Positions 1 to 64,000 of a DNA stretch of 64,000 nt are shown piece after piece. The position numbers and the translations under genes are program-made. The stretch is taken from assembly GCF_009735645.1 (NCBI RefSeq), contig NZ_CP032550.1:2232001-2296000 (forward strand). Reading direction: 5' to 3'. The notes below the pieces were generated by a model. That model made no database searches, was not told the DNA's origin, and worked only from the letters and a program-made list of their open reading frames with translations. The stretch's first letter is position 1. Each line of letters begins with the position of its first letter. The stretch is from Microbacterium oryzae (GTDB taxonomy: Bacteria; Actinomycetota; Actinomycetes; Actinomycetales; Microbacteriaceae).

Positions 1-683
<683 letters not shown>

Positions 684-687
<4 letters not shown>

Positions 688-1832
688 GCGTTCACCGCCT
701 CGCGCAGCCGATCTGCGGACTGCTCCGGCGGCACATCGCCGATCCACGCGCCCATGGCGGCCTCCGATCCGGCGAGGTACTTCAGCTTGTCCGCCGCGCG
801 CCGCGGCGACGTCAGCTGCAGGTGCAGCCGCACGGTGTCGCGCGCGACGTCGACGGGCGCCTGATGCCAGGCGGCGATGTACGGCGTCGGGGTGTCGTAG
901 AGACGGTCGACGCCGCGGAGAAGTCTGAGGTAGACGGACGCGAGCTCATCGCGCTCGGCCTCGGTCAGCGCGGCGAAGTCGGGAGCGTGCCGGCGCGGCG
1001 CGAGATGCACCTCGACGGGCCAGCGCGCCGCGAACGGCACGTACGCGATCCAGTGCTCGGCCTCGAGCACCACGCGCGGGCCCTCCTCCTCGAAGGCGAT
1101 GATCCGCTCGAACAGGTCGGCGCCCTCGCGCTCGATCGCCGCGAGCAGCAGCTTGGTCCGCGGCGTGATGTAGGGATACGCGTAGATCTGGCCGTGCGGA
1201 TGGTGCAGCGTCACGCCGATCTGCTCGCCCCGGTTCTCGAAGGGGAAGACCTGACGGATGCCCGGCAGGGCCGACAGCGCGGCGGTGCGGTCGGCCCACG
1301 CCTCAATGACGGTGCGCGCGCGGGTGACCGACTGCGTGCCGAACGAGCCCTCGCGCTCGGGGCTGAAGCAGACGACCTCGCAGCGGCCGACCGAAGTGCG
1401 ACTGCGACCGAGGCCGGGGGCGTCGAGGTCCGCCAGGCCCTGCGGCGGGTCGACGGCGACCGGAGCGTCGCCAGTGGCGGCGTCGAGCGCGGGCCCGAAC
1501 GACGGCGACTTGTTCTCGAAGACCGCGACGTCGTAGAGGTCGGGCACCTCCGAGGGGTTCGTCGGGCTCTGCGGCGCGAGCGGGTCGAGGTCGGCGGGCG
1601 GCAGGAACGCCCGGTTCTGCCGTGCGGCGGCGACCGAGATCCAGTCGCCCGTGAGCACGTCGCGGCGCATGGTGGCGGTCTCGGGGCGGCCGCCGAGCTC
1701 GCGCTCGTCCAGGCGCCGCGCGGCGGGCAGCGTCGTGCCGGGGTCGTCGTAGTAGATGAGCTCGCGCCCGTCCGCGAGGCGCGACACGCGCTTCACGACT
1801 CCGGCGCCCAGCGTCGTGGCCGGTGCCTCCAT
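684..1832 (-). CDS. galT: galactose-1-phosphate uridylyltransferase
   Basis: Transfers UMP from UDP-glucose to galactose-1-phosphate (Leloir pathway). The 382-residue length fits the class I enzyme. The active-site HPHGQ, whose second His carries the uridylyl group in the family, is at about residues 210-214, followed by IYAYPYI. AAGGAG lies just before the ATG. It is the promoter-proximal gene of galT-galK and overlaps galK by 4 bp. It is divergent from a LacI gene across a perfect palindrome at 1862-1875, so induction by galactose is likely (inference). Confidence 0.96.
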
Positions 1833-1861
1833 GGCTTCTCCTTACCGCGCGAAGCCGCGCG

Positions 1862-1875
1862 TGTTGACGTCAACA
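1862..1875. promoter_or_regulatory. probable LacI-type operator between galT and its regulator
   Basis: TGTTGACGTCAACA is a perfect 14-bp palindrome in the 83-bp divergent gap. It has the central CG dyad typical of LacI/GalR operators and sits 30 bp before galT and 41 bp before the regulator, so a bound dimer could repress both directions. Confidence 0.75.
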
Positions 1876-1915
1876 TGAGGGTAGTGCAAAGTGGGTCGGA
1901 GGAGAAGGGAGCGCC

Positions 1916-2899
1916 ATGCCTCAGGTCTCGGCGGCTGACGTCGCCCGGCTCGCCGGCGTCTCCGGACAGACCGTCTCGCGCGTGGCGAACGGCTCCCCCC
2001 GAGTGGATCCGACGACGCGGGCGCGCGTCGAGGCGGCCATGGCGCAGCTCGGCTACCGCCCCAACCGCTCGGCTCGCGCGCTGCGCACGGGCCGCACCGG
2101 CACGATCGGCGTCGTCGTGCGCACGCTCGCCTCGGTCGGCAACACCCGCATGCTCGAGGCGGTGACGGCCGCGGCGTCCGCTCGCGACCACGCGGTGCTC
2201 GTCGTCACGCTCTCCGCCGCCGACGACCGGGTCGCCGCCGATGCCGCCTTCGCCGCCCTGCGCGACCACGGGGTCGACGGCGCCGTGGTCCTCAACGAGG
2301 CGACCCCGACCATCCACGACGCCGCCGAGCCCGGCTTCCCGGTGGTCGCCGTCGACGCCGACGCGAGCGAGCGGTTCGCCGCCATCGCGTCGGACCACGC
2401 CGGCGGGGCGGCGAGCGCGACCGCGCACCTGCTCGCGCGAGGGCACCGCACGGTCCACCACATCGCCGGGCCGCGCGGGTCGCTCGCCGCACGTGAGCGC
2501 GAGCGCGGATGGCGGGAGGCGCTCGAGGCTGCGGGAGCGCCGGTTCCCGAGGTGCTGCGGGGCGACTGGACCGCGCAGACCGCGCGCGAGCTCGCCGACG
2601 GGCTCGTCCCGGACCTCGCCGTGACCGCCGTCTTCGCCGCCAACGACCAGATGGCGCTCGGCGCGCTGCACGCCGCGCATGCGGTCGGCCGGCACGACCT
2701 CGCCGTCGCCGGCTTCGACGACGTGGTGGACGCGGCGCACTACTGGCCGCCGCTCACCACCGTCGCGCAGGATTTCGAGGAGCTCGGGTCCGCGGCCATC
2801 CGACTGCTGCTGGGACTGCTGGACGGCGAGCCGACACCCCCGCACACGGTGGTGCCGACGCGGCTGATCGTGCGGGAGAGCTCCCGGCCGCCGCGCTGA
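1916..2899 (+). CDS. LacI/GalR-family regulator, probable galactose repressor
   Basis: A 327-residue cytoplasmic DNA-binding regulator. The N-terminal helix-turn-helix and hinge read VSAADVARLAGVSGQTVSRV, then LGYRPNRSARAL near residue 46-57. A periplasmic-binding-protein-like sugar domain follows, with FAANDQMALGAL near residue 241. A strong GGAGGAGAAGGGAG purine stretch precedes the ATG. Its position divergent from galT-galK, with a palindrome between them, suggests it senses galactose or a derivative. The ligand is inferred from context only. Confidence 0.9.
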   Translation: MPQVSAADVARLAGVSGQTVSRVANGSPRVDPTTRARVEAAMAQLGYRPNRSARALRTGRTGTIGVVVRTLASVGNTRMLEAVTAAASARDHAVLVVTLSAADDRVAADAAFAALRDHGVDGAVVLNEATPTIHDAAEPGFPVVAVDADASERFAAIASDHAGGAASATAHLLARGHRTVHHIAGPRGSLAARERERGWREALEAAGAPVPEVLRGDWTAQTARELADGLVPDLAVTAVFAANDQMALGALHAAHAVGRHDLAVAGFDDVVDAAHYWPPLTTVAQDFEELGSAAIRLLLGLLDGEPTPPHTVVPTRLIVRESSRPPR

Positions 2900-3001
2900 G
2901 GCGACCGCTCGCCCGGCACGCCTCGCAGGGCGCGCCCAGCCGTGTTCGTAGGATTGAACGGTTCCGTGCGCCCCCAGCACGACCCGACGAGCAGGAAGCC
3001 C

Positions 3002-5257
3002 ATGACGCGACGCGGCACGGCCGAGGCCCCCCGATGCCTGCGGCTTCTCGGTGCGCCCGTCGCGGTCGCGCTGGCCCTGCTGGGTGCGGTGTCGCCCACG
3101 GGGGCATGGCCCGCCGCGGCCGCCGCCGTCGACCCGGATCCTCCCGCGCGTTCATTCGGCACGGCCGACACCGACAAGGGCGCCGACGACCGGGTCGGCA
3201 TGCTGGCGGAGGTCGACGAAGGCGGCGCGGAGGAGCCCGTGCTGTCGCTGCTGCCCGACCAGGACGGCGTCGTGCGCTCGCCCGATCAGCTCGCGGCGAC
3301 CGCCACGGTCGAGAACCGCGGCGGCGAGGCGCTGCCCGCGGGCACCCTGACGCTCGGCATCGGCCGCGACCCGCTGACCGATCGGGCGGCCCTGGACGCC
3401 TGGGTGTCGGAGGGCCGCACCGACATCCCCTTCGTCGCCGCGCAGACCACACGCATGGACGAAGTCGGCCCCGGCGACACCGCGACCGTCGAGCTCTCGC
3501 CCGACGACGTCGACGACCTGCGGCCGGGCGTGTATCCGCTGCGAGCGACTCGGGAGGCGGCGGGGTCGTCGCTGCGCGGCCGGAGCGTCATCGTGGTGGC
3601 GGGCGACGACAGGGCGCCCGCATCGGTCGTCGTTCCGATCACGGCGCCACCCACCGCGGAGGGCCTGCTTTCGGCGGATCAGATCGCGCAGCTCACCGAA
3701 CCGGGCGGCGCGCTCGCCCAGACGCTCGACGCCGTCGCCGGCACGTCCGCGGTGCTCGCAGTGGACCCGGCGATCCCGGCGGCGATCCGAGTGCTGGGCA
3801 CCGCCGCCCCCGCCTCCGCTCTCGACTGGCTCGAGCGCCTGGAGCAGCTGCCGAACGAGCGCTTCGCCCTGCAGTTCGGCGATGCGGATGCGGCCGCACA
3901 GGTGCAGGCCGGGTTGCCGGCGCCCCTCGCGCCGACGAGCCTGCGCGCCTTCGAGAGCGGGCAGAACTTCGAGGCGACGGTGCCGACCCCGTCGGCCGCG
4001 CCCATCGACGAGGCCACCCCCGAGCCGGCACCGGAGCCCGAGTACCCGTCCCTGGAGGAGCTCCTCGCCATCGGCGAGGAAGCCGCCCGCGTGTACTGGC
4101 CCGCCGAGGGCACCGCCGGGCCGGATGTCGTCGAGGCGCTGTCGGCCGACGGCGGGCTCACGCTGCTCCCCTCCACGGCCACGAGCGAGGGGGCGGATGG
4201 CACGGGCGTGCCGTCTCGAGCGGAGGGCGCGCTCGTCTACGACGACGGCGTCTCCGACGAGCTCACCGCCGCCGCGTTCGACGACGACGCCCACGAGCAG
4301 GCGCTCGTGGCATCCTCCGCCGACCTGTGGTTCGCCGCCCGTGAGACGGGCGACACGCCTCTTCTCGTCGCACTCGACCGCGTCTCGTACGCGACCGCCG
4401 AGGAGGACGCTGCCCCGGCCATCCGCACCGAGGACAGCCTGCGCGACGCCATCGAGAGCGTCACGCGCAACCCGTCGATCGCGCCGGCCCGGCTGAGCGA
4501 CGTGCTCGACGCGACGCCGCACGCGGTCACGGTCGACGACGGCGCGCGAGCCGACGAGCGGATCGACGCGGTGACGGCGTTCACATCGGCCGAGCCGCAG
4601 CTCGCGCACATCGCCACCGCGCTCGCCGAGCCCGAGCTCCTCACGGGGCAGGCGAGGGCGGAGGCGCTCCAGCTGCTGGCGGTGGGGTGGCGCGACGACG
4701 AGGACGCGTGGCGCGCGGCCCTCGGTGCGCACGCCGAGAAGACCGCGCAGCGCATCGACGGCGTGGGCGTCACGGTGTCGGAGCAGGTGCAGCTGCTGAG
4801 CGCGGAGGCCCCGCTGCCCGTCTGGGTGCGCAACGGCCTCGCCTGGCCGATCACGGTCGTGCTGGACGTCTCGCGCGACAGCGTGCGCCTGGACGTGCAG
4901 GAGCGCATCGAGGTCGAGGTGCCGCCCGGCAGCAACCCGCGCGTGGAGATCCCCGTCGAGGCGCGCGTGGGCAGCGGCGAGGTGCAGCTCGCGGTCTCGC
5001 TCTTCACTCCGACGGGCGAGCAGATCGGGCCCGTGCAGAACATGAACGTCACGGTGCGCGCCGAGTGGGAGCGCATCGGCATCGTCGTGCTGTTCGGCCT
5101 CGTCGCGATCCTCCTCGTCGGCGGCGTCATCCGCACGGTGCTGAAGACGCGACGTCGGCGGCGCGAGCGGGCGGATGGCGCGGGTGCGAACGGCATGGAT
5201 GACGCGAGCGGGTCGGATGGCGCGAGCGCCGGGAAGAAGGACGCATCGGATGAGTAG
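3002..5257 (+). CDS. secreted DUF6049-family membrane-anchored protein
   Basis: A 751-residue protein of unknown function that commonly precedes murJ in actinobacteria, so a role in envelope assembly is suspected but unproven. The start chosen is the ATG at 3002, preceded by AGGAAG; an in-frame ATG 20 codons upstream lacks a ribosome site. An N-terminal signal segment (LLGAPVAVALALLGAVSP) leads to a long extracellular region with an acidic, proline-rich linker near residue 335-350. One C-terminal membrane helix (IGIVVLFGLVAILLVGGVI) and a short Arg-rich, then Asp/Gly/Ala-rich tail follow. The 3' end overlaps murJ by 8 bp, implying co-expression. Confidence 0.82.
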   Translation: MTRRGTAEAPRCLRLLGAPVAVALALLGAVSPTGAWPAAAAAVDPDPPARSFGTADTDKGADDRVGMLAEVDEGGAEEPVLSLLPDQDGVVRSPDQLAATATVENRGGEALPAGTLTLGIGRDPLTDRAALDAWVSEGRTDIPFVAAQTTRMDEVGPGDTATVELSPDDVDDLRPGVYPLRATREAAGSSLRGRSVIVVAGDDRAPASVVVPITAPPTAEGLLSADQIAQLTEPGGALAQTLDAVAGTSAVLAVDPAIPAAIRVLGTAAPASALDWLERLEQLPNERFALQFGDADAAAQVQAGLPAPLAPTSLRAFESGQNFEATVPTPSAAPIDEATPEPAPEPEYPSLEELLAIGEEAARVYWPAEGTAGPDVVEALSADGGLTLLPSTATSEGADGTGVPSRAEGALVYDDGVSDELTAAAFDDDAHEQALVASSADLWFAARETGDTPLLVALDRVSYATAEEDAAPAIRTEDSLRDAIESVTRNPSIAPARLSDVLDATPHAVTVDDGARADERIDAVTAFTSAEPQLAHIATALAEPELLTGQARAEALQLLAVGWRDDEDAWRAALGAHAEKTAQRIDGVGVTVSEQVQLLSAEAPLPVWVRNGLAWPITVVLDVSRDSVRLDVQERIEVEVPPGSNPRVEIPVEARVGSGEVQLAVSLFTPTGEQIGPVQNMNVTVRAEWERIGIVVLFGLVAILLVGGVIRTVLKTRRRRRERADGAGANGMDDASGSDGASAGKKDASDE

Positions 5258-6881
5258 TCTCGGCCGCTCCAGCGCCATGATCGCGGCCGGAACGCTCGCC
5301 TCGCGCGTGCTGGGCCTCGTGCGCTCCATCGTGCTCGTCACCGTCATCGGCGGCGCCGCGACCGCGGCCGGCGACGCGTTCACGAACGCGAACCAGCTGC
5401 CCAACAACATCTACATGGTCATCTCCACGGGCATCCTCACCGCGGTGCTCGTGCCGCAGATCGTGAAGTGGAGCGCCCGGGAGGACGGCGGCAACGCCCA
5501 CATCTCGAAGCTCATCACGCTCGGCGCTGTCCTCCTCGCCGGCGTCGCGCTCCTCGCGATGGCGCTGGCGTGGCCGCTCGTCTGGATTTACTCGAGCCGC
5601 TTCTCGCCCGAGCAGCTGACGCTGGCCGTGCTGTTCGCGTACTGGTGCCTGCCGCAGATCTTCTTCTACGGGATGTTCGCGCTGCTCGGCGAGACCCTCA
5701 ACGCGCGCGGCGTCTTCGCCCCGTACGCGTGGGCGCCGATCGTCAACAACGTCGTCTCGATCGCGGGGTTCCTCGGCCTGCTGTGGGCCTACGGCGGCGA
5801 CCGGGTCGCCCTGGCCGACTGGCAGCATCCGGACGGCTCGTGGGATCTGCTGCGGATCGGCCTCCTCGGCGGCATCGCCACCCTCGGCATCGTCGCTCAG
5901 ACGGCCGTGCTCGTCCTGTTCTGGCGGCGCACGGGGCTCAGCATCCGCCCCGACTTCCACTGGCGCGGCATCGGCCTGCGCGCCGTGGGCAAGCTCGCCG
6001 GGTGGACCTTCCTCATGATGCTCATCGGGCAGGCGCTGTCCGCCTACCAGCAGACGCTGCTGTCCGGCGCCTCGAGCCAGGGCCCCGCGTCGACGACCTG
6101 GTTCAACGCGTGGCTGGTCTTCATGCTCCCGTACTCGGTCATCGTGCTCTCGATCGGCACCCCGTACTTCACCCGCCTCAGCGAGCACGCCGCGGCGGGC
6201 CGGGACGATGACGTCCGCGCGGACATCGGCCGGGCCATCCGCACCCTCGGCGTGCTCTGCGTGCTGGCGGCCGCCGCGGTCATCGTCGCTGCAGCCCCCG
6301 CTGCGCGCATCTTCAACAACAGCCGCGACGACGCCCTCGCGGCCGCCCCGGTGCTCATCGGCTTCCTCATCGGGCTCGTTCCGCTGGCGGTGCAGTTCGT
6401 CGTGCAGCGCACGTTCTACGCGTACGGCGACACTCGCACCCCGTTCTGGTTCACGGTCTTCCAGGCGGTGGTGGCGGCGGCGCTCGCGACGGTGTCGTTC
6501 CTCGTGTTCTCGACCGACGAGCGGCTGCCGTTCCTCGGCGCCGCCATCGCCGCGGGGCAGTCGATCTCGAGCCTCGCCCAGGTGATCCTCGCGTCGTGGC
6601 TGCTGCGCCGCCGGCTCGGCCCGCTCGGCATGGGCGGCTCGCTGCGCGCGCTGCTGCGGTTCACGGTCGCCGCGCTGCCGGCCGCCGCCGCCGGATACGG
6701 CGTGTACCTGCTCACCGGGGGCGCCGACGGCTGGATGCTCGCCGAGAAGCTCCCGGCCGTGCTGGGCTGCGCGGTGATCGGCGCCGTCGTGGCGCTCGTC
6801 TACGTGCTGGCGCTCGCGGTGCTCCGTGCGCCCGAGCTGAAGGCGATCACGCAGCTGCTGCGCGGGCGCCTCCGGCGCTGA
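5250..6881 (+). CDS. murJ: lipid II flippase MurJ
   Basis: A MATE-like/MOP-family integral membrane protein that moves lipid II across the membrane for peptidoglycan synthesis. From the ATG at 5250 it is 543 residues, starting MSSLGRSSAMIAAGTLASRV, with more than a dozen hydrophobic helices. This start overlaps the upstream stop by 8 bp; an earlier in-frame ATG would bury a long Arg-rich leader in the upstream gene. Unlike mycobacterial MviN it has no long kinase-like C-terminal extension, ending in LLRGRLRR. It forms a two-gene unit with the DUF6049 gene. Confidence 0.93.
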   Translation: MSSLGRSSAMIAAGTLASRVLGLVRSIVLVTVIGGAATAAGDAFTNANQLPNNIYMVISTGILTAVLVPQIVKWSAREDGGNAHISKLITLGAVLLAGVALLAMALAWPLVWIYSSRFSPEQLTLAVLFAYWCLPQIFFYGMFALLGETLNARGVFAPYAWAPIVNNVVSIAGFLGLLWAYGGDRVALADWQHPDGSWDLLRIGLLGGIATLGIVAQTAVLVLFWRRTGLSIRPDFHWRGIGLRAVGKLAGWTFLMMLIGQALSAYQQTLLSGASSQGPASTTWFNAWLVFMLPYSVIVLSIGTPYFTRLSEHAAAGRDDDVRADIGRAIRTLGVLCVLAAAAVIVAAAPAARIFNNSRDDALAAAPVLIGFLIGLVPLAVQFVVQRTFYAYGDTRTPFWFTVFQAVVAAALATVSFLVFSTDERLPFLGAAIAAGQSISSLAQVILASWLLRRRLGPLGMGGSLRALLRFTVAALPAAAAGYGVYLLTGGADGWMLAEKLPAVLGCAVIGAVVALVYVLALAVLRAPELKAITQLLRGRLRR

Positions 6882-6912
6882 CCCGCGCGCGGGTTCGCCA
6901 GCCCGCGGGTCT

Positions 6913-6974
6913 GGTTCGCCAGTGCGGGGGAGCCGGAGATCGGCGCGGAAGCGTGTCGCCCGCACTGGCGAACC
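6913..6974. repeat. long inverted repeat between convergent murJ and beta-galactosidase genes
   Basis: GGTTCGCCAGTGCGGG (6913-6928) is exactly complementary to 6959-6974 across a 30-bp spacer. A further direct copy of the half GTTCGCCAG lies just upstream near 6892. It sits between two convergent genes, so a transcript would fold into a strong hairpin and could end both. It lacks a T-run and resembles a REP-type element more than a classical terminator. Confidence 0.75.
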
Positions 6975-6989
6975 GAGGGTCGTGCGCGC

Positions 6990-9002
6990 TCAGTTCTCCT
7001 GGCGGAGCACGGCCACCCCGCGCGGGGGCAGCACCGTGCCGCCGATGAGCGGTTCGCCGGCCACGCCGTCGAGCGGCAGCTCCTCATCCGTGCGGTTCAG
7101 CACGAAGGCGAAGCGCGCATCGGCCGTGCCGCGCACCGTGAGGGCCGCGCGCCCGCGCAGCGCCTCGGGAAGCTCCGACACCACGCCCGCGCCCGACAGC
7201 AGCTCCGGCACGATCGACGCGAGGCCATCCGCCGCCAGCCGCGTCGTGACGTACGCCGCCGAGCCCTCGCCGACGCGGCGACGCGTGACCGCGGCACCGC
7301 CCGCGAGCTCGTCGTCGGCGTAACGCGCGAGCACCTCGACTGCCGGATCGACGACGTCGACGGGCTCGCTCCACAGCGAGCCCTCGACGCCGGAGTCGAG
7401 CGCGATCGTCTCCCCCGGGTACAGCGGACGGAACTCCTCGACTCGCACGCCCAGCAGGTCGCGGAAGGCCCCGGGGTAGCCGCCGAGCCAGGCGCGATCG
7501 TCCTCGTTCACGACGCCCGAGAAGTACGTCGTGACGAGGTGGCCGCCGGCCTCGACGTAGCCCGTGAGCGTGGCGGCGAGCGCCTCCGGAACCGCGTAGA
7601 GAACCGGGGCCACGACCATCCGATAGCCGGACAGGTCGACATCGGCCGGCACGACGTCCGCGCGGACACCCGCGTCGCGCAGCGCCGTCCACCAGTCGAG
7701 CGCCTCCTGCCGATAGCGCAGCAGCTCGGTCGGGTGCGAGTCGAGCTCGCTCCCCCACCACGAGTCCCAGTCGAAGAGGATGGCCACGGGTGCGGCCACC
7801 GCGTCGGAGCCCGCGACCGCATCGAGGTCGCGCAGCAGACCGCCGAGCTCGACCACCGACCGGAAGATGCGGCTGTCGGCACCCGCGTGCGGCACCATCG
7901 CGGAGTGGTACTTCTCGGCGCCGGCCGCCGACTGCCGCCACTGGAAGAAGCAGACCGCGTCGGCGCCGTGCGCGACGTGCGTGAGCGAGTCGCGCACGAG
8001 CTCGCCGTCGCGCTTGGGACGGTTGACGCTCTGCCAGTTCACCGCGCTCGTGGAGTGCTCCATGAGGAACCACGGCCGCCGATGCGAGATGCCCGACACC
8101 AGCGCGGCCGAGAAGGCCAGCTCGTCGTACGACTGCGGACCGGGGTGCCGGTAGTGGTCGTTGGAGACGAAGTCGAGCTCGTGCGCCCAGTCCGCGTAGT
8201 CCGCGTGCTGGGTCTCGCCCATCACCATGAAGTTCGTGGTCACCGGGATGTCGGGGGTGATCCGGCGCAGGATCTCGCGCTCGGCGACGTAGTGATCCTT
8301 GAGCGCATCGGAGGAGAAGCGCTTGAAGTCGAGCTGCTGCGTGGGGTTCGGGTGGGAGTCGACCTCGCGCGGCGGGAGGATCTCGTCGAAGGCGCCGTAC
8401 TGCTGCGACCAGAACGCCGTTCCCCATGCGTGATTCAGGCGCTCGATCGAGCCGTAGCGCCGTTCGAGCCACCCGCGGAACGCGCGCGCGGCGTCGTCGG
8501 AGTAGTCCCACGCGTTGTGGCACCCGAGCTCGTTGTTGACGTGCCAGGCCACGAGGGCGGGATGGTCGCGGTACCGCTCGGCGATCGTCTCGACGAGGGT
8601 GAGCGCGTAGTCGCGGAAGATCGGCGAGGTGGGTCGCCAGTGCTGGCGGGCGCCCGGGGAGAGGATGCGCCCGTCGTGCGTCACGGGCAGCACCTCGGGG
8701 TGCTTGCGGGTGAGCCACGGGGGCGGCGACGCGGTCGCGGTGGCGAGGTCGACGCCGATGCCGTTGGCGTGGAGGAGGTCGATGACGTCGTCGAGCCACT
8801 CGAAGTCCCAGCGGTCCTCCGCGGGCTGGAGCTTCGCCCACGAGAAGATGCCCACCGAGACGACGTCGACGCCGGCCTCCCGCATGAGACGCACGTCCTC
8901 GTCCCACACCTCGCGCGGCCACTGCTCGGGGTTGTAATCCGCGCCGTACGAGATGCGCGGGGTGGTGCCGTCGGGGGTGCGCAGCCAGCGGTGCGTCTGC
9001 AT
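6990..9002 (-). CDS. glycoside hydrolase family 42 beta-galactosidase
   Basis: Hydrolyses terminal beta-galactosides. A 670-residue protein with the full GH42 layout. The N-terminal TIM barrel begins with ISYGADYNPEQWP, with the acid/base Glu in WHVNNELGCHN near residue 157 and the nucleophile Glu in WFLMEHSTSAVNWQ near residue 314. A trimerisation-type middle domain and a small C-terminal beta domain follow. There is no signal peptide, so it is cytoplasmic and should act on imported disaccharide or oligosaccharide. It is last in the operon after the binding protein and permeases. The released galactose would feed galK-galT at the other end of the region. Confidence 0.94.
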   Translation of the reverse strand: MQTHRWLRTPDGTTPRISYGADYNPEQWPREVWDEDVRLMREAGVDVVSVGIFSWAKLQPAEDRWDFEWLDDVIDLLHANGIGVDLATATASPPPWLTRKHPEVLPVTHDGRILSPGARQHWRPTSPIFRDYALTLVETIAERYRDHPALVAWHVNNELGCHNAWDYSDDAARAFRGWLERRYGSIERLNHAWGTAFWSQQYGAFDEILPPREVDSHPNPTQQLDFKRFSSDALKDHYVAEREILRRITPDIPVTTNFMVMGETQHADYADWAHELDFVSNDHYRHPGPQSYDELAFSAALVSGISHRRPWFLMEHSTSAVNWQSVNRPKRDGELVRDSLTHVAHGADAVCFFQWRQSAAGAEKYHSAMVPHAGADSRIFRSVVELGGLLRDLDAVAGSDAVAAPVAILFDWDSWWGSELDSHPTELLRYRQEALDWWTALRDAGVRADVVPADVDLSGYRMVVAPVLYAVPEALAATLTGYVEAGGHLVTTYFSGVVNEDDRAWLGGYPGAFRDLLGVRVEEFRPLYPGETIALDSGVEGSLWSEPVDVVDPAVEVLARYADDELAGGAAVTRRRVGEGSAAYVTTRLAADGLASIVPELLSGAGVVSELPEALRGRAALTVRGTADARFAFVLNRTDEELPLDGVAGEPLIGGTVLPPRGVAVLRQEN

Positions 9003-9079
9003 GGGGTGTCCTTCTCTGCGGATGGTCGTGGGCAGGAAGCGGGGCGCGTCGCGTCACGACGCGCCCCGCCGCCATGGGA

Positions 9080-10405
9080 TCAGTCGGTCGTGAAGCCCTG
9101 GTCGGCGCCGTACTTCTTCAGCGTCTCCTCCCAGTCGGCGAGGCCGTCGGCGACGGTGGTGTCGCCGAGGAACGCCTGGCCGACGGAGTCGCCGAAGACG
9201 GTGTTCGCGTAGACCTGGAAGGGCAGGTACTGCCAGCCCTCGACGACCGCGGCCGACGAGTCCGCGAACACCTGGTTGGCCTGCTGGCCGCCGAAGTAGT
9301 CGAACTCGGCGTTCAGGAACTCGTCGGACTCCAGCTCGGCGACGGTCGCGGGGAAGGCGCCGCCGTCGATGCGGGTCTGCACGCCGTCGCCGGCGTTGGC
9401 GTACTCGATGAAGGCGTACGCGAGCTCCTTGTTCTCCGCCTCAGCCGGGATCGCGAGCGAGCTGCCGCCGTTCTCGGACGACGTGACCTCGCCCTCCTCC
9501 CACTGCGGCATCGGGGCGACGCGCCAGGCGCCCGCACCGTCGGGTGCGCTGCCCTCGAGATTCGCGGGCATCCACGCGCCGATGGGGAGCGTCGCGATGG
9601 TGCCGTCGGCGAGGCCGGCGAACCACTCGTCGCTCCATCCCGCGATCGGCGAGATGAGCTCCTCGTCCAGCATGGTCTGCCACAGGTCCGAGTAGCGCTT
9701 CGCGCCCTCGTCGCCGGTGAGGTCGAGGGACACGTTCGTGCCGTCGACCGTCCAGGGAGTGCCGCCCGCCTGCCACATGATCGAGCTCGCGAGGCCCGCG
9801 TCGCCGGAGTCGTTCGTGATGTACATGTCGGGGTTCGCCTCGTGCAGCGTGCGGGCGGCCTCGAGGTACTCGTCCCACGTCGTCGGCACCTCGATGCCGT
9901 ACTCGTCGAACACGTCCTTGTTGTAGAACAGCGCCATGGGGCCGGAGTCCATCGGCAGGCCCACGATCGCGTCGCCCGACTGCACCGACGACCAGGGTCC
10001 GGGCGCGTAGGTGCCGTCGAGGTCCGACGCCCCGTAGTCGCTGAGGTCCTGCAGCGAGTCCTGCAGGGCGAACTGCGGCAGCGCGTAGTACTCGACCTGG
10101 GCGACGTCGGGGAGGCCGTTGCCGGCGGTGATCGCGTTCTGCAGCGCGGTGTACGAGTCGATGCCCGTGCCCACGTTGACGAGATCGACGGTGACCCCGG
10201 GATTGTCCGCCTCGAAGTCCTCGACGACCTGGTCGAGGGTGGGCTCCCATGCCCAGACGGTGATGGTGCCGCCCTCCTCGACGACGGCCTCGGTGTCGAC
10301 CTCCGCGTCTGCTCCCGAGCAGCCCGCGAGGGCGAGGGCGGCGACGCCGGTGAATGCGGTGCCGATCAGGACGCGGCGGCCCGTACGGCGGATGGTGCTG
10401 GTCAT
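9080..10405 (-). CDS. ABC transporter sugar-binding lipoprotein
   Basis: Extracellular solute-binding protein family 1, 441 residues. The twin-Arg-containing N-terminus ends in a lipobox (LAGC, Cys29), so it should be tethered to the outer face of the membrane. The mature part starts with an acidic stretch and has the family pattern ITVWAWEP and AYAFIEYAN. It hands substrate to the two permeases encoded upstream in the same operon. No ATPase gene is present here, so a shared MsiK-like ATPase encoded elsewhere is expected. Substrate inferred from the adjacent GH42 gene: a galactoside or galacto-oligosaccharide. Confidence 0.92.
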   Translation of the reverse strand: MTSTIRRTGRRVLIGTAFTGVAALALAGCSGADAEVDTEAVVEEGGTITVWAWEPTLDQVVEDFEADNPGVTVDLVNVGTGIDSYTALQNAITAGNGLPDVAQVEYYALPQFALQDSLQDLSDYGASDLDGTYAPGPWSSVQSGDAIVGLPMDSGPMALFYNKDVFDEYGIEVPTTWDEYLEAARTLHEANPDMYITNDSGDAGLASSIMWQAGGTPWTVDGTNVSLDLTGDEGAKRYSDLWQTMLDEELISPIAGWSDEWFAGLADGTIATLPIGAWMPANLEGSAPDGAGAWRVAPMPQWEEGEVTSSENGGSSLAIPAEAENKELAYAFIEYANAGDGVQTRIDGGAFPATVAELESDEFLNAEFDYFGGQQANQVFADSSAAVVEGWQYLPFQVYANTVFGDSVGQAFLGDTTVADGLADWEETLKKYGADQGFTTD

Positions 10406-10453
10406 CTGGATCTCACTCCGTTGTGTGTAGGGGGTTGGCGGAAGGGACGAGGG

Positions 10454-11380
10454 TCATTCCTTGACGGAGCCGGCAGCCAGACCCGACTGCCAGAACCGCT
10501 GGAGGAACAGGAACGCGATGATGAGCGGCACGATCGTGAGGAGCGAGCCGGTGAGGACGAGGTCGAAGATCGCCGTGCCGCCGGCCGTGGCCGCCTGCGC
10601 GTTCCACTGGTTGAGGCCGATGATGAGCGGGTACCAGTCGGGGTCGCGCAGCATGATCAGCGGCAGGAAGTAGTTGTTCCAGGTCGCGACCATCGTGAAC
10701 AGCAGCACCGTGACCATCCCCGGCGCCAGCAGGCGGATGGCGACCTGCCAGAAGATGCGGAACTCGCTCGCGCCGTCGATCCGCGCCGCCTCCATGAGCT
10801 CGGTGGGCACGGCCTCCGCGGCGAACGTCCACATGAGGTACAGGCCGAACGGCGAGATGAGCGACGGGATGATCACCGACCAGGGCGTGTTCGTCAGGCC
10901 CATCGAGCTGAACATGAGGAACGTCGGCACGGCCAGCGCGGTGCCGGGCACCGCGACCGCGCCGATGATGACCGCCAACACGGCCTTCCGCCCCGGGAAT
11001 TCGTACTTCGCGAGCGCGTAGCCGCCGAGGACGGCCAGCAGCGTCGCGCCGCCCGCGCCGACGACGACGTAGAGGAGCGTGTTCGCGAACCAGCGGAGGA
11101 AGATGCCGTCGTCGTACGTGAGCGCCCGCGCGATGTTGTCGAAGAGGGCGAAGTCGCGCCCGAACCACAGCCCGAACGTCGAGAAGAGGTCGGACTGCGT
11201 CTTCGTGGCGTTGATGACGAGCCAGATCAGCGGGATCAGGGAGTAGACGAGGATGATGCCGGTCAGCACCGTGAGGAGCACGCTGCGGCGCGGGCGGTCG
11301 ATGGTTCCGGCCGACGAGCGGCGAGCTCCCTGACGGGCGGCACCGGGGCGAACCGTGACGAGGCGGGTGGTGGTGCTCAT
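10454..11380 (-). CDS. carbohydrate ABC permease, MalG type
   Basis: Inner-membrane subunit of the sugar importer, 308 residues from the ATG at 11380 (MSTTTRLVTV). An in-frame ATG 13 codons earlier lies inside the preceding permease gene and is less likely. Six membrane spans, and the cytoplasmic EAA loop reads ELMEAARIDGASEFRIFWQV near residue 195. The start is one base from the end of the upstream permease gene, so the two are coupled. Confidence 0.92.
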   Translation of the reverse strand: MSTTTRLVTVRPGAARQGARRSSAGTIDRPRRSVLLTVLTGIILVYSLIPLIWLVINATKTQSDLFSTFGLWFGRDFALFDNIARALTYDDGIFLRWFANTLLYVVVGAGGATLLAVLGGYALAKYEFPGRKAVLAVIIGAVAVPGTALAVPTFLMFSSMGLTNTPWSVIIPSLISPFGLYLMWTFAAEAVPTELMEAARIDGASEFRIFWQVAIRLLAPGMVTVLLFTMVATWNNYFLPLIMLRDPDWYPLIIGLNQWNAQAATAGGTAIFDLVLTGSLLTIVPLIIAFLFLQRFWQSGLAAGSVKE

Positions 11381-11381
11381 G

Positions 11382-12314
11382 TCAGTCGGCCTTCCGCATT
11401 CCGCGCAGCTGCACCACATAGGCGATGACCATCGTGATGAGGCCCATGATGATCGCGACCGTCGCGGAGTAGTTGAGCTGCTGCCCCGCGAAGGCGAGGT
11501 TGTAGGCGTAGAGGTTGGGCGTGAACGAGGTCGTGATGGCGTTCGGCGCCAGCGACGACATGATGCTCGGCTCGTTGAAGAGCTGGAAGCTGCCGATGAT
11601 CGAGAAGATCGTGGCGACCACGAGCGACCCGCGGATGGCCGGGATCTTGATCGCGCGGATGATCCGGAACTGGCTGGCTCCGTCGATCGCCGCGGCCTCG
11701 TAGAGCGATGTCGGGACGACGCGCAACGCGGAGTAGAAGATGAGCATGTTGTAGCCGACGAACTCCCACGTCACGACATTGCCGATCGACGCGAGGATGA
11801 GGTCGGGCGAGAGCAGGTCGGGCAGCTGGACGCCGAGGAAGTCCTCGAGGTTGCGGACGAGGCCGAAGCGGTTGCCGTACATGAAGCCCCACATGAAGGA
11901 GGCGACGACGGCCGGCACGGCGTAGGGCAGGAAGATCGCGATGCGGAAGAAGTTCCGCCCGTAGAGGCGGCCGCTGTCGATGGCGAGGGCTGCGATCAGC
12001 GAGATCGCCAGCATCACCGGCACCTGGATGGCGAGGAACAGGACGACGCGGCCCAGCCCCTGCCAGAACGCGCCGTCGCCGAAGGCGCGCAGGTAGTTGT
12101 CGAGGCCGACGAACGCCGTGCCGCCGACGAGCTGGGAGCGGAAGAGGCTGAGGTAGATCGAGTACACGATCGGCGCGAGGAACACGAGCGCGAACACGAT
12201 CATGAACGGCGCGAGGAAGCCCCATCCGGTCCAGCGGCCGCGCGCATGACGCGCCGCTCGCATCTGGGTCCGTCCCGGTGGCTTGACCGGAACGACAGGC
12301 GACCCTGTTGTCAT
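11382..12314 (-). CDS. carbohydrate ABC permease, MalF type
   Basis: First gene of the importer operon, 310 residues from the ATG at 12314, which has GGAGG eight bases upstream. An in-frame ATG 33 codons earlier would begin inside the operator and promoter and is rejected. Six spans, starting near WGFLAPFMIVFALVFLAPIV, and the EAA loop SLYEAAAIDGASQFRIIRAI. Pairs with the MalG-type permease. Expression is probably controlled by the divergent LacI protein binding 12356-12375. Confidence 0.92.
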   Translation of the reverse strand: MTTGSPVVPVKPPGRTQMRAARHARGRWTGWGFLAPFMIVFALVFLAPIVYSIYLSLFRSQLVGGTAFVGLDNYLRAFGDGAFWQGLGRVVLFLAIQVPVMLAISLIAALAIDSGRLYGRNFFRIAIFLPYAVPAVVASFMWGFMYGNRFGLVRNLEDFLGVQLPDLLSPDLILASIGNVVTWEFVGYNMLIFYSALRVVPTSLYEAAAIDGASQFRIIRAIKIPAIRGSLVVATIFSIIGSFQLFNEPSIMSSLAPNAITTSFTPNLYAYNLAFAGQQLNYSATVAIIMGLITMVIAYVVQLRGMRKAD

Positions 12315-12355
12315 CCTGAGATCCTCCGCTGCATCGACAGGAGTGGTGCGAACCA

Positions 12356-12375
12356 CTATGTTTGCGTAAACATAG
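12356..12375. promoter_or_regulatory. probable LacI operator for the galactoside importer operon
   Basis: CTATGTTT-N4-AAACATAG is a 20-bp inverted repeat with a central CG. It is in the divergent gap, 42 bp before the MalF-type gene and 56 bp before the LacI gene. It differs from the gal operator at 1862 (TGTTGACGTCAACA), so the two regulators probably read different sites. Confidence 0.78.
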
Positions 12376-12430
12376 CATTCCCCCCGGATGGCCGTGCAAG
12401 TCGTCCGGGTCACGATACGGTTTCAGGACG

Positions 12431-13522
12431 ATGGCAGAAGACCCAGTTCCCCCGCGGACGCGGCGGCGGCGTTCGACGGAGAACCGACCGGTCTCGATGG
12501 CCGACGTCGCCACGCGCGCGGGCGTCTCGGCCCAGACCGTCTCGCGGGTGGCGAACGGATTCGGCGGGGTGCTCGACGAGACGCGCGCCGCCGTGATCGC
12601 GGCCATGGAGGAGCTCGGGTACCGGCCGAACAGCGCCGCCCGCGCGTTGAAGCTCGGGTCGTTCCGCACCATCGGCGTCATCTCGAGCACGCTGTCGACC
12701 ATCGGCGACGTGCGCACCATCGAGGCGATCGCGCACTCGGCGGCGCTGGAGGGGTATACGACCACGCTCATCCCGCTGCGCGCGCAGGGCGAGGGCGGCG
12801 TGAAGCGGGTGTACTCCCGTCTGCAGGAGCTCGCCGTCGACGCGCTGATCCTCAACATCGAGAAGCAGCTGCTCGACCGCGCTGAGGTCCTCGTGCCGCC
12901 CGGGGTGCCGATCGTGCTGATGGACACCAGCCCGGACGGCATGCACATCGTCGTCGACACCGACCAGTTCGACGGTGCGCGTCAGGCCACCGAGCATCTC
13001 CTGAGCCTCGGCCACCACACGGTGCGGCATCTCGCCGGTCCTGAGGACTCCCACCCCGCGCAGCGCCGCCTCGAAGGGTGGCAGCGCACGCTCGAGGACG
13101 CGGGCCGGCCGGTGCCGGAGCCGGTGCGCGGCGACTGGACCGCGCAGTCGGGATACGAGCGGGGGCGCATCCTCGCCGAGGACCGGTCCTGCACGGCGGT
13201 GTTCTGCGCGAACGACCAGATGGCACTCGGCCTGTACCGCGCGCTCCGCGAGGCGGGGCGACGCGTGCCGCACGACGTCAGCGTGGTGGGCTTCGACGAC
13301 ACCGCCGACGCGATCGCGTACGACCCTCCCCTGACATCGGTGCGTCAGGACTTCGCCGACGCCGGACGACGGGCCGTCAGCGCGGCGCTGGCTCAGCTCC
13401 GCGCGGGCGAGGAGAGCACTCCCCGCATCGACGTGGTGCCCACCGACCTCGTCGTGCGCGCGAGCACCGCAGCGCCCTCCGGTCTCCCGGCCATGGCCAT
13501 CCGCCCAGCCCGCGAGGAATAG
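12431..13522 (+). CDS. LacI-family regulator of the galactoside importer operon
   Basis: A 363-residue regulator from the ATG at 12431. After a short Arg-rich leader (RTRRRRS) comes the helix-turn-helix SMADVATRAGVSAQTVSRVA, the hinge LGYRPNSAARALK, and a sugar-binding C-terminal domain with CANDQMALGLY. It closely resembles the galT-side regulator in its DNA-reading helix (AQTVSRVANG against GQTVSRVANG), suggesting common ancestry. The divergent operon and the palindrome at 12356 support local repression relieved by a galactoside (inference). Confidence 0.9.
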   Translation: MAEDPVPPRTRRRRSTENRPVSMADVATRAGVSAQTVSRVANGFGGVLDETRAAVIAAMEELGYRPNSAARALKLGSFRTIGVISSTLSTIGDVRTIEAIAHSAALEGYTTTLIPLRAQGEGGVKRVYSRLQELAVDALILNIEKQLLDRAEVLVPPGVPIVLMDTSPDGMHIVVDTDQFDGARQATEHLLSLGHHTVRHLAGPEDSHPAQRRLEGWQRTLEDAGRPVPEPVRGDWTAQSGYERGRILAEDRSCTAVFCANDQMALGLYRALREAGRRVPHDVSVVGFDDTADAIAYDPPLTSVRQDFADAGRRAVSAALAQLRAGEESTPRIDVVPTDLVVRASTAAPSGLPAMAIRPAREE

Positions 13523-13533
13523 GCCGGACGTAC

Positions 13534-13549
13534 CATGGGTTGACCCATG
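13534..13549. promoter_or_regulatory. 16-bp palindrome in front of trxB
   Basis: CATGGGTTGACCCATG has 7-bp perfect arms around TG and overlaps a possible -10 (TACCAT, 13531-13536). It ends 21 bp before the trxB GTG. It could be an operator or mark the promoter; no regulator is identified. Confidence 0.45.
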
Positions 13550-13570
13550 CAGACACCTCAGGAGGCGTGC

Positions 13571-14539
13571 GTGCGACAGCTCATCATCATCGGTTCCGGC
13601 CCCGCTGGATTCACCGCGGCGATCTATGCGGCGCGGGCGAACCTGCAGCCGCTCGTGATCGCCAGCTCCGTGGAGGTCGGCGGTGAGCTCATGAACACCA
13701 CCGAGGTCGAGAACTTCCCCGGCTTCCCCGAGGGCGTCATGGGCCCCGACCTCATGCAGAAGATGCAGGAGCAGGCCGAGAAGTTCGGCGCGGAGATCCG
13801 CTACGACGACGTCACCGAGCTCGATCTCTCGGGCGCCGTGAAGAAGGTCACGCTCGGCAGCGGCGGCGTGGAGGAGGCCGAGGCGGTCGTCTTCGCCACC
13901 GGCTCCGCGTATCGCAAGCTCAACGTGCTCGGCGAGGACCGTCTCTCCGGTCACGGCGTCTCGTGGTGCGCGACCTGCGACGGCTTCTTCTTCCGCGAGA
14001 AGGAGATCGCGGTCGTCGGCGGCGGCGACTCCGCGATGGAGGAGGCGACCTTCCTCACGAAGTTCGCCTCGAAGGTGTACGTCATCCACCGTCGCGACAG
14101 CCTGAAGGCGTCGAAGATCATGCAGGACCGCGCGCGCGCGAACGACAAGATCGAGTTCGTCTGGAATGCGGAGATCGCCGAGGTCCTCGGCGAGTCCGAG
14201 GTCGAGGGCGTCACGCTGCGCGACACGGTGACCGGTCAGACGCGCGATCTCGCGCTGCAGGGGCTCTTCATCGCCATCGGCAACGACCCCCGCACGCACC
14301 TCGTGCACGGTCAGCTCGACCTGGCTCCCGAGGGCACCATCGCGGTCGACGGGCGCTCCTCGCGCACCTCGATCCGCGGCGTGTTCGCCGCTGGCGACGT
14401 CATCGACCCCTCCTACCGCCAGGCCGTCACGGCTGCGGCCTCCGGGACGGTCGCGGCGCTCGACGCCGAGCACTACCTCGCGTCGCTCGCCGACGCCGGG
14501 CAGCCGGAGCCCGCCGAAGACCAGCTCGTCGAAGCCTGA
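13571..14539 (+). CDS. trxB: thioredoxin-disulfide reductase
   Basis: Flavoenzyme that reduces thioredoxin with NADPH in the cytoplasm. The chosen start is the GTG at 13571 (VRQLIIIGSGPAG), seven bases after AGGAGG; an in-frame ATG eight codons upstream lies in the palindrome and lacks a ribosome site. 322 residues: FAD-binding GSGPAG near residue 9, redox pair C133-A-T-C136, NADPH-binding GGGDSAMEEA, and a second FAD motif GVFAAGDV near the end. It is followed by trxA 64 bp downstream, the usual actinobacterial pair near the origin. Confidence 0.96.
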   Translation: MRQLIIIGSGPAGFTAAIYAARANLQPLVIASSVEVGGELMNTTEVENFPGFPEGVMGPDLMQKMQEQAEKFGAEIRYDDVTELDLSGAVKKVTLGSGGVEEAEAVVFATGSAYRKLNVLGEDRLSGHGVSWCATCDGFFFREKEIAVVGGGDSAMEEATFLTKFASKVYVIHRRDSLKASKIMQDRARANDKIEFVWNAEIAEVLGESEVEGVTLRDTVTGQTRDLALQGLFIAIGNDPRTHLVHGQLDLAPEGTIAVDGRSSRTSIRGVFAAGDVIDPSYRQAVTAAASGTVAALDAEHYLASLADAGQPEPAEDQLVEA

Positions 14540-14603
14540 CCCGGGAACAGCGGAGCGCCATCCGCTGTTCTCCCCGATAGCACTGCTGAAAGAAGGAGAT
14601 CTC

Positions 14604-14930
14604 ATGAGCAACGTCAAGGCCACCACCTCGGCCACTTTCGAGCAGGATGTGCTCCAGGCCGACGGCCCGGTGCTCGTCGACTTCTGGGCCGCCTGGTGCG
14701 GTCCGTGCCGCATGGTCGCGCCCGTCCTCGACGAGATCCAGTCGGAGAACCCCGACAAGATCACGATCGTCAAGCTGAACGTGGATGAGAACCCCGACCT
14801 GGCCATGAAGTACCAGATCACGTCGATCCCGGCGATGAAGGTCTTCCAGAACGGCGAGGTCGCCTCGACCATCATCGGCGCCAAGCCGAAGTTCGCCCTC
14901 GAGCAGGACCTCGCGCCCTACCTCGCGTAA
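14604..14930 (+). CDS. trxA: thioredoxin
   Basis: A 108-residue cytoplasmic disulfide reductant recycled by TrxB. The active site W31-C32-G-P-C35 and the cis-Pro motif SIPAMKVF are intact. AAGGAG precedes the ATG. Probably co-transcribed with trxB; a hairpin terminator follows. Confidence 0.97.
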   Translation: MSNVKATTSATFEQDVLQADGPVLVDFWAAWCGPCRMVAPVLDEIQSENPDKITIVKLNVDENPDLAMKYQITSIPAMKVFQNGEVASTIIGAKPKFALEQDLAPYLA

Positions 14931-14949
14931 GACGCCCTGCACTTCCCGT

Positions 14950-14977
14950 GAAGCCTCGGACTCCGGTCCGGGGCTTC
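14950..14977. terminator. hairpin after trxA
   Basis: GAAGCCTCGGAC (14950-14961) and GTCCGGGGCTTC (14966-14977) pair over 12 bp with one G-T wobble and a 4-base loop. It lies 19 bp after trxA and has no long T-run. Confidence 0.7.
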
Positions 14978-15005
14978 TCGGCGTCTCAGGCCCGATCTGA
15001 GGCAG

Positions 15006-15359
15006 TCAGCCTCGGTCGACGACGCGCACGACCGCGTCCCAGCGCCGGTGCGTGTTCTCCTGCCCGACGAGGCGCCAGACGGCCTTCGTGAGCTCGGGAT
15101 ACTCCGCGGCGATCAACCGCAGCACGCGCTGATTGCGGGCGTGCGTCGGACGCAGGCCGCCATCGGCCTCGATGTGCTCGGCGCGGAGCGTGAAGACGAC
15201 GAGCTCATCGACGGTGGGCAGGTCCTCCATGAAGTCCCAGGGATCCTCGCCCTCGCGCAGCCGCTCGTGGATGAGGGCCGCAAGCTCGTCCTTCGCCTCC
15301 GCGCGCAGGACCTCGACGCTGGCGCGTCGACGGGGAAGCGAACGGTCGGGGAGATCCAC
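15006..15359 (-). CDS. conserved hypothetical protein
   Basis: 117 residues, soluble, rich in Arg, Glu and Leu, with no signal peptide or membrane span. The middle reads EDPWDFMEDLPTVDELVVF and the C-terminal half is helical. I recall similar small proteins in Microbacteriaceae but know no function. The nearest gene upstream on the same strand (15421-15678) is separated by a strong hairpin, so it is probably transcribed alone. Confidence 0.72.
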   Translation of the reverse strand: MDLPDRSLPRRRASVEVLRAEAKDELAALIHERLREGEDPWDFMEDLPTVDELVVFTLRAEHIEADGGLRPTHARNQRVLRLIAAEYPELTKAVWRLVGQENTHRRWDAVVRVVDRG

Positions 15360-15374
15360 CTGTCCAGGGTACGC

Positions 15375-15405
15375 GTGTGCGCCCGGCCCAGGGCCGGGCG
15401 CACAC
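15375..15405. terminator. strong hairpin after the Rho-N/SAP-like gene
   Basis: GTGTGCGCCCGGCCC (15375-15389) is exactly complementary to 15391-15405 with one unpaired base between (the real loop must be wider). It lies 16 bp past the stop at 15421 and 16 bp before the next minus-strand start at 15359, so it should separate the two. Confidence 0.75.
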
Positions 15406-15420
15406 GTCGAGCAGCGGCTC

Positions 15421-15678
15421 TCAGTGGTTCTGCAGTCGGTCGATGAGCTCGCCCTTGCGCAGCTTCGAGTAGCCGGTCATGCCCAGCTCCTTGGCCCGCT
15501 TGCGCAGTTCCGGAACGGTGCGGTCCTCATAGCTCTCCGCGTGGCCACCGCGCTCTCCGACGGCGCTCCGGCCATCCCGCGCGGCCGCGTTGGCGATGCG
15601 AGCGGCCTTCTCTGCCGATGCGCCGTCGTCGCGGAGCTTCTCGTAGAGCTCCTCGTCCTTGATCCTCGGATTCGGCAT
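15421..15678 (-). CDS. small protein with Rho-N/SAP-like C-terminal motif
   Basis: 85 residues. The N-terminal half (PRIKDEELYEKLRDDGASAE...) matches small actinobacterial proteins often labelled DUF7218. The C-terminal half, TVPELRKRAKELGMTGYSKL followed by RKGELIDRL, is the helix-extended-loop-helix seen in Rho N-terminal and SAP domains, which usually bind nucleic acid. Function unknown; a nucleic-acid-associated role is an inference. It starts 14 bp downstream of the SDR stop and is probably co-transcribed with it. Confidence 0.8.
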   Translation of the reverse strand: MPNPRIKDEELYEKLRDDGASAEKAARIANAAARDGRSAVGERGGHAESYEDRTVPELRKRAKELGMTGYSKLRKGELIDRLQNH

Positions 15679-15691
15679 GTCGTCTCCGCTC

Positions 15692-16609
15692 TCAGAAGGG
15701 GCGGCCTCCGGTCACGGGGATGACCGCGCCGGTGACATAGGTCGACTCGTCGCTCGCGAGGTAGACGTACGCGCCCGCGAGCTCCGCCGGCTGCCCCGCC
15801 CGGCCGAGGGGCGTGTCGGAGCCGAAGGTCTGCACCTTCTCCGAGGGGAACCCGGTGGCGGGGATGAGCGGCGTCCAGATGGGTCCGGGAGCGACGGCGT
15901 TGACGCGGATGCCCTTCTCCGCGAGCTCCTGCGCGAGGGCCTGCGTGTACGCGACGAGCGCCGCCTTGCTCATGGCGTAGTCGAGCAGGCCGGGCGAAGG
16001 CTCGGACGCCTGAATGGACGTCGTCACGATGATCGAGCCGCCGGCGGGCATCTGCGGCACGGTCTCACGCGCGAGGACGATCGCCGAGATGAGGTTCGTC
16101 CGGAAGACCTTCTCCACCTCCGCGACCTGCATCGAGTCGATTCCCTCGCGCTGGCGCTGGTACGCCGCGTTCGGAATGAGGATGTCGATGCCACCGAGCG
16201 CCTCGCGTGCTGCCCGCACGAGCTCCACCGTCTCCTGCTCGGACGTCAGGTCGACGGGGAACGTCGCGCAGACGCGCCCCTCGGCTTCGACGAGGCGCCG
16301 GGTCTCCTCAGCGTCCGCGTTCTCCTCGGGCAGGTAGGCGATGGCCACGTCGGCGCCCTCACGGGCGTAGGCGATCGCCACCGCGCGCCCGATGCCGGAG
16401 TCTCCACCGGTGATGAGCGCCTTGCGACCCGTGAGCCTCCCCCGACCCACCCAGCTGTCCTCGCCGTGATCTGGCTCGGGCGTCATGTCCTCGGTCAGGC
16501 CCGGCTGGTCCGGCTGCTCCTGCTCAGGGAACGGTCCCCCCGACTTGGCGTCGCGCGGATCCGCGCCACCCTGCGCTGCGGTGCTTCCTGCATTCTCGGT
16601 CGTGCTCAT
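15692..16609 (-). CDS. SDR-family oxidoreductase (YghA/general-stress type)
   Basis: NAD(P)-dependent short-chain dehydrogenase, 305 residues from the ATG at 16609 (MSTTENAG). A disordered acidic, Pro/Gly-rich N-terminal extension of about 55 residues precedes the Rossmann motif TGGDSGIGRA. The catalytic Ser lies in TTSIQAS and the YxxxK in YAMSKAAL, and the protein ends VTGAVIPVTGGRPF. The extension and sequence resemble the E. coli YghA/Bacillus general-stress SDR group; the substrate is unknown. Heads a two-gene unit with the Rho-N-like protein. Confidence 0.88.
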   Translation of the reverse strand: MSTTENAGSTAAQGGADPRDAKSGGPFPEQEQPDQPGLTEDMTPEPDHGEDSWVGRGRLTGRKALITGGDSGIGRAVAIAYAREGADVAIAYLPEENADAEETRRLVEAEGRVCATFPVDLTSEQETVELVRAAREALGGIDILIPNAAYQRQREGIDSMQVAEVEKVFRTNLISAIVLARETVPQMPAGGSIIVTTSIQASEPSPGLLDYAMSKAALVAYTQALAQELAEKGIRVNAVAPGPIWTPLIPATGFPSEKVQTFGSDTPLGRAGQPAELAGAYVYLASDESTYVTGAVIPVTGGRPF

Positions 16610-16736
16610 GCGGCTTCGTCCCCCCGGCTCGGATTCGACAGGTCGTGCACTGCCGACGCTACGAAGCGCGGGAGACGGCCGCACCCCCTTGACGGGGCCG
16701 CGACCGATGACCTAGTTCCGCGGAGAACGGCTGCGA

Positions 16737-17753
16737 TCAGTCCTGGTAGGCGGTCTCGCCGAGCTCCTCGAGCATCCGATTCAGGTCCTGGATGGACGCG
16801 AAATCGATTGTGACCTGGCCTTTTCGCGCCGTCAGCTTGATCTTCACCTTCGTGCTCAGCCGGTCCCCGAGCCGATTGGCCACGTCGTCGAGGTACGCGC
16901 GGCGCGCGCCTCCCTGCGGACGCGTCGTGCGCGTCGGCGAAAGCGAGCCGACAGCCGTGATCTGCTTGGCGGCGGCTTCGGCAGCGCGCACAGACAGATC
17001 CTCGTTCACGATCTTGTCCGCGAGCTGCTGCATCTGCTCCTCGGTCTCGAGAGAGAGGATGGCCCGTGCGTGCCCTGCGGACAGGACGCCGACGGCGACG
17101 CGCTGCTGCACCGGGACGGGAAGGCGCAGCAGGCGGATGGTGTTGCTGATCTGCGGCCGAGAGCGGCCGATGCGCTGCGCCAGCTGCTCCTGCGTGATGC
17201 CGAAGTCCTCGAGCAGCTGCTGGTAGGCGGATGCCTCTTCCAGGGGGTTCAGCTGCGAACGGTGGAGGTTCTCGAGGAGAGCGTCCCGCAGAAGGTCTTC
17301 GTCTGCGGTGTCGCGGATGATCGCGGGAATCTCCGTCAGACCGGCGTCGCGCGACGCACGGGTTCGCCGCTCGCCCATGATGAGCTCGTACGTGCCGTCG
17401 CCCTTGTCGCGCACGACGACGGGCTGCAGCACACCGAACTGCTTGACACTGTGGACGAGTTCGGCGAGATCGTCGGGATCGAAGTTCGTGCGCGGCTGAC
17501 GGGGGTTCGGCACGATGGAGGCGGGATCGATGTGCACGAGCCGGGCTCCGGGCACCGCGATGAGATCATCCGCGGCGGGGGCGGTCGGCGCCTGGCGCGC
17601 CTCACTCCCCTGCTTCTTCGTGCGGGAGGACGGCGTCTTGGTGTCGACCGGCGCGGAGGACGAGAAGAAGACGTCGACAGGACGCTCGTCGCTCAGCTCC
17701 GACGTGGGGATCAGCGCGCCGATTCCACGCCCTAGACCAGTTCGTTTCGCCAT
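16737..17753 (-). CDS. parB: chromosome-partitioning protein ParB
   Basis: CTP-dependent DNA clamp that loads at parS and spreads. 338 residues: the N-terminal ParB/Spo0J domain has GERRTRASR near residue 128 (CTPase fold) and ENLHRSQLNPLEEA. The central helix-turn-helix reads TQEQLAQRIGRSRPQISN near residue 182, and the C-terminal dimer region ends near DFASIQDLNRMLEEL. Its ATG overlaps the parA stop by one base (TGATG). Its targets are the parS sites at 18.66-20.08 kb next door. Confidence 0.97.
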   Translation of the reverse strand: MAKRTGLGRGIGALIPTSELSDERPVDVFFSSSAPVDTKTPSSRTKKQGSEARQAPTAPAADDLIAVPGARLVHIDPASIVPNPRQPRTNFDPDDLAELVHSVKQFGVLQPVVVRDKGDGTYELIMGERRTRASRDAGLTEIPAIIRDTADEDLLRDALLENLHRSQLNPLEEASAYQQLLEDFGITQEQLAQRIGRSRPQISNTIRLLRLPVPVQQRVAVGVLSAGHARAILSLETEEQMQQLADKIVNEDLSVRAAEAAAKQITAVGSLSPTRTTRPQGGARRAYLDDVANRLGDRLSTKVKIKLTARKGQVTIDFASIQDLNRMLEELGETAYQD

Positions 17754-18679
17754 CAGGCTCTTCCTTCCTCGGCACCGGCGACGCCACGTCGCACGATCTC
17801 CAGCGCTGCTTCGCGGTACGCGATCGCGCCCGCGGAATTGCCGTCATATGAGATGACCGTCTTGCCAAAGCTCGGCGCTTCGGACACACGCACGGACCGT
17901 GGGATGACGGTCTCCAGCACCTCGCCCGAGAAGTGCCCGCGCACCTCGTCGGCGACCTGCTGCGAGAGGCGCGTTCGCGCGTCGAACATCGTGAGCAGGA
18001 TGGTCGTCAGCCGCAGACGGGGATTCAGATGCTTCTGGATGAGCTGGACGTTGCCCAGCAGCTGACTCAAGCCCTCGAGGGCGTAGTACTCGCACTGAAT
18101 GGGGAGGAAGACCTCCGTCGCAGCGGTGAAGGCATTGATCGTGAGCAGCCCGAGAGACGGCGGGCAGTCGATGAGCACGAAATCGAGAGGCTCGTCGCGA
18201 TGCTTGAGGTACTCCGCGAGGGCGGTCTTCAGACGCTGCTCGCGGGCCACCTGCGTGACAAGCTCGATCTCCGCGCCGGCGAGGTGAATGGTGCTCGGCG
18301 CACACAGAAGGCGCTCGTTCTCCGGGCTCGGCTGGATGACATCCGCAAGCGCGACGTCTTCGATGAGCACGTCGTACACGCTCGGAGTCTCCGCCGAGTG
18401 CGGGATGCCGAGCGCCGTGGATGCGTTGCCCTGAGGATCCAGATCGATCACCAGCACCTGCCCGCCGAGCGAGGCAAGGGCCGCTGCGATGTTGACGGTG
18501 GTCGTGGTCTTTCCCACCCCGCCCTTCTGGTTCGAGATCGTCATGACTCTCGTCGCACCAGAGAACGACACCTGCGTCTTCTCGAGGGCCCGACGGCGTG
18601 CCGACAGATTCGCCAGTTCTCGCGCGATCGGGCTGTCATCGGGCTGTGACACGTTCCCGGACTGTTTCACGTGAAACAC
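17753..18679 (-). CDS. parA: chromosome-partitioning ATPase ParA
   Basis: Deviant Walker ATPase (KGGVGKTT near residue 53, then LIDLDPQGN) that works with ParB to separate origins. Up to 308 residues if the GTG at 18679 is used, with AAGGG four bases upstream. That start lies at the edge of a perfect parS (18663-18678), so residues 2-5 (FHVK) are a translation of parS itself. Alternatives are the in-frame GTG at 18670 inside parS or the GTG at about 18652 (VSQPDDSPI). Whichever is right, ParB binding at this parS would cover the start and could give autoregulation. Confidence 0.95.
   Translation of the reverse strand: MFHVKQSGNVSQPDDSPIARELANLSARRRALEKTQVSFSGATRVMTISNQKGGVGKTTTTVNIAAALASLGGQVLVIDLDPQGNASTALGIPHSAETPSVYDVLIEDVALADVIQPSPENERLLCAPSTIHLAGAEIELVTQVAREQRLKTALAEYLKHRDEPLDFVLIDCPPSLGLLTINAFTAATEVFLPIQCEYYALEGLSQLLGNVQLIQKHLNPRLRLTTILLTMFDARTRLSQQVADEVRGHFSGEVLETVIPRSVRVSEAPSFGKTVISYDGNSAGAIAYREAALEIVRRGVAGAEEGRA
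18663..18678. promoter_or_regulatory. parS site 1 (perfect)
   Basis: TGTTTCACGTGAAACA, the full 16-bp parS consensus, overlapping the parA translation start. Confidence 0.97.
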
Positions 18680-18828
18680 TCATCCCTTCGCTGCGGTCAG
18701 GCCTCTCCTACTCTAACCGGCACACCGGCCAGCTCCCCGCATTGCGCGGCACCCTCGTCGGGACCCACAACGCGGTGCGATGCATTGGGAGCATCGCCTT
18801 TCCGCGGAACCCACGCGGTGGAGAGGGC

Positions 18829-18844
18829 CGTTTCACGTGAAACA
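18829..18844. promoter_or_regulatory. parS site 2
   Basis: CGTTTCACGTGAAACA: perfect 14-bp core, one outer-base change. Confidence 0.95.
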
Positions 18845-19117
18845 TCAAGCGTCCTGCGGCATCCATGCAGCCACCGGAGCGGGCGGTACAGGGATCCCGG
18901 CTGCGGGCGCGAAGCCGCGGGTGCGGGCGCGACAGGGCAGCCATCTCGCCTCGCTCCTCCTGCCACTAGACGCAAGGGGGCGCTTCGGAACCAGTCCTGG
19001 GTGTGACCTGGCGATATATTGCTGTGGTCGGGAGATCGGAGATCGAGAGTTGGACGAGGGCCGAACCGTGGAGCACGGTGGCACCCACGGCGCCATCGTC
19101 AACCTTGGTGCGGCCGA

Positions 19118-19133
19118 TGTTTCACGTGAAACG
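19118..19133. promoter_or_regulatory. parS site 3
   Basis: TGTTTCACGTGAAACG: perfect 14-bp core. Confidence 0.95.
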
Positions 19134-19361
19134 TGGGCGCTGACCCCACAGAGGCGGATGCCCCGCCAGTTTCGCACTGGCATGATGCTCGAACGAGGCC
19201 TGCAGGCGTTCCTTCTCGTCGCCCGGCCGAGCGTTCACCACCCCACGCTAATCACACTTGATGACCTAGAAAGCGCGGCTGCCCGTCGAGGTACTGGGTA
19301 CACAGCCGACGAGGCGCTCGTCCGCGACTTCGTATGCAGCGCTGTGGCACCCCGGTACGAG

Positions 19362-19377
19362 CGTTTCACGTGAAACG
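19362..19377. promoter_or_regulatory. parS site 4
   Basis: CGTTTCACGTGAAACG: perfect 14-bp core and fully palindromic. Confidence 0.95.
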
Positions 19378-19842
19378 GTGGCGTGCGGCGCCGGCCGTGA
19401 GTACTACGCTGCCGCCCACGACGATCGCTTCGTCGAGGCCGCGCACTGAACGCGTGCGATGTGCGCTGGACCGCGTCACCCGACCGTACCGGTCCCTCAG
19501 TCGCGTTGAGGAGACGGTATGCCCGTCCGCCCTGCCCCCGCAGATGTTCGCGTCGGCCGCTCCCGCCGCGCCTGCGCGCTGGCTGTGTCGACGGTGGCCC
19601 GCAAGCGCACGGTGGGAACGCGCAAACAGTGCCGTCGGACGCGCCTGCCGCCAACCACTATTCTCGCCCGCGGCGGGACGCGATCCCGCGGGGTCGTCCG
19701 CGTGCGATGACGCACAGGCGCGGTGCCGGTGACCATCTGTGCTCACCTGGTCACGAAAACACCAGGCGAACCTTGGCGGTCCGGGGGCGCCCTGCCCATA
19801 CGATCCCGGACCAGCCGCGGTTGCGTAACGGCGCCGCGGTCG

Positions 19843-19858
19843 TGTTTCACGTGAAACG
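19843..19858. promoter_or_regulatory. parS site 5
   Basis: TGTTTCACGTGAAACG: perfect 14-bp core. Confidence 0.95.
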
Positions 19859-19887
19859 CTCCCTCACGGGTCTGCGAACGAACGTTT

Positions 19888-19903
19888 CGTTTCACATGAA
19901 ACA
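19888..19903. promoter_or_regulatory. parS site 6 (one core mismatch)
   Basis: CGTTTCACATGAAACA: the central CG is CA. It starts 30 bp after site 5, the closest pair in the cluster. Confidence 0.75.
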
Positions 19904-20068
19904 TCACGTGCATCGCTGCGTCTCGGCGACCAAGAACACACGTGCACACTGCGTGACTAACCTCATCGCTTGGAGGCGACTCCGAGGATGATCTGCGGGG
20001 CCCGAATGGCCGAGGAAGAAACGACCGCGCCCATGTCGATCAGAAGTCCCTCGCCACCGCAAACGCCC

Positions 20069-20084
20069 CGTTTCACGCGAAACG
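20069..20084. promoter_or_regulatory. parS site 7 (one core mismatch)
   Basis: CGTTTCACGCGAAACG: one change in the central CACGTG. Outermost site, toward rsmG. Confidence 0.75.
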
Positions 20085-20727
20085 GAGATGTCGAGCGTCC
20101 ACCCGAACATTGCCCCACTCCACGGAGGAAACCAAACTCTGCATGTGCGGAGCGCCACGTCATTCCTCACGAGGGCATGACAATGGCGCTAGAACGACGC
20201 CCTCGGTTCCGTCGTCATCAACCCCATTGTCCGACCCCGCCGGTGTCCCGCATGTCGGCCAGTTGCGCGCGGCGGTCGCCGTTGGTCTCGGGTCACAGGT
20301 GGCGGAGGGGTGAACACTGCGACCAGACGGTTGATCCACTTCGCACCGGAACGGAGCCGCAGACGACCCGCAGAACACGAACTGAGCTCCCGCCACCGCG
20401 TACCCACCGCGTCACTAGGATAGCCACACAAGACACACCTGATGGGAAGTACGGGACACCACGGCATGTGGCCACCCGCGATGGCCCGCAAATCTCCTGC
20501 GCACATGGCAGCGATATATTGGTAGCTCAGCGTGAAGGGAGCAACCATAGAGCGCAAGCCCGGCGACGAATGCTCGCCGTGGCACACCACGGTCTTACCC
20601 ACGACGTAGGCCGGACACCGCTGCACGGTTGCTCATACGGCGGGCTGCTCACGCTGACCGCGGACGGGGGAGGCGAACCAACGGACCGCCGGCGACGCAG
20701 CCGGCTACCACACAGAGCAGGGACGCC

Positions 20728-21369
20728 TCAGCGGACGATGGCGCGAACCACTCGGGTGGGCTCCGCAACCACGCCCTCGCCGATGACCTCGACGCGGACA
20801 TCCGAGAGCTTGTACTTGCGGATGGCCTTGGCCGCGGCATCGACCTCGGTCGGCGCGTTATGACCCTTGAGCAGGATGAGCTCTCCGCCGTCGCGCACGA
20901 GGGGAGCGGTCCACGGAATGAGGGTTCGCAGCGCTGATACCGCACGCGCCGTCACCGCATCGAGCATTCCCTCGTAGCGTCCGGACTCCTCAGCGCGCGT
21001 CCGCTCGACGACCACGTTCTCGAGACCGAGCGCGTCCACCTGCTCGTTGAGCCAGATCGTCCGACGCTCCATGGGCTCGATGAGCACCCACTGCACATCC
21101 GGCCGAGCGATCGCGAGCACGATCCCCGGAAGGCCGGCGCCCGACCCCACGTCTCCGACGCGGCCACCGGCGGGGAACAGGGGAGCGGCGACGGCCGAAT
21201 TGAGGATGTGCCGCGACCACAGCCGCGGGACCTCCTGCGGGCCGATCAGGCCGCGCTCCTCGCCATGCTCCGCCAGGGCCCGGGCGAACGCCCGCGCGCG
21301 TTCGATGCCCTCACCGAAGAGCGCTGCAGCCTCTGCCGGCTCCGGCTCGAGGGCGTCGAGTGCCGACAT
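20728..21369 (-). CDS. rsmG: 16S rRNA (guanine527-N7)-methyltransferase
   Basis: Methylates G527 of 16S rRNA with SAM; loss gives low-level streptomycin resistance in other bacteria. 213 residues, with LWSRHILNS and the SAM-binding VGDVGSGAGLPGIVLA near residue 70. The start overlaps the jag stop by one base (TGATG). Last gene of the rpmH-to-rsmG cluster. Confidence 0.96.
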   Translation of the reverse strand: MSALDALEPEPAEAAALFGEGIERARAFARALAEHGEERGLIGPQEVPRLWSRHILNSAVAAPLFPAGGRVGDVGSGAGLPGIVLAIARPDVQWVLIEPMERRTIWLNEQVDALGLENVVVERTRAEESGRYEGMLDAVTARAVSALRTLIPWTAPLVRDGGELILLKGHNAPTEVDAAAKAIRKYKLSDVRVEVIGEGVVAEPTRVVRAIVR

Positions 21370-21872
21370 CAGGCGCGACGGATGACGGTGTGGCGGTCCG
21401 GGCCTTCGCCGTACGACTCCGACACCAGACCGCGGTCGGCGGCGATGTCGTGGATGAGCTTGCGCTCGTACGACGACATGGACGGCAGGGACGCCTGCGA
21501 CGCGCCTTCCTCGAGCTTGGCCATCGCGGCGTCGACGAGCGTCTCCAGCTGACGACGACGGACGTCACGCGAGCCTCCGACATCCAGGATCAGGCGGGAG
21601 AACGAGCCCGTCTCGTTCTGCACGGCGAGGCGTGTGAGCTCCTGAAGCGCTTGAACCGTGTCGGGGTGCGAGATCACGCGCAGTGACGCATCATCCGACT
21701 CCACGGAGACGTAGGCGCGCCCCTGCCGCACGTCCAGCGTCAGATCGCCGTCGATGTCGGCGATGTCCAGCAGCCCCTCCAGGAAGTCGGCCGCGACGTC
21801 GCCCTCGCGCTCGAGCTCCGCGTCGGAGGGGGCGTCGGTCTCAGGTGCGGTGGGGGAGTTCATGGCGTCCAT
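21369..21872 (-). CDS. jag: Jag/KhpB-family RNA-binding protein
   Basis: 167 residues: an N-terminal acidic stretch, a KH-type region (LTLDVRQGRAYVSV...) and a C-terminal R3H domain (PSMSSYERKLIHDI). Binds RNA and is linked to cell-wall and division control in Gram-positive bacteria. It may start at 21872 or at the second ATG nine bases on. Lies 29 bp after yidC. Confidence 0.93.
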   Translation of the reverse strand: MDAMNSPTAPETDAPSDAELEREGDVAADFLEGLLDIADIDGDLTLDVRQGRAYVSVESDDASLRVISHPDTVQALQELTRLAVQNETGSFSRLILDVGGSRDVRRRQLETLVDAAMAKLEEGASQASLPSMSSYERKLIHDIAADRGLVSESYGEGPDRHTVIRRA

Positions 21873-21901
21873 TCTCAGATGATGCGGGCGGGCGTGCGAC
21901 G

Positions 21902-22942
21902 TCAGCTCGCGCTGCCGTCGTCGCCGACGGGCCGCTGCTGCTTCTTGGCGCGCTTCGCGCTCATCGGCTGCTGACGCTTCGGCTGCTTCGCGCGAGCCTC
22001 CTCAGCGCGGCGCAGCAGCTCCTGCTGCTCTGCCTCGTACTCGGCGATCGTGACGACCTTGCCCTGGCTGTTGAGCGCCTTGCCCTTGCGTGCGAGGCGC
22101 TCCTCCCGCGCCTTCGCCGCCTCGGAGCCCGGGGTCGGCAGCTCGCGGATGACGAGGAACTGCTGGCACATCGTCCAGAGGTTGTTGAAGAACCAGTACG
22201 AGACGACGCCGAGCGGGAAGAAGACACCCGAGAAGATCATCGCGAACGGGATGATGTAGAGCATGATGCGCTGCATCTGGTACGCCTGACCGCTCTTGGC
22301 CTCGGCAGACATGTTCTTCGACACGATCTGCAGCTGCGTGAAGAACTGCGTGCCGATCATGAGCGCGACCATGATGACCAGGATGACCGTCGTTCCCACC
22401 CAGCCGTCGGGGCGAGTCACGAAGGCGTCGCGGAGGGTCTCTGACAGTGGCGCGATGTCGAACAGCTTCGCGTTGTTGAACTGTTGCGTGAGGTCCGCGG
22501 AGAGCAGGCCCACGCCGCCGATGCCCTCGTTCGCGTGCGCCTTGACGTCGAGCAGCGTGTAGTACAGCGACAGGAAGACCGGCATCTGCACGAGCAGCGG
22601 CAGGCAGCTGGAGACCGGCGAGGTGCCGTGCTTCTTGTACAGCGCCATCGTCTCGCGGCTCATCGCCTCACGGGAGAGCTGGTCCCGCTTGCCCCGGTAC
22701 TTCTCCTGGACCTTCTTCATCTCAGGAGCGATTTCCATCATCTTGCGCTGGCTCTTGATCTGCTTCACGAAGAGCGGGATCAGGACGGCGCGGACGACGA
22801 CGACCACGCCGGCGATGGAGAGGACCCAGGTGAGTCCGCCATCGACCTGCATGCCGAGGAACGTCAGGAGCGAGTGCCAGCCGACGAGGATCATTTCGAT
22901 GACCCAGCGGATGGGCCAGAGGATGATTCCGAGGAAGTCCAC
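21902..22942 (-). CDS. yidC: membrane protein insertase YidC
   Basis: Inserts and folds membrane proteins alone or with Sec. I place the start at the GTG at 22942 (VDFLGIILWPIRWVIEM), eight bases after AAAGGAC, giving 346 residues. A longer reading adds 37 Arg/Pro-rich residues overlapping yidD and is unlikely. Five or so membrane spans, with the conserved helical segment SPVSSCLPLLVQMPVFLSLY near residue 115. The C-terminal tail is basic and Gln/Ala-rich, as in actinobacterial YidC. Confidence 0.95.
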   Translation of the reverse strand: MDFLGIILWPIRWVIEMILVGWHSLLTFLGMQVDGGLTWVLSIAGVVVVVRAVLIPLFVKQIKSQRKMMEIAPEMKKVQEKYRGKRDQLSREAMSRETMALYKKHGTSPVSSCLPLLVQMPVFLSLYYTLLDVKAHANEGIGGVGLLSADLTQQFNNAKLFDIAPLSETLRDAFVTRPDGWVGTTVILVIMVALMIGTQFFTQLQIVSKNMSAEAKSGQAYQMQRIMLYIIPFAMIFSGVFFPLGVVSYWFFNNLWTMCQQFLVIRELPTPGSEAAKAREERLARKGKALNSQGKVVTIAEYEAEQQELLRRAEEARAKQPKRQQPMSAKRAKKQQRPVGDDGSAS

Positions 22943-22947
22943 GGAGG

Positions 22948-23298
22948 TCAGTCCTTTCGTAGCGGCACGACGAAGCCGTGACGGGTGAGGTCGTAGCGGA
23001 AGTGCGGGTGCGGCGTGACGTCGTCTTCGCCGCCCGCGGCCCAGGGATGGCACCGCGCCAGGCGTGCCGCCGTCAGGCCCGATCCTCTCACGAGCCCGTG
23101 CTGCTGCACGGCCGTGACCGCGTACGCGGAGCAGGAGGGGTAGTACTTGCAGACATCCCCATAGAGGTGCGAGATCGTCGCGCGGTATCCGTGCAGGAGC
23201 ACGAGCCCTGCATTGCGCGGAGCCAGCGGGACCGAGCGCACGACGTCGGATACGCGAAACCGCGCCGACCCTGTGGCCGACGCGGGAAGCACGCTCAT
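22948..23298 (-). CDS. yidD: membrane protein insertion efficiency factor YidD
   Basis: 116 residues with the family signature LLHGYRATISHLYGDVCKYY followed by PSCSAYAV and HPWAAGG. Thought to help YidC. Its ATG overlaps the rnpA stop as ATGA and its stop is 5 bp before the yidC GTG. The N-terminus is about 30 residues longer than the minimal family core. Confidence 0.95.
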   Translation of the reverse strand: MSVLPASATGSARFRVSDVVRSVPLAPRNAGLVLLHGYRATISHLYGDVCKYYPSCSAYAVTAVQQHGLVRGSGLTAARLARCHPWAAGGEDDVTPHPHFRYDLTRHGFVVPLRKD

Positions 23299-23633
23299 GG
23301 CGCCGCCTTGCGCGCGAGACAGCGCGTCACCTCGGAGCGCAGCTCCTGGAACGTCGCCTGAGCTGCGGAGGGCAGCGCGCGGATGACGACATCAGCCCCC
23401 GGGCGCACGCCCGGCAGCGCCTCGGCGCACACCGCCTTGAGGCGGCGTCGCACCGTGTTGCGCGTGACGGCGTTGCCGACGGCTTTGCTGACGATGAATC
23501 CGAACCGCGGTGCGCGCTCCTCATGGGAGTGCACGACGTGCGTCACGGTCGACGCACCGGCGCATCGAGAGCCTCGGCGCACGACCATCCGATAGTCGGC
23601 GCCGAGGACCAGGCGATGCGGCCTCGCGAGCAC
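23295..23633 (-). CDS. rnpA: ribonuclease P protein component
   Basis: 112 residues, GTG start at 23633, 16 bp after rpmH. Carries the family RNR-type motif NAVTRNTVRRRLK near residue 55 and the FGFIVSKAVGNA strand-helix. Assists the RNase P RNA in 5' tRNA maturation. Confidence 0.95.
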   Translation of the reverse strand: MLARPHRLVLGADYRMVVRRGSRCAGASTVTHVVHSHEERAPRFGFIVSKAVGNAVTRNTVRRRLKAVCAEALPGVRPGADVVIRALPSAAQATFQELRSEVTRCLARKAAP

Positions 23634-23649
23634 GGACTCGTCGGCGGGA

Positions 23650-23787
23650 TTACGCCGAGAGCTCGACGCGCCCCTTGCCGCGACGAGCGGCGAGGATGGC
23701 GCGGCCGGCGCGGGTGCGCATGCGTGCGCGGAAGCCGTGCTTCTTGGCGCGGCGACGGTTGTTGGGCTGGAACGTGCGCTTGCTCAT
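23650..23787 (-). CDS. rpmH: 50S ribosomal protein L34
   Basis: 45 residues, starting [20 protein letters not shown] and ending GKGRVELSA. First gene of the leftward rpmH-rnpA-yidD-yidC-jag-rsmG cluster. Its ATG at 23787 is preceded on its strand by GGAGTGATTCC. A TTGACT hexamer at 23862-23867 (minus strand) could be the -35 of its promoter. Confidence 0.98.
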
Positions 23788-23985
23788 GGAATCACTCCGA
23801 AGGGACGGTCACCGGAATCGTGTGACCGGAGACGAGAGTTGTGGGAGCCCCGAAGGGCATAAGTCAACCGATTCAGCGTACGCCGAACGACGACCATCCG
23901 GCAAATGAGCCAGACAACCTGACAGTATCTCCACAGCGACACCCCTCGACGATGCAGGACACGCAGGGGAGCGCGAAGAGGGAGT

Positions 23986-24031
23986 TTGCCGTTCAGGATC
24001 CATCCACTAGCGTGTCACCGAGTTATCCACA
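23986..24031 (+). promoter_or_regulatory. probable dnaA promoter with DnaA box
   Basis: TTGCCG (23986-23991), a 16-bp spacer and TAGCGT (24008-24013) resemble a sigma-70-type promoter. A perfect DnaA box TTATCCACA at 24023-24031 lies between it and the dnaA ATG, consistent with DnaA autoregulation. A weaker box-like TCTCCACA is near 23930. Confidence 0.55.
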
Positions 24032-24044
24032 GGCTAGGAGAGGC

Positions 24045-25439
24045 ATGAGCGCGCACGACATCCCAGACGTCCCCGTCTGGCGAACGGTGCTGGCGGAGCT
24101 GGCCGGAGACGGTCGGATCACTCCTCTTCTGGAGGGATATCTGAGCCTCGCTGTCCCGCAGGGAGTCATGGGCGGCACCCTCTACATCGACGTCCCGAAC
24201 GATCTCACCGCTGCGCAGATCAACAAGCGCATGCGCGAGCCGATCATGGAGGCGCTCGAGCGCATCGGGGCGGACGCGAAGTCCTTCCGCGTCTCGGTGA
24301 ACCCCGAGCTCACAGAGGCCGCGCTCGATGCGCCCGCTCCCGCAGCTCCCGAGGAGACGGCTCCGCAGCGCCCGGTGGCTCAGACCTCCGCGCCGGCGAC
24401 CCGCTCCCGCGACGACACCCGGCTCAACCCCAAGTACACGTTCGACAACTTCGTCATCGGGCAGTCGAACCGCTTCGCCCACGCGGCGGCGGTCGCCGTC
24501 GCCGAGGCGCCGGCGAAGGCGTACAACCCGCTCTTCATCTACGGCGACTCCGGCCTCGGCAAGACGCACCTCCTCCACGCGATCGGCGACTACGCACTCA
24601 ACCTCTATCCGGGTGTCCGGGTGCGCTACGTCTCGAGCGAGGAGTTCACGAACGACTTCATCAACTCGATCGCGAACAACCGCGGCGCGGCCTTCAACGC
24701 GCGCTATCGCGAGGTCGACATCCTGCTGATCGACGACATCCAGTTCCTGCAGGGCAAGGCCGAGACGCAGGAGACGTTCTTCCACACGTTCAACACCCTG
24801 CACGATCACGACAAGCAGGTCGTGATCACCAGCGATGTCGCCCCGAAGCTCCTCACCGGCTTCGAGGACCGCATGCGCAGCCGGTTCGAGTGGGGGCTCA
24901 TCACCGATGTGCAGGCGCCCGACCTCGAGACGCGCGTCGCCATCCTCCGGAAGAAGGGGCAGGCCGAGCGCCTGGACATCCCCGACGACGTGATCGAGTA
25001 CATCGCGTCCAACGTGTCCACGAACATCCGCGAGCTCGAGGGCGCGCTCATCCGTGTCTCCGCCTTCGCGAGCCTGAACCGCTCATCCGTCTCGCTCGAG
25101 CTCGCTCAGACGGTGCTGCGTGACATCGTCGATCAGGCGGAGGACACCGTCGTCTCGCCGAACGACATCATCAGCGTGGTCGCGAGCTACTTCAAGCTGA
25201 CCGCCGACGATCTGCACGGCTCCAGCCGCGCACAGTCGGTGGCGCAGGCGCGGCAGATCGCCATGTACCTCTGTCGCGAGCGGACCAGCCTCTCGCTGCC
25301 GAAGATCGGACAGCTCTTCGGCGGACGCGACCACACGACGGTGATGTACGCGTACCGCAAGATCAACGAGCTCATGAAGGAGAAGCGCTCGGTCTACAAC
25401 CAGGTGCAGGAGATCACCACGCAGCTCGGACGCCGCTGA
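24045..25439 (+). CDS. dnaA: chromosomal replication initiator DnaA
   Basis: 464 residues from the ATG at 24045 (MSAHDIPDVPVW), preceded by AGGAGAGG. An in-frame ATG 68 codons upstream runs through the promoter and DnaA box and is rejected. Domain I is N-terminal; a Pro/Ala-rich linker follows near residue 90-120. The AAA+ domain has P-loop GDSGLGKTH (about 168) and Walker B LLIDDIQF (about 227), and the DNA-binding domain IV has GGRDHTTVMYAYRKI (about 426). Opens oriC as an ATP-bound oligomer. Confidence 0.98.
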   Translation: MSAHDIPDVPVWRTVLAELAGDGRITPLLEGYLSLAVPQGVMGGTLYIDVPNDLTAAQINKRMREPIMEALERIGADAKSFRVSVNPELTEAALDAPAPAAPEETAPQRPVAQTSAPATRSRDDTRLNPKYTFDNFVIGQSNRFAHAAAVAVAEAPAKAYNPLFIYGDSGLGKTHLLHAIGDYALNLYPGVRVRYVSSEEFTNDFINSIANNRGAAFNARYREVDILLIDDIQFLQGKAETQETFFHTFNTLHDHDKQVVITSDVAPKLLTGFEDRMRSRFEWGLITDVQAPDLETRVAILRKKGQAERLDIPDDVIEYIASNVSTNIRELEGALIRVSAFASLNRSSVSLELAQTVLRDIVDQAEDTVVSPNDIISVVASYFKLTADDLHGSSRAQSVAQARQIAMYLCRERTSLSLPKIGQLFGGRDHTTVMYAYRKINELMKEKRSVYNQVQEITTQLGRR

Positions 25440-25458
25440 GCGCACGTTCTTCGACGAG

Positions 25459-25488
25459 GGGCCCGGAACCGACGTTCCGGGCCCTTTT
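25459..25488 (+). terminator. rho-independent terminator after dnaA
   Basis: GGGCCCGGAAC (25459-25469), loop CGAC, GTTCCGGGCCC (25474-25484), then TTTT. Perfect 11-bp stem. Confidence 0.92.
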
Positions 25489-25894
25489 GGCGTCCTCAGA
25501 GCCTCCTGGGCGCGCTTGACGCGGCCTGGGAGAAGCCCCTATAAGAAGTTCTCCCCATGTGAAAACTCCTGTGGATAACTGGGGAGACACGCCTCGGAAG
25601 CTGTGTAGGACACGCCCTCTCGATGTGGAGCGGCCTGTGACAGCGAGGTCGGCGCCCTTCTCCGTCTCCACGGAGCGTCCTCACGTCATCCACAACTCAC
25701 ACACATGTCGTTCCCTACTCCCGTCTCGCATCCACAGAGTTATCCACACTCTCCACAGCGGTTAACACGGTTAAGAGATCTCTTTCTCTGAAGGGGCTCC
25801 GATGACCTTCTCGACGGACCGCGACACCCGGGGCACTAGCATGGGAGACCCGTGGGCGGTCTGCGCCCGTTTCGTCATCCGAGGGGAGCGACCC
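25489..25894. other. oriC: dnaA-dnaN intergenic origin
   Basis: Perfect DnaA boxes are TGTGGATAA at 25570-25578 (reverse) and TTATCCACA at 25740-25748. Near matches are TCATCCACA 25686-25694, GCATCCACA 25728-25736, CTCTCCACA 25749-25757 and TTCTCCCCA 25549-25557. An AT-richer stretch follows at about 25759-25793 (GGTTAACACGGTTAAGAG, then ATCTCTTTC), a candidate unwinding element next to the 25728-25757 box group. The remaining 100 bp carries the dnaN leader. Location between dnaA and dnaN is standard for actinobacteria. Confidence 0.88.
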
Positions 25895-27040
25895 GTGAAG
25901 TTCCACGTGAACCGCGACGTGTTCAGCGAGGCCGTCTCGTTCGTCGTCAAGCTGCTGCCCCAGCGGAACCCCCAGCCGATCCTCGCCGGCGTCCTCATCG
26001 AGGCGACCGAGGACGGGAACCTCGCGCTCTCAGCCTTCGACTACGAGGCTTCCGCACGCACGACGATCGAGGCCACGGTCGACGAGCCCGGCACGATCCT
26101 CGTCCACGGGCGCCTGCTCTCCGACATCGCCAGCCGGCTTCCCAACCAGCCGATTCAGATCTCCACCGAGGACGACGGCAACATCTCTCTCACCTGCGGC
26201 TCCGCCAGCTTCGCGCTCGCGTCGATGCCGGTCGAGGAGTACCCCGCGATCCCCGAGGTCACCGGCGAATCCGGTCTCGTCCCCGGCGACGACTTCGCGA
26301 CCGCGATCTCGCAGGTCGCGTTCGCCGCCTCACGTGACGACGTCACCCCGGTGCTCACGGGCGTGCAGCTCGAGGTCTCGGGTCTCGGTCTCAGCCTCGT
26401 CGCCACCGACCGCTATCGCGTCGCGGTGCGCGACATCCAGTGGGATGGCAGCGAGCAGCAGGCCGCAGCGCTCGTTCCCGCCCGCACGCTTCAGGAGGTC
26501 GGCAAGACGTTCTCGCACGGCGGGAACATCTCCATCGCCTTCTCCGGCTCGGGCGACCGCGAGATCATCGCGTTCACCGCGGGCAACAAGACCGTCACGT
26601 CGCTGCTCATCAAGGGCAACTTCCCGCCCGTGCGCCGCCTCTTCCCCGCGCAGACCGAGCACTACGCGGTCGTCAGCACGGCCGACCTGGCCGAGGCCGT
26701 CCGCCGTGTCTCGCTGGTGCTCGACCGCTCGGCGCCGCTGCGCTTCACGTTCTCGACCTCGCAGGTGACGATGGACGCCTCGGGCGGCGAGCAGGCGCGC
26801 GCCTCCGAGTCGGTGGACGCGCACCTCACCGGCGGCGACGAGGTCACGCTCGGTCTGAACCCGCAGTACCTCCTCGAGGCGCTCGGCGCGGTGAAGAGCG
26901 AGTTCGTGCGCGTCACGTTCACGTCGAGCGACAACGCGAACAAGCTCAGCCCGATCCTCATCACGAGCCAGACCTCGGTGGATCAGGCCGGCCAGGACTC
27001 GTTCAAGTACCTGCTGCAGCCGAACCTCCTGCTGCGCTGA
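25895..27040 (+). CDS. dnaN: DNA polymerase III beta sliding clamp
   Basis: 381 residues from the GTG at 25895 (VKFHVNRDVFSEAVSF), preceded by GAGGGGAG. An upstream in-frame ATG 31 codons earlier has no ribosome site. Three clamp folds in tandem; typical segments are LLPQRNPQPILAGVLIEA near the start and NPQYLLEALGAVKSE near the end. Forms the ring that holds polymerase on DNA. Confidence 0.97.
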   Translation: MKFHVNRDVFSEAVSFVVKLLPQRNPQPILAGVLIEATEDGNLALSAFDYEASARTTIEATVDEPGTILVHGRLLSDIASRLPNQPIQISTEDDGNISLTCGSASFALASMPVEEYPAIPEVTGESGLVPGDDFATAISQVAFAASRDDVTPVLTGVQLEVSGLGLSLVATDRYRVAVRDIQWDGSEQQAAALVPARTLQEVGKTFSHGGNISIAFSGSGDREIIAFTAGNKTVTSLLIKGNFPPVRRLFPAQTEHYAVVSTADLAEAVRRVSLVLDRSAPLRFTFSTSQVTMDASGGEQARASESVDAHLTGGDEVTLGLNPQYLLEALGAVKSEFVRVTFTSSDNANKLSPILITSQTSVDQAGQDSFKYLLQPNLLLR

Positions 27041-27069
27041 GCGCGGGTTCTCCGCCCGCGCCCACCCGC

Positions 27070-27146
27070 CAGACGATGTCGTCTCATCGAGGCGACACGG
27101 ATTTCGGCGGCAGAGCGTGTGCGTTCGGTGAGACGACATCGTTTCG
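27070..27146. repeat. REP-like palindromic element, copy 1
   Basis: Lies between dnaN and recF. The left arm at 27071-27090 and the right arm from about 27124 are near-complementary: ACGATGTCGTCTCAYCGA pairs with TCGGTGAGACGACATCGT, one wobble. The core resembles copy 2 at 49127-49202: both have GACACGG, a GCGGCA/GCGGCAT segment and GCGTGT in the same order, so the copies are related over their full length and not only in the arms. Confidence 0.85.
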
Positions 27147-27200
27147 CGGACTGGCGCGGACGACCGGGGCAACGTCAGACGTCGATGAGAGGGTGATTCG

Positions 27201-28382
27201 ATGATCGTCGAGCACCTCAGCCTCGTCGACTTCCGCAACTACGCCCACGCGGAACTCGCGCTGCAGCCCGGGCCCAACGTGCTCGTGGGGCGCAACGGCC
27301 AGGGGAAGACGAACCTCGCCGAGGCCATCGCCTACCTCGCGACGCTCGGCTCGCACCGGGTCTCGTCGGATGCCCCGCTCGTCCGGGAGGGCAAGGATGC
27401 CGCCTTCGTGCGCGCGCGTCTCGCCCACGGTCAGCGCCGGGTCACCCTCGAGCTGCAGATCAACAAGCAGGGCTCCAACCGGGCGCGCGTCAGCGGTTCG
27501 CCCGTGCGCACATCGGAGCTGCCGCGCTATGCGCAGGCCGTGCTGTTCGCGCCCGAGGATCTGCAGATCGTGCGCGGCGACCCGTCCCAGCGGCGGCGGT
27601 TCGCCGATCAGCTCCTCATTCAGCGCACCCCGCGGATGGCCGGGGTCATCGCCGACTACGACCGCACCCTCCGGCAGCGCACGGCGCTGCTGAAGTCGGC
27701 TCGAGCACGGGGGATGAAGGGCGGCCAGCTCACGACGCTCGATGTCTGGGACGACAAGCTCGTCGCCCTCGGGTCCGAGCTCATCGACGCCCGTGTCCGC
27801 CTCGCGCAGGACCTCGCCGACCCGGTCGCGCAGGCCTACGCCGGCGTCGCGGGCGAGGATCACCGCCCCGAGCTCAGCTGGGTGCTGTCGGTGCGCGGCG
27901 CCGACCCCGAGGAGGGCGAGGAGCTGCCGGCGGGCGAGGGCGGCTCGACGCCCGAGCTCTTCCGCTCGGCGCTCGCGGCCCGTCGTTCGCAGGAGCTCGA
28001 GCGCGGTCTGAGCCTCGTCGGGCCGCACCGCGACGACCTCCTCCTCACCGTGCGCGGGCTCCCCGTGAAGGGGTACGCGTCGCACGGCGAGTCCTGGTCG
28101 GTGGCTCTCGCCCTGCGCCTGGCCTCGGCCGGGCTCCTTCGCGCGGAGTCGCAGGGCGGCGACCCGATCCTCATTCTCGACGACGTCTTCGCCGAGCTCG
28201 ACGCCGATCGCCGCCGACGTCTCGCCGACGTGGTGGCCGACTTCGAGCAGGTGCTCGTGACCGCCGCGGTGGCCGCCGACGTCCCGGCGCCGCTTCGGGC
28301 GAACGCCGTCCGCATCGAGGCCGGCGCCGTCCTCGGGCCGCTCTCCGACCATCCGCTGACGCCGGAGGCGACGGATGGCTGA
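27201..28382 (+). CDS. recF: DNA replication and repair protein RecF
   Basis: SMC-like ATPase that helps load RecA at gaps. 393 residues. Walker A GRNGQGKTN is near residue 30, the signature region VGPHRDDLLL near 273, and Walker B LILDDVFAELD near 325. It follows the REP-like element after dnaN and overlaps the next gene by 8 bp. Confidence 0.97.
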   Translation: MIVEHLSLVDFRNYAHAELALQPGPNVLVGRNGQGKTNLAEAIAYLATLGSHRVSSDAPLVREGKDAAFVRARLAHGQRRVTLELQINKQGSNRARVSGSPVRTSELPRYAQAVLFAPEDLQIVRGDPSQRRRFADQLLIQRTPRMAGVIADYDRTLRQRTALLKSARARGMKGGQLTTLDVWDDKLVALGSELIDARVRLAQDLADPVAQAYAGVAGEDHRPELSWVLSVRGADPEEGEELPAGEGGSTPELFRSALAARRSQELERGLSLVGPHRDDLLLTVRGLPVKGYASHGESWSVALALRLASAGLLRAESQGGDPILILDDVFAELDADRRRRLADVVADFEQVLVTAAVAADVPAPLRANAVRIEAGAVLGPLSDHPLTPEATDG

Positions 28383-28860
28383 GCCGGAGGTTCCCGAGAC
28401 GATCGCCACGTACCTGCGCCTGCGGGGCCTCGAGCCGAGCAAGCGGTACAAGAAGAAGCGGCGCGTCGTCGATGACGACGACGAGAACGCGCCGTTCGCG
28501 CCGGGACGCGATCCGAAGCCGCTGGGCGAGGCGATCGATGTGCTCACGCGCTCGAGCGGGTGGGAGCCGCACCTGCAGCGGGAGGACCTCGCTCTCAACT
28601 GGGAGGAGATCGCCGGCGCCGAGAACGCCGCGCACTCCCACATCGAGACGTTCTCGCGCGGCGTGGTGGTGGTGCGATGCGATTCCACCCCCCGCAGCAA
28701 GCAGATGCACATGATGCGCTCGCACTTCCTCACGCGGGTGATCCAGCTGTATCCCGAGGCGGGGGTCACCGAGATCCGCTTCTTCGGGCCCGACGTGCCC
28801 TCCTGGAATCACGGCATCAGGCGCGTTCCAGGGCGCGGCCCGCGCGATACCTACGGCTAG
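28375..28860 (+). CDS. DciA-type DUF721 protein
   Basis: 161 residues. A basic, disordered N-terminus (SKRYKKKRR, then an Asp-rich run) precedes the DUF721 core (LALNWEEIAGAENAAHSHIE ... VVVRCDSTPRSKQM). DUF721 proteins of the DciA group help load the replicative helicase in bacteria without DnaC. The recF-dciA-gyrB order is standard in actinobacteria. The start overlaps recF by 8 bp. Confidence 0.9.
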   Translation: MAEPEVPETIATYLRLRGLEPSKRYKKKRRVVDDDDENAPFAPGRDPKPLGEAIDVLTRSSGWEPHLQREDLALNWEEIAGAENAAHSHIETFSRGVVVVRCDSTPRSKQMHMMRSHFLTRVIQLYPEAGVTEIRFFGPDVPSWNHGIRRVPGRGPRDTYG

Positions 28861-28938
28861 GACGGGTCGGATCCTAGGCCCGCCGATTTTCTCCCGGCAG
28901 AAGGGCCTGTGGAGGGGGCGTCGAGGCGCCGCGCACGA

Positions 28939-31056
<2,118 letters not shown>

Positions 31057-31062
31057 TACTCC

Positions 31063-31115
31063 GCGAGCGCAGCGAGCCGCCCCCGGTCGTTGAGCGAGCG
31101 AAGCGAGCCGAAACG
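31063..31115. repeat. imperfect direct repeats between gyrB and gyrA
   Basis: GCGAGCGCAGCGAGCCG (31063-31079) is repeated with small changes as GAGCGAGCGAAGCGAGCCG (31092-31110), inside GGTCGTTGAGCGAGCG followed by AAGCGAGCCGAAACG. I recall strings of this kind as dispersed intergenic repeats in Microbacteriaceae genomes; a degenerate relative appears at about 46085-46107. Confidence 0.6.
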
Positions 31116-31164
31116 CGGTGACCAGACGTCCTCGACGCGACCGCACAAGTGAGATGAAGAGAAG

Positions 31165-33717
31165 ATGACTGACGAAGTCCGCCCCGACATCGACGACGCG
31201 CACAACCACGGCCGGATCGACCAGGTCGACCTGCAGTCGGAGATGCAGCGCAGCTACCTCGACTACGCGATGAGCGTGATCGTCGGTCGCGCGCTGCCCG
31301 ACGTGCGCGACGGGCTGAAGCCCGTGCACCGTCGCGTCGTCTACGCGATGTACGACGGCGGCTACCGTCCCGACAAGAAGTTCTCGAAGTGCGCGCGCGT
31401 CGTCGGCGAGGTGATGGGTCAGTACCACCCGCACGGCGACACCGCGATCTACGACGCCCTCGTGCGTCTGGTCCAGCCGTGGTCGCTGCGCTACCCGCTC
31501 GCGCTCGGTCAGGGCAACTTCGGCTCGCCCGGCAATCAGGGCGCTGCGGCACCGCGGTACACCGAGACGAAGATGGCCGCGCTCGCCCTCGAGATGGTGC
31601 GCGACATCGAGCAGGAGACCGTCGACTTCCAGGACAACTACGACGGCGAGACGCAGGAGCCCACGGTCCTGCCGGCCCGGTTCCCGAACCTGCTCGTCAA
31701 CGGCTCGGTCGGCATCGCGGTCGGCATGGCCACGAACATCCCGCCGCACAACCTGCGCGAGGTGGCCGACGGCGCGCTCTGGGCGCTCGACCACCCCGAC
31801 CTGCCGCGCGAGGAGCTGCTGGGCGGCCTGATGCAGCGGATCCCGGGACCGGACTTCCCCACCGGCGCGCAGATCCTCGGCAGCAAGGGCATCCACGAGG
31901 CGTACCGCACCGGCCGCGGCTCGATCACGATGCGCGCGGTCGTGGAGATCGAGGAGATCCAGGGCCGCACGTGCCTGGTCATCACCGAGCTGCCGTACCA
32001 GGTGAACCCGGACAACCTCGCCGTGAAGATCGGCGAGCTCGCCCGCGAGGGCAAGGTCACCGGCATCGCCGACATCCGCGACGAGACCTCGGGCCGCACC
32101 GGCCAGCGCCTCGTCGTCGTGCTCAAGCGCGACGCCGTCGCCAAGGTCGTGCTGAACAACCTCTACAAGCACACCGAGCTGCAGACGAACTTCGGCGCGA
32201 ACATGCTCGCCATCGTCGACGGCGTGCCGCGCACGCTGCCGCTCGACGGCTTCATCCAGTACTGGATCACGCACCAGCTCGACGTCATCGTGCGCCGCAC
32301 CCGCTTCCGCCTGCGCAAGGCGGAGGAGCGGATGCACATCCTGCGCGGCTACCTCAAGGCGCTCGACGCCCTCGACGAGGTGATCGCGCTCATCCGCCGC
32401 TCGCCGACCGTCGACGATGCGCGCGAGGGTCTGAAGGACCTGCTGGAGATCGACGACATCCAGGCCGACGCCATCCTCTCGATGCAGCTCCGCCGTCTCG
32501 CGGCGCTCGAGCGTCAGAAGATCATCGACGAGGCGAACGAGCTCGAGGCGCAGATCGCGGAGTTCCGCGCGATCATCGCCGACGAGCTGCGACAGCGCGC
32601 CATCGTGCGCACCGAGCTCACCGAGATCGTCGACCGCTTCGGCGACGAGCGGCGCACGCACATCCTCCACGGCTTCGACGGCGACGTGTCCATCGAAGAC
32701 CTCATCGCCGAGGAGGAGATGGTCGTCACCATCACGCGCGAGGGCTACATCAAGCGCACCCGCAGCGACAACTACCGCTCGCAGCACCGCGGCGGCAAGG
32801 GCGTGAAGGGCGCGCAGCTGCGCGCGGACGACGTCGTCGAGCACTTCTTCGTGACCACGACGCACCACTGGCTGCTCTTCTTCACGACGAAGGGCCGCGT
32901 CTACCGCACCAAGACGTACGAGGTGCCGGAGGCCGGCCGCGACGCCAAGGGCCTGCACGTGGCGAACCTCCTCGCGCTGCAGCCCGACGAGCAGATCGCC
33001 CAGGTCATCGAGCTGAAGTCGTACGACGACGCCGAGTACCTCGTGCTCGCCACGCGCACCGGCCTCGTGAAGAAGACGCGCCTGACCGAGTACGACTCGA
33101 ACCGTCAGGGCGGCATCATCGCGATCAACCTGCGCGAGGGCGACGAGCTCGTGAGCGCGCTCACCGCGAACGCCGACGACGACATCCTCCTCATCAGCCA
33201 CCGCGGCATGTCGCTGCGCTTCTCGGCGACCGACGAGGCGCTGCGTCCGATGGGCCGCTCGACGAGCGGTGTGAAGGGCATGTCGTTCCGCGAGGACGAC
33301 GACCTGCTGTCGGCGTCGCTGGTCTGGCCGGACTCGTACGTCTTCGTCGTCACCGACGGGGGCTACGCCAAGCGGACGGCCGTGGACGAGTACCGCGTGC
33401 AGGGGCGCGGCGGTCTCGGCATCAAGGTCGCCAAGCTCAACGACGATCGCGGCGTGCTCGCGGGCGGACTCATCGTCCAGGCGGATGACGAGGTCCTCGT
33501 GGTTCTCGAAAAGGGCAAGGTGGTACGCTCTGCCGTGGCCGAGGTGCCCGCCAAGGGGCGCGACACCATGGGAGTCGTCTTCGCACGGCCCGACAAGAAC
33601 GACCGGATCCTCGCGATCGCTCGCAATGCCGAGCGGCGGATCAGCGAGGAGATCGGGGAGGAGCCCGAAGAGGCAGCCCCGGCAACCGACATCTCCGAAG
33701 GAACGACTGACGCATGA
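31165..33717 (+). CDS. gyrA: DNA gyrase subunit A
   Basis: 850 residues. The breakage-reunion domain has the catalytic Tyr in [12 protein letters not shown] (about residue 132). The quinolone-determining region reads [12 protein letters not shown], with Thr at the position of E. coli Ser83 and Asp kept at position 87. The C-terminal beta-pinwheel has the GyrA-box [10 protein letters not shown] near residue 540. The acidic tail ends in TTDA and the stop overlaps the DUF3566 start as ATGA. Confidence 0.98.
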
Positions 33718-34118
33718 GCACCGTAGCGGACAAGCTCGCCCAGAAGCAGGCGCATAAGACCAGCGCCAAGCAGGTGCGGCTGCGCCTGGTCTACATCGAC
33801 TTCTGGTCGGCCGTGAAGCTGTCGTTCCTGGCGGCCGTGGCGCTGGCCGTCGTGACGATCGTGTCGTTCTTCCTCATCTACATGGTCGTGCAGACGACCG
33901 GGCTCATCGGCCAGGCCGACGAGTTCTTCACGATGTTCTCCGACGGCGAGCTGTCGCTGTCGTCGTTCCTCGGGCTGCCCCAGGTGATGGCGTTCGCCGC
34001 CGTGGTGGCCATCCTCAACCTCATCGTCGTGACGGTGCTCGGCGCCGTCGTCGCCGGCATCTACAACCTCGCCGTGAAGATCACCGGCGGCCTGCTCGTG
34101 GGCTTCACCTCGAGCTGA
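33714..34118 (+). CDS. DUF3566 membrane protein
   Basis: 134 residues with a basic N-terminus ([20 protein letters not shown]) and two membrane helices ([20 protein letters not shown] and [20 protein letters not shown]). It is the usual gene after gyrA in actinobacteria; function is unknown. Translationally coupled to gyrA by a 4-bp overlap. Confidence 0.92.
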
Positions 34119-34128
34119 TCGCACCCCT

Positions 34129-34785
34129 TCACGCAGCGCCCCGGCTCACCGGCCGGGGCGCTGCGTCGTTCTCGGGCACCGGGCGTCCGCCCTCCAGGCG
34201 GATGACGCGGTCGGCGACCGCGATGGACGCGTCGTCGTGGGTGACGCATGCGACGGCGGCGCCCCGTGCGGCCTCCTCGGCGAGGATGGCGCGGGTCCGG
34301 TCGCGACTGCGCCCGTCCAGTCCCGCGGCGGGTTCGTCGAGAAGCAGGATGGCCGGACGCCGCACGATGCCCTGCGCGAGCAGCGCGCGCTGACGCTGGC
34401 CGCCGGAGAGCTCCGCGAGGGGGCGGGTCTCGAGCCCCGTGAGCTCCACCCGGGCGATCGCCTCGTCGACCGCGGCGCGGTGAGAGCGGCGCCCGCCCGC
34501 CCAGGTGCCCATCGCGACGACGTCGCGCACGGTGAGGGGGAGCGCGTCGGGCGCCTCGACGCGCTGGACGACCAGGGCGAGATCCCCTTCGCGGACGACC
34601 TCCCCGGCCCGAGGTGCGATCACCCCGGCGAGCAGCTCGACGAGCGTCGACTTGCCGGAGCCGTTCGGGCCGGCGATGGCCACGACCTCGCCGGGCACGA
34701 GCGCGACGTCGACATCGTGCAGAGCGTCTCGGTCGCCGTAGGCGAAGCACAGCGATCGGGCGATGAGAACGGGTGCAGGGGACAC
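34129..34785 (-). CDS. aztA: zinc ABC transporter ATPase, AztA type
   Basis: 218-residue cytoplasmic ATPase. Walker A GPNGSGKST near residue 39, signature LSGGQRQRALLAQG near residue 125, Walker [13 protein letters not shown], and the His switch VTHDD. Energises import with the divergently encoded permease. It begins at GTG 34785, only 7 bases after a TAGACT -10 on its strand, so it is probably leaderless. Zn rather than Mn is inferred from the Zur-like box and the Azt-type partners. Confidence 0.88.
   Translation of the reverse strand: MSPAPVLIARSLCFAYGDRDALHDVDVALVPGEVVAIAGPNGSGKSTLVELLAGVIAPRAGEVVREGDLALVVQRVEAPDALPLTVRDVVAMGTWAGGRRSHRAAVDEAIARVELTGLETRPLAELSGGQRQRALLAQGIVRRPAILLLDEPAAGLDGRSRDRTRAILAEEAARGAAVACVTHDDASIAVADRVIRLEGGRPVPENDAAPRPVSRGAA
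34131..34166. terminator. bidirectional terminator hairpin inside the 3' end of aztA
   Basis: ACGCAGCGCCCCGGC (34131-34145) is exactly complementary to 34152-34166. DUF3566 (plus) ends at 34118 and aztA (minus) at 34129, so the stem serves the plus transcript while encoding the last residues of AztA (about RPVSRGAA). Confidence 0.8.
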
Positions 34786-34792
34786 CCGCCCC

Positions 34793-34832
34793 AGTCTAGC
34801 AATTGATAATCATTCTCGTTTGACGCTAGGCT
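34793..34832. promoter_or_regulatory. Zur-like box within divergent leaderless promoters
   Basis: TGATAATCATTCTCG (34804-34818) matches the actinobacterial Zur pattern TGAAAATCATTTTCA at 12 of 15 bases. Rightward, TTGATA (34803-34808) and TAGGCT (34827-34832) are separated by 18 bp, putting the start of transcription at about the GTG at 34841. Leftward, TAGACT (34798-34793 on the minus strand) is 7 bases before the aztA GTG. One Zn-Zur dimer pair would shut both directions. Confidence 0.75.
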
Positions 34833-34840
34833 CGGCGCTC

Positions 34841-35728
34841 GTGTCCTGGCTCATCGACCCCCTCACCACCGCGTTCGTCCTGCGCGCCCTCGGCGGCGGC
34901 GCGCTCGTCGCGGTCATCTGCGGCATCGTCGGCACCTGGGTCGTCATCCGCGGGATGGCCTTCCTCGGCGAGGCGATCGGGCACGGCATGCTTCCCGGCG
35001 TGGCTCTCGCCACCGTGCTCGGTCTCCCCGCGCTCGCCGGCGCCGCTGTCAGCGCGGTCGCCATGAGCGCGGCGATCGGCGCACTGCAGCGACGCGGTCG
35101 ACTGTCGTACGACACGAGCATCGGGCTGCTGTTCGTCGGGATGCTCTCGCTCGGGGTGATCGTCGTCTCCCACTCGCGCAGCTTCGCCACCGACGCCACC
35201 GTTATGCTCTTCGGCGACATCCTCGCCGTCGACGAGGGCGACCTCGCGGTGATGGCCGGGGCGCTCGTCGTGACGCTCGTCGTGGCCGCCGTCTTCCACC
35301 GCGCCTTCGTCGCCTCGGCCTTCGACCGACGCATCGCGCACACGCTCGGACTCCGACCGCGCCGCGCGCAGCTCGCGCTGGTCGGGCTCGTGACGCTGGC
35401 CGTGGTCGCGTCGTACCAGGCCGTGGGCTCGCTCCTCGTCGTCGGACTGCTGCTCGCTCCCGCCGTCGCCGCGAGGCCCTGGACGGCCAGGATCCCCGCG
35501 ATCATGGCGCTCGCCAGCGCCTTCGGCGTCCTCGCCGTCCTCCTCGGCCTGCTGCTGTCGTGGAACGCCGGCACGGCCGCCGGCGCATCCGTCGCCGGCA
35601 CGGCCATCCTGCTCGCCGCCCTCTCCGCGACCACGTCGGCTGCGCTCACGCGGATCCGATCCGCGGGGGCTTCGCACGCTCCGGCCGAGCGGATGGCCCC
35701 GGCCGCTCGCGCGGGCGCCCCACGTTGA
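34841..35728 (+). CDS. aztB: zinc ABC transporter permease, AztB type
   Basis: ABC-3 family integral membrane protein, 295 residues from the GTG at 34841 (VSWLIDPLTTAFVLRALGGG). About eight membrane helices, with GEAIGHGMLPGVAL near residue 45 and the coupling region RIAHTLGLRPRR near 165. The chosen GTG coincides with the predicted transcription start; an in-frame ATG 26 codons upstream precedes the promoter and cannot be used. The C-terminal tail is Ala/Arg-rich and cytoplasmic. Confidence 0.88.
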   Translation: MSWLIDPLTTAFVLRALGGGALVAVICGIVGTWVVIRGMAFLGEAIGHGMLPGVALATVLGLPALAGAAVSAVAMSAAIGALQRRGRLSYDTSIGLLFVGMLSLGVIVVSHSRSFATDATVMLFGDILAVDEGDLAVMAGALVVTLVVAAVFHRAFVASAFDRRIAHTLGLRPRRAQLALVGLVTLAVVASYQAVGSLLVVGLLLAPAVAARPWTARIPAIMALASAFGVLAVLLGLLLSWNAGTAAGASVAGTAILLAALSATTSAALTRIRSAGASHAPAERMAPAARAGAPR

Positions 35729-35745
35729 CCTCCCGAAAGGAACGC

Positions 35746-36990
35746 ATGTCCCCTCGAAGCCGTCCCGTCCGCCTCGCCGCGGCCACCGCCATCCTGCTCA
35801 TCACGCCCGCCTGCGCGACAATCGACCCGGTCGCGGGGCCCTCGACCTCCGCGGCTCCGTCCGCGGCCGCCGGACACGGCGAGATCGCGGGCGCGGCCGA
35901 GGTCGCCGAGCCGCCGCTGCAGCTGGTGTCGGTCGACGAGTCCGGCGCGCTCGGCGCCCTCGACCTGCTGGATGGCACCACGGCCGAGATCGCGCGGGTC
36001 GGTGCGCCCGAGGCGCTGGCGTCCGACGGACGCTACCTCTTCGTCACGACCGATGCCGGCGTCGAGATCGTCGACAGCGGCGCCTGGACCTGGGATCACG
36101 TCGACCACTTCCACTACTACCGGGCGGAGCCACGGACCGTCGGCACCGTCGACGGCGCCGGTCCGGCGACCGTGTCGACGGGGCTGCTCTCGACGGCGGG
36201 GGCCACGGGCATCTTCCTCTCCGGAAGCGGCCAGGCCGTGCTGCTCGACAACGCCGCGCTCGGCGACGGGCGGATCGACGAGCTGTTCCGCATCGAGACG
36301 GGTGCCCCCGAGGGAGTGGCGGCGCCGCTGGGCGGTGGCGCGCTCGTGAGCGCACCGGGGGAGGACGGCGGCATGCTGCGGTTCCACGAGGCGGACGGCG
36401 CAGTCACGCCGAGCACGACGGAGTGCGTGGACGCACAGGGCTCGATCACGACCCGCGTGGGACTCGTCGTGGGCTGCGCGGACGGCGCAGTGCTGGCGAC
36501 GATGGACCGCGGCGAGCCCGTCTTCGAGCGGATCCCGTACCCCGCCGACGCCACGGCCGAGCGTGCCATCGGGTTCGACGGCCGGAAGGGGCGGCCGACC
36601 GTCGCCGCCATCGCGGGAGATGCCGGGCTCTGGCTGCTCGACACCCGTGAGCGGGAGTGGACGCTCGTCGAGACCGACGCGCCGCTGCTGCGGGTCGCGG
36701 CCGTGGACGATGCGGACGGGCACGTCGTCGCCCTGGACACCGAGGGGCGGGTGCGCGTGCTGCTGGCCGGGACGGGCGAGGAGGTGGCCGTCACCGAGCC
36801 GCTGCTGCCCGAGACGCTCGACGCCGACGCGCTGACGGGCGTCTCGCTGACGGTCGACGCGCAGCGCGCGTACCTCAGCGCACCGACGGAGGGCGTGGCC
36901 TACGAGATCGCGTACGCCGACGGCGCCCGGATCGCCCGCACGCTCGAGACGCCGACGGAGCCCGCCTTCCTCGCGGAGGTCGGGCGATGA
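35746..36990 (+). CDS. secreted propeller-like protein of the zinc operon
   Basis: 414 residues from the ATG at 35746, with GAAAGGAA upstream. An N-terminal export segment ends ITPAC (Cys23), a weak lipobox. The mature protein is repeat-like beta sequence (ALDLLDGTT, AVLATMDRG, LWLLDTRE, VVALDTEGRV), consistent with a beta-propeller. Near residue 108-116 is a potential metal cluster, DHVDHFHYYR. Size and layout resemble the AztD-like protein encoded two genes downstream, but the His-rich segment differs. It overlaps aztC as ATGA. A surface zinc chaperone or sensor role is an inference. Confidence 0.82.
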   Translation: MSPRSRPVRLAAATAILLITPACATIDPVAGPSTSAAPSAAAGHGEIAGAAEVAEPPLQLVSVDESGALGALDLLDGTTAEIARVGAPEALASDGRYLFVTTDAGVEIVDSGAWTWDHVDHFHYYRAEPRTVGTVDGAGPATVSTGLLSTAGATGIFLSGSGQAVLLDNAALGDGRIDELFRIETGAPEGVAAPLGGGALVSAPGEDGGMLRFHEADGAVTPSTTECVDAQGSITTRVGLVVGCADGAVLATMDRGEPVFERIPYPADATAERAIGFDGRKGRPTVAAIAGDAGLWLLDTREREWTLVETDAPLLRVAAVDDADGHVVALDTEGRVRVLLAGTGEEVAVTEPLLPETLDADALTGVSLTVDAQRAYLSAPTEGVAYEIAYADGARIARTLETPTEPAFLAEVGR

Positions 36991-37895
36991 GGCGGATGCC
37001 CGCCGTCGCCGCGCTCGTCACGCTCGCAGGAGCGCTGGCGCTGGGCGGGTGCGCGCCCTCGTCGTCCGAAGCCCCGGAGATCGTCGTCACCACCAACATC
37101 CTCGGCGACGTCGTGGAGAACCTCGTCGGAGACGAGGCGGAGGTGATCACGCTCATGAAGCGGAACGCGGACCCGCACTCGTTCGAGGTCTCCGCGCAGG
37201 AGGCCGCCACTCTCGGCGATGCGGAACTCGTCGTGTCGAACGGCCTGGGCCTCGAAGAGGGGCTGCAGCAGCACCTCGACCGCGCGGCCGCCGACGGCGC
37301 GCGGATGCTCGCCGCCGGCGACGCGATCGACGTACTGGCGTACCGCGACGCCGACGGCGCACCGGATCCGCACTTCTGGACCGACCCGCAGCGGATGGTG
37401 CAGGTGGTGGCAGCCCTCGAGGGCGAGATCGCGACGATCCCCGGGATCGATGCCGAGGCCATCCGCCGACATGCGGACGCCTATGTCGGCGAGCTGCAGC
37501 GGCTCGACGAGGAGATGACGGCCGCCTTCGCGGAGATCGACGCGGACCGGCGCGCGCTCGTCACCAACCACCACGTGTTCGGGTATCTCGCCGACCGCTT
37601 CGACTTCCGCGTCGTCGGCGCGGTGATCCCGGGCGGCACGACGCTCGCCGCCCCGAGCGCGGCGGACCTGCGCGATCTCGCCACGGCCATCGAAGACGCC
37701 GGCGTCTCCACGATCTTCGCCGAGTCGTCGCAGCCGGATCGCCTCGTGCAAGTGCTTGCCGACGAGGTCGGCATCGACGTGGATGTCGACGTCCTCTTCA
37801 CGGAGTCGCTGACGGAACCCGGCGGCGGCGCCGACACCTACCTCACCATGATGCGCGCGAACACCGAGCGCATCACCCAGGGCCTCAAGGACTGA
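36987..37895 (+). CDS. aztC: zinc-binding lipoprotein, AztC/ZnuA type
   Basis: 302-residue cluster A-I solute-binding protein. The lipobox LGGC (Cys22) anchors it outside the membrane. The family's metal-ligand positions are His64 in NADPHSF, His in DPHFWTDP near 129, and His in TNHHVFGYLADRF near 195, plus an acidic residue near FAESSQPDR. It has no long His-rich loop, which fits AztC-type systems in which a separate chaperone delivers zinc. Coupled by a 4-bp overlap to the upstream gene. Confidence 0.9.
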   Translation: MRRMPAVAALVTLAGALALGGCAPSSSEAPEIVVTTNILGDVVENLVGDEAEVITLMKRNADPHSFEVSAQEAATLGDAELVVSNGLGLEEGLQQHLDRAAADGARMLAAGDAIDVLAYRDADGAPDPHFWTDPQRMVQVVAALEGEIATIPGIDAEAIRRHADAYVGELQRLDEEMTAAFAEIDADRRALVTNHHVFGYLADRFDFRVVGAVIPGGTTLAAPSAADLRDLATAIEDAGVSTIFAESSQPDRLVQVLADEVGIDVDVDVLFTESLTEPGGGADTYLTMMRANTERITQGLKD

Positions 37896-37917
37896 AGGCC
37901 GGATCGAAAGGAAGAGC

Positions 37918-39141
37918 ATGAGACGACAGACGAGATGGATGGCCGCGCTCGCGGTCGCGGGAGTGTCGCTGCTGGCGACGGCGTGCGCGAGCACGTCCGA
38001 GAGCGCACCCGAGTCCGCTGCAGAGGCGGCGCCCGAGGCCGCGCCGGAGAGCACGACCGAGGGCGCTGCGGCGGAGGGGCGACTGGCCGTCGCGTACGAG
38101 AACGGTCTCGCCGTGCTGGACGGCGAGACGCTGGAGGTCGTGGACCGCTTCGAGACCGAGGAGTTCACGCGCCTCAACCCCTTCGGCGACGGGCGCACGG
38201 TCGTGGTCACGACCTCGCAGGGCTTCCAGGTGCTCGACACCGCAGAGCCCGCGCTGACCGACCTCGTCTTCGACGCGACGACGCCGGGGCACGTGGTCAT
38301 CCACGAGGGGAAGACGGTCCTGTTCGACGACGGCACCGGCACCACGACCATCCTCGACACCGACGCGTTCGGCGGCGGGTACGACGGCCTGCCCGAGAGC
38401 GAGACCTACGTCGCGGACGCCGCGCATCACGGGGTCTCGATCGTCCTCGACGACGGCACGCTCGTCACGACGGTGGGCGACGAGACCGCGCGCACCGGCG
38501 CCGTCGCCCTGCACGCGCATGACGATCACTGGGACGAGGCCGCCTCGAGCGACCAGTGCCCCGGCATCCACGGCGAGGGCACGGCGGCCGGCGAGGCCGT
38601 CATCTTCGGCTGCGAGGACGGCGCCCTGCTCTTCCAGGACGGCGCCTTCACGAAGCTCACCGCGCCCGACGACTACGGCCGGATGGGCAACGCGTACGTC
38701 TCCGAGACGAGCCCGATCGTCGTCGGCGACTACAAGAGCGACCCCGACGCGGAGGGCTACCTGCTGAACGCGCTCACGCTCGTCGACACGGAGGCCGTCA
38801 CCTACGAGGTCGTCGATCTGCCGGACGACGTGCAGTTCACCTACCGCGACGTCGCGCGCGGACCGGAGGACCTCGCGTACATCCTCGCGACGGACGGGCG
38901 CATCCACGTCCTGGATCCCGAGACGGGCGGGCTGACCGACGCCTTCGAGGTCGTCGCTCCGTGGGAGGGCCCGGCGGAGTGGCAGGACCCGCACCCGGCC
39001 ATCAAGGTGTCGGGCGACATCGCGTACGTCACCGAGCCCGCGGCGAACGCCGTGCACGCCGTCGACCTGACGACGGGGGAGACCGTGGCGTCCGCTGAGC
39101 TCGACGCAGCGCCGAACGAGCTCGCCATCGCGCTGGGCTGA
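37918..39141 (+). CDS. aztD: AztD-like zinc metallochaperone
   Basis: 407-residue exported protein: basic N-terminus, hydrophobic core and ATAC (Cys23) lipoprotein-like site, then a Glu/Ala-rich linker. The beta-propeller-like body has His motifs spread along it: TPGHVVIHEGK near 122, DAAHHGVSI near 165, and HAHDDHWDEA near 200. AztD of Paracoccus is a periplasmic zinc chaperone for AztC; here it would sit on the outer membrane surface or in the wall. Last gene of the operon, followed by a strong terminator. Confidence 0.85.
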   Translation: MRRQTRWMAALAVAGVSLLATACASTSESAPESAAEAAPEAAPESTTEGAAAEGRLAVAYENGLAVLDGETLEVVDRFETEEFTRLNPFGDGRTVVVTTSQGFQVLDTAEPALTDLVFDATTPGHVVIHEGKTVLFDDGTGTTTILDTDAFGGGYDGLPESETYVADAAHHGVSIVLDDGTLVTTVGDETARTGAVALHAHDDHWDEAASSDQCPGIHGEGTAAGEAVIFGCEDGALLFQDGAFTKLTAPDDYGRMGNAYVSETSPIVVGDYKSDPDAEGYLLNALTLVDTEAVTYEVVDLPDDVQFTYRDVARGPEDLAYILATDGRIHVLDPETGGLTDAFEVVAPWEGPAEWQDPHPAIKVSGDIAYVTEPAANAVHAVDLTTGETVASAELDAAPNELAIALG

Positions 39142-39152
39142 CCGCGTGACGT

Positions 39153-39182
39153 CCGGGGGTGTCGGATCTGCGACACCCCCGG
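39153..39182 (+). terminator. terminator hairpin after aztD
   Basis: CCGGGGGTGTCG (39153-39164) is perfectly complementary to CGACACCCCCGG (39171-39182) with a 6-base loop; no T-run. It also shields the tRNA genes from read-through. Confidence 0.85.
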
Positions 39183-39260
39183 GCGGACCGCCTCGATTGG
39201 CGCAGGGGGAGCGGTTCCGGTATGCTCTTGCAGGTTGAGAACTTCGGTTCTCGATGAGAC

Positions 39261-39334
39261 GGGGCTATAGCTCAGGCGGTTAGAGCGCTTCACTGATAAT
39301 GAAGAGGTCCCAGGTTCAAGTCCTGGTAGCCCCA
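39261..39334 (+). tRNA. tRNA-Ile (GAU)
   Basis: Acceptor GGGGCTA pairs with TAGCCCC followed by discriminator A. D-loop AGCTCAGGCGGTTAGAGC, anticodon loop CTGATAA with anticodon GAT, T-arm CCAGGTTCAAGTCCTGG. CCA is not fully encoded. Confidence 0.98.
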
Positions 39335-39348
39335 CTCCATCTCCTCGC

Positions 39349-39421
39349 GGGGCCTTAGCTCAGTTGGTAGAGCGCTTGCTTTGCAAGCAAGATGTCAGGA
39401 GTTCGAATCTCCTAGGCTCCA
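39349..39421 (+). tRNA. tRNA-Ala (UGC)
   Basis: Acceptor GGGGCCT pairs with AGGCTCC (one G-T), discriminator A. Anticodon loop TTTGCAA with anticodon TGC, T-arm AGGAGTTCGAATCTCCT. Fourteen bases after tRNA-Ile; the Ile-Ala pair after gyrA is common in actinobacteria. Confidence 0.98.
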
Positions 39422-39428
39422 CAGTTCG

Positions 39429-39452
39429 AAAGGCCGCCCGCGGGCGGCCTTT
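39429..39452 (+). terminator. terminator after the tRNA pair
   Basis: AAAGGCCGCCCG/CGGGCGGCCTTT is a perfect 24-bp palindrome ending in TTTCC, eight bases after tRNA-Ala. It could also work leftward for the gene at 39482. Confidence 0.88.
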
Positions 39453-39481
39453 CCTCGTATCCGGGCTGGACGACCCGCGGC

Positions 39482-39742
39482 TCACCGCCAGCGGTGGATC
39501 ACGAGCCACCGTCCGGCGTCGTCGACGGCGAGATCCGCGACCTCCGTCACACCGTCGCTCGCCCGCCGGATGGTGGCACGCCAGCCGTCCCCGGCCGGGC
39601 GGCCGTCGACGCGGGGTGCCGAGCCGAGAGCGGTGGGGCGGTCCACCACCCGCCAGCGCTCGCCGTCGAGCACGAGGCGCTGCGGACAGCCGGCCGGGTC
39701 CGCCCAGACGGCGACGGGGACGGGAGCGGGTGCGATGCGCAT
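39482..39742 (-). CDS. small protein, possibly DUF6504-like, behind an SOS box
   Basis: 86 residues, no signal peptide. A beta-rich pattern (VPVAVWADPAGCPQRLVLDG followed by ERWRVVD; ADLAVDDAGRWLVIHRW) recalls DUF6504, small proteins often next to error-prone polymerase genes (ImuB/DnaE2) in actinobacteria; the match is by eye and tentative. The ATG at 39742 has CGGAGG eight bases upstream. A GAAC-N4-GTTC LexA box lies 14-25 bp before the start, supporting DNA-damage induction. Confidence 0.62.
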   Translation of the reverse strand: MRIAPAPVPVAVWADPAGCPQRLVLDGERWRVVDRPTALGSAPRVDGRPAGDGWRATIRRASDGVTEVADLAVDDAGRWLVIHRWR

Positions 39743-39755
39743 GACGAACCTCCGA

Positions 39756-39767
39756 GAACCAATGTTC
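39756..39767. promoter_or_regulatory. LexA (SOS) box
   Basis: GAACCAATGTTC, an exact GAAC-N4-GTTC, extended to AGAAC...GTTCT. Centred 19 bp before the ATG of the 86-residue gene and well placed to block its promoter. Confidence 0.72.
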
Positions 39768-39811
39768 TAGAAGCGTACGCGGATACCCCGACATTGTCTC
39801 GGTGCTGCGTT

Positions 39812-40813
39812 CTATTCTCCTGAACGTCGGCCTCGGGGCGGGGCCGTGGTTCCGCGCTCGATGAGGGTCGGCGGGATGAGCACGTGCTGCGGCTCGGCCG
39901 ACGCGTCGTCGATGCGAGTGAGAACGGCGCGAGCGGCTGCGGCACCCACCTCGCGGCTGCGGTCGTCGACGGTCGTGAAGGAGAGGTAGCGGCTGTTGGC
40001 GAGAGGGGAGTCGTCGTAGCCGACGAGGGAGACGTCTTCGGGAATGCGGTGCCCGTGCTCGCGGAGCGCGGCGGCGGCGCCCAGCGCCATGACGTCGTTG
40101 GCGGCGAAGACCCCGGTGACATCGGGGTGGTCGGTGAGCAGGCGCCGTGCGGCCTGGAAGCCGCCCTCCTCCGTCGTCTCGTCCTGCCCGCCCGCGACGA
40201 GCGGCTCGAGGCCCGCCTCGCGCGCGGTGGCTACGAAGGCGTCGCGGCGCAGCGTGGCCGAGCCGCCAGCGCCCGTGAGGTGCCCGATGCGCCGATGCCC
40301 GAGATCGAGGAGGTGCCGCGTCGCGAGGGCTGCCCCCTCCGCGTCGTCGTTCGCGACGGTGTCGGCACCCGGCACTCCCTGTGCGCGCCCTCCCACCAGG
40401 GCGACGGGCACGGGGACGCGCGCGGCGGCGGCGTCGGGCTCGGCGGCGATGACGATCGCCTCGGCGTGCGTGGCGACGAAGCCGTCCACGGCGTGGCTGT
40501 CGCGTCGCAGATCGGCCACACTCACCTGGAATCCGCGCTCGTCGAGCACGTCGCGCATGCCGTCGAGCAGGTCGACGAACCAGAGGTTGCGGAAGTCGTC
40601 GATCACGAGGCCGATGTTGCGCGTGCGCACGCCGGCGAGCGCCGTCGCGGCGCGGCTCGGGCGATACCCGAGCTCCTCGATCGCCGCGTGGATGGCCGCG
40701 CGGCTCTCGTCACCCACCTTGGGTGACCCGCGCAGCACGAGGGAGACGAGCGACTTCGAGACGCCCGCCCGCACGGCGACGTCGTAGATCGTCGGTCTGC
40801 CGGCACCGGCCAT
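39812..40813 (-). CDS. LacI-family regulator
   Basis: 333 residues. Helix-turn-helix PTIYDVAVRAGVSKSLVSLV near residue 7-26, hinge LGYRPSRAATAL near 47-58, then a sugar-binding domain with FAANDVMALGAA near 243. Divergent from the oxidoreductase/isomerase operon, so it probably controls that pathway. The recognition helix (KSLVSLVLRG) differs from the two galactose-side LacI proteins (QTVSRVANG), implying a different operator. Ligand unknown. Confidence 0.9.
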   Translation of the reverse strand: MAGAGRPTIYDVAVRAGVSKSLVSLVLRGSPKVGDESRAAIHAAIEELGYRPSRAATALAGVRTRNIGLVIDDFRNLWFVDLLDGMRDVLDERGFQVSVADLRRDSHAVDGFVATHAEAIVIAAEPDAAAARVPVPVALVGGRAQGVPGADTVANDDAEGAALATRHLLDLGHRRIGHLTGAGGSATLRRDAFVATAREAGLEPLVAGGQDETTEEGGFQAARRLLTDHPDVTGVFAANDVMALGAAAALREHGHRIPEDVSLVGYDDSPLANSRYLSFTTVDDRSREVGAAAARAVLTRIDDASAEPQHVLIPPTLIERGTTAPPRGRRSGE

Positions 40814-40836
40814 CCGACACCCCCTTGCGAAAGTCT

Positions 40837-40866
40837 TTGACAGGACATTAAGTCGTGACCTAGTCT
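40837..40866 (+). promoter_or_regulatory. promoter of the Gfo/Idh-isomerase operon
   Basis: TTGACA (40837-40842), 18-bp spacer, TAGTCT (40861-40866): a near-consensus sigma-70 promoter 55 bp before the oxidoreductase ATG. A clear palindromic operator was not identified nearby, although the divergent LacI gene predicts one. Confidence 0.75.
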
Positions 40867-40920
40867 ACCCGTTGTACCGCTCCAACGGACGCCACCCCCC
40901 ATCCTCGAAGGAGAGATCCG

Positions 40921-42120
40921 ATGCCCGAATCGCTGGGAGTCGCCGTCATCGGCGCCGGCATGGCGGGGCGCGCCCACGCCGCCGCGTACCGCACGGCGCC
41001 GACCGTCTACGACAGCACCCTGCCGCCTATCCGCCTCGTGTCGATCGGCGATGTGAACGCCGAGTTCGGCAGCCTGGCCGCGCGCCGCTTCGGCTACGAG
41101 CGGAACGACACCTCGTGGCAGGCGATCGCCGAGGCCGACGACATCGACGTCGTGAGCGTCGTCGTCGCCAACCACCTGCACCGCGAGATCGTCGAAGGGC
41201 TCCTCGCCGCCGGCAAGCACGTGCTGTGCGAGAAGCCGCTAAGCGACAGCCTCGACGACGCGATCGCCATGGCCGATGCCGCGCGCTCGGCCTCGAGCAT
41301 CGCGCGCATCGGCTTCACCTACCGCCGCTCGCCCGGCATCGCCTACATCCGCGACCTCGTGCAGTCGGGCGTTCTCGGCCGCGTGCTGCACTTCAGCGGC
41401 CGCTACTGGACGGACTACGCCGCCGACGCGCACATCCCGATCAGCTGGCGCTTCAAGGGCGCCCCCGGCTCGGGCGCCCTCGCCGACGTGGGCAGCCACC
41501 TCGGCTATATCGCCGAGTTCATCGGCGGCGACATCCGCGAGGTCTCCGGCGGACGGTTCGCCACCGTCATCTCCCAGCGTCCGAAGCCCCTCGGCGCCGT
41601 CATCGGCCACGAGCACGGCGCGGTCTCCGACGAGCTCGACACGGTCGAGAACGACGACTACGCCGCGTTCTCGTTCGACTTCGCGGATGGCGGTGCCGGC
41701 GCGATCGAGGTCTCCCGCGTCGCCGCCGGCCACGCGAACTCGCTCTTCCTCGAGGTGTTCTGCGAGAACGGATCCGCCACGTTCGACTTCCGCAACCCGA
41801 CCGAGATCGGCCTCATGCTGAACGAGGGCCCGACGGCCCAGCGCGGGTTCCGCCGCGTGCTGCTCGGCCCCGAGCACCCCTACATCCGCGGCGGCCTGGC
41901 GATGGATGCCACCACGGTCGGCTTCGGCCAGAACGAGGGCTTCGTCTACCAGGCACGCGCCTTCCTCGAGGAGGTCGCCGGACTCCCGGCGGAATCCTCT
42001 CTTCCCCGCTGCGCGACGTTCGACGAGGGCGTGCACAACATGCGCCTCCTCGGCGCGGTCGCGGAGTCCGCATCCCGTCGCGGCGAGGCCGTCGACGTCA
42101 CTACGGAGGTGTTCGCATGA
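40921..42120 (+). CDS. Gfo/Idh/MocA-family oxidoreductase
   Basis: NAD(P)-dependent sugar or inositol dehydrogenase family, 399 residues. Rossmann motif GVAVIGAGMAGRAHAAAY at residue 6-23, the conserved CEKPLS near 104, and the substrate-domain DVGSHLGYIAEFI near 190. GAAGGAGAGA precedes the ATG. It overlaps the next gene as ATGA. With the isomerase it suggests catabolism of an unusual sugar or cyclitol; the substrate cannot be read from sequence. Confidence 0.92.
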   Translation: MPESLGVAVIGAGMAGRAHAAAYRTAPTVYDSTLPPIRLVSIGDVNAEFGSLAARRFGYERNDTSWQAIAEADDIDVVSVVVANHLHREIVEGLLAAGKHVLCEKPLSDSLDDAIAMADAARSASSIARIGFTYRRSPGIAYIRDLVQSGVLGRVLHFSGRYWTDYAADAHIPISWRFKGAPGSGALADVGSHLGYIAEFIGGDIREVSGGRFATVISQRPKPLGAVIGHEHGAVSDELDTVENDDYAAFSFDFADGGAGAIEVSRVAAGHANSLFLEVFCENGSATFDFRNPTEIGLMLNEGPTAQRGFRRVLLGPEHPYIRGGLAMDATTVGFGQNEGFVYQARAFLEEVAGLPAESSLPRCATFDEGVHNMRLLGAVAESASRRGEAVDVTTEVFA

Positions 42121-43127
42121 AGCTCGGCGTCTACAACGCGATCCTGCACGACCGCTCGCTGCCCGAGGCCCTGAAGGTCGTCGCCGACCTGGGTCTCACG
42201 GGCATCGAGCTGAACTCCGGCGGCTTCCTGCCGGCGGTGCACATCCCGACGTTCGACGACATCCTCGTCTCGGATGCCGCGCGCGATGACTTCCTCGGCC
42301 TCTTCGAGGGCACCGGGGTCGAGATCGCCGGCCTCAACGCCAACGGCAACCCGCTGCACGCGAAGCAGGAGATCCGCGAGAAGCACGCAGAGGACATCCG
42401 CCGCTCCATCCGCCTCGCCGAGCGCCTGGGCCAGACGCGTCTCGTGACGATGTCGGGCCTGCCCGGCTCGGACGCGACGGCGAAGTACCCGAACTGGATC
42501 GTCAACGCGTGGAACTCCGCCGCGCTCGACGTGCTCGACTACCAGTGGGGTGTCGCGGCGGACTTCTGGCGTGAGACCGACCGCCTCGCGGCCGATCACG
42601 GCGTGAAGGTCGCGCTCGAGCTGCACCCTCAGAACATCGTCTTCAACACCCGCGACGTCCGCAAGCTCGTCGAACTCACCGGCGCCACGCACGTCGGCGT
42701 CGAGCTCGACGCGTCGCACCTGTTCTGGCAGCAGATGGACCCCGTCGCGGTCGTCCGCGAGCTCGGCGAGCTCGTCTTCCACGCCGCGGCCAAGGACGTG
42801 CGCGTGAACCCCGAGACGGCGAAGCTCTACGGCGTGCTCGACAACGGCTTCCGCCGCCTCGACCCCTCGGAGCCGCGCACCAACCTCGGTGGCGACGAGT
42901 GGGCGAACGAGTGGCCGAAGCCGGCGGCCTGGGACTTCGTCGCACTCGGCAAGGGCCACGACACGGCGTATTGGACGGAGTTCCTCCGCGCCCTGCACGA
43001 GGTCGACCCCGAGATGCGCGTGAACATCGAGCACGAGGACGTCGAGCTCGGCCGCATCGAGGGCCTCGAGGTCGCCGCGAAGGTCCTGCGCGACGCCGAC
43101 CGCGCCCTGCAGGAGTCGCTCGCCTGA
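42117..43127 (+). CDS. sugar phosphate isomerase/epimerase (xylose isomerase-like TIM barrel)
   Basis: 336 residues from the ATG at 42117. AP-endonuclease-2-type TIM barrel: IELNSGGFLP, VALELHPQNIVF (metal-ligand Glu and His), VGVELDASHLFW (Asp/His) and VNIEHEDVELG (Glu) provide the expected divalent-metal site. Cytoplasmic. Partner of the upstream oxidoreductase; such pairs process keto- or inositol-derived sugars. Followed by a very strong hairpin. Confidence 0.9.
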   Translation: MKLGVYNAILHDRSLPEALKVVADLGLTGIELNSGGFLPAVHIPTFDDILVSDAARDDFLGLFEGTGVEIAGLNANGNPLHAKQEIREKHAEDIRRSIRLAERLGQTRLVTMSGLPGSDATAKYPNWIVNAWNSAALDVLDYQWGVAADFWRETDRLAADHGVKVALELHPQNIVFNTRDVRKLVELTGATHVGVELDASHLFWQQMDPVAVVRELGELVFHAAAKDVRVNPETAKLYGVLDNGFRRLDPSEPRTNLGGDEWANEWPKPAAWDFVALGKGHDTAYWTEFLRALHEVDPEMRVNIEHEDVELGRIEGLEVAAKVLRDADRALQESLA

Positions 43128-43144
43128 GCCGGCTCGCCTGAGCA

Positions 43145-43197
43145 GCACGGCCATCCGCTCGCTCGCACTCGCGCGCGGGGCGAGCGGATGGCCGTGC
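43145..43197 (+). terminator. 17-bp-stem hairpin after the isomerase gene
   Basis: GCACGGCCATCCGCTCG (43145-43161) is exactly complementary to 43181-43197 across a GC-rich 19-base loop. No T-run. Confidence 0.82.
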
Positions 43198-43288
43198 GCG
43201 TGTGACGACGACGGGTTATGGAAAACCCGAAAGAAGGTCTCCGGCTGACTCGGCGGCGCCCGAGGGGGCGCCGCCATAGCGTGGAGGC

Positions 43289-44551
43289 ATGACCACACAG
43301 CTCGCCCCCGCGACGACCGCTCGGACGTCGACGCTCCTGCGCGTCGCGGGCGCCGTCGCGCATCTCGCGGCACTCGCCTTCCTCGGCGCCGTCGCGTTCA
43401 CGGTGCTCCTCACGCTGCTCGGCGTCGGGATCGGCCTGGTCCCGGTCATCGGGATCGGCCTCCTCCTCCTCGTCGGCCTCGTCTACCTGCTCTACGGCGT
43501 CGCATGGCTCGAGACAGCCCGGGTCGACGGCCTGTACGGCTTCGGGCTCCCCGCTCTCACCTGGCGGCCGCGCGTCGGCCCCGGCTTCGGCGGCTACCTG
43601 CGCACCCTGCTGCGCCAGGCCGTCGACCCGCGCATGTGGCGGGCGCTCGCCAACCTCGCGATCGCGACGTTCTTCGGCGCGCTCGTCCTCACGCTGCTCC
43701 GCGCCCTCGTCGCGTCGATCGTGACGTGCTTCGCGCCGCTCGCCGGCGCCGAGACCGTGCGGACGGTCTTCGGCCTCGAGATCGCGACCGCGTGGGCCAT
43801 CCCCGTGGGCATCCTCGGTGCGGTGGTGTCGGCGGCCGGCATCATCGGGCTCGCGCTGCTCCACGGCGTGCTGAGCCGAGCCATCCTCGTGCCGTCGCAG
43901 GAGGAGCAGCTCGCCGCCCAGGCCCGCACCTCCGATGCGCAGCGAGCCGGTGCGGTCCGCGCCTCCGAGGTGGAGCGCACGCGCATCGAGCGCGACCTCC
44001 ACGACGGCGTCCAGCCGCGCCTGGTCTCGGTCGGCATGACGCTCGGCCTCGCTCAGCAGAAGATCGACAGCGACCCCGATGCCGCCCGCTCGCTCATCGA
44101 GGAGGCGCACACGTCGACGAAGGCCGCCATCACCGAGCTGCGGCAGCTCGCCCGCGGCATCCACGCCTCGGTGCTCGACGACCGCGGCCTCGACGCCGCG
44201 CTGTCGGCCCTCGCGGGGCGCTCGCACATCCCCGTGCACCTCGATGTGCGCATGGAGGGCCGCTGCAGCCGCGAGGCGGAGGCCGCGGTGTACTTCGCGA
44301 TCGCCGAGTCGCTCACCAACGCCGCCAAGCACTCGCGGGCAGCCGAGTGCCGCGTCACGGTGCGGCGCCGCGACGACGGCGTGCTGTGGGCGCGCGTCGA
44401 GGACAACGGCATCGGCGGGGCCCGCGTGCTCCCCGGCGGCGGCCTCGACGGCATCTCGAACCGCATCCTGTCGGCTGGCGGCGCCGTCCGCCTCGACAGC
44501 CCGAACGGCGGCCCCACCGCCCTGGAGGTGAGCGTCCCGTGCGCATCCTGA
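43289..44551 (+). CDS. NarL-type sensor histidine kinase
   Basis: 420 residues. The N-terminal half has four hydrophobic segments of the 'putative sensor' type seen in actinobacterial kinases. HisKA_3 has the phospho-His in TRIERDLHDGVQPRL near residue 237. The ATPase domain has ESLTNAAKHSRA and DNGIGGARVLPGGGL. Phosphorylates the response regulator whose GTG start overlaps its 3' end by 13 bp. Signal unknown; membrane or envelope stress is a guess from the sensor type and the downstream gene. Confidence 0.92.
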   Translation: MTTQLAPATTARTSTLLRVAGAVAHLAALAFLGAVAFTVLLTLLGVGIGLVPVIGIGLLLLVGLVYLLYGVAWLETARVDGLYGFGLPALTWRPRVGPGFGGYLRTLLRQAVDPRMWRALANLAIATFFGALVLTLLRALVASIVTCFAPLAGAETVRTVFGLEIATAWAIPVGILGAVVSAAGIIGLALLHGVLSRAILVPSQEEQLAAQARTSDAQRAGAVRASEVERTRIERDLHDGVQPRLVSVGMTLGLAQQKIDSDPDAARSLIEEAHTSTKAAITELRQLARGIHASVLDDRGLDAALSALAGRSHIPVHLDVRMEGRCSREAEAAVYFAIAESLTNAAKHSRAAECRVTVRRRDDGVLWARVEDNGIGGARVLPGGGLDGISNRILSAGGAVRLDSPNGGPTALEVSVPCAS

Positions 44552-45216
44552 TCTGCGAGGATTCCGTCCTCCTCCGTGAGGGCCTCGTCCGCCTCCTCGA
44601 AGACGCCGGCCACGAAGTCGTCGCGGCTCTGCCCGACGCAGAGGAGCTGCTCGGGGCGGTCGCGGCGTCGGTGCCCGAGCTGTGCATCCTCGACGTCCGC
44701 CTGCCGCCCACGTTCACCGACGAGGGCATCCGCGCGGCGATCGCCGTCCGCGCCGCGCACCGCGAGCTCCCCGTCCTCGTGCTGTCGCAGTACGTCGAGG
44801 AGCGGTACGCGAGCGAGCTCATCAGCGCGCACGGCGCGGCGATCGGCTACCTGCTCAAGGACCGCGTCGCCGATGTGGCGGACTTCCTCGAGTCCGTGTC
44901 GCGGATCGCCCAGGGCGCGACCGTGCTGGACCCCGAGGTGGTCGCGCAGCTGCTGAGCCGCCGCACCCGCGACGAGCGGATGGCCCGGCTCACGGAGCGC
45001 GAGCGCGCGACGCTCGCGCTCATCGCGGAGGGCAAGTCGAACCAAGCGATCGCCGGCGTGCTCTTCGTCTCCGAGGCGAGCGTCGAGAAGTACGTGACCG
45101 CCATCTTCCAGAAGCTCGGCCTCGAGCCGGGCGAATCGGGCAACCGCCGCGTCCTCGCGGCCCTCGCCCACATCGAGAACACGGGCGGAACGCCCCAGAC
45201 AGGAGCGACACGATGA
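44539..45216 (+). CDS. NarL/LuxR-family response regulator
   Basis: 225 residues, GTG start at 44539. Receiver domain with acidic pair E7/D8, phospho-acceptor Asp52 in CILDVRLP, and the conserved Lys in GYLLKDR. The C-terminal LuxR helix-turn-helix reads LTERERATLALIAEGKSNQA near residue 155. Cognate to the upstream kinase; it overlaps the following membrane-protein gene by 4 bp, so that gene is a likely target or partner. Confidence 0.94.
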   Translation: MRILICEDSVLLREGLVRLLEDAGHEVVAALPDAEELLGAVAASVPELCILDVRLPPTFTDEGIRAAIAVRAAHRELPVLVLSQYVEERYASELISAHGAAIGYLLKDRVADVADFLESVSRIAQGATVLDPEVVAQLLSRRTRDERMARLTERERATLALIAEGKSNQAIAGVLFVSEASVEKYVTAIFQKLGLEPGESGNRRVLAALAHIENTGGTPQTGATR

Positions 45217-46088
45217 GCACCCCCACCACCCCGCCGCCGTTCGAGACCGCGGCCCGTCCGCCGGCGCCGGAACGGCCATCCGCCCCTCCGTCCGGCGGCA
45301 AGACGGTCGCCATCGTCGTCTCGGTGATCGGCGGTGTGGCGCTTCTCGGGGCCGCCGTCGGCGCCGGGGTCTCCGCCGCTCGCGGCGCCGCCGCAGGCGA
45401 CGAACTGCTCACCGCGGATGCCCGCGGCGTCCAGGCCCTCTCCGTCGACGCATCGGCGTCGTCCTTCTCCGTCGCCTACGCCGACGTCGACGAGGCGGTG
45501 CTCGAGGTCACCGCGGGCGCGGGCGGCGGATGGTCGCTGTCGCGTCGCGGCGGCGAGCTGATCGTCGACCGACGTGGCGGGCTCTTCGGAGGATGGTCGT
45601 TCGGCGACTGGTTCGGCGACGGCGAGGACACGGCCGTGCTGACGCTGCCCGAGGGGCTCCGCGACGCATCGCTCGACGCCGACCTCTCGCTGGGGGGCGG
45701 CAGCCTCACGGCGGAGGGGACCTTCGGCGACGTGCAGGCCGATGTCGGCGCGGGGTACCTGAGCCTCGAGGGAGCCGCCCGCTCCCTCGACCTCGACCTC
45801 AGCGCCGGGCAGGCCGAGGTGACGCTCGCGGGGGTCGAGCGCGCCGACTTCTCCATCGCCGCCGGTCGCGTCGACGCGGTGATGCGCGACGAAGCCCCGA
45901 CCGAGGTCTCGGTGGACGTCAGCGCGGGCTCGCTCGACCTCGCGCTGCCCGACGTCGAGTACGCGGTGACGTCCGACGTCGCCGCCGGCGACCTCGACAA
46001 CCAGCTCGACGTCTCATCGGCGTCGCCGCACCGCATCCAGGTGGAGCTCGCCGCCGGCGACGCCACCCTGCGCCCCGGCGGGCGCTGA
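45213..46088 (+). CDS. membrane-anchored DUF4097-like protein
   Basis: 291 residues. A Pro-rich cytoplasmic N-terminus, one membrane helix (TVAIVVSVIGGVALLGAAVG), then a repetitive extracellular beta-helix-like region: repeats such as VQADVGAGYLSL, LDLDLSAGQAEV and VSVDVSAGSLDL, about 20 residues apart. This is typical of DUF4097/adhesin-like domains found beside envelope-stress two-component systems. Third gene of the kinase operon; probably part of that response. Binding partner unknown. Confidence 0.85.
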   Translation: MSTPTTPPPFETAARPPAPERPSAPPSGGKTVAIVVSVIGGVALLGAAVGAGVSAARGAAAGDELLTADARGVQALSVDASASSFSVAYADVDEAVLEVTAGAGGGWSLSRRGGELIVDRRGGLFGGWSFGDWFGDGEDTAVLTLPEGLRDASLDADLSLGGGSLTAEGTFGDVQADVGAGYLSLEGAARSLDLDLSAGQAEVTLAGVERADFSIAAGRVDAVMRDEAPTEVSVDVSAGSLDLALPDVEYAVTSDVAAGDLDNQLDVSSASPHRIQVELAAGDATLRPGGR

Positions 46089-46168
46089 GCGAGCGGGGCG
46101 AAACGCCGCTCCGGCTCATATTCCGAGAGCGGCATCCACCCCCTCATTGCATGCCGTTCGGACCATCC

Positions 46169-46211
46169 GCACGCCCCCGCCGCTCGCTTTTCGCGTTCGG
46201 CGGGGGCGTGC
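46169..46211. terminator. hairpin just before the ThrE gene
   Basis: GCACGCCCCCGCCG (46169-46182) is exactly complementary to 46198-46211 with a 15-base loop containing TTTT. It ends 7 bp before the first ThrE ATG, so it may terminate the kinase operon or fold in the thrE leader. Confidence 0.7.
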
Positions 46212-46217
46212 CGGAGG

Positions 46218-47711
46218 ATGGATGCCATGGCCCAGGATCGTCACCGCCGCGTCATGGAGAGCGTGCGCAGAGCGCTCTGGAGCGACTCCTCCCACGCGGC
46301 GCCGACCGAGATGCTCACGGTCATCGACGACGCCATGGTCGTGCGGATCATCGACCTCGCGATGCGCGTGTGCGAGGTGATGCTGTCGGTCGGCGCATCG
46401 GCCAAGGAGGTCGTGCTCGCCGCGCTCCGCATCACCGGCGCCTACGGCCTGAAGAGCGTTCACGTCAACGTGACGTACAACTCGGTGACGGTCTCCGATC
46501 ATCGCGGCGGCGACGGCCATCCCGTCACCCTCATGCAGGTCGTCCGGTCGGCCGTGCCCGACCACGCGAAGCTCCAGCGGCTGCAGGCGCTCGTCACCGA
46601 CATTGAGGAGGGCCTGGACCTCCGGGAGGCGCGGACGCGCTTCCGCGAGATCCGCCGCACGCCGTTCCTCTATCGACCCGGGGTCGTCATCTTCGCGCAG
46701 GCCATGCTCGCCGTCGGCGTCGGGGTGATGTTCGGGGCGTCGTGGATCGTCCTCGTCGTGACGTTCCTCGCCGCGCTCGGCGTCGCCGGATCGCAGGCGG
46801 GGCTCGCGAAGCTGCGCGTGCCGATGTTCTTCACGCAGATCTCCGGCGCCTTCGTCCTGACCATCGCGACGGTGATCACGGCCGTGCTCGCGCAGATGGG
46901 CGTGGAGCCCTTCACCGACGTGCGACCGACCATCGTCGTGTCGTCGGGGATCGTCCTCATGCTCGCCGGCCTCGCGGTGGTGGGCGCCGCGCAGGACGCC
47001 ATCGACGGCTTCGCGCTCACCGCGGGCGGGCGCATCCTCGAGCTCACCCTGCAGACCCTGGGCGTGGTGCTCGGGATCGTGGTCGGCCTGCAGCTCGCGA
47101 GCGCGCTGGGCGTCGGGCTGCAGCTGCCAGCGGAGGCGCTCCCGCTCGGATCCTTCCCGGGTCAGATCATCGGGGCCATCCTCGTCGCCGTCACCGTCGC
47201 GGTCGTGAACGGCGCGGGGCTGCGCATCGTCGTGGTGAGCGTGGTGCTCGCCGCCATCGGCTGGATCGGGTACGCGATCCCGTCCACGGCGGGGATCGAC
47301 GCCGCCGCCTCGAGTTTCGTCGGCGCCTTCGCCGCCAGCCTCTTCGGAGCCTTCATCGCCTACCGCCTGCGCGTGCCATCCGTCGCTGTCACGACCGCCG
47401 CGATCGTGCCGCTGGTGCCCGGCTCGGCCGTCTTCCGCGGGCTCCTCGGGTTCGTCGAGGCGGGGGACGACACCGGGCGGCTCATCGTCGCCGCCCAGGC
47501 CCTCGTGACCGCCGGGATGATCGGCATCGCCCTCGCCGCGGGCGCGACGCTGGGCCTCTTCATCGGATCGCCCCTGCGCGCCTCGCTCGACGGCGTCCGC
47601 ATGCGCGTCCGGACGACCGCGCGGCCGCGCGCCGCCGCGGGGGCGGGGCGCATCGTCGCGGTGCCGCGCCGCGAGGAGGGTGAGCCGGGGGCCGCTGCTC
47701 CGGGTCAGTAG
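46218..47711 (+). CDS. threonine/serine exporter, ThrE family
   Basis: 497 residues: a cytoplasmic N-terminal ThrE domain ([33 protein letters not shown]), then about ten membrane helices covering the ThrE and ThrE_2 halves fused, as in Corynebacterium ThrE. Exports threonine and serine by proton antiport in the family. It may start at 46218 or the ATG three codons on (46227). The C-terminal tail is basic and Ala-rich. Ribosome access could be affected by the hairpin ending at 46211. Confidence 0.92.
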
Positions 47712-47720
47712 GCTGGCGCC

Positions 47721-48140
47721 ATGGATCTCAGAGTCGCCGCGTACGCCGTCATCGTCGACGACCAGGACCGCCTGCTGCTCTCGCGTTGGATCGAGGGATC
47801 GAAGCCCGCGTGGACGCTCCCCGGCGGCGGCATGGACCCGGGGGAGCACCCCGAGCACACCTGCCGCCGCGAGGTGCGCGAGGAGACGGGCTACGAGGTG
47901 GCGCTCGGCGGCGTCCTCGGCGTCGACTCCGCCGTGATCCCCGCGCGGAAGCGGCTGTCCGGAGTGGGGGACCTCCAGGCGCTGCGGATCATCTACCGGG
48001 CGACGATCACCGGCGGATCGCTCGCCTACGAGATCGACGGCTCCACCGACATGGCCGAGTGGATCCCGCTGTCGCGGGTGCGGTCGATCGAGCGCGTCTC
48101 GCTCGTCGACACGGCGCTGCGGATGGCGGGGCTGCTGTGA
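47721..48140 (+). CDS. Nudix hydrolase
   Basis: 139 residues. Complete Nudix box [18 protein letters not shown] followed by REETGYE (GX5EX7REUXEEXGU) near residue 37-59, needed for Mg2+ binding and cleavage of nucleoside-diphosphate-linked substrates. Starts 9 bp after thrE and 14 bp before aroQ, so probably in one operon. Substrate unknown. Confidence 0.92.
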
Positions 48141-48154
48141 GAGAGGAGCGCCCC

Positions 48155-48595
48155 GTGCACAACCGGATCCTGCTCGTCAACGGACCGAACCTCAACCTCC
48201 TGGGCGCCCGCGAGCCGGAGATCTACGGCTCGGACACGCTCGACGACGTCGTCTCCCGCGTGGAGCGCACGGCGTCGGAGCTCGGCTTCGCCGTGCGGGC
48301 GGTGCAGAGCAATCACGAGGGCGTGCTCATCGACGCCATCCACGCCGCGCGCGAGGACTGCGACGCCGTGGTGATCAACCCCGGCGCCTTCACGCACACG
48401 TCCGTGGCCCTGCGCGATGCGCTCACCGGCGTGCACCTGCCGTTCGTCGAGGTGCACATCTCCAACGTGCACGCGCGCGAGCCGTTCCGGCACCACTCGT
48501 ACCTCTCCGACGTGGCGAGCTGCGTCATCGTCGGAGCGGGCGTGCAGGGGTACGTCTTCGCCGTCCAGCGGATCGCGGCCCTGCTCGCGAGCTGA
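48155..48595 (+). CDS. aroQ: type II 3-dehydroquinate dehydratase
   Basis: Third step of the shikimate pathway. 146 residues from the GTG at 48155, with GAGAGGAG upstream. Family motifs: [20 protein letters not shown] (catalytic Tyr near 25), [26 protein letters not shown] and VEVHISN (catalytic His). It stands apart from other aro genes here. Confidence 0.95.
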
Positions 48596-48597
48596 GA

Positions 48598-49107
48598 TCA
48601 GCGGATGGCGGCGATCGGGTCGGTGATGTCGGCGACGGTGGCGCCGTAGGCCGCGATCAGGGCGTCGGCGTCGACATAGAGGGTGTAGCCGCGGGCTCCC
48701 GCCCCCATCGAGACGCGCTTTCCGACCATCCGCTCGTCGGCGTAGACGGGCCAGTCGTTCGCGGAGCCGAGCGGCACGATGGTGCCGCGCTCGTAGCCGG
48801 TCGCGGCGAGGGCGAGTGGCGGCTCGGGCAGGCGCAGTTTGTTGACGCCGACCACCGAGCGGAGCTTGCCCCACGAGATCGCGCGGTCGCCCGGCACGAG
48901 GGCGAAGTAGTACTGATCGCCCTTGCCCTTGACGACGAGCGTCTTGACGATGTCGGAGGGCGCGATGCCGCGCAGCGCCGCCGCCTCTTCGAGGGAATCC
49001 GCGGCGGGCGACGCCTGCACGTCGATGTCCAGGCCGCGCGCGTCGGCGGCCTCGCGCACGCGGCGCGTGGCGTCGTCGGCGGTCATCGGGGAGTCAGCCC
49101 GAGCCAT
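48598..49107 (-). CDS. YbaK/ProX-type aminoacyl-tRNA deacylase domain protein
   Basis: 169 residues. Core YbaK fold: IVKTLVVKGKGDQYYFALVP with the conserved Lys, then GYERGTIVPLGS. Such proteins hydrolyse mischarged tRNAs (for example Cys-tRNA-Pro or Ala-tRNA-Pro); the exact substrate is not clear. It starts at 49107 or at the ATG seven codons later (49086). Converges on aroQ with a 2-bp gap. Confidence 0.88.
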   Translation of the reverse strand: MARADSPMTADDATRRVREAADARGLDIDVQASPAADSLEEAAALRGIAPSDIVKTLVVKGKGDQYYFALVPGDRAISWGKLRSVVGVNKLRLPEPPLALAATGYERGTIVPLGSANDWPVYADERMVGKRVSMGAGARGYTLYVDADALIAAYGATVADITDPIAAIR

Positions 49108-49126
49108 CCCGGCGCGCCCATATCAC

Positions 49127-49202
49127 CAGACGATGTCGTCTCACCGAGGGGACACGGCCGGCTGCGGCATTGCGTGTCGGTTCGGTGAGACGACATCGTC
49201 TG
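49127..49202. repeat. REP-like palindromic element, copy 2
   Basis: 76 bp with perfect 21-bp arms: 49127-49147 is the exact reverse complement of 49182-49202 (arms contain GACGATGTCGTCTCACCGA). The 34-bp core shares GACACGG and GCGTGTCGG-type segments with copy 1 at 27070. Sits between two minus-strand genes. Confidence 0.9.
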
Positions 49203-49225
49203 ATGCGGGAAGGACGAGGCGCGGC

Positions 49226-49753
49226 TCAGGCGTCGGGCGCGGCCAGCGGGTCGTCCGCCACCCACAGCTCGTCGTCGGCACGCAGCGTCTGCCATGCGGC
49301 GTAGAGCACGCCGACCGCGGCGCCGATGCCGAGGATGAGGGCGATGACCGGACCGGCGCTCGACTTCTTCTTCGGCGGGGGAACGGGAGCCGAGCCCAGG
49401 TGGGCGAGCTTCGCGCGCGCGTCGGCCGAAGCGTCCCACGCGGAGAGCGCCTTGCCCGCAACGGTGCCGGCGACCGGCAGCAGCGAGAGCTGGACGAACT
49501 TCTTCGAGGCGCTCATGCCGCGATCGACATACGGACGTGCGCGGTCCACGTAGGGTCCGACGTGCTCGTGGTACTTCTCCTCGACCGTCGGAGCGACCTG
49601 CTGCCGTCCGAACGTCTCGAGCTGGCGGCCCGCCTGCTTGGCGAGCTCTGCAGCGCTGGCGGCGACGACCTGCTGTGCCTCCCAGACATGCGCCGCGGAC
49701 TGCTGGAGCTTCTTGAGCTCCTTCTTCTGCTTTTTGCTGAGGTCGAGGCTCAC
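49226..49753 (-). CDS. hypothetical coiled-coil, single-span membrane protein
   Basis: 175 residues from the GTG at 49753 (VSLDLSKKQKKELKKLQQ). A Lys-rich start and a long Ala/Gln/Glu helical segment to about residue 110, with a Tyr-Val-Asp repeat YVDRARPYVDRG, then a Pro/Lys linker (VPPPKKKSS). One C-terminal membrane helix (AGPVIALILGIGAAVGVLYA) and an acidic tail follow. This layout is common in actinobacteria near the cyclophilin gene; function unknown. Confidence 0.8.
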   Translation of the reverse strand: MSLDLSKKQKKELKKLQQSAAHVWEAQQVVAASAAELAKQAGRQLETFGRQQVAPTVEEKYHEHVGPYVDRARPYVDRGMSASKKFVQLSLLPVAGTVAGKALSAWDASADARAKLAHLGSAPVPPPKKKSSAGPVIALILGIGAAVGVLYAAWQTLRADDELWVADDPLAAPDA

Positions 49754-49850
49754 GTGTGCCCTCCCGCGTCGATGGGGTCTGCTTTCGACCATCCTGCCAG
49801 ATGGTGCCGCGGATCAGCGCCGCCCTTGCGGACTCTGCGAGAATGTGCGC

Positions 49851-50408
49851 ATGACTCAGCACACCGCCGTCGCGACCATCCACACCAACCACGGCGACAT
49901 CGTGGTCAACCTCTTCGGCGACCACGCGCCCAAGACTGTCGAGAACTTCGTCGGGCTCTCCGACGGCTCGAAGGAGTGGACCGACCCCCGCACGGGCAAG
50001 CCCGGCGAGGGAGCGCTCTACCAGGACGTCATCTTCCACCGCATCATCCCGAACTTCATGATCCAGGGCGGCGACCCGCTCGGCCAGGGCGTCGGCGGCC
50101 CCGGCTACCAGTTCGACGACGAGATCCACCCGGAGCTCGACTTCAACGCTCCCTACAAGCTGGCCATGGCGAACGCCGGCAAGCGCCCCAACGCGATCAC
50201 GGGCAAGATGAGCGGCACCAACGGCTCGCAGTTCTTCATCACCACCGACCCGACGCCGTGGCTGCAGGGCAAGCACACGATCTTCGGCGAGGTCGCCGAC
50301 GACGCCTCCCGTGCGGTCGTCGACGCGATCGCCGCAGTGCCGACCGGCGCCGGCGACCGTCCCCGCCAGGACGTCGTCATCTCGTCGATCGACATCGCGT
50401 CGGTCTGA
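49851..50408 (+). CDS. cyclophilin-type peptidyl-prolyl cis-trans isomerase
   Basis: 185 residues, cytoplasmic (no signal). Catalytic and drug-site motifs FHRIIPNFMIQGGDPLGQG and GKMSGTNGSQFFIT are intact. Catalyses proline isomerisation. The ATG at 49851 is chosen over an in-frame ATG 71 codons upstream that overlaps the divergent gene. A 4-bp gap separates it from the rhomboid gene; this pair is conserved near actinobacterial origins. Confidence 0.95.
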   Translation: MTQHTAVATIHTNHGDIVVNLFGDHAPKTVENFVGLSDGSKEWTDPRTGKPGEGALYQDVIFHRIIPNFMIQGGDPLGQGVGGPGYQFDDEIHPELDFNAPYKLAMANAGKRPNAITGKMSGTNGSQFFITTDPTPWLQGKHTIFGEVADDASRAVVDAIAAVPTGAGDRPRQDVVISSIDIASV

Positions 50409-50412
50409 CCGC

Positions 50413-51312
50413 GTGACCGCCGCCGACCGTCCTCGCAATACGGACGACTTCTGCTACCGGCATCCCGATCGGCAGAGCTTCGTCCTGTGTCAGCGGTGTC
50501 TGCGCACCATCTGCGCGGAGTGCCAGACGCAGGGGCCGGTCGGCGTGGTCTGCCCGGAGTGCATGAAGGAGCAGCGGAAGAGCCGCACGAGCGCGCAGCG
50601 ACGCGCTGAGCGCCGCTGGGGCGGCCGGTCCGTCTCCGCGGTCGGCGGTCGCCCGCGCGCGATGGGCTGGATCGCGGGCGTCACCGCCGCGGTCTACCTC
50701 CTCCAGATGCTCGACACCTACGCGCTCGGCGGCGCCCTCGGCGTGCAGTACTGGCTGATGTTCTACGCGCCGGCGCTGTACCCCGACCTCACGGCCGTGT
50801 TCCAGCCGTGGCGGCTCGCCACGGTGGCGCTCGTGCACGGCGGCTTCTGGCATGTGGGGCTCAACCTGCTCTCGCTGTGGATGATCGGACGCATCCTGGA
50901 GCCGATCATCGGCACCGCGCGGTTCCTCGCCGTGTACGCCCTGTCCACGATCGGCGGCTCCGTGGCGGTGGCGCTCCTGGCCTTCTCGACGCCCGTCGTC
51001 GGCGCCTCCGGGGCGGTGTTCGGGCTTCTCGGCGTGCTGCTCGTGATCGGCCGGCACCTCGGCGGGGACATCCGCGGCATCCTCGTCGTGCTCGGGATCA
51101 ACCTCGTCATCGGATTCGTGCCGGGCTTCAACGTCTCCTGGCAGGCGCACGTGGGCGGGCTCGTGACCGGCCTCATCGTGGGGCTCATCCTCGCGCGCAC
51201 GAGCGAGCGCAGCCGACGCGGGCTCCGCATCGCGCTGCTGTCCCTCGTCCTCGTGGGACTCCTCGCGCTGCTGGCACTCCCGCCGGTGCTGCATCCCGCC
51301 GCGTTCGCCTGA
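50413..51312 (+). CDS. rhomboid-family intramembrane serine protease
   Basis: 299 residues, GTG start at 50413. The N-terminal Cys/His zinc ribbon (CYRHPD, CQRC, CAEC, CPEC; residues about 13-50) resembles a B-box. A basic linker is followed by six or seven membrane helices. The catalytic Ser lies in GASGAVFGLLG near residue 200 and the catalytic His in WQAHVGGLVTG near 243. The HVGLNLLSLW motif in the second helix supplies the usual His/Asn. Natural substrate unknown. Confidence 0.93.
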   Translation: MTAADRPRNTDDFCYRHPDRQSFVLCQRCLRTICAECQTQGPVGVVCPECMKEQRKSRTSAQRRAERRWGGRSVSAVGGRPRAMGWIAGVTAAVYLLQMLDTYALGGALGVQYWLMFYAPALYPDLTAVFQPWRLATVALVHGGFWHVGLNLLSLWMIGRILEPIIGTARFLAVYALSTIGGSVAVALLAFSTPVVGASGAVFGLLGVLLVIGRHLGGDIRGILVVLGINLVIGFVPGFNVSWQAHVGGLVTGLIVGLILARTSERSRRGLRIALLSLVLVGLLALLALPPVLHPAAFA

Positions 51313-51330
51313 CGCAGGCCTCTCTCGCAC

Positions 51331-51360
51331 AAGGGCCGGACCCCTCGGGGTCCGGCCCTT
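51331..51360 (+). terminator. terminator after the rhomboid gene
   Basis: AAGGGCCGGACCC (51331-51343) pairs perfectly with GGGTCCGGCCCTT (51348-51360); CTCG is the loop. Confidence 0.88.
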
Positions 51361-51379
51361 CGTCGTTCTCCCGGCGGAG

Positions 51380-51563
51380 TTCTCCACAGGTTCTCCACAG
51401 CTGTGGGGAGGTTCTCCACGGTTAACCCGGCGTTCTGCACGGGCTCTCCACCGGGTTCTCCACCTGATTTCCCCACTTCTCCACCGAGTTATCCACAGCG
51501 TTATCCCCACTTGGGGATGAATTACACGGCTGTTGTTCACAGCTGTGGGCGGCCCTGGGGATG
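51380..51563. repeat. phased array of DnaA-box-like 9-mers
   Basis: In a 368-bp gene-free gap (51313-51680). 9-mers start at 51380, 51391 (TTCTCCACA), 51402 (reverse, TGTGGGGAG), 51412 (TTCTCCACG), 51433, 51444, 51456, 51467 (weak), 51477, 51489 (TTATCCACA, perfect), 51501 (TTATCCCCA), 51511 (reverse), 51533, 51544 (reverse) and 51555 (reverse). Steps are 10-12 bp or about 21-22 bp, so most sites face the same side of the helix. The first two form a perfect 11-bp tandem repeat (GTTCTCCACAG). No promoter or gene is evident between 51564 and 51680 apart from the leader of the next gene. Confidence 0.8.
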
Positions 51564-51680
51564 AATCACACGGTTGTCATTCGCTCACGGATCCCGTGAG
51601 ACGCCGTAGAGACCCCCGCCCGTTCTCCTGCCGGAAACCTCGTTGGCGTAGGCTCGCTCTCGAGCGCGAAAGGATCTGCG

Positions 51681-52265
51681 ATGACCGACCCGCTGCAGCT
51701 CGGCCCCGAGCACGACTCCCCGCGGCGCGCCAAGCGCACCGCGAAGAAGCGCCGTGGCGCGTGGACCGCGGTTCTCACGATCTTCGGCGTCCTCCTCCTC
51801 GTGGGGGGAGTGGCGATCGGCGCCTCGACCCTCCTGGCGCCGCAGGCCGTCGAACACGCTTACGGCACCGTCAAGGTCAGTGTGGCCGAGAAGGTGCAGG
51901 AGGTGCAGGAGGAGGTCTTCGAGGAGCTCCCCAGCGTCAAGAAGGGCGCGTCCGGCGGGAAGACCGAGCTCGACTGGTGCGACGGCACCTTCACGGAGAT
52001 GCTCTCGTACGAGCGCGAGGGCGTGCCACCGGTCTGGGCCGCGCACAACAACTGCGGCGGCGACGTCATCCTGCCGTGGGAGAAGGGCCAGCGCCTGCGC
52101 ATCGAGGGCAGCGACCAGGTCTACGAGATCGTGGACATCCGCTACACCTCGAAGATCTGGTCCTCGACCGCCGACCTCGTCGGGCTGAAGGGCGAGTTCG
52201 CGCTCCAGTCGTGCTTCTACGGCGAGGACCGCATGAAGTTCATCGGCCTCGAGCCCGTCGAGTAG
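51681..52265 (+). CDS. membrane-anchored sortase-like protein
   Basis: 194 residues. Basic cytoplasmic N-terminus, one membrane helix (WTAVLTIFGVLLLVGGVAIG), a Val/Glu-rich stalk, then a small beta domain. VWAAHNNCGGDVILPWEKG, YEIVDIRY and FALQSCFYGEDRMKFIGL line up with sortase elements: His in the GHN/GHR segment, Cys of TLxTC, and the following Arg. It is shorter than most sortases and departs from TLxTC, so catalysis is uncertain. No sorting-signal substrate gene lies beside it. Its 3' end overlaps the convergent MFS gene by 49 bp. Confidence 0.75.
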   Translation: MTDPLQLGPEHDSPRRAKRTAKKRRGAWTAVLTIFGVLLLVGGVAIGASTLLAPQAVEHAYGTVKVSVAEKVQEVQEEVFEELPSVKKGASGGKTELDWCDGTFTEMLSYEREGVPPVWAAHNNCGGDVILPWEKGQRLRIEGSDQVYEIVDIRYTSKIWSSTADLVGLKGEFALQSCFYGEDRMKFIGLEPVE

Positions 52266-53443
52266 CGCAGCCACGGCAGCACGCCGCCGCACGCCAGCAC
52301 GGGCACCGCGAGCAGGACGTACATCGCCCCGTACGCGTCGGGCAGCCATGACGCGGGGCTCGGCAGGAGCAGCGCCCCCGCGAGAAGCGGCGCGACGACC
52401 GGCGCCAGCGTGTTCGCGACGTTGAAGACCCCGAGGCCGAAGGCCGACGCCTCGGGCGGCAGGGCAGCCTGAACGAGCGAGCGGGTGGCGGTGTATCCCG
52501 CTCCCACGCCGACCCCGGCGACGGCGGTCGCGATGAGGAACGGCCCCATCGCCGTCGCGATGCCGCGCCCGATCATCGCCGCCGCGACCAGCACCAGCGC
52601 CGCGCCGAGGAGCCTGCGGGGGTCGGCTTTCGAGAGCGGGGTCGCGGCGATGGCGCTCGCAGTCGCGGTGACGGCGACCGCGCCCAGGAGCGTGGCCAGC
52701 GACACCATGCGCACGGCGTCGGCCTCCGACAGGTGCCACCGATCGAGAAAGAGATACAGCCCGAAGGTGAGGCCGGCCGCGAGCTCGACCGCGAGCACGA
52801 AGCGGATGAGCGATGCGGCCAGGAAGGCGCGCGTCAGCACCGATCGGATGGCCGGCCGGCCACCGGTCGCGGCGGCGGTGGACGGGGCGTCGTCCCGCGG
52901 CAGACGACGCACGATGAGCAGGATGGCCGCGGTCGCGAGGGCGGGGACGGTGAGGATCATCCCGGTCAGGCTGTGCGGGAGGAGCGCCGCGAGAGCGAGC
53001 CCGGGGAGCGTCCCGACGAACGACGCCGCGGAGAAGACACCGGCCGCGCGCGTGCGGTCGGCCGGGGCGAGCCGTGCGGAGAGGAGGCCGTTGATGGCTC
53101 CGAAGCACGCGTTGTAGGCCGCCTGCGCGAGCATCCACGCCGCGCCGAGCCAGGCGATGTGCGTCGCGCTGATGAGCGCCCCGGAGGCGAGCAGACCGAC
53201 CACGGCGCCACCGACCAGCCAGCCCCGTCGCCCGGTCCGGCTGCGATCGGCGGCCCAGCCGAAGAGCGGATTGGCCACCATCGCCGTCGCGGAGCCGGCC
53301 GCGATGATCGCCGCGAGGGCGGATGGCGCGCCGTCGTCTCCGACGAGGTCGCGCGTGAGGACGGAGAGCCCGACGACGGCGGGGGCGGTGAGCGAGCCGA
53401 GCACTGCGCACTGCGCGATCGCGAGCAGCAGGATCCGTCTCAT
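52217..53443 (-). CDS. MFS transporter
   Basis: 408 residues with about 12 membrane spans; MFS signature loop NPLFGWAADRSRTGRRG between spans 2 and 3 and a related motif in the second half. Its ATG overlaps the LuxR stop as ATGA, so it is co-expressed with the regulator, which may control it. Substrate unknown (sugar or drug efflux both possible). The tail overlaps the sortase-like gene by 49 bp. Confidence 0.88.
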   Translation of the reverse strand: MRRILLLAIAQCAVLGSLTAPAVVGLSVLTRDLVGDDGAPSALAAIIAAGSATAMVANPLFGWAADRSRTGRRGWLVGGAVVGLLASGALISATHIAWLGAAWMLAQAAYNACFGAINGLLSARLAPADRTRAAGVFSAASFVGTLPGLALAALLPHSLTGMILTVPALATAAILLIVRRLPRDDAPSTAAATGGRPAIRSVLTRAFLAASLIRFVLAVELAAGLTFGLYLFLDRWHLSEADAVRMVSLATLLGAVAVTATASAIAATPLSKADPRRLLGAALVLVAAAMIGRGIATAMGPFLIATAVAGVGVGAGYTATRSLVQAALPPEASAFGLGVFNVANTLAPVVAPLLAGALLLPSPASWLPDAYGAMYVLLAVPVLACGGVLPWLRYSTGSRPMNFMRSSP

Positions 53444-55863
53444 CGCGCCTCGGGCGGGTCGAGCAGTCTCAGGACCGCCGCTCGCGCCAGAGCCTCGTCG
53501 CGCGTCGTCACACCCAGCTTCCGATAGAGCGAACGCAGCTGCGCCTTCACGGTGTTGACGGATACGAAGAGGCGCTCCGCGATCTCCGCGCGGCTCGCCG
53601 TCTCGGCGAGAGCCTGCAGCACGATCGCCTCGCGCGGGCTGAGCACGGGATGCGCGTGGTCCTCGGCGATCGGCTCGGGGCGCGCGTCGAAGGCGTCGAA
53701 GTCTCGGCGGAGCACCTCGGCGGTGCCGCGCTCATCCGCCGCGACGAGGAGCGCGAGGAGTCGCTCGCGATCGGGCGCCGTCATGAGCTGCAGAGGCCAC
53801 CGCAGCTCATGCTCCGCCACCGTGGCGGCGATGCGCGCGCCGGCCTCGTGCGCGGCGCGCGCCTCCCCGCTGCGGAGGGCGCGCCGCACGTCCGCAATGG
53901 CGGCGAGCATCTCCTCGATCGGATGGGCCCCCGCGGCCGGCAGCGGACCGTCCGCCGGGGTCTGCAGGGACAGCAGCGTGCGCAGGAGCGATGACGGTCT
54001 GCGGCTGCCGGCGCGCGGAGGTTCCGGTGCCGCCCCGGCGAGGAGGTCCAGGAGCACGCTCGTCACCGCGAGGCGCTCCCGCGCGGCGGGCAGCGTCGAG
54101 CGCCGCACGCGTGTGCTGCAGGTGCGCTGGAAGCGGTGGGCGGCCTCCTGACGACGTCGCAGCATCGTCTTCGCGATCACCCGCGGTGTGAGGATGAGGT
54201 CCCAGTGCTCGATGGTCTGCAGGTGCGGATCCAGGACGTCGAGTTCGGCGAGGGCTGCCGCCGGGTCGGCGTCGTCGATCATCGTCCACGCGCGAGCGAT
54301 GCGCGCAGGCGCGCCCATGTAGCCATCGCGCCAGGTCTCCGGCCAGTCGGCGTCGACGATCGCCGCAAGACTGCGCCGTGCCGCGTGAACTCGTCCCTCC
54401 AGCGTCTCCAGGAGCGCGAGGCCCGCCAGCGCCGCGTTCCGACGATGCCGGAAGTCGTGCCGTTCTGAGAACTCCACAAGCAGGGCGAACGCTCGGCGGG
54501 CGGTCGGATGGTCGCGCGCGTAGAGCGCGCTGATCGCGCTCTGGCACAGGACCGTGCCCACGATCTCGGCCAGTCGGGGATCGGACGGGAGGCCGTCCAG
54601 CAGATCGACGCAGCGTCTCGCGGCCTCGGCCATCCGCCGTTCCTGTCCGAGCATCCGCCAGACCAGGCTCTCCAGCCCGCGGTGCACGGCGGTCTCGAGG
54701 GGGCCGAGGCTGCGAGCCTGCACGCGCGACATCACGGCCGCCGATGCGAAGAACTCGGGAGCGCGTCGCTGTGTCGCGGGTTCGGCGTTGAGCACGAGCC
54801 CGTACCAGAGGGCGAGCAGCGGATGGCGGTGGATCTGCACCGCGGGGATGCGTCGGAGGAGCGCCACGACCCGTGAGCCCTCCTCCCGCCGAAAGGGGAA
54901 GGCGCGCAGCGCGACGTGGGCGGCGAACTCCAGGTCGCGCGCCTCGAGCGCGTACTCCAGCGCGGAGAGGTCGTCCTTCAGCTCGTCGAAGAGCCAGCGG
55001 GCGATCAGGCGCCGCAGCTCGGCGAGGCGGCGCGGGTCCTGCGCGCTGAGGTCGGCAAGCGCCTGCTCGCGCACTGCGGTGCGGAAGCGGAAGAGCTGCG
55101 TCCCGTCACCCGCCTCGCCTCGATGACCCGCGCCGGCCTGCTCGAGACGGCGGAGGAGAGCTTCCGCATCGCCTCGCCCCGTCACCTCGGCGATGAGCGC
55201 GGCGCTGACGGCGGGGGCGAGAGCAAGCTCCGCGACCAGGCGGCGCAGGCCCGGTTCCCCCATCCGCTCCGCGACCTCGAGTGGAGTGGTCGCGAGGGCG
55301 GACGCGGTCGACGCGAAGTCCTGCTGCGCGATGACCCGGCGGGAGACCGCAGTGTTCGGCGTCTCGAACGCGGTGGCGGAGCGCGTCGCAACCACGCAGC
55401 GCATCGTGGCGAGCTCTCCCAGCACCTCGAGCAGGTCGGCGGCGATCCGGTCCGACACGGTCGTGTCGCGCGGGAAGCCGTTCACGACCAGCGTCACGGG
55501 CGGGTCGGCTTCGCGGAGCGCGCGAATGAGGGCGGCGACCGCCATCTCGGGGGCCTCGGAGAGCGCGGTGATCTCGCGGTAGAGCACGGCGTCGGGGAGG
55601 AGCCCGCGGGCGTGCGCCTGCGTGAGGGCGCGCAGCCAGAACGCCGCCGCCGTCGGGGCGGCAGACTCGCCGTCGATCCACACGATCGCCGTGCCCGCGT
55701 GGTCTGCTCGCGCCACCCAATGTGCGAGGACGCTGCCAGGATCGTGGAGGTCGCGCAGGACGCACAGCCGCTCCGGGCCGCCGAGCGCCGCGACGAGATC
55801 GTCGGCGACCGCGGCCTCCGCCGAGGGGAGGAGCAGCGCCGGGAACGACGCGCGCGAGGTCAT
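53440..55863 (-). CDS. large LuxR-family (MalT/LAL-like) regulator with eroded P-loop
   Basis: 807 residues. An N-terminal NTPase-like region, a long helical TPR-like middle (RRIPAVQIHRHPLLALWYG..., many Ala/Arg/Leu helices), and a C-terminal LuxR helix-turn-helix LSPREAIVLQALAETASRAE near residue 742, then FVSVNTVKAQLRSLYRKLGV. In MalT-type proteins the N-terminus has a GxxGxGKT loop; here the equivalent reads LRDLHDPGSVLAHW and lacks the Lys, so ATP control is probably lost. Coupled to the MFS gene. Confidence 0.85.
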   Translation of the reverse strand: MTSRASFPALLLPSAEAAVADDLVAALGGPERLCVLRDLHDPGSVLAHWVARADHAGTAIVWIDGESAAPTAAAFWLRALTQAHARGLLPDAVLYREITALSEAPEMAVAALIRALREADPPVTLVVNGFPRDTTVSDRIAADLLEVLGELATMRCVVATRSATAFETPNTAVSRRVIAQQDFASTASALATTPLEVAERMGEPGLRRLVAELALAPAVSAALIAEVTGRGDAEALLRRLEQAGAGHRGEAGDGTQLFRFRTAVREQALADLSAQDPRRLAELRRLIARWLFDELKDDLSALEYALEARDLEFAAHVALRAFPFRREEGSRVVALLRRIPAVQIHRHPLLALWYGLVLNAEPATQRRAPEFFASAAVMSRVQARSLGPLETAVHRGLESLVWRMLGQERRMAEAARRCVDLLDGLPSDPRLAEIVGTVLCQSAISALYARDHPTARRAFALLVEFSERHDFRHRRNAALAGLALLETLEGRVHAARRSLAAIVDADWPETWRDGYMGAPARIARAWTMIDDADPAAALAELDVLDPHLQTIEHWDLILTPRVIAKTMLRRRQEAAHRFQRTCSTRVRRSTLPAARERLAVTSVLLDLLAGAAPEPPRAGSRRPSSLLRTLLSLQTPADGPLPAAGAHPIEEMLAAIADVRRALRSGEARAAHEAGARIAATVAEHELRWPLQLMTAPDRERLLALLVAADERGTAEVLRRDFDAFDARPEPIAEDHAHPVLSPREAIVLQALAETASRAEIAERLFVSVNTVKAQLRSLYRKLGVTTRDEALARAAVLRLLDPPEAR

Positions 55864-55913
55864 CGAACAGGAAAGGTCGGGCCCGCCTCAGGCGAGCGCG
55901 CGGTGCGGCGCCG

Positions 55914-56150
55914 TCACCGCCACTGCGTCGTCATGAGGAAGCCGACGAAGGCGATCCCGAAGCCGATGACGAGGTTCCATGCGCCGATGTCGGGGATCGG
56001 GAAGGCCATCCCCGAGAGGTAGAAGACGAGGATCCACACCAGCCCGATGAGCATGAAGGCCACCATGACGGGCTTGAACCAGACGGGGTTCGGGCCCTTG
56101 CCGGTCTCGGGCTGCTCGAGGGGTTCGTCGCCCTGGGATGCTCGTGCCAT
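55914..56150 (-). CDS. crgA: cell division protein CrgA
   Basis: 78 residues from the ATG at 56150 (MARASQGDEPLEQPE). A short polar N-terminus and two membrane helices (WFKPVMVAFMLIGLVWILVF and AWNLVIGFGIAFVGFLMTTQ), the family layout. CrgA binds FtsZ and penicillin-binding proteins and coordinates septum formation in actinobacteria. A longer frame adds 66 Arg-rich residues overlapping pknB and is rejected. Confidence 0.93.
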   Translation of the reverse strand: MARASQGDEPLEQPETGKGPNPVWFKPVMVAFMLIGLVWILVFYLSGMAFPIPDIGAWNLVIGFGIAFVGFLMTTQWR

Positions 56151-56188
56151 GGGCAGGAGTCTACTAGGACGCCCGAGCGGTTCCGCCG

Positions 56189-57955
56189 CTAGCGGCGCGC
56201 GGCGTCGGCGGTGGGCTTGGGAGGAGTGGGCGTCGGCGAGGGGGTGGCTTCCTCGCCCGTGCACACGCCGAGGCGGATGGTCGACTTGATCGGGACGGAG
56301 CCGATGGCCGACTGCGAGACGACGCCCGGCTGCGACGACGGCTCGCACGTGTCGTCCTCGACGACCTCGGGGGTGAGCCCGAGCTGGGTCAGCGCGCTCT
56401 CCGCGGCCTTCAGCGAGAAGCCGCGGAGGTCGTTCACCTGGACCCGCCCGGTCGCGACCTCGAGGTCCACGGTGGCGCCGGCGGGCAGCTCGTCGCCCTC
56501 GGCGACCGTGTCGCCGTCGGAGTGCACGCTGAGGACGGTCGACTCCGCGTGCTCGGCGTCGTCCACGGGGAGGATCGCGCCGAGGGAGAGACCCGCCGCG
56601 GCGATGGCGTCGCGCGCCTGCTTCTCGGTCATGCCGACGAGCGCGGGCAGCGCGGCGACCTCCGGTCCGTCGGAGACGTGCACCTCCACCTGCTGCCCCG
56701 GGCTCATCGAGAAGCCCTCATCGGGCTGGGTCTCGATGACGATGCCCTCCTCGACGGTGTCGCTCGCCTCGTCGCGGCGGACCGGCGCGAGATCCGCCGC
56801 CTCGAGCTCCTCGACCGCGCGCTCGTAGGTCATCCCCGCCACGTCGGGCACGATGCGCGCACTCGCCGGCGTGCCGTCCCAGGGGCGGATGGTCGCGAGC
56901 CAGAACACGAGGGCGACGATGAGCACCGCGATGAGCGTGACCGCGGACCAGATCCAGGCGACCGGCGGGCCGGACTGCGTGCGCGGCATGGTGGTGTCGC
57001 TGGAGAGCTGCCGCAGCGTCTGCGCGGTCTCCTGCGCCTGCCGCGGGCTCGGCCCGTAGAGCTCGCTGGTGAGCGTGTCGAGCTCGCGCTGCGTCGGCGC
57101 GCGGCCATCCAGGGCGGCGTCCAGCGCCTCGCGGAAGCGGGCGGCGTCCTGATAGCGCTGGAACGGGTCCTTCGCGAGCGCGCGCAGCACCACGGCGTCG
57201 AGAGCGCGGGGCAGCTCGGGGTTGAGCGCGGAGGGCGTCACCGGAGTCTCGCTGACGTGCTGGTACGCGACCGCGACGGGGGAGTCGCCTCGGAACGGCG
57301 GACGACCGGTCAGCAGCTCGTAGAGCACCACCCCCGCCGAGTAGAGGTCCGCGCGTGCGTCGACGGCCTCGCCCTTCGCCTGCTCGGGAGAGAAATACGA
57401 CGCAGTGCCGAGGATGGCGGTGGTCTCGGCGACCGTGGACGACGAGTCGGACACGGCGCGCGCGATGCCGAAGTCCATGACCTTCACCTGGCCGGACTCC
57501 GTGATCATGACGTTGCCGGGCTTGATGTCACGGTGCACGACGCCTGCGCGGTGGGAGTACTCGAGCGCCTCGAGGATCCCGTCGACGTACCGGATGGCGA
57601 CCGTCGGCGCGACCGGGCCGCGCGCGACGATGTCCTTGAGGAGCGTTCCGCTGACGAGCTCCATGACGATGAACGGCACGGGGCGCAGCGTGCCGGTCGC
57701 ATCGGTCTCGCTGTCCTCGCCGGCGTCGAACACGCGCACGATCGACGCATGCGCCATCCGGGAGGCTGCTTGCGCCTCGAGCCGGAACCGGGTGCGGAAC
57801 GTGCTGTCGCTCGCAAGATCGCGTTCGAGGATCTTGATCGCGACCGTGCGGCCGAGCTTCTCGTCGTAGCCGCGGAAGACGCTGGCCATGCCGCCTCGGC
57901 CGATCAGCTCGTCGACCCGGTATCGGTCGTTGAGCACGCGTGTCTCGGCCTTCAC
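56189..57955 (-). CDS. pknB: Ser/Thr protein kinase PknB with PASTA domains
   Basis: 588 residues. The kinase domain has glycine loop GRGGMASVFRGYD near 20, Lys in VAIKIL, catalytic HRDIKPGN near 140, DFG in VMDFGIARA, and activation loop TAILGTASYFSPEQAKG. A membrane helix near residue 335 (WIWSAVTLIAVLIVALVFWL) is followed by three extracellular PASTA repeats that bind muropeptides or lipid II in the family. The third carries a Cys pair (DDTCEPSS / LGVCTGE) likely to form a disulfide. Regulates wall synthesis and division with PstP. Confidence 0.95.
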   Translation of the reverse strand: MKAETRVLNDRYRVDELIGRGGMASVFRGYDEKLGRTVAIKILERDLASDSTFRTRFRLEAQAASRMAHASIVRVFDAGEDSETDATGTLRPVPFIVMELVSGTLLKDIVARGPVAPTVAIRYVDGILEALEYSHRAGVVHRDIKPGNVMITESGQVKVMDFGIARAVSDSSSTVAETTAILGTASYFSPEQAKGEAVDARADLYSAGVVLYELLTGRPPFRGDSPVAVAYQHVSETPVTPSALNPELPRALDAVVLRALAKDPFQRYQDAARFREALDAALDGRAPTQRELDTLTSELYGPSPRQAQETAQTLRQLSSDTTMPRTQSGPPVAWIWSAVTLIAVLIVALVFWLATIRPWDGTPASARIVPDVAGMTYERAVEELEAADLAPVRRDEASDTVEEGIVIETQPDEGFSMSPGQQVEVHVSDGPEVAALPALVGMTEKQARDAIAAAGLSLGAILPVDDAEHAESTVLSVHSDGDTVAEGDELPAGATVDLEVATGRVQVNDLRGFSLKAAESALTQLGLTPEVVEDDTCEPSSQPGVVSQSAIGSVPIKSTIRLGVCTGEEATPSPTPTPPKPTADAARR

Positions 57956-58032
57956 GGATGGACCCCCCTGGAGAAGCAGGCGGGGTCAGCTTAGCCTCAC
58001 CCGCTGAACGTCGGCCCGGCAGGCCCCCGCCG

Positions 58033-59925
58033 TCAGCCGGCGGTGTTGCCGGAGCCGTTCGCGCCGGTCTGCGTGCCGTCTCCGGTCTGCCCGCCGCCGT
58101 TGCCCGCACCCGCGCCGCCGTTGCCGCCGGCGTTGCCCGTGCCGTTCGCGCCGTTCTGCGTGGCGGGCGTCTCGGTGGGCGTCGGCTCGGGCTCCTCCGT
58201 CGGCTCCGCCTCGATCGTGACGGTGGGGCTCGACGCGGACACCGTGCTGTCGGGCATGCCGCTGCACGAGATGGTGGAGGTCGCGCTCACGCTCTCGCCG
58301 GGGCCCGCGGTCGCGACGATCACCGCGCTCGTCTCGTCGACGAGGAAGGGGTCGCGGGTCGGCGCACCGGAGTCCTGGAAGTTCGCGCCGGACAGCTGCA
58401 CCGTGTAGGTCGCGTCGCCGAAGCCCTCCGGGCAGGAGTAGCGGTCCCAGCGGACGACGAACGAGCTGCCCGCGGGCACGCTGCTCGGGGCGGTGCCGTT
58501 GTACTCGAACGCGAGCGGTCCGGCCTCGGGCATGCTCGGGGCGGTGTAGACGGTCAGCGTGATCGTCGACCCCTCCGCGATGTTGCCGCGCGGCGAGACC
58601 TCGGCGACGGTGTTCACCTGCTCCGCGCTCGTCGCCTGCGAGCCGTCCTGGCGGGCGGCGGCGAGGCCGGCGGCGCTGAGGGCGTTCACGGCGTCGTCGT
58701 ACGTCATGCCGACGAGATTCAGCCCGTCCACGTTCACGAGGGCGGGGCCGGTCTCCACGGGCGTCGGCGTCGTCGACGGCTGGCTGGGCGCGCTCGCCGA
58801 CGGCGTCGGGCTCTCCGCCGTGCTCGGGTCGTCGTCCTGGTTGAGGAAGAACGCGGCGACCGTGCCGCCGAGCACGAGCACGAGCAGCGTGATCAGCGCG
58901 ATGAGCGGCCACGTCCACGGGCTGCGCTTCTTCTTCCGCGGCTCCTCGGCGACGGCCGCGGGCGGCGCGTCGAAGGGGATGGGCCGGGTCGAGTTCATGA
59001 GGCGCGTGGTGGCGTCGTCGCCGACGCCCAGCAGCTGCGTCAGATCGTCGTCGGCCGCGGCGGACCCGGCGGCGATCGCGGGCACCGCGGCGGCGGCCGA
59101 GGCGATGTCGCCGCGGCGCAGCGCATTCGCCGCGCGGGCGACGGCGGCCGACGACGCCGGGCGCTCCTCGGGCTTCTTGGCGATCATCGCCATGACGAGG
59201 TTCTGAACCGGCTGGGGCACGTCGGAGGGGAGCGGCGGGGGCTGCTCGTTGATCTGCGCCATGGCGATCGCGACCTGCGATTCGCCCGTGAAGGGGCGCT
59301 TGCCCGCGAGGCACTCGTACGCGACGATGCCGAGCGAGTACGTGTCGGTCGCGGGGCTCGCCGGATGGCCGGATGCCTGCTCGGGGGACAGGTACTGGAC
59401 CGTGCCCATCACCTGGCCGGTCGCCGTCAGCGGCACCTGGTCGGCGATGCGCGCGATGCCGAAGTCGGTGATCTTCACGCGCCCGTCGGGCGTGATGAGG
59501 AGGTTCCCCGGCTTGATGTCGCGGTGCACGAGACCGGCCGCGTGCGCGGCCTGGAGGGCCGCCGCGGTCTGCGCGGTGATGTCGAGCGTGCGCTCGGGCG
59601 GCAGCGCGCCCTCGCGCTCGAGGATGGTCGACAGCGCCTCGCCGGGCACGAGCTCCATCACGAGGAAGGCGGAGCCGTTCTCCTCGCCGTAGTCGAACAC
59701 GCTCGCGATGCCCTCGTGGTTGACGAGCGCGGCGTGCCGAGCCTCGGCGCGGAAGCGCTCGAGGAACCCGGGGTCGCCCATGTACTCGTCTTTGAGGATC
59801 TTGATCGCGACCGATCGTCCGATGACGTGGTCGGTCGCCTCCCAGACCTCGCCCATTCCGCCGATGGCGATGCGCGAGTTGAGCTCATAGCGGCCGCCGA
59901 AAGAAACACCTCGTGTAGGCCTCAT
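58033..59925 (-). CDS. pknA: Ser/Thr protein kinase PknA-like, with PASTA and extra C-terminal domain
   Basis: 630 residues. Kinase domain complete (GGMGEVWEATD, VAIKIL, HRDIKPGNLL, ITDFGIARI, TGTVQYLSPEQASG-type loop). Helix SPWTWPLIALITLLVLVLGG near residue 325. Outside are one PASTA-like repeat, then an Ig-like beta region with two Cys (RYSCPEGFGDATYTV ... STISCSG), and a Gly/Asn/Thr low-complexity tail. Classical PknA lacks PASTA, so this is an elaborated form assigned by operon position. Overlaps pbpA as ATGA. Confidence 0.9.
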   Translation of the reverse strand: MRPTRGVSFGGRYELNSRIAIGGMGEVWEATDHVIGRSVAIKILKDEYMGDPGFLERFRAEARHAALVNHEGIASVFDYGEENGSAFLVMELVPGEALSTILEREGALPPERTLDITAQTAAALQAAHAAGLVHRDIKPGNLLITPDGRVKITDFGIARIADQVPLTATGQVMGTVQYLSPEQASGHPASPATDTYSLGIVAYECLAGKRPFTGESQVAIAMAQINEQPPPLPSDVPQPVQNLVMAMIAKKPEERPASSAAVARAANALRRGDIASAAAAVPAIAAGSAAADDDLTQLLGVGDDATTRLMNSTRPIPFDAPPAAVAEEPRKKKRSPWTWPLIALITLLVLVLGGTVAAFFLNQDDDPSTAESPTPSASAPSQPSTTPTPVETGPALVNVDGLNLVGMTYDDAVNALSAAGLAAARQDGSQATSAEQVNTVAEVSPRGNIAEGSTITLTVYTAPSMPEAGPLAFEYNGTAPSSVPAGSSFVVRWDRYSCPEGFGDATYTVQLSGANFQDSGAPTRDPFLVDETSAVIVATAGPGESVSATSTISCSGMPDSTVSASSPTVTIEAEPTEEPEPTPTETPATQNGANGTGNAGGNGGAGAGNGGGQTGDGTQTGANGSGNTAG

Positions 59926-61385
59926 CGTCCCAGCACCGCCTCCATGACTTCCTTCGCGACGGGAGCCGCGATCGTGTTCCCGCTCCCAGACTGGCCCTGG
60001 CCACCGCCATCCTCGACCACGACGGCGACCGCGACCTGCGGGTCGTCCGCCGGAGCGAATCCCGTGAACCAGAGGTCGTACGGGCCGTCGTTCGGGGTCT
60101 CGGCCGTGCCGGTCTTGCCGGCCACGTCGACCCCGTCAATTCTTGCATTGGTCGCGGCGCCATCCTGGACGCTCGCCTCCATCGCCTCGGTCAGCGCGTC
60201 GGCGAGATCCGCATCGAGCGCGCGCCCGAACTGCGTCGGCTCGAACGTGTCCTGCACGGACAGGTCGCTGCCGATGACGTCGTCGACCATCCAGGGGTTC
60301 ATGACGACGCCGTCGTTGGCGATCCCGGCCGAGACCATCGCGATCTGCAGCGGCGTCGCCTGCACCTGACCCTGCCCGAAGCCGGTCAGCGCGGTCTGCG
60401 CCTTGTCGTCGAGGTCGGGGTAGGAGGAGGGCGTCGACACGAGCGGCGTCTCGAAGCTCTCGTTGAACCCGTACGCCTCGGCCGCCTTCCGGATGGCGTC
60501 GTCGCCGAGCTTCACGGCGAGCTCCGCCATCGGGACGTTGCACGAGAGGCGGATGGCCGTGCGCAGCGTGACCTCGTCGCCGCCACCGCAGGTGCCGCCG
60601 GTCGAGTTGCGCACCACGCTCGAGGAGTTGGGGAGCGTGTAGGACGCCGGGTTCGGCATCGTGGAGTCCATCGTGTAGTCGCCCGACGCGATCGCGGCGG
60701 ACACCGTCACGAGCTTGAACGTCGACCCCGGGGGGTAGAGATCGCCGGCGATCGCGCGGTTCTGCAACGGCTGGGCGGGATCGGCCTGCAGCTGGTCGTA
60801 TGCCGCGTTCGCCGCCTCGGCGTCGTGCGCCGCGAGCTGGTTCGTGTCGTAGCCGGGCGTGGACACCATCGCGAGGATGCGGCCGGTGTCGGGCTCGATG
60901 GCCACGACGGCTCCCGTGAAGCCGCGGTTCGTCAGGGCGTCGTAGGCCGTGCGCTGGACAGCGGGGTCGATGCTCAGCTCGATGCTCGAGCCGCGCGGGT
61001 CCTGACCGGAGATGACCTGGTCGAGGCGCTGGAAGAACGCCGACGCCGCCTGCCCCGACAGCTCCTGGTTCATCTCGCGCTCGAGCTGCGTGACGGACTG
61101 CAGCGCCGGGTTCATCCAGCCGGTCACGGCCGACCACAGCTGCGCGTCGGCGTACTGCCGCTGCCACGCGTAGACGTCGTCGGACGCGCTCGACGTCGCG
61201 ATCTCCTGGCCGCCGGCGATGATCGAGCCGCGCTGCACCTCGAAGCTGTCGTAGAGGGTGCGGCGGTTGTCGGGGTGCGCGTTGAGCGAGGGCGCCGAGA
61301 CGACCTGTATCCAGCTCGTCGCGACGAACAGCGAGAGGAACATGAACAGCACGATGATGCTGAGCCTGCGGAGCTCCTTGGTCAT
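59922..61385 (-). CDS. pbpA: penicillin-binding protein 2 / PbpA transpeptidase
   Basis: 487 residues from the ATG at 61385. N-terminal membrane anchor (LSIIVLFMFLSLFVATSWIQ), non-catalytic domain, and transpeptidase domain with active-site Ser in PPGSTFKLVT near residue 222, SCN near 278, and KTG in DVAGKTGTAETP near 420. Cross-links peptidoglycan. Coupled by 4-bp overlaps to rodA upstream and pknA downstream, the partners it works with. Confidence 0.96.
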   Translation of the reverse strand: MTKELRRLSIIVLFMFLSLFVATSWIQVVSAPSLNAHPDNRRTLYDSFEVQRGSIIAGGQEIATSSASDDVYAWQRQYADAQLWSAVTGWMNPALQSVTQLEREMNQELSGQAASAFFQRLDQVISGQDPRGSSIELSIDPAVQRTAYDALTNRGFTGAVVAIEPDTGRILAMVSTPGYDTNQLAAHDAEAANAAYDQLQADPAQPLQNRAIAGDLYPPGSTFKLVTVSAAIASGDYTMDSTMPNPASYTLPNSSSVVRNSTGGTCGGGDEVTLRTAIRLSCNVPMAELAVKLGDDAIRKAAEAYGFNESFETPLVSTPSSYPDLDDKAQTALTGFGQGQVQATPLQIAMVSAGIANDGVVMNPWMVDDVIGSDLSVQDTFEPTQFGRALDADLADALTEAMEASVQDGAATNARIDGVDVAGKTGTAETPNDGPYDLWFTGFAPADDPQVAVAVVVEDGGGQGQSGSGNTIAAPVAKEVMEAVLGR

Positions 61386-62755
61386 CCGATCACCGCCCTG
61401 GGCTGCTGGCGCACCGCATCGCTGATGCGCAGGATGAGCGCCACGATGAGCCAGTTCGCCAGCAGCGACGAGCCTCCCGAGGCGAGGAACGGCGTCGTGA
61501 GACCCGTGAGGGGGATCACCCGGGTCACACCGCCGACCATGATGAACACCTGCAGCGCGAGCGTGAACGACAGCGCGGTCGCGAGCAGCTTGCCGAAGTC
61601 GTCCTGGCCGAGCACGCCGATCCGCAGGCCGCGCGCGGTGAAGACCAGGTACAGGCAGAGCACGGCGAACAGGCCCACGAGCCCGATCTCCTCGCCGAGG
61701 CTGGGGAAGATGTAGTCGCTCTGCGAGACCGGCGTGAGGTACGGCCGGCCCTGGCCGAGTCCGGTGCCGAAGAGGCCGCCGTGCGCGAGGCCGAAGATGC
61801 CGTTGACGAGCTGGAAGCTGCCGCCGTCGGCCTGGATGACGCTCTGGTCGAAGGCGTGGAGCCAGTTCTCGAAGCGCCCGCGCACGTACGACAGGACGAA
61901 GGAGGCGCCGATCGCGCCGCCGACGGCGAGGATCACGCCGATGAGCATCCACCCCGTCTTGCCGGTGGCGACGTACAGCGTGGCCACGAACATCCCGAAG
62001 ATGAGCAGGCCGGTGCCGAGGTCGCGCTGGAAGACGATGATGGCCATCGAGATGAGCCATACGACGATGAGAGGGCCGAACTCGCGGGCACGGGGGAAGC
62101 TGAACCCGAGGATCTTCCGGCCCGTCGATGCGAGGCTCTCGCGGGTGCGGACGAGGTAGCCGGCGAAGAAGATCGCCAGGCAGATCTTCGCGAGCTCGCC
62201 GGGCTGGAAGTTGAAGCCGAAGATGTTGATCCAGACGTCGGCGTTGCCGCCGCCGTGCAGGAACGGCACGAACGGCAGCATCAGCAGGACGATGCCGGTG
62301 AGGCCGAAGATGTACGTGTACCGGAACAGCACGCGGTAGTTGCCGAGCAGCCACACCAGCAGGATCGCGAGCACGATCGACACGGCCGCGTACGCGATCT
62401 GGTTCTGATAGGCCGTCGCATAGAGGCCATCCGAGTCGTTCTGGATGTCGATGCGGTAGATCATCGCGATGCCCAGCCCCGTCAGCAGGGTCGCGATGGG
62501 CAGGAGGAACGGATCGGCCTGGGATGCCTGGATGCGCATCACGATGTGCAGCACGAGGGTCAGCGCGCCGACCACGCCCAAGCCGATGAGGACTCCGGGG
62601 CGGAGCTCCCCGATGGCGCCGAACTGCACGAGCACGACGGCCCCTGCCGACACGGCGAGGGCGAACAGCAGCAGGAGCAGCTCGCGGTTGCGCAGCGGCT
62701 GCGGTCTCCGCACACGGCGCAGGGCCTTGTGGATCTGGGTGTCGGCGGCGGTCAT
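61382..62755 (-). CDS. rodA: SEDS-family peptidoglycan glycosyltransferase RodA/FtsW
   Basis: 457 residues, about 10-12 membrane helices. SEDS features: FQPGELAKICLAIFFAGYLV near 190, FQRDLGTGLLIFGMFVA near 245, and FLASGGSSLLANWL near the C-terminus. Polymerises lipid II and pairs with PbpA. Overlaps pstP by 4 bp. Confidence 0.96.
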   Translation of the reverse strand: MTAADTQIHKALRRVRRPQPLRNRELLLLLFALAVSAGAVVLVQFGAIGELRPGVLIGLGVVGALTLVLHIVMRIQASQADPFLLPIATLLTGLGIAMIYRIDIQNDSDGLYATAYQNQIAYAAVSIVLAILLVWLLGNYRVLFRYTYIFGLTGIVLLMLPFVPFLHGGGNADVWINIFGFNFQPGELAKICLAIFFAGYLVRTRESLASTGRKILGFSFPRAREFGPLIVVWLISMAIIVFQRDLGTGLLIFGMFVATLYVATGKTGWMLIGVILAVGGAIGASFVLSYVRGRFENWLHAFDQSVIQADGGSFQLVNGIFGLAHGGLFGTGLGQGRPYLTPVSQSDYIFPSLGEEIGLVGLFAVLCLYLVFTARGLRIGVLGQDDFGKLLATALSFTLALQVFIMVGGVTRVIPLTGLTTPFLASGGSSLLANWLIVALILRISDAVRQQPRAVIG

Positions 62756-64000
62756 TCCTCGCCCTCCGGCGTCGGCGTGGGTGTGGGCGTCGAGAGATCC
62801 TCGCTCGCGCTCTCGTCCTCATCGAGGGTCTCGTCGATCTCACCCGGGGCGAGCCGGTACGAGCGCAGGCGCTCGACGATCGCCTCGGCGTCGGCGAGCG
62901 AGCGCGCGGTGATCGTGCGCTCGACCTGGGCGCGATACGCCTGCGGCAGATCGGCGAGGACGACGTCGGTGTCCTCGCGGACCTCGGACAGCGAGACGGG
63001 CCCGAGCGACTGCTGGATGCCCTGGTAGATGACGACGGAGTCGTCGTCGGCGCCGACGAAGTAGCGCGTCTGCGTCCAGCTGAAGAACGCCGCCAGGCCT
63101 GCCGCGATCGCCGCCACGAGGACGAGGAGCGCGACGATCGCACCGAGGCGCCGACGGCCGCGGCGGCGGCGGTCCTCGGCGATGAGCTCCTGGAGGTACT
63201 CCGGCTCGGGCTCGAAGTGCGTCGGCACGTTCGCGGCCGCGCGGTTCGGATGGAACCAGCTCGTCGGCAGGACGGGCCGGCTCAGCGGAGCGTCGGCGAC
63301 GATGCCCTGCGGGTTGGAGGCCGAGCCCACGATCGTCGCGGTGCCGGTGTAGAGCGGATGCTGCCCGCCGACGTCGACGATGACGATCGTGACGTTGTCG
63401 GGGGCGCCGCCGTCGAGGGCGTACTTCAGCAGGATGTCCGCGGTGCGGCCGGGGGCGAATCCCTGCCGCAGCGCCTTCGTGACGTGCGTCTCGTCGACGA
63501 CGCCGGAGAGGCCATCCGAGCAGATCAGCCAGCGGTCGCCCTCGTGCGTCGGCATGACGAACGTGTCGACCTCGGGGTGGGCGTCCATGTCGCCGAGCAC
63601 GCGCATGAGCACCGAACGGCGCGGGTGGTAGCGCGCCTCCTCGGGTGTGATGCGGCCGGAGTCGACCAGGCGCTGCACGAAGGTGTGGTCGGCGGTGATC
63701 TGCGTGAGCTCGTCGTCGCGGTAGAGGTAGATGCGCGAGTCGCCGATGTGGGCGATGACGGCGTAGTCGTCGACCATGATGATCGAGCTGACCGTGGTGC
63801 CGAGGCCGGCGAGCTCGGGGCGGCGCGAGGCGATCTGGATGAGGTCGCCCGCGGTCGAGGAGATCGTGTGCTTGAGCGCGTCCTCGGCCTCCGCCGGCGA
63901 GGCGTAGACCTGGTCGAGCGGCTCGAGCTTCTGGATGGCGACGGCGGAGGCCACGTCGCCGCCCGCGTGGCCGCCCATGCCGTCGGCGACGACGAACAGG
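62752..64000 (-). CDS. pstP: PP2C-family Ser/Thr phosphatase PstP, 5' end outside the window
   Basis: About 416 residues visible. Begins within LFVVADGMGGHAGGDVAS, the PP2C metal-binding motif, so only a short N-terminal part is missing. Further motifs: VIAHIGDSRIYLY, LICSDGLSGVVDE and DGGAPDNVTIVIVDVG. Then a membrane helix (AIVALLVLVAAIAAGLAAFF) and a short extracellular region with a Ser/Thr/Pro-rich end. Dephosphorylates PknA, PknB and their targets. The fha genes normally upstream would lie beyond the window. Confidence 0.95.
   Translation of the reverse strand, partial: LFVVADGMGGHAGGDVASAVAIQKLEPLDQVYASPAEAEDALKHTISSTAGDLIQIASRRPELAGLGTTVSSIIMVDDYAVIAHIGDSRIYLYRDDELTQITADHTFVQRLVDSGRITPEEARYHPRRSVLMRVLGDMDAHPEVDTFVMPTHEGDRWLICSDGLSGVVDETHVTKALRQGFAPGRTADILLKYALDGGAPDNVTIVIVDVGGQHPLYTGTATIVGSASNPQGIVADAPLSRPVLPTSWFHPNRAAANVPTHFEPEPEYLQELIAEDRRRRGRRRLGAIVALLVLVAAIAAGLAAFFSWTQTRYFVGADDDSVVIYQGIQQSLGPVSLSEVREDTDVVLADLPQAYRAQVERTITARSLADAEAIVERLRSYRLAPGEIDETLDEDESASEDLSTPTPTPTPEGEE

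Follow-up and report, generated by a model that had tools for sequence, protein, structure and literature searches.

The gap downstream of a rhomboid gene in Microbacterium oryzae holds a small element that probably represents an ancient site of replication control. We identify it as a putative crgA-side DnaA site of the mycobacterial type, found in relatives in the gap beside crgA near oriC, and describe here its sequence, phasing, conservation and position. The conserved unit is a core of about 60 bp, and the long array of DnaA boxes seen in the window (the whole stretch of 64,000 nucleotides that was analysed) is a local extension of it. In our preferred reading, to which we give a probability of about 0.52, the element is an origin-proximal, non-promoter DnaA assembly site acting on DnaA itself, as a sink or inactivator comparable to datA of Escherichia coli.

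A dense and phased array of DnaA boxes

An earlier note on this DNA had reported about 15 DnaA-box-like 9-mers within 184 bp, aligned on one face of the helix, 26 kb from oriC and more tightly packed than the boxes of oriC itself. We indeed found 15 such 9-mers with at most two mismatches to TTNTCCACA, starting between positions 51380 and 51556, among which the pair 51467/51469 overlaps; one is TTATCCACA and two are TTCTCCACA. Eight of the 15 have at most one mismatch. By this stricter measure, oriC is the densest other place within the window, with 4 boxes per 200 bp vs 8 in the array. The oriC boxes lie at ~25.5-25.8 kb of the window, in agreement with the distance of ~26 kb. At the same threshold, the window counts 23 boxes against 9.7 (sd 3.0) in 100 shuffles, an excess that the earlier note had proposed to look for, and 8 of the 23 fall in the array. 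For comparison, exact copies of TTNTCCACA occur 24 times in the 3.04-Mb chromosome, and the array holds three of them. The 11 non-overlapping forward boxes of the array follow one another at spacings of 11, 21, 21, 11, 12, 11, 10, 12, 12, and 32 bp. Their best period is 11.0 bp (R 0.91), a fit equalled by a fraction of 0.0004 of 5000 random placements, which bears out the helical phasing.

We also ranked the 404 kb around the array by boxes per 200 bp (at most one mismatch). The array ranked first with 8, a stretch preceding dnaB second with 5, and oriC third with 4. The dnaB cluster (G000:C1:2474591-2474790, ~18590-18790 of locus L130) stands directly upstream of the gene, which was identified by the Pfam domains PF00772 and PF03796; a DnaA site upstream of dnaB is known in Mycobacterium tuberculosis too (PMC7738170). 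The window further carries five parS-like 16-mers with a GTTTCACGTGAAAC core inside 1.2 kb (18663-19858), ~5.6 kb before oriC.

Table 1. Features of the element and its surroundings, in window positions.
Feature	Position	Strand or orientation	Sequence, basis or remark
oriC region, between dnaA (23841-25439) and dnaN (25895-27040)	25440..25894	+	comparison site
Rhomboid-family membrane protein gene, left neighbour	50419..51312	+	PF01694, E 5.3e-32 (Pfam scan of the longer ORF from 50311)
G+C-rich hairpin past the rhomboid stop, separate from the element	51333..51358	+	read from sequence only; terminator scan gave no site
Left extension, lineage-specific	51380..51485	+	degenerate forward DnaA boxes at 51380, 51391, 51412, 51433, 51444, 51456, 51467/51469, 51477; reverse at 51402
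Conserved core, ~60 bp	51486..51546	+	model R1, 59 bits, E 1.1e-16 in 404 kb; alignment A1
Core box1	51489-51497	forward	TTATCCACA
Core box2	51501-51509	forward	TTATCCCCA
Core box3	51512-51520	inverted	TGGGGATGA
Core dyad ACAC-GG-CTGT	51524-51533		one mismatch to ACACNNGTGT
Core box4	51533-51541		TTGTTCACA
Second, partial copy of the core's right half	51555..51586	+	inverted box TGGGGATGA and dyad arm; R1 positions 27-57, 22.8 bits, E 2.3e-5
194-aa gene, between element and crgA in this lineage	51681..52265	+	no Pfam/NCBIfam match at E 0.001
crgA (cell-division protein CrgA)	55917..56150	-	PF06781, E 7.7e-27; tblastn

The features of the region are listed in Table 1. The core ends 135 bp ahead of the start of the 51681 gene. 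The name "sortase-like" that the earlier note had given to this gene found no backing in the profile searches. Its relatives were identified in 3 of 58 genomes, its own included, and the nearest relative (G060, locus L005) has it in the same place, with the element on one side and crgA on the other. In the window, crgA lies 4371 bp (4.4 kb) from the core, vs its usual state elsewhere as the convergent neighbour. The three genes that separate them (51681-55863) encode the 194-aa protein, an MFS transporter, and a LuxR-type regulator. A scan of the element gave no sigma-70-like promoter by consensus and no terminator.

Anatomy of the core

The general plan of the core consists of two forward boxes, an inverted box, the dyad ACAC-NN-GTGT, and then often a forward box of the TTATTCACA type. 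When one mismatch is allowed, the dyad was found in 43 of 48 core loci vs 33 of 960 shuffles, a count that is partly circular since the model that chose the 48 loci includes the dyad. In three families (f14, f38, and f45), the model matched some loci on both strands, with the boxes mirrored, and the element is therefore nearly symmetric in these loci. Both-strand matches around one centre, with boxes on both arms, were seen in L190, L192, L207, L212, L235, L236, L242, and L243. When searched genome-wide in 99 genomes of the genus, the symmetric 16-bp palindrome WTTACACNNGTGTAAW had no match, since most cores have two unlike arms.

Distribution of the element in Microbacterium

Relatives of the rhomboid gene occur in 117 of the 119 genus genomes, and we read the loci of 110 of them (the 117 less G023, G030, G063, G064, G068, G086, and G126). 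The core is present in all 110, which answers the earlier note's call for conservation in relatives. It was identified in 106 by a direct scan for box1, box2, and inverted box3, with scores of 21 to 27 (the maximum being 27), and in four by the model. With the same scan, none of the 110 upstream windows scored above 18 and one of 330 shuffles reached 21. The four genomes found by the model are G104 and three (G102, G079, and G004) in which the core is ~1.1, 2.2, and 1.7 kb, respectively, from the rhomboid gene. Among the 106 loci, the gap between box1 and box2 is 3 bp in 101, and that between box2 and box3 is 2 bp in 63, 3 bp in 41, and 1 bp in two. The core is inverted relative to the rhomboid gene in 27 of the 106, across six clades of the rhomboid tree.

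The long array is much rarer. Chains of at least three added boxes, counted in the direction of box1 only, were found in 12 of 106 loci vs none of 550 random anchors, and 82 of the 106 have no added boxes. What the earlier note had taken as the site therefore stands in part: the identity of the DnaA boxes holds by sequence and phasing, whereas the conserved unit is the core and the array a local extension. Other Microbacterium arrays keep the phase, with periods of 10.7-11.0 bp in L005, L024, L025, L036, and L040 (p from 0 of 5000 to 0.0096); phasing is weaker in L110, L064, and L067 (p 0.013-0.022). In L025, the spacers of 12-13 bases are mutually unrelated while the boxes and their steps (21, 21, 21, 22, 21) persist, which argues against tandem duplication. 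The spacers of L024 are likewise unrelated, as are those in the longer gaps of the window array; in L036, by contrast, the first bases are common to three spacers. The alternative raised by the earlier note, a degenerate tandem repeat, is thus disfavoured. On the rhomboid tree, built on 109 of the 110 loci, the 12 array loci form seven pure clades and need five changes. This suggests that phased arrays probably arose more than once.

The position of the element is also conserved. The distance from dnaA to the end of the rhomboid gene is 11.4-104 kb, with a median of 14.7 kb; it is 11-45 kb in 95 of 96 genomes, and all are on the dnaN side. These distances cover 96 of the 117 genomes, leaving aside G004 (rhomboid inverted relative to dnaA), pairs on different contigs, and some others such as G034 (pair spanning the contig end). 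Where both were identified, the rhomboid gene and crgA face each other across the element: this is so in 106 of 107 loci of the genus and in 149 of 150 others, some of which share genomes (the exceptions are L043 and L206; one-gene loci were left out).

The element beyond the genus and its linkage to crgA

To search more widely, we used R1, a sequence-only model of 63 positions and 62 rows, two of which (L140 and L143) sit at oriC of another genus. At E 0.01 it hit 252 of 297 order-level and 179 of 246 class-level genomes, and at E 0.001 it hit 59 of 149 at the level of the phylum. These totals are not counts of elements, because weak matches take in oriC and other box clusters. CrgA was located by its own alignment in 239 of the 246 class genomes. 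Among the matches listed, 97 genomes have both an R1 and a crgA entry, and in 83 of them the best R1 match lies -3 to 255 bp past the end of the crgA match. The 14 exceptions among the matches listed are the window, nine genomes of family f44, and four others. In two of the nine f44 exceptions, the best match is near contig base 1500, perhaps oriC. In 12 of the 97, again among the matches listed, more than 1 kb of the same contig separates the best match from crgA, some of these matches being at the origin. Three f44 genomes (G734, G819, and G846) carry the core and crgA at opposite ends of the chromosome as numbered, a natural separation of the two.

Direct reading of loci outside the genus gave a similar picture. 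In one set of 20, crgA is near in all. Among another 20 chosen by hand, 16 have crgA within ~1 kb and one at 1.6 kb, one has the rhomboid gene but no crgA, and the last two sit upstream of dnaA and at dnaA-dnaN, respectively. In L238, the core stays beside the rhomboid gene and ppiA. A pattern scan of a genome collection returned at least 100 stretches, and all 80 whose titles were listed are actinobacterial; crgA is within 1 kb in 98 of 100 listed stretches, and the other two are cut off beside the rhomboid gene or ppiA. The three top matches outside the class have crgA at 9 bp (L366), 20 bp (L367), and ~0.4 kb (L368). The identity of CrgA was verified by Pfam in the window, L225, L366, and L367.

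Some matches depart from the full plan. The four loci read in family f37 match the box half of the model only. In g77, another genus of the family to which Microbacterium belongs (L140-L144), the pattern matches between dnaA and dnaN, and the origin boxes are laid out like the left half of the element. We also found 14 viral contigs in IMG/VR (L352-L365) with triplets of box1, box2, and an inverted box but without the dyad, possibly DnaA-box clusters of phages. All 20 R1 matches in these stretches stop by position 40 of 63, and tblastn revealed no crgA, rhomboid, ppiA, dnaA, or dnaN in the 14.

Correspondence with the mycobacterial DnaA site

Mycobacteria have a DnaA site in the gap beside Rv0011c, which we take to be crgA. 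According to the study describing it, both IDAP-seq and EMSA show DnaA of M. tuberculosis bound to the Rv0010c-Rv0011c region, and DnaA occupies the homologous site in vivo in ChIP-seq of M. smegmatis (PMC7738170). The region is one of five strong DnaA sites, all five having homologues in the M. smegmatis data, contains a palindrome of two DnaA-box-like sequences, and stands upstream of Rv0010c (PMC7738170). Variants of the site in M. tuberculosis have longer cells, like variants of dnaA, which the authors compare to hypomorphs; the initiation rate of the dnaA variants is reported as unchanged, as is the expression of Rv0010c and Rv0011c in dnaA mutants (PMC7738170). In vitro, the M. tuberculosis site is also bound by another protein, HigA2, whose absence is reported to go with raised Rv0010c (PMC11205783). 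The authors of the first study remark that they see no evident equivalent of the site in other species and leave its function open (PMC7738170).

Our core offers an answer to this remark. Among the matches listed, ten named mycobacterial contigs carry it, with crgA within 1 kb in nine and cut off in the tenth, and a single pattern is common to the named Mycobacterium, Mycolicibacterium, and Microbacterium contigs. None of these ten loci has a rhomboid match beside the core. Our literature search returned no account of the element beyond the mycobacterial site of PMC7738170. In the literature joining crgA and the DnaA box, crgA turns up in reference lists only, and PMC13270200 does not mention crgA or Rv0010c.

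Possible function

We infer that DnaA binds the element in M. oryzae. Box1 and box2, head to tail and 12 bp apart, would nucleate a compact DnaA complex together with the inverted box3 and the dyad. In the lineage of M. oryzae, this complex may then grow leftwards over about eight weak boxes, in steps of 11 or 21 bp, as a head-to-tail DnaA filament. The copy number of the element would double soon after initiation, since it lies 11-45 kb from dnaA in nearly all Microbacterium genomes, and the doubled element would then bind or inactivate DnaA in the manner of datA, damping re-initiation. The convergent neighbours, the free orientation, and the nearness to oriC suggest an action on DnaA itself and not on a promoter. 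The array runs in one direction, as do the essential boxes of E. coli datA (PMC5742627), which speaks for a sink. Other points go against it. The longer cells seen in M. tuberculosis site variants are the reverse of what losing a pure sink should cause, and the inverted box3 resembles the DARS core, in which one of three boxes is opposed, as much as datA. Moreover, the boxes are few for a titrator, because 82 of the 106 genus loci lack a phased extension. A simple view is further complicated by a minimum of the GC skew that coincides with the element and by the f37 loci that match the box half only.

A core with two boxes one way and one opposed, as in DARS (PMC5742627), might instead assemble ADP-DnaA, promote the release of ADP, and raise ATP-DnaA. 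The cell lengthening of the mycobacterial variants, resembling that of dnaA variants, would fit the loss of such a positive site, and conservation concerns the compact core, not how many boxes there are. Yet a position near oriC better suits a brake acting after initiation, and the added boxes of the 12 array loci run in the direction of box1 (the sole direction counted), which is the order of datA or oriC. We thus favour the sink and regard a reactivator as rather unlikely. It is quite improbable, in our view, that DnaA at this site controls the transcription of a neighbour, be it the rhomboid gene, crgA or, in the window, the 51681 gene. The element is within 255 bp of the 3' end of crgA in 83 of 97 genomes among the matches listed, a gene starts 135 bp on in the window, and in M. 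tuberculosis DnaA is bound upstream of dnaB. The M. tuberculosis site is a target of HigA2 in vitro and Rv0010c rises when that protein is missing (PMC11205783), and the layout is still compatible with a promoter role in mycobacteria because the site there is upstream of Rv0010c. Such a role is nevertheless unlikely because neighbours converge on the element at nearly all two-gene loci, its orientation is free, and core and crgA are separable. In addition, relatives of the 51681 gene are confined to 3 of 58 genomes, no sigma-70-like promoter appeared in the consensus scan, and mycobacterial neighbours are reported as unaffected in dnaA mutants (PMC7738170).

The dyad, together with the mirrored boxes of some f14, f38, and f45 loci and the closeness to crgA and, within the genus, to oriC, could also point to an architectural or segregation site, where a complex of DnaA or another protein marks the origin domain or couples replication to division. 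We find this improbable: parS sites exist elsewhere in the window (18663-19858), and the best match is more than 1 kb from crgA in 12 of the 97 genomes listed, some at the origin. A second or relocated replication origin is very improbable. Over 404 kb, the cumulative GC skew reaches its lowest point at 2283800, no more than 0.5 kb from the element, but the skew is too weak over this distance and we rejected it as evidence of a relocated origin; a two-segment fit places the change at 2131800. Furthermore, TTATCCACA boxes are present in a 1.5-kb stretch at the 3' end of dnaA in 20 of 20 relatives read, and the most AT-rich 30 bp reach 0.57 in the element vs 0.63 in oriC. We give almost no credence to a degenerate 11-bp tandem repeat or structured RNA that merely resembles DnaA boxes. 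Tandem Repeats Finder calls short units of 11-12 bp in the array, three L036 spacers begin with the same bases, and four elements have RNA folding z-scores of -1.7 to -2.4. However, the mycobacterial site is bound by DnaA (PMC7738170), Rfam gave two weak matches and none at cut-off, and L025 and L024 keep boxes and phase while their spacers are unrelated. The arrays of seven clades and the free inversion of the element also argue against both.

To our knowledge, how DnaA is restrained after initiation is largely open in actinobacteria, and we know of none with the E. coli systems of the SeqA/Dam and Hda type. A core of ~60 bp that extends from Microbacterium to mycobacteria and to three loci outside the class would open the restraint of DnaA to a deletion and reconstitution experiment, and the arrays of seven Microbacterium clades would provide a natural strength series of one site. 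Tentatively, one may go further and propose an ancient single-copy element across the Actinomycetota, centred on the dyad, which lies next to crgA not far from oriC and would set DnaA activity as the actinobacterial counterpart of datA/DARS. In this broader proposal, ACAC-NN-GTGT would bind a further protein and some lineages would have repeatedly extended the element into a phased filament track.

Comparison with known DnaA sites

The element differs from oriC, which is defined by its position between dnaA and dnaN and an AT-rich unwinding stretch: it lies 26 kb off, with a lower AT maximum. It also differs from a tandem repeat, where the whole unit, spacer included, is repeated. Like E. coli DARS1 and DARS2, it has a compact three-box core with one box opposed, a likeness by description and not base by base (PMC5742627). 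In the element, box3 is the opposed one, and box1 and box2 are 3 bp apart in 101 of 106 loci. With E. coli datA (the DDAH site), the element shares a non-coding cluster of DnaA boxes that point one way and lie on the same side of the chromosome as the origin, to which the core adds the opposed box3. datA differs in having an IHF site between its boxes and in lying ~0.5 Mb from oriC (PMC5742627), whereas the element has the ACAC-NN-GTGT dyad and, in 95 of 96 genus genomes, is separated from dnaA by 11-45 kb. The DnaA-box clusters of Streptomyces coelicolor are similar in being chromosomal clusters said to repress untimely initiation. One of them, H69, is presumably named after a cosmid that may carry crgA, and could be the same element. 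The Rv0010c-Rv0011c site has been described in mycobacteria only, and the ten named mycobacterial loci gave no rhomboid match next to it. Yet, like the element, it combines clustered DnaA boxes with a small palindrome and occupies the gap next to crgA, and it is by this position and description, not base by base, that we equate the M. tuberculosis site with the core.
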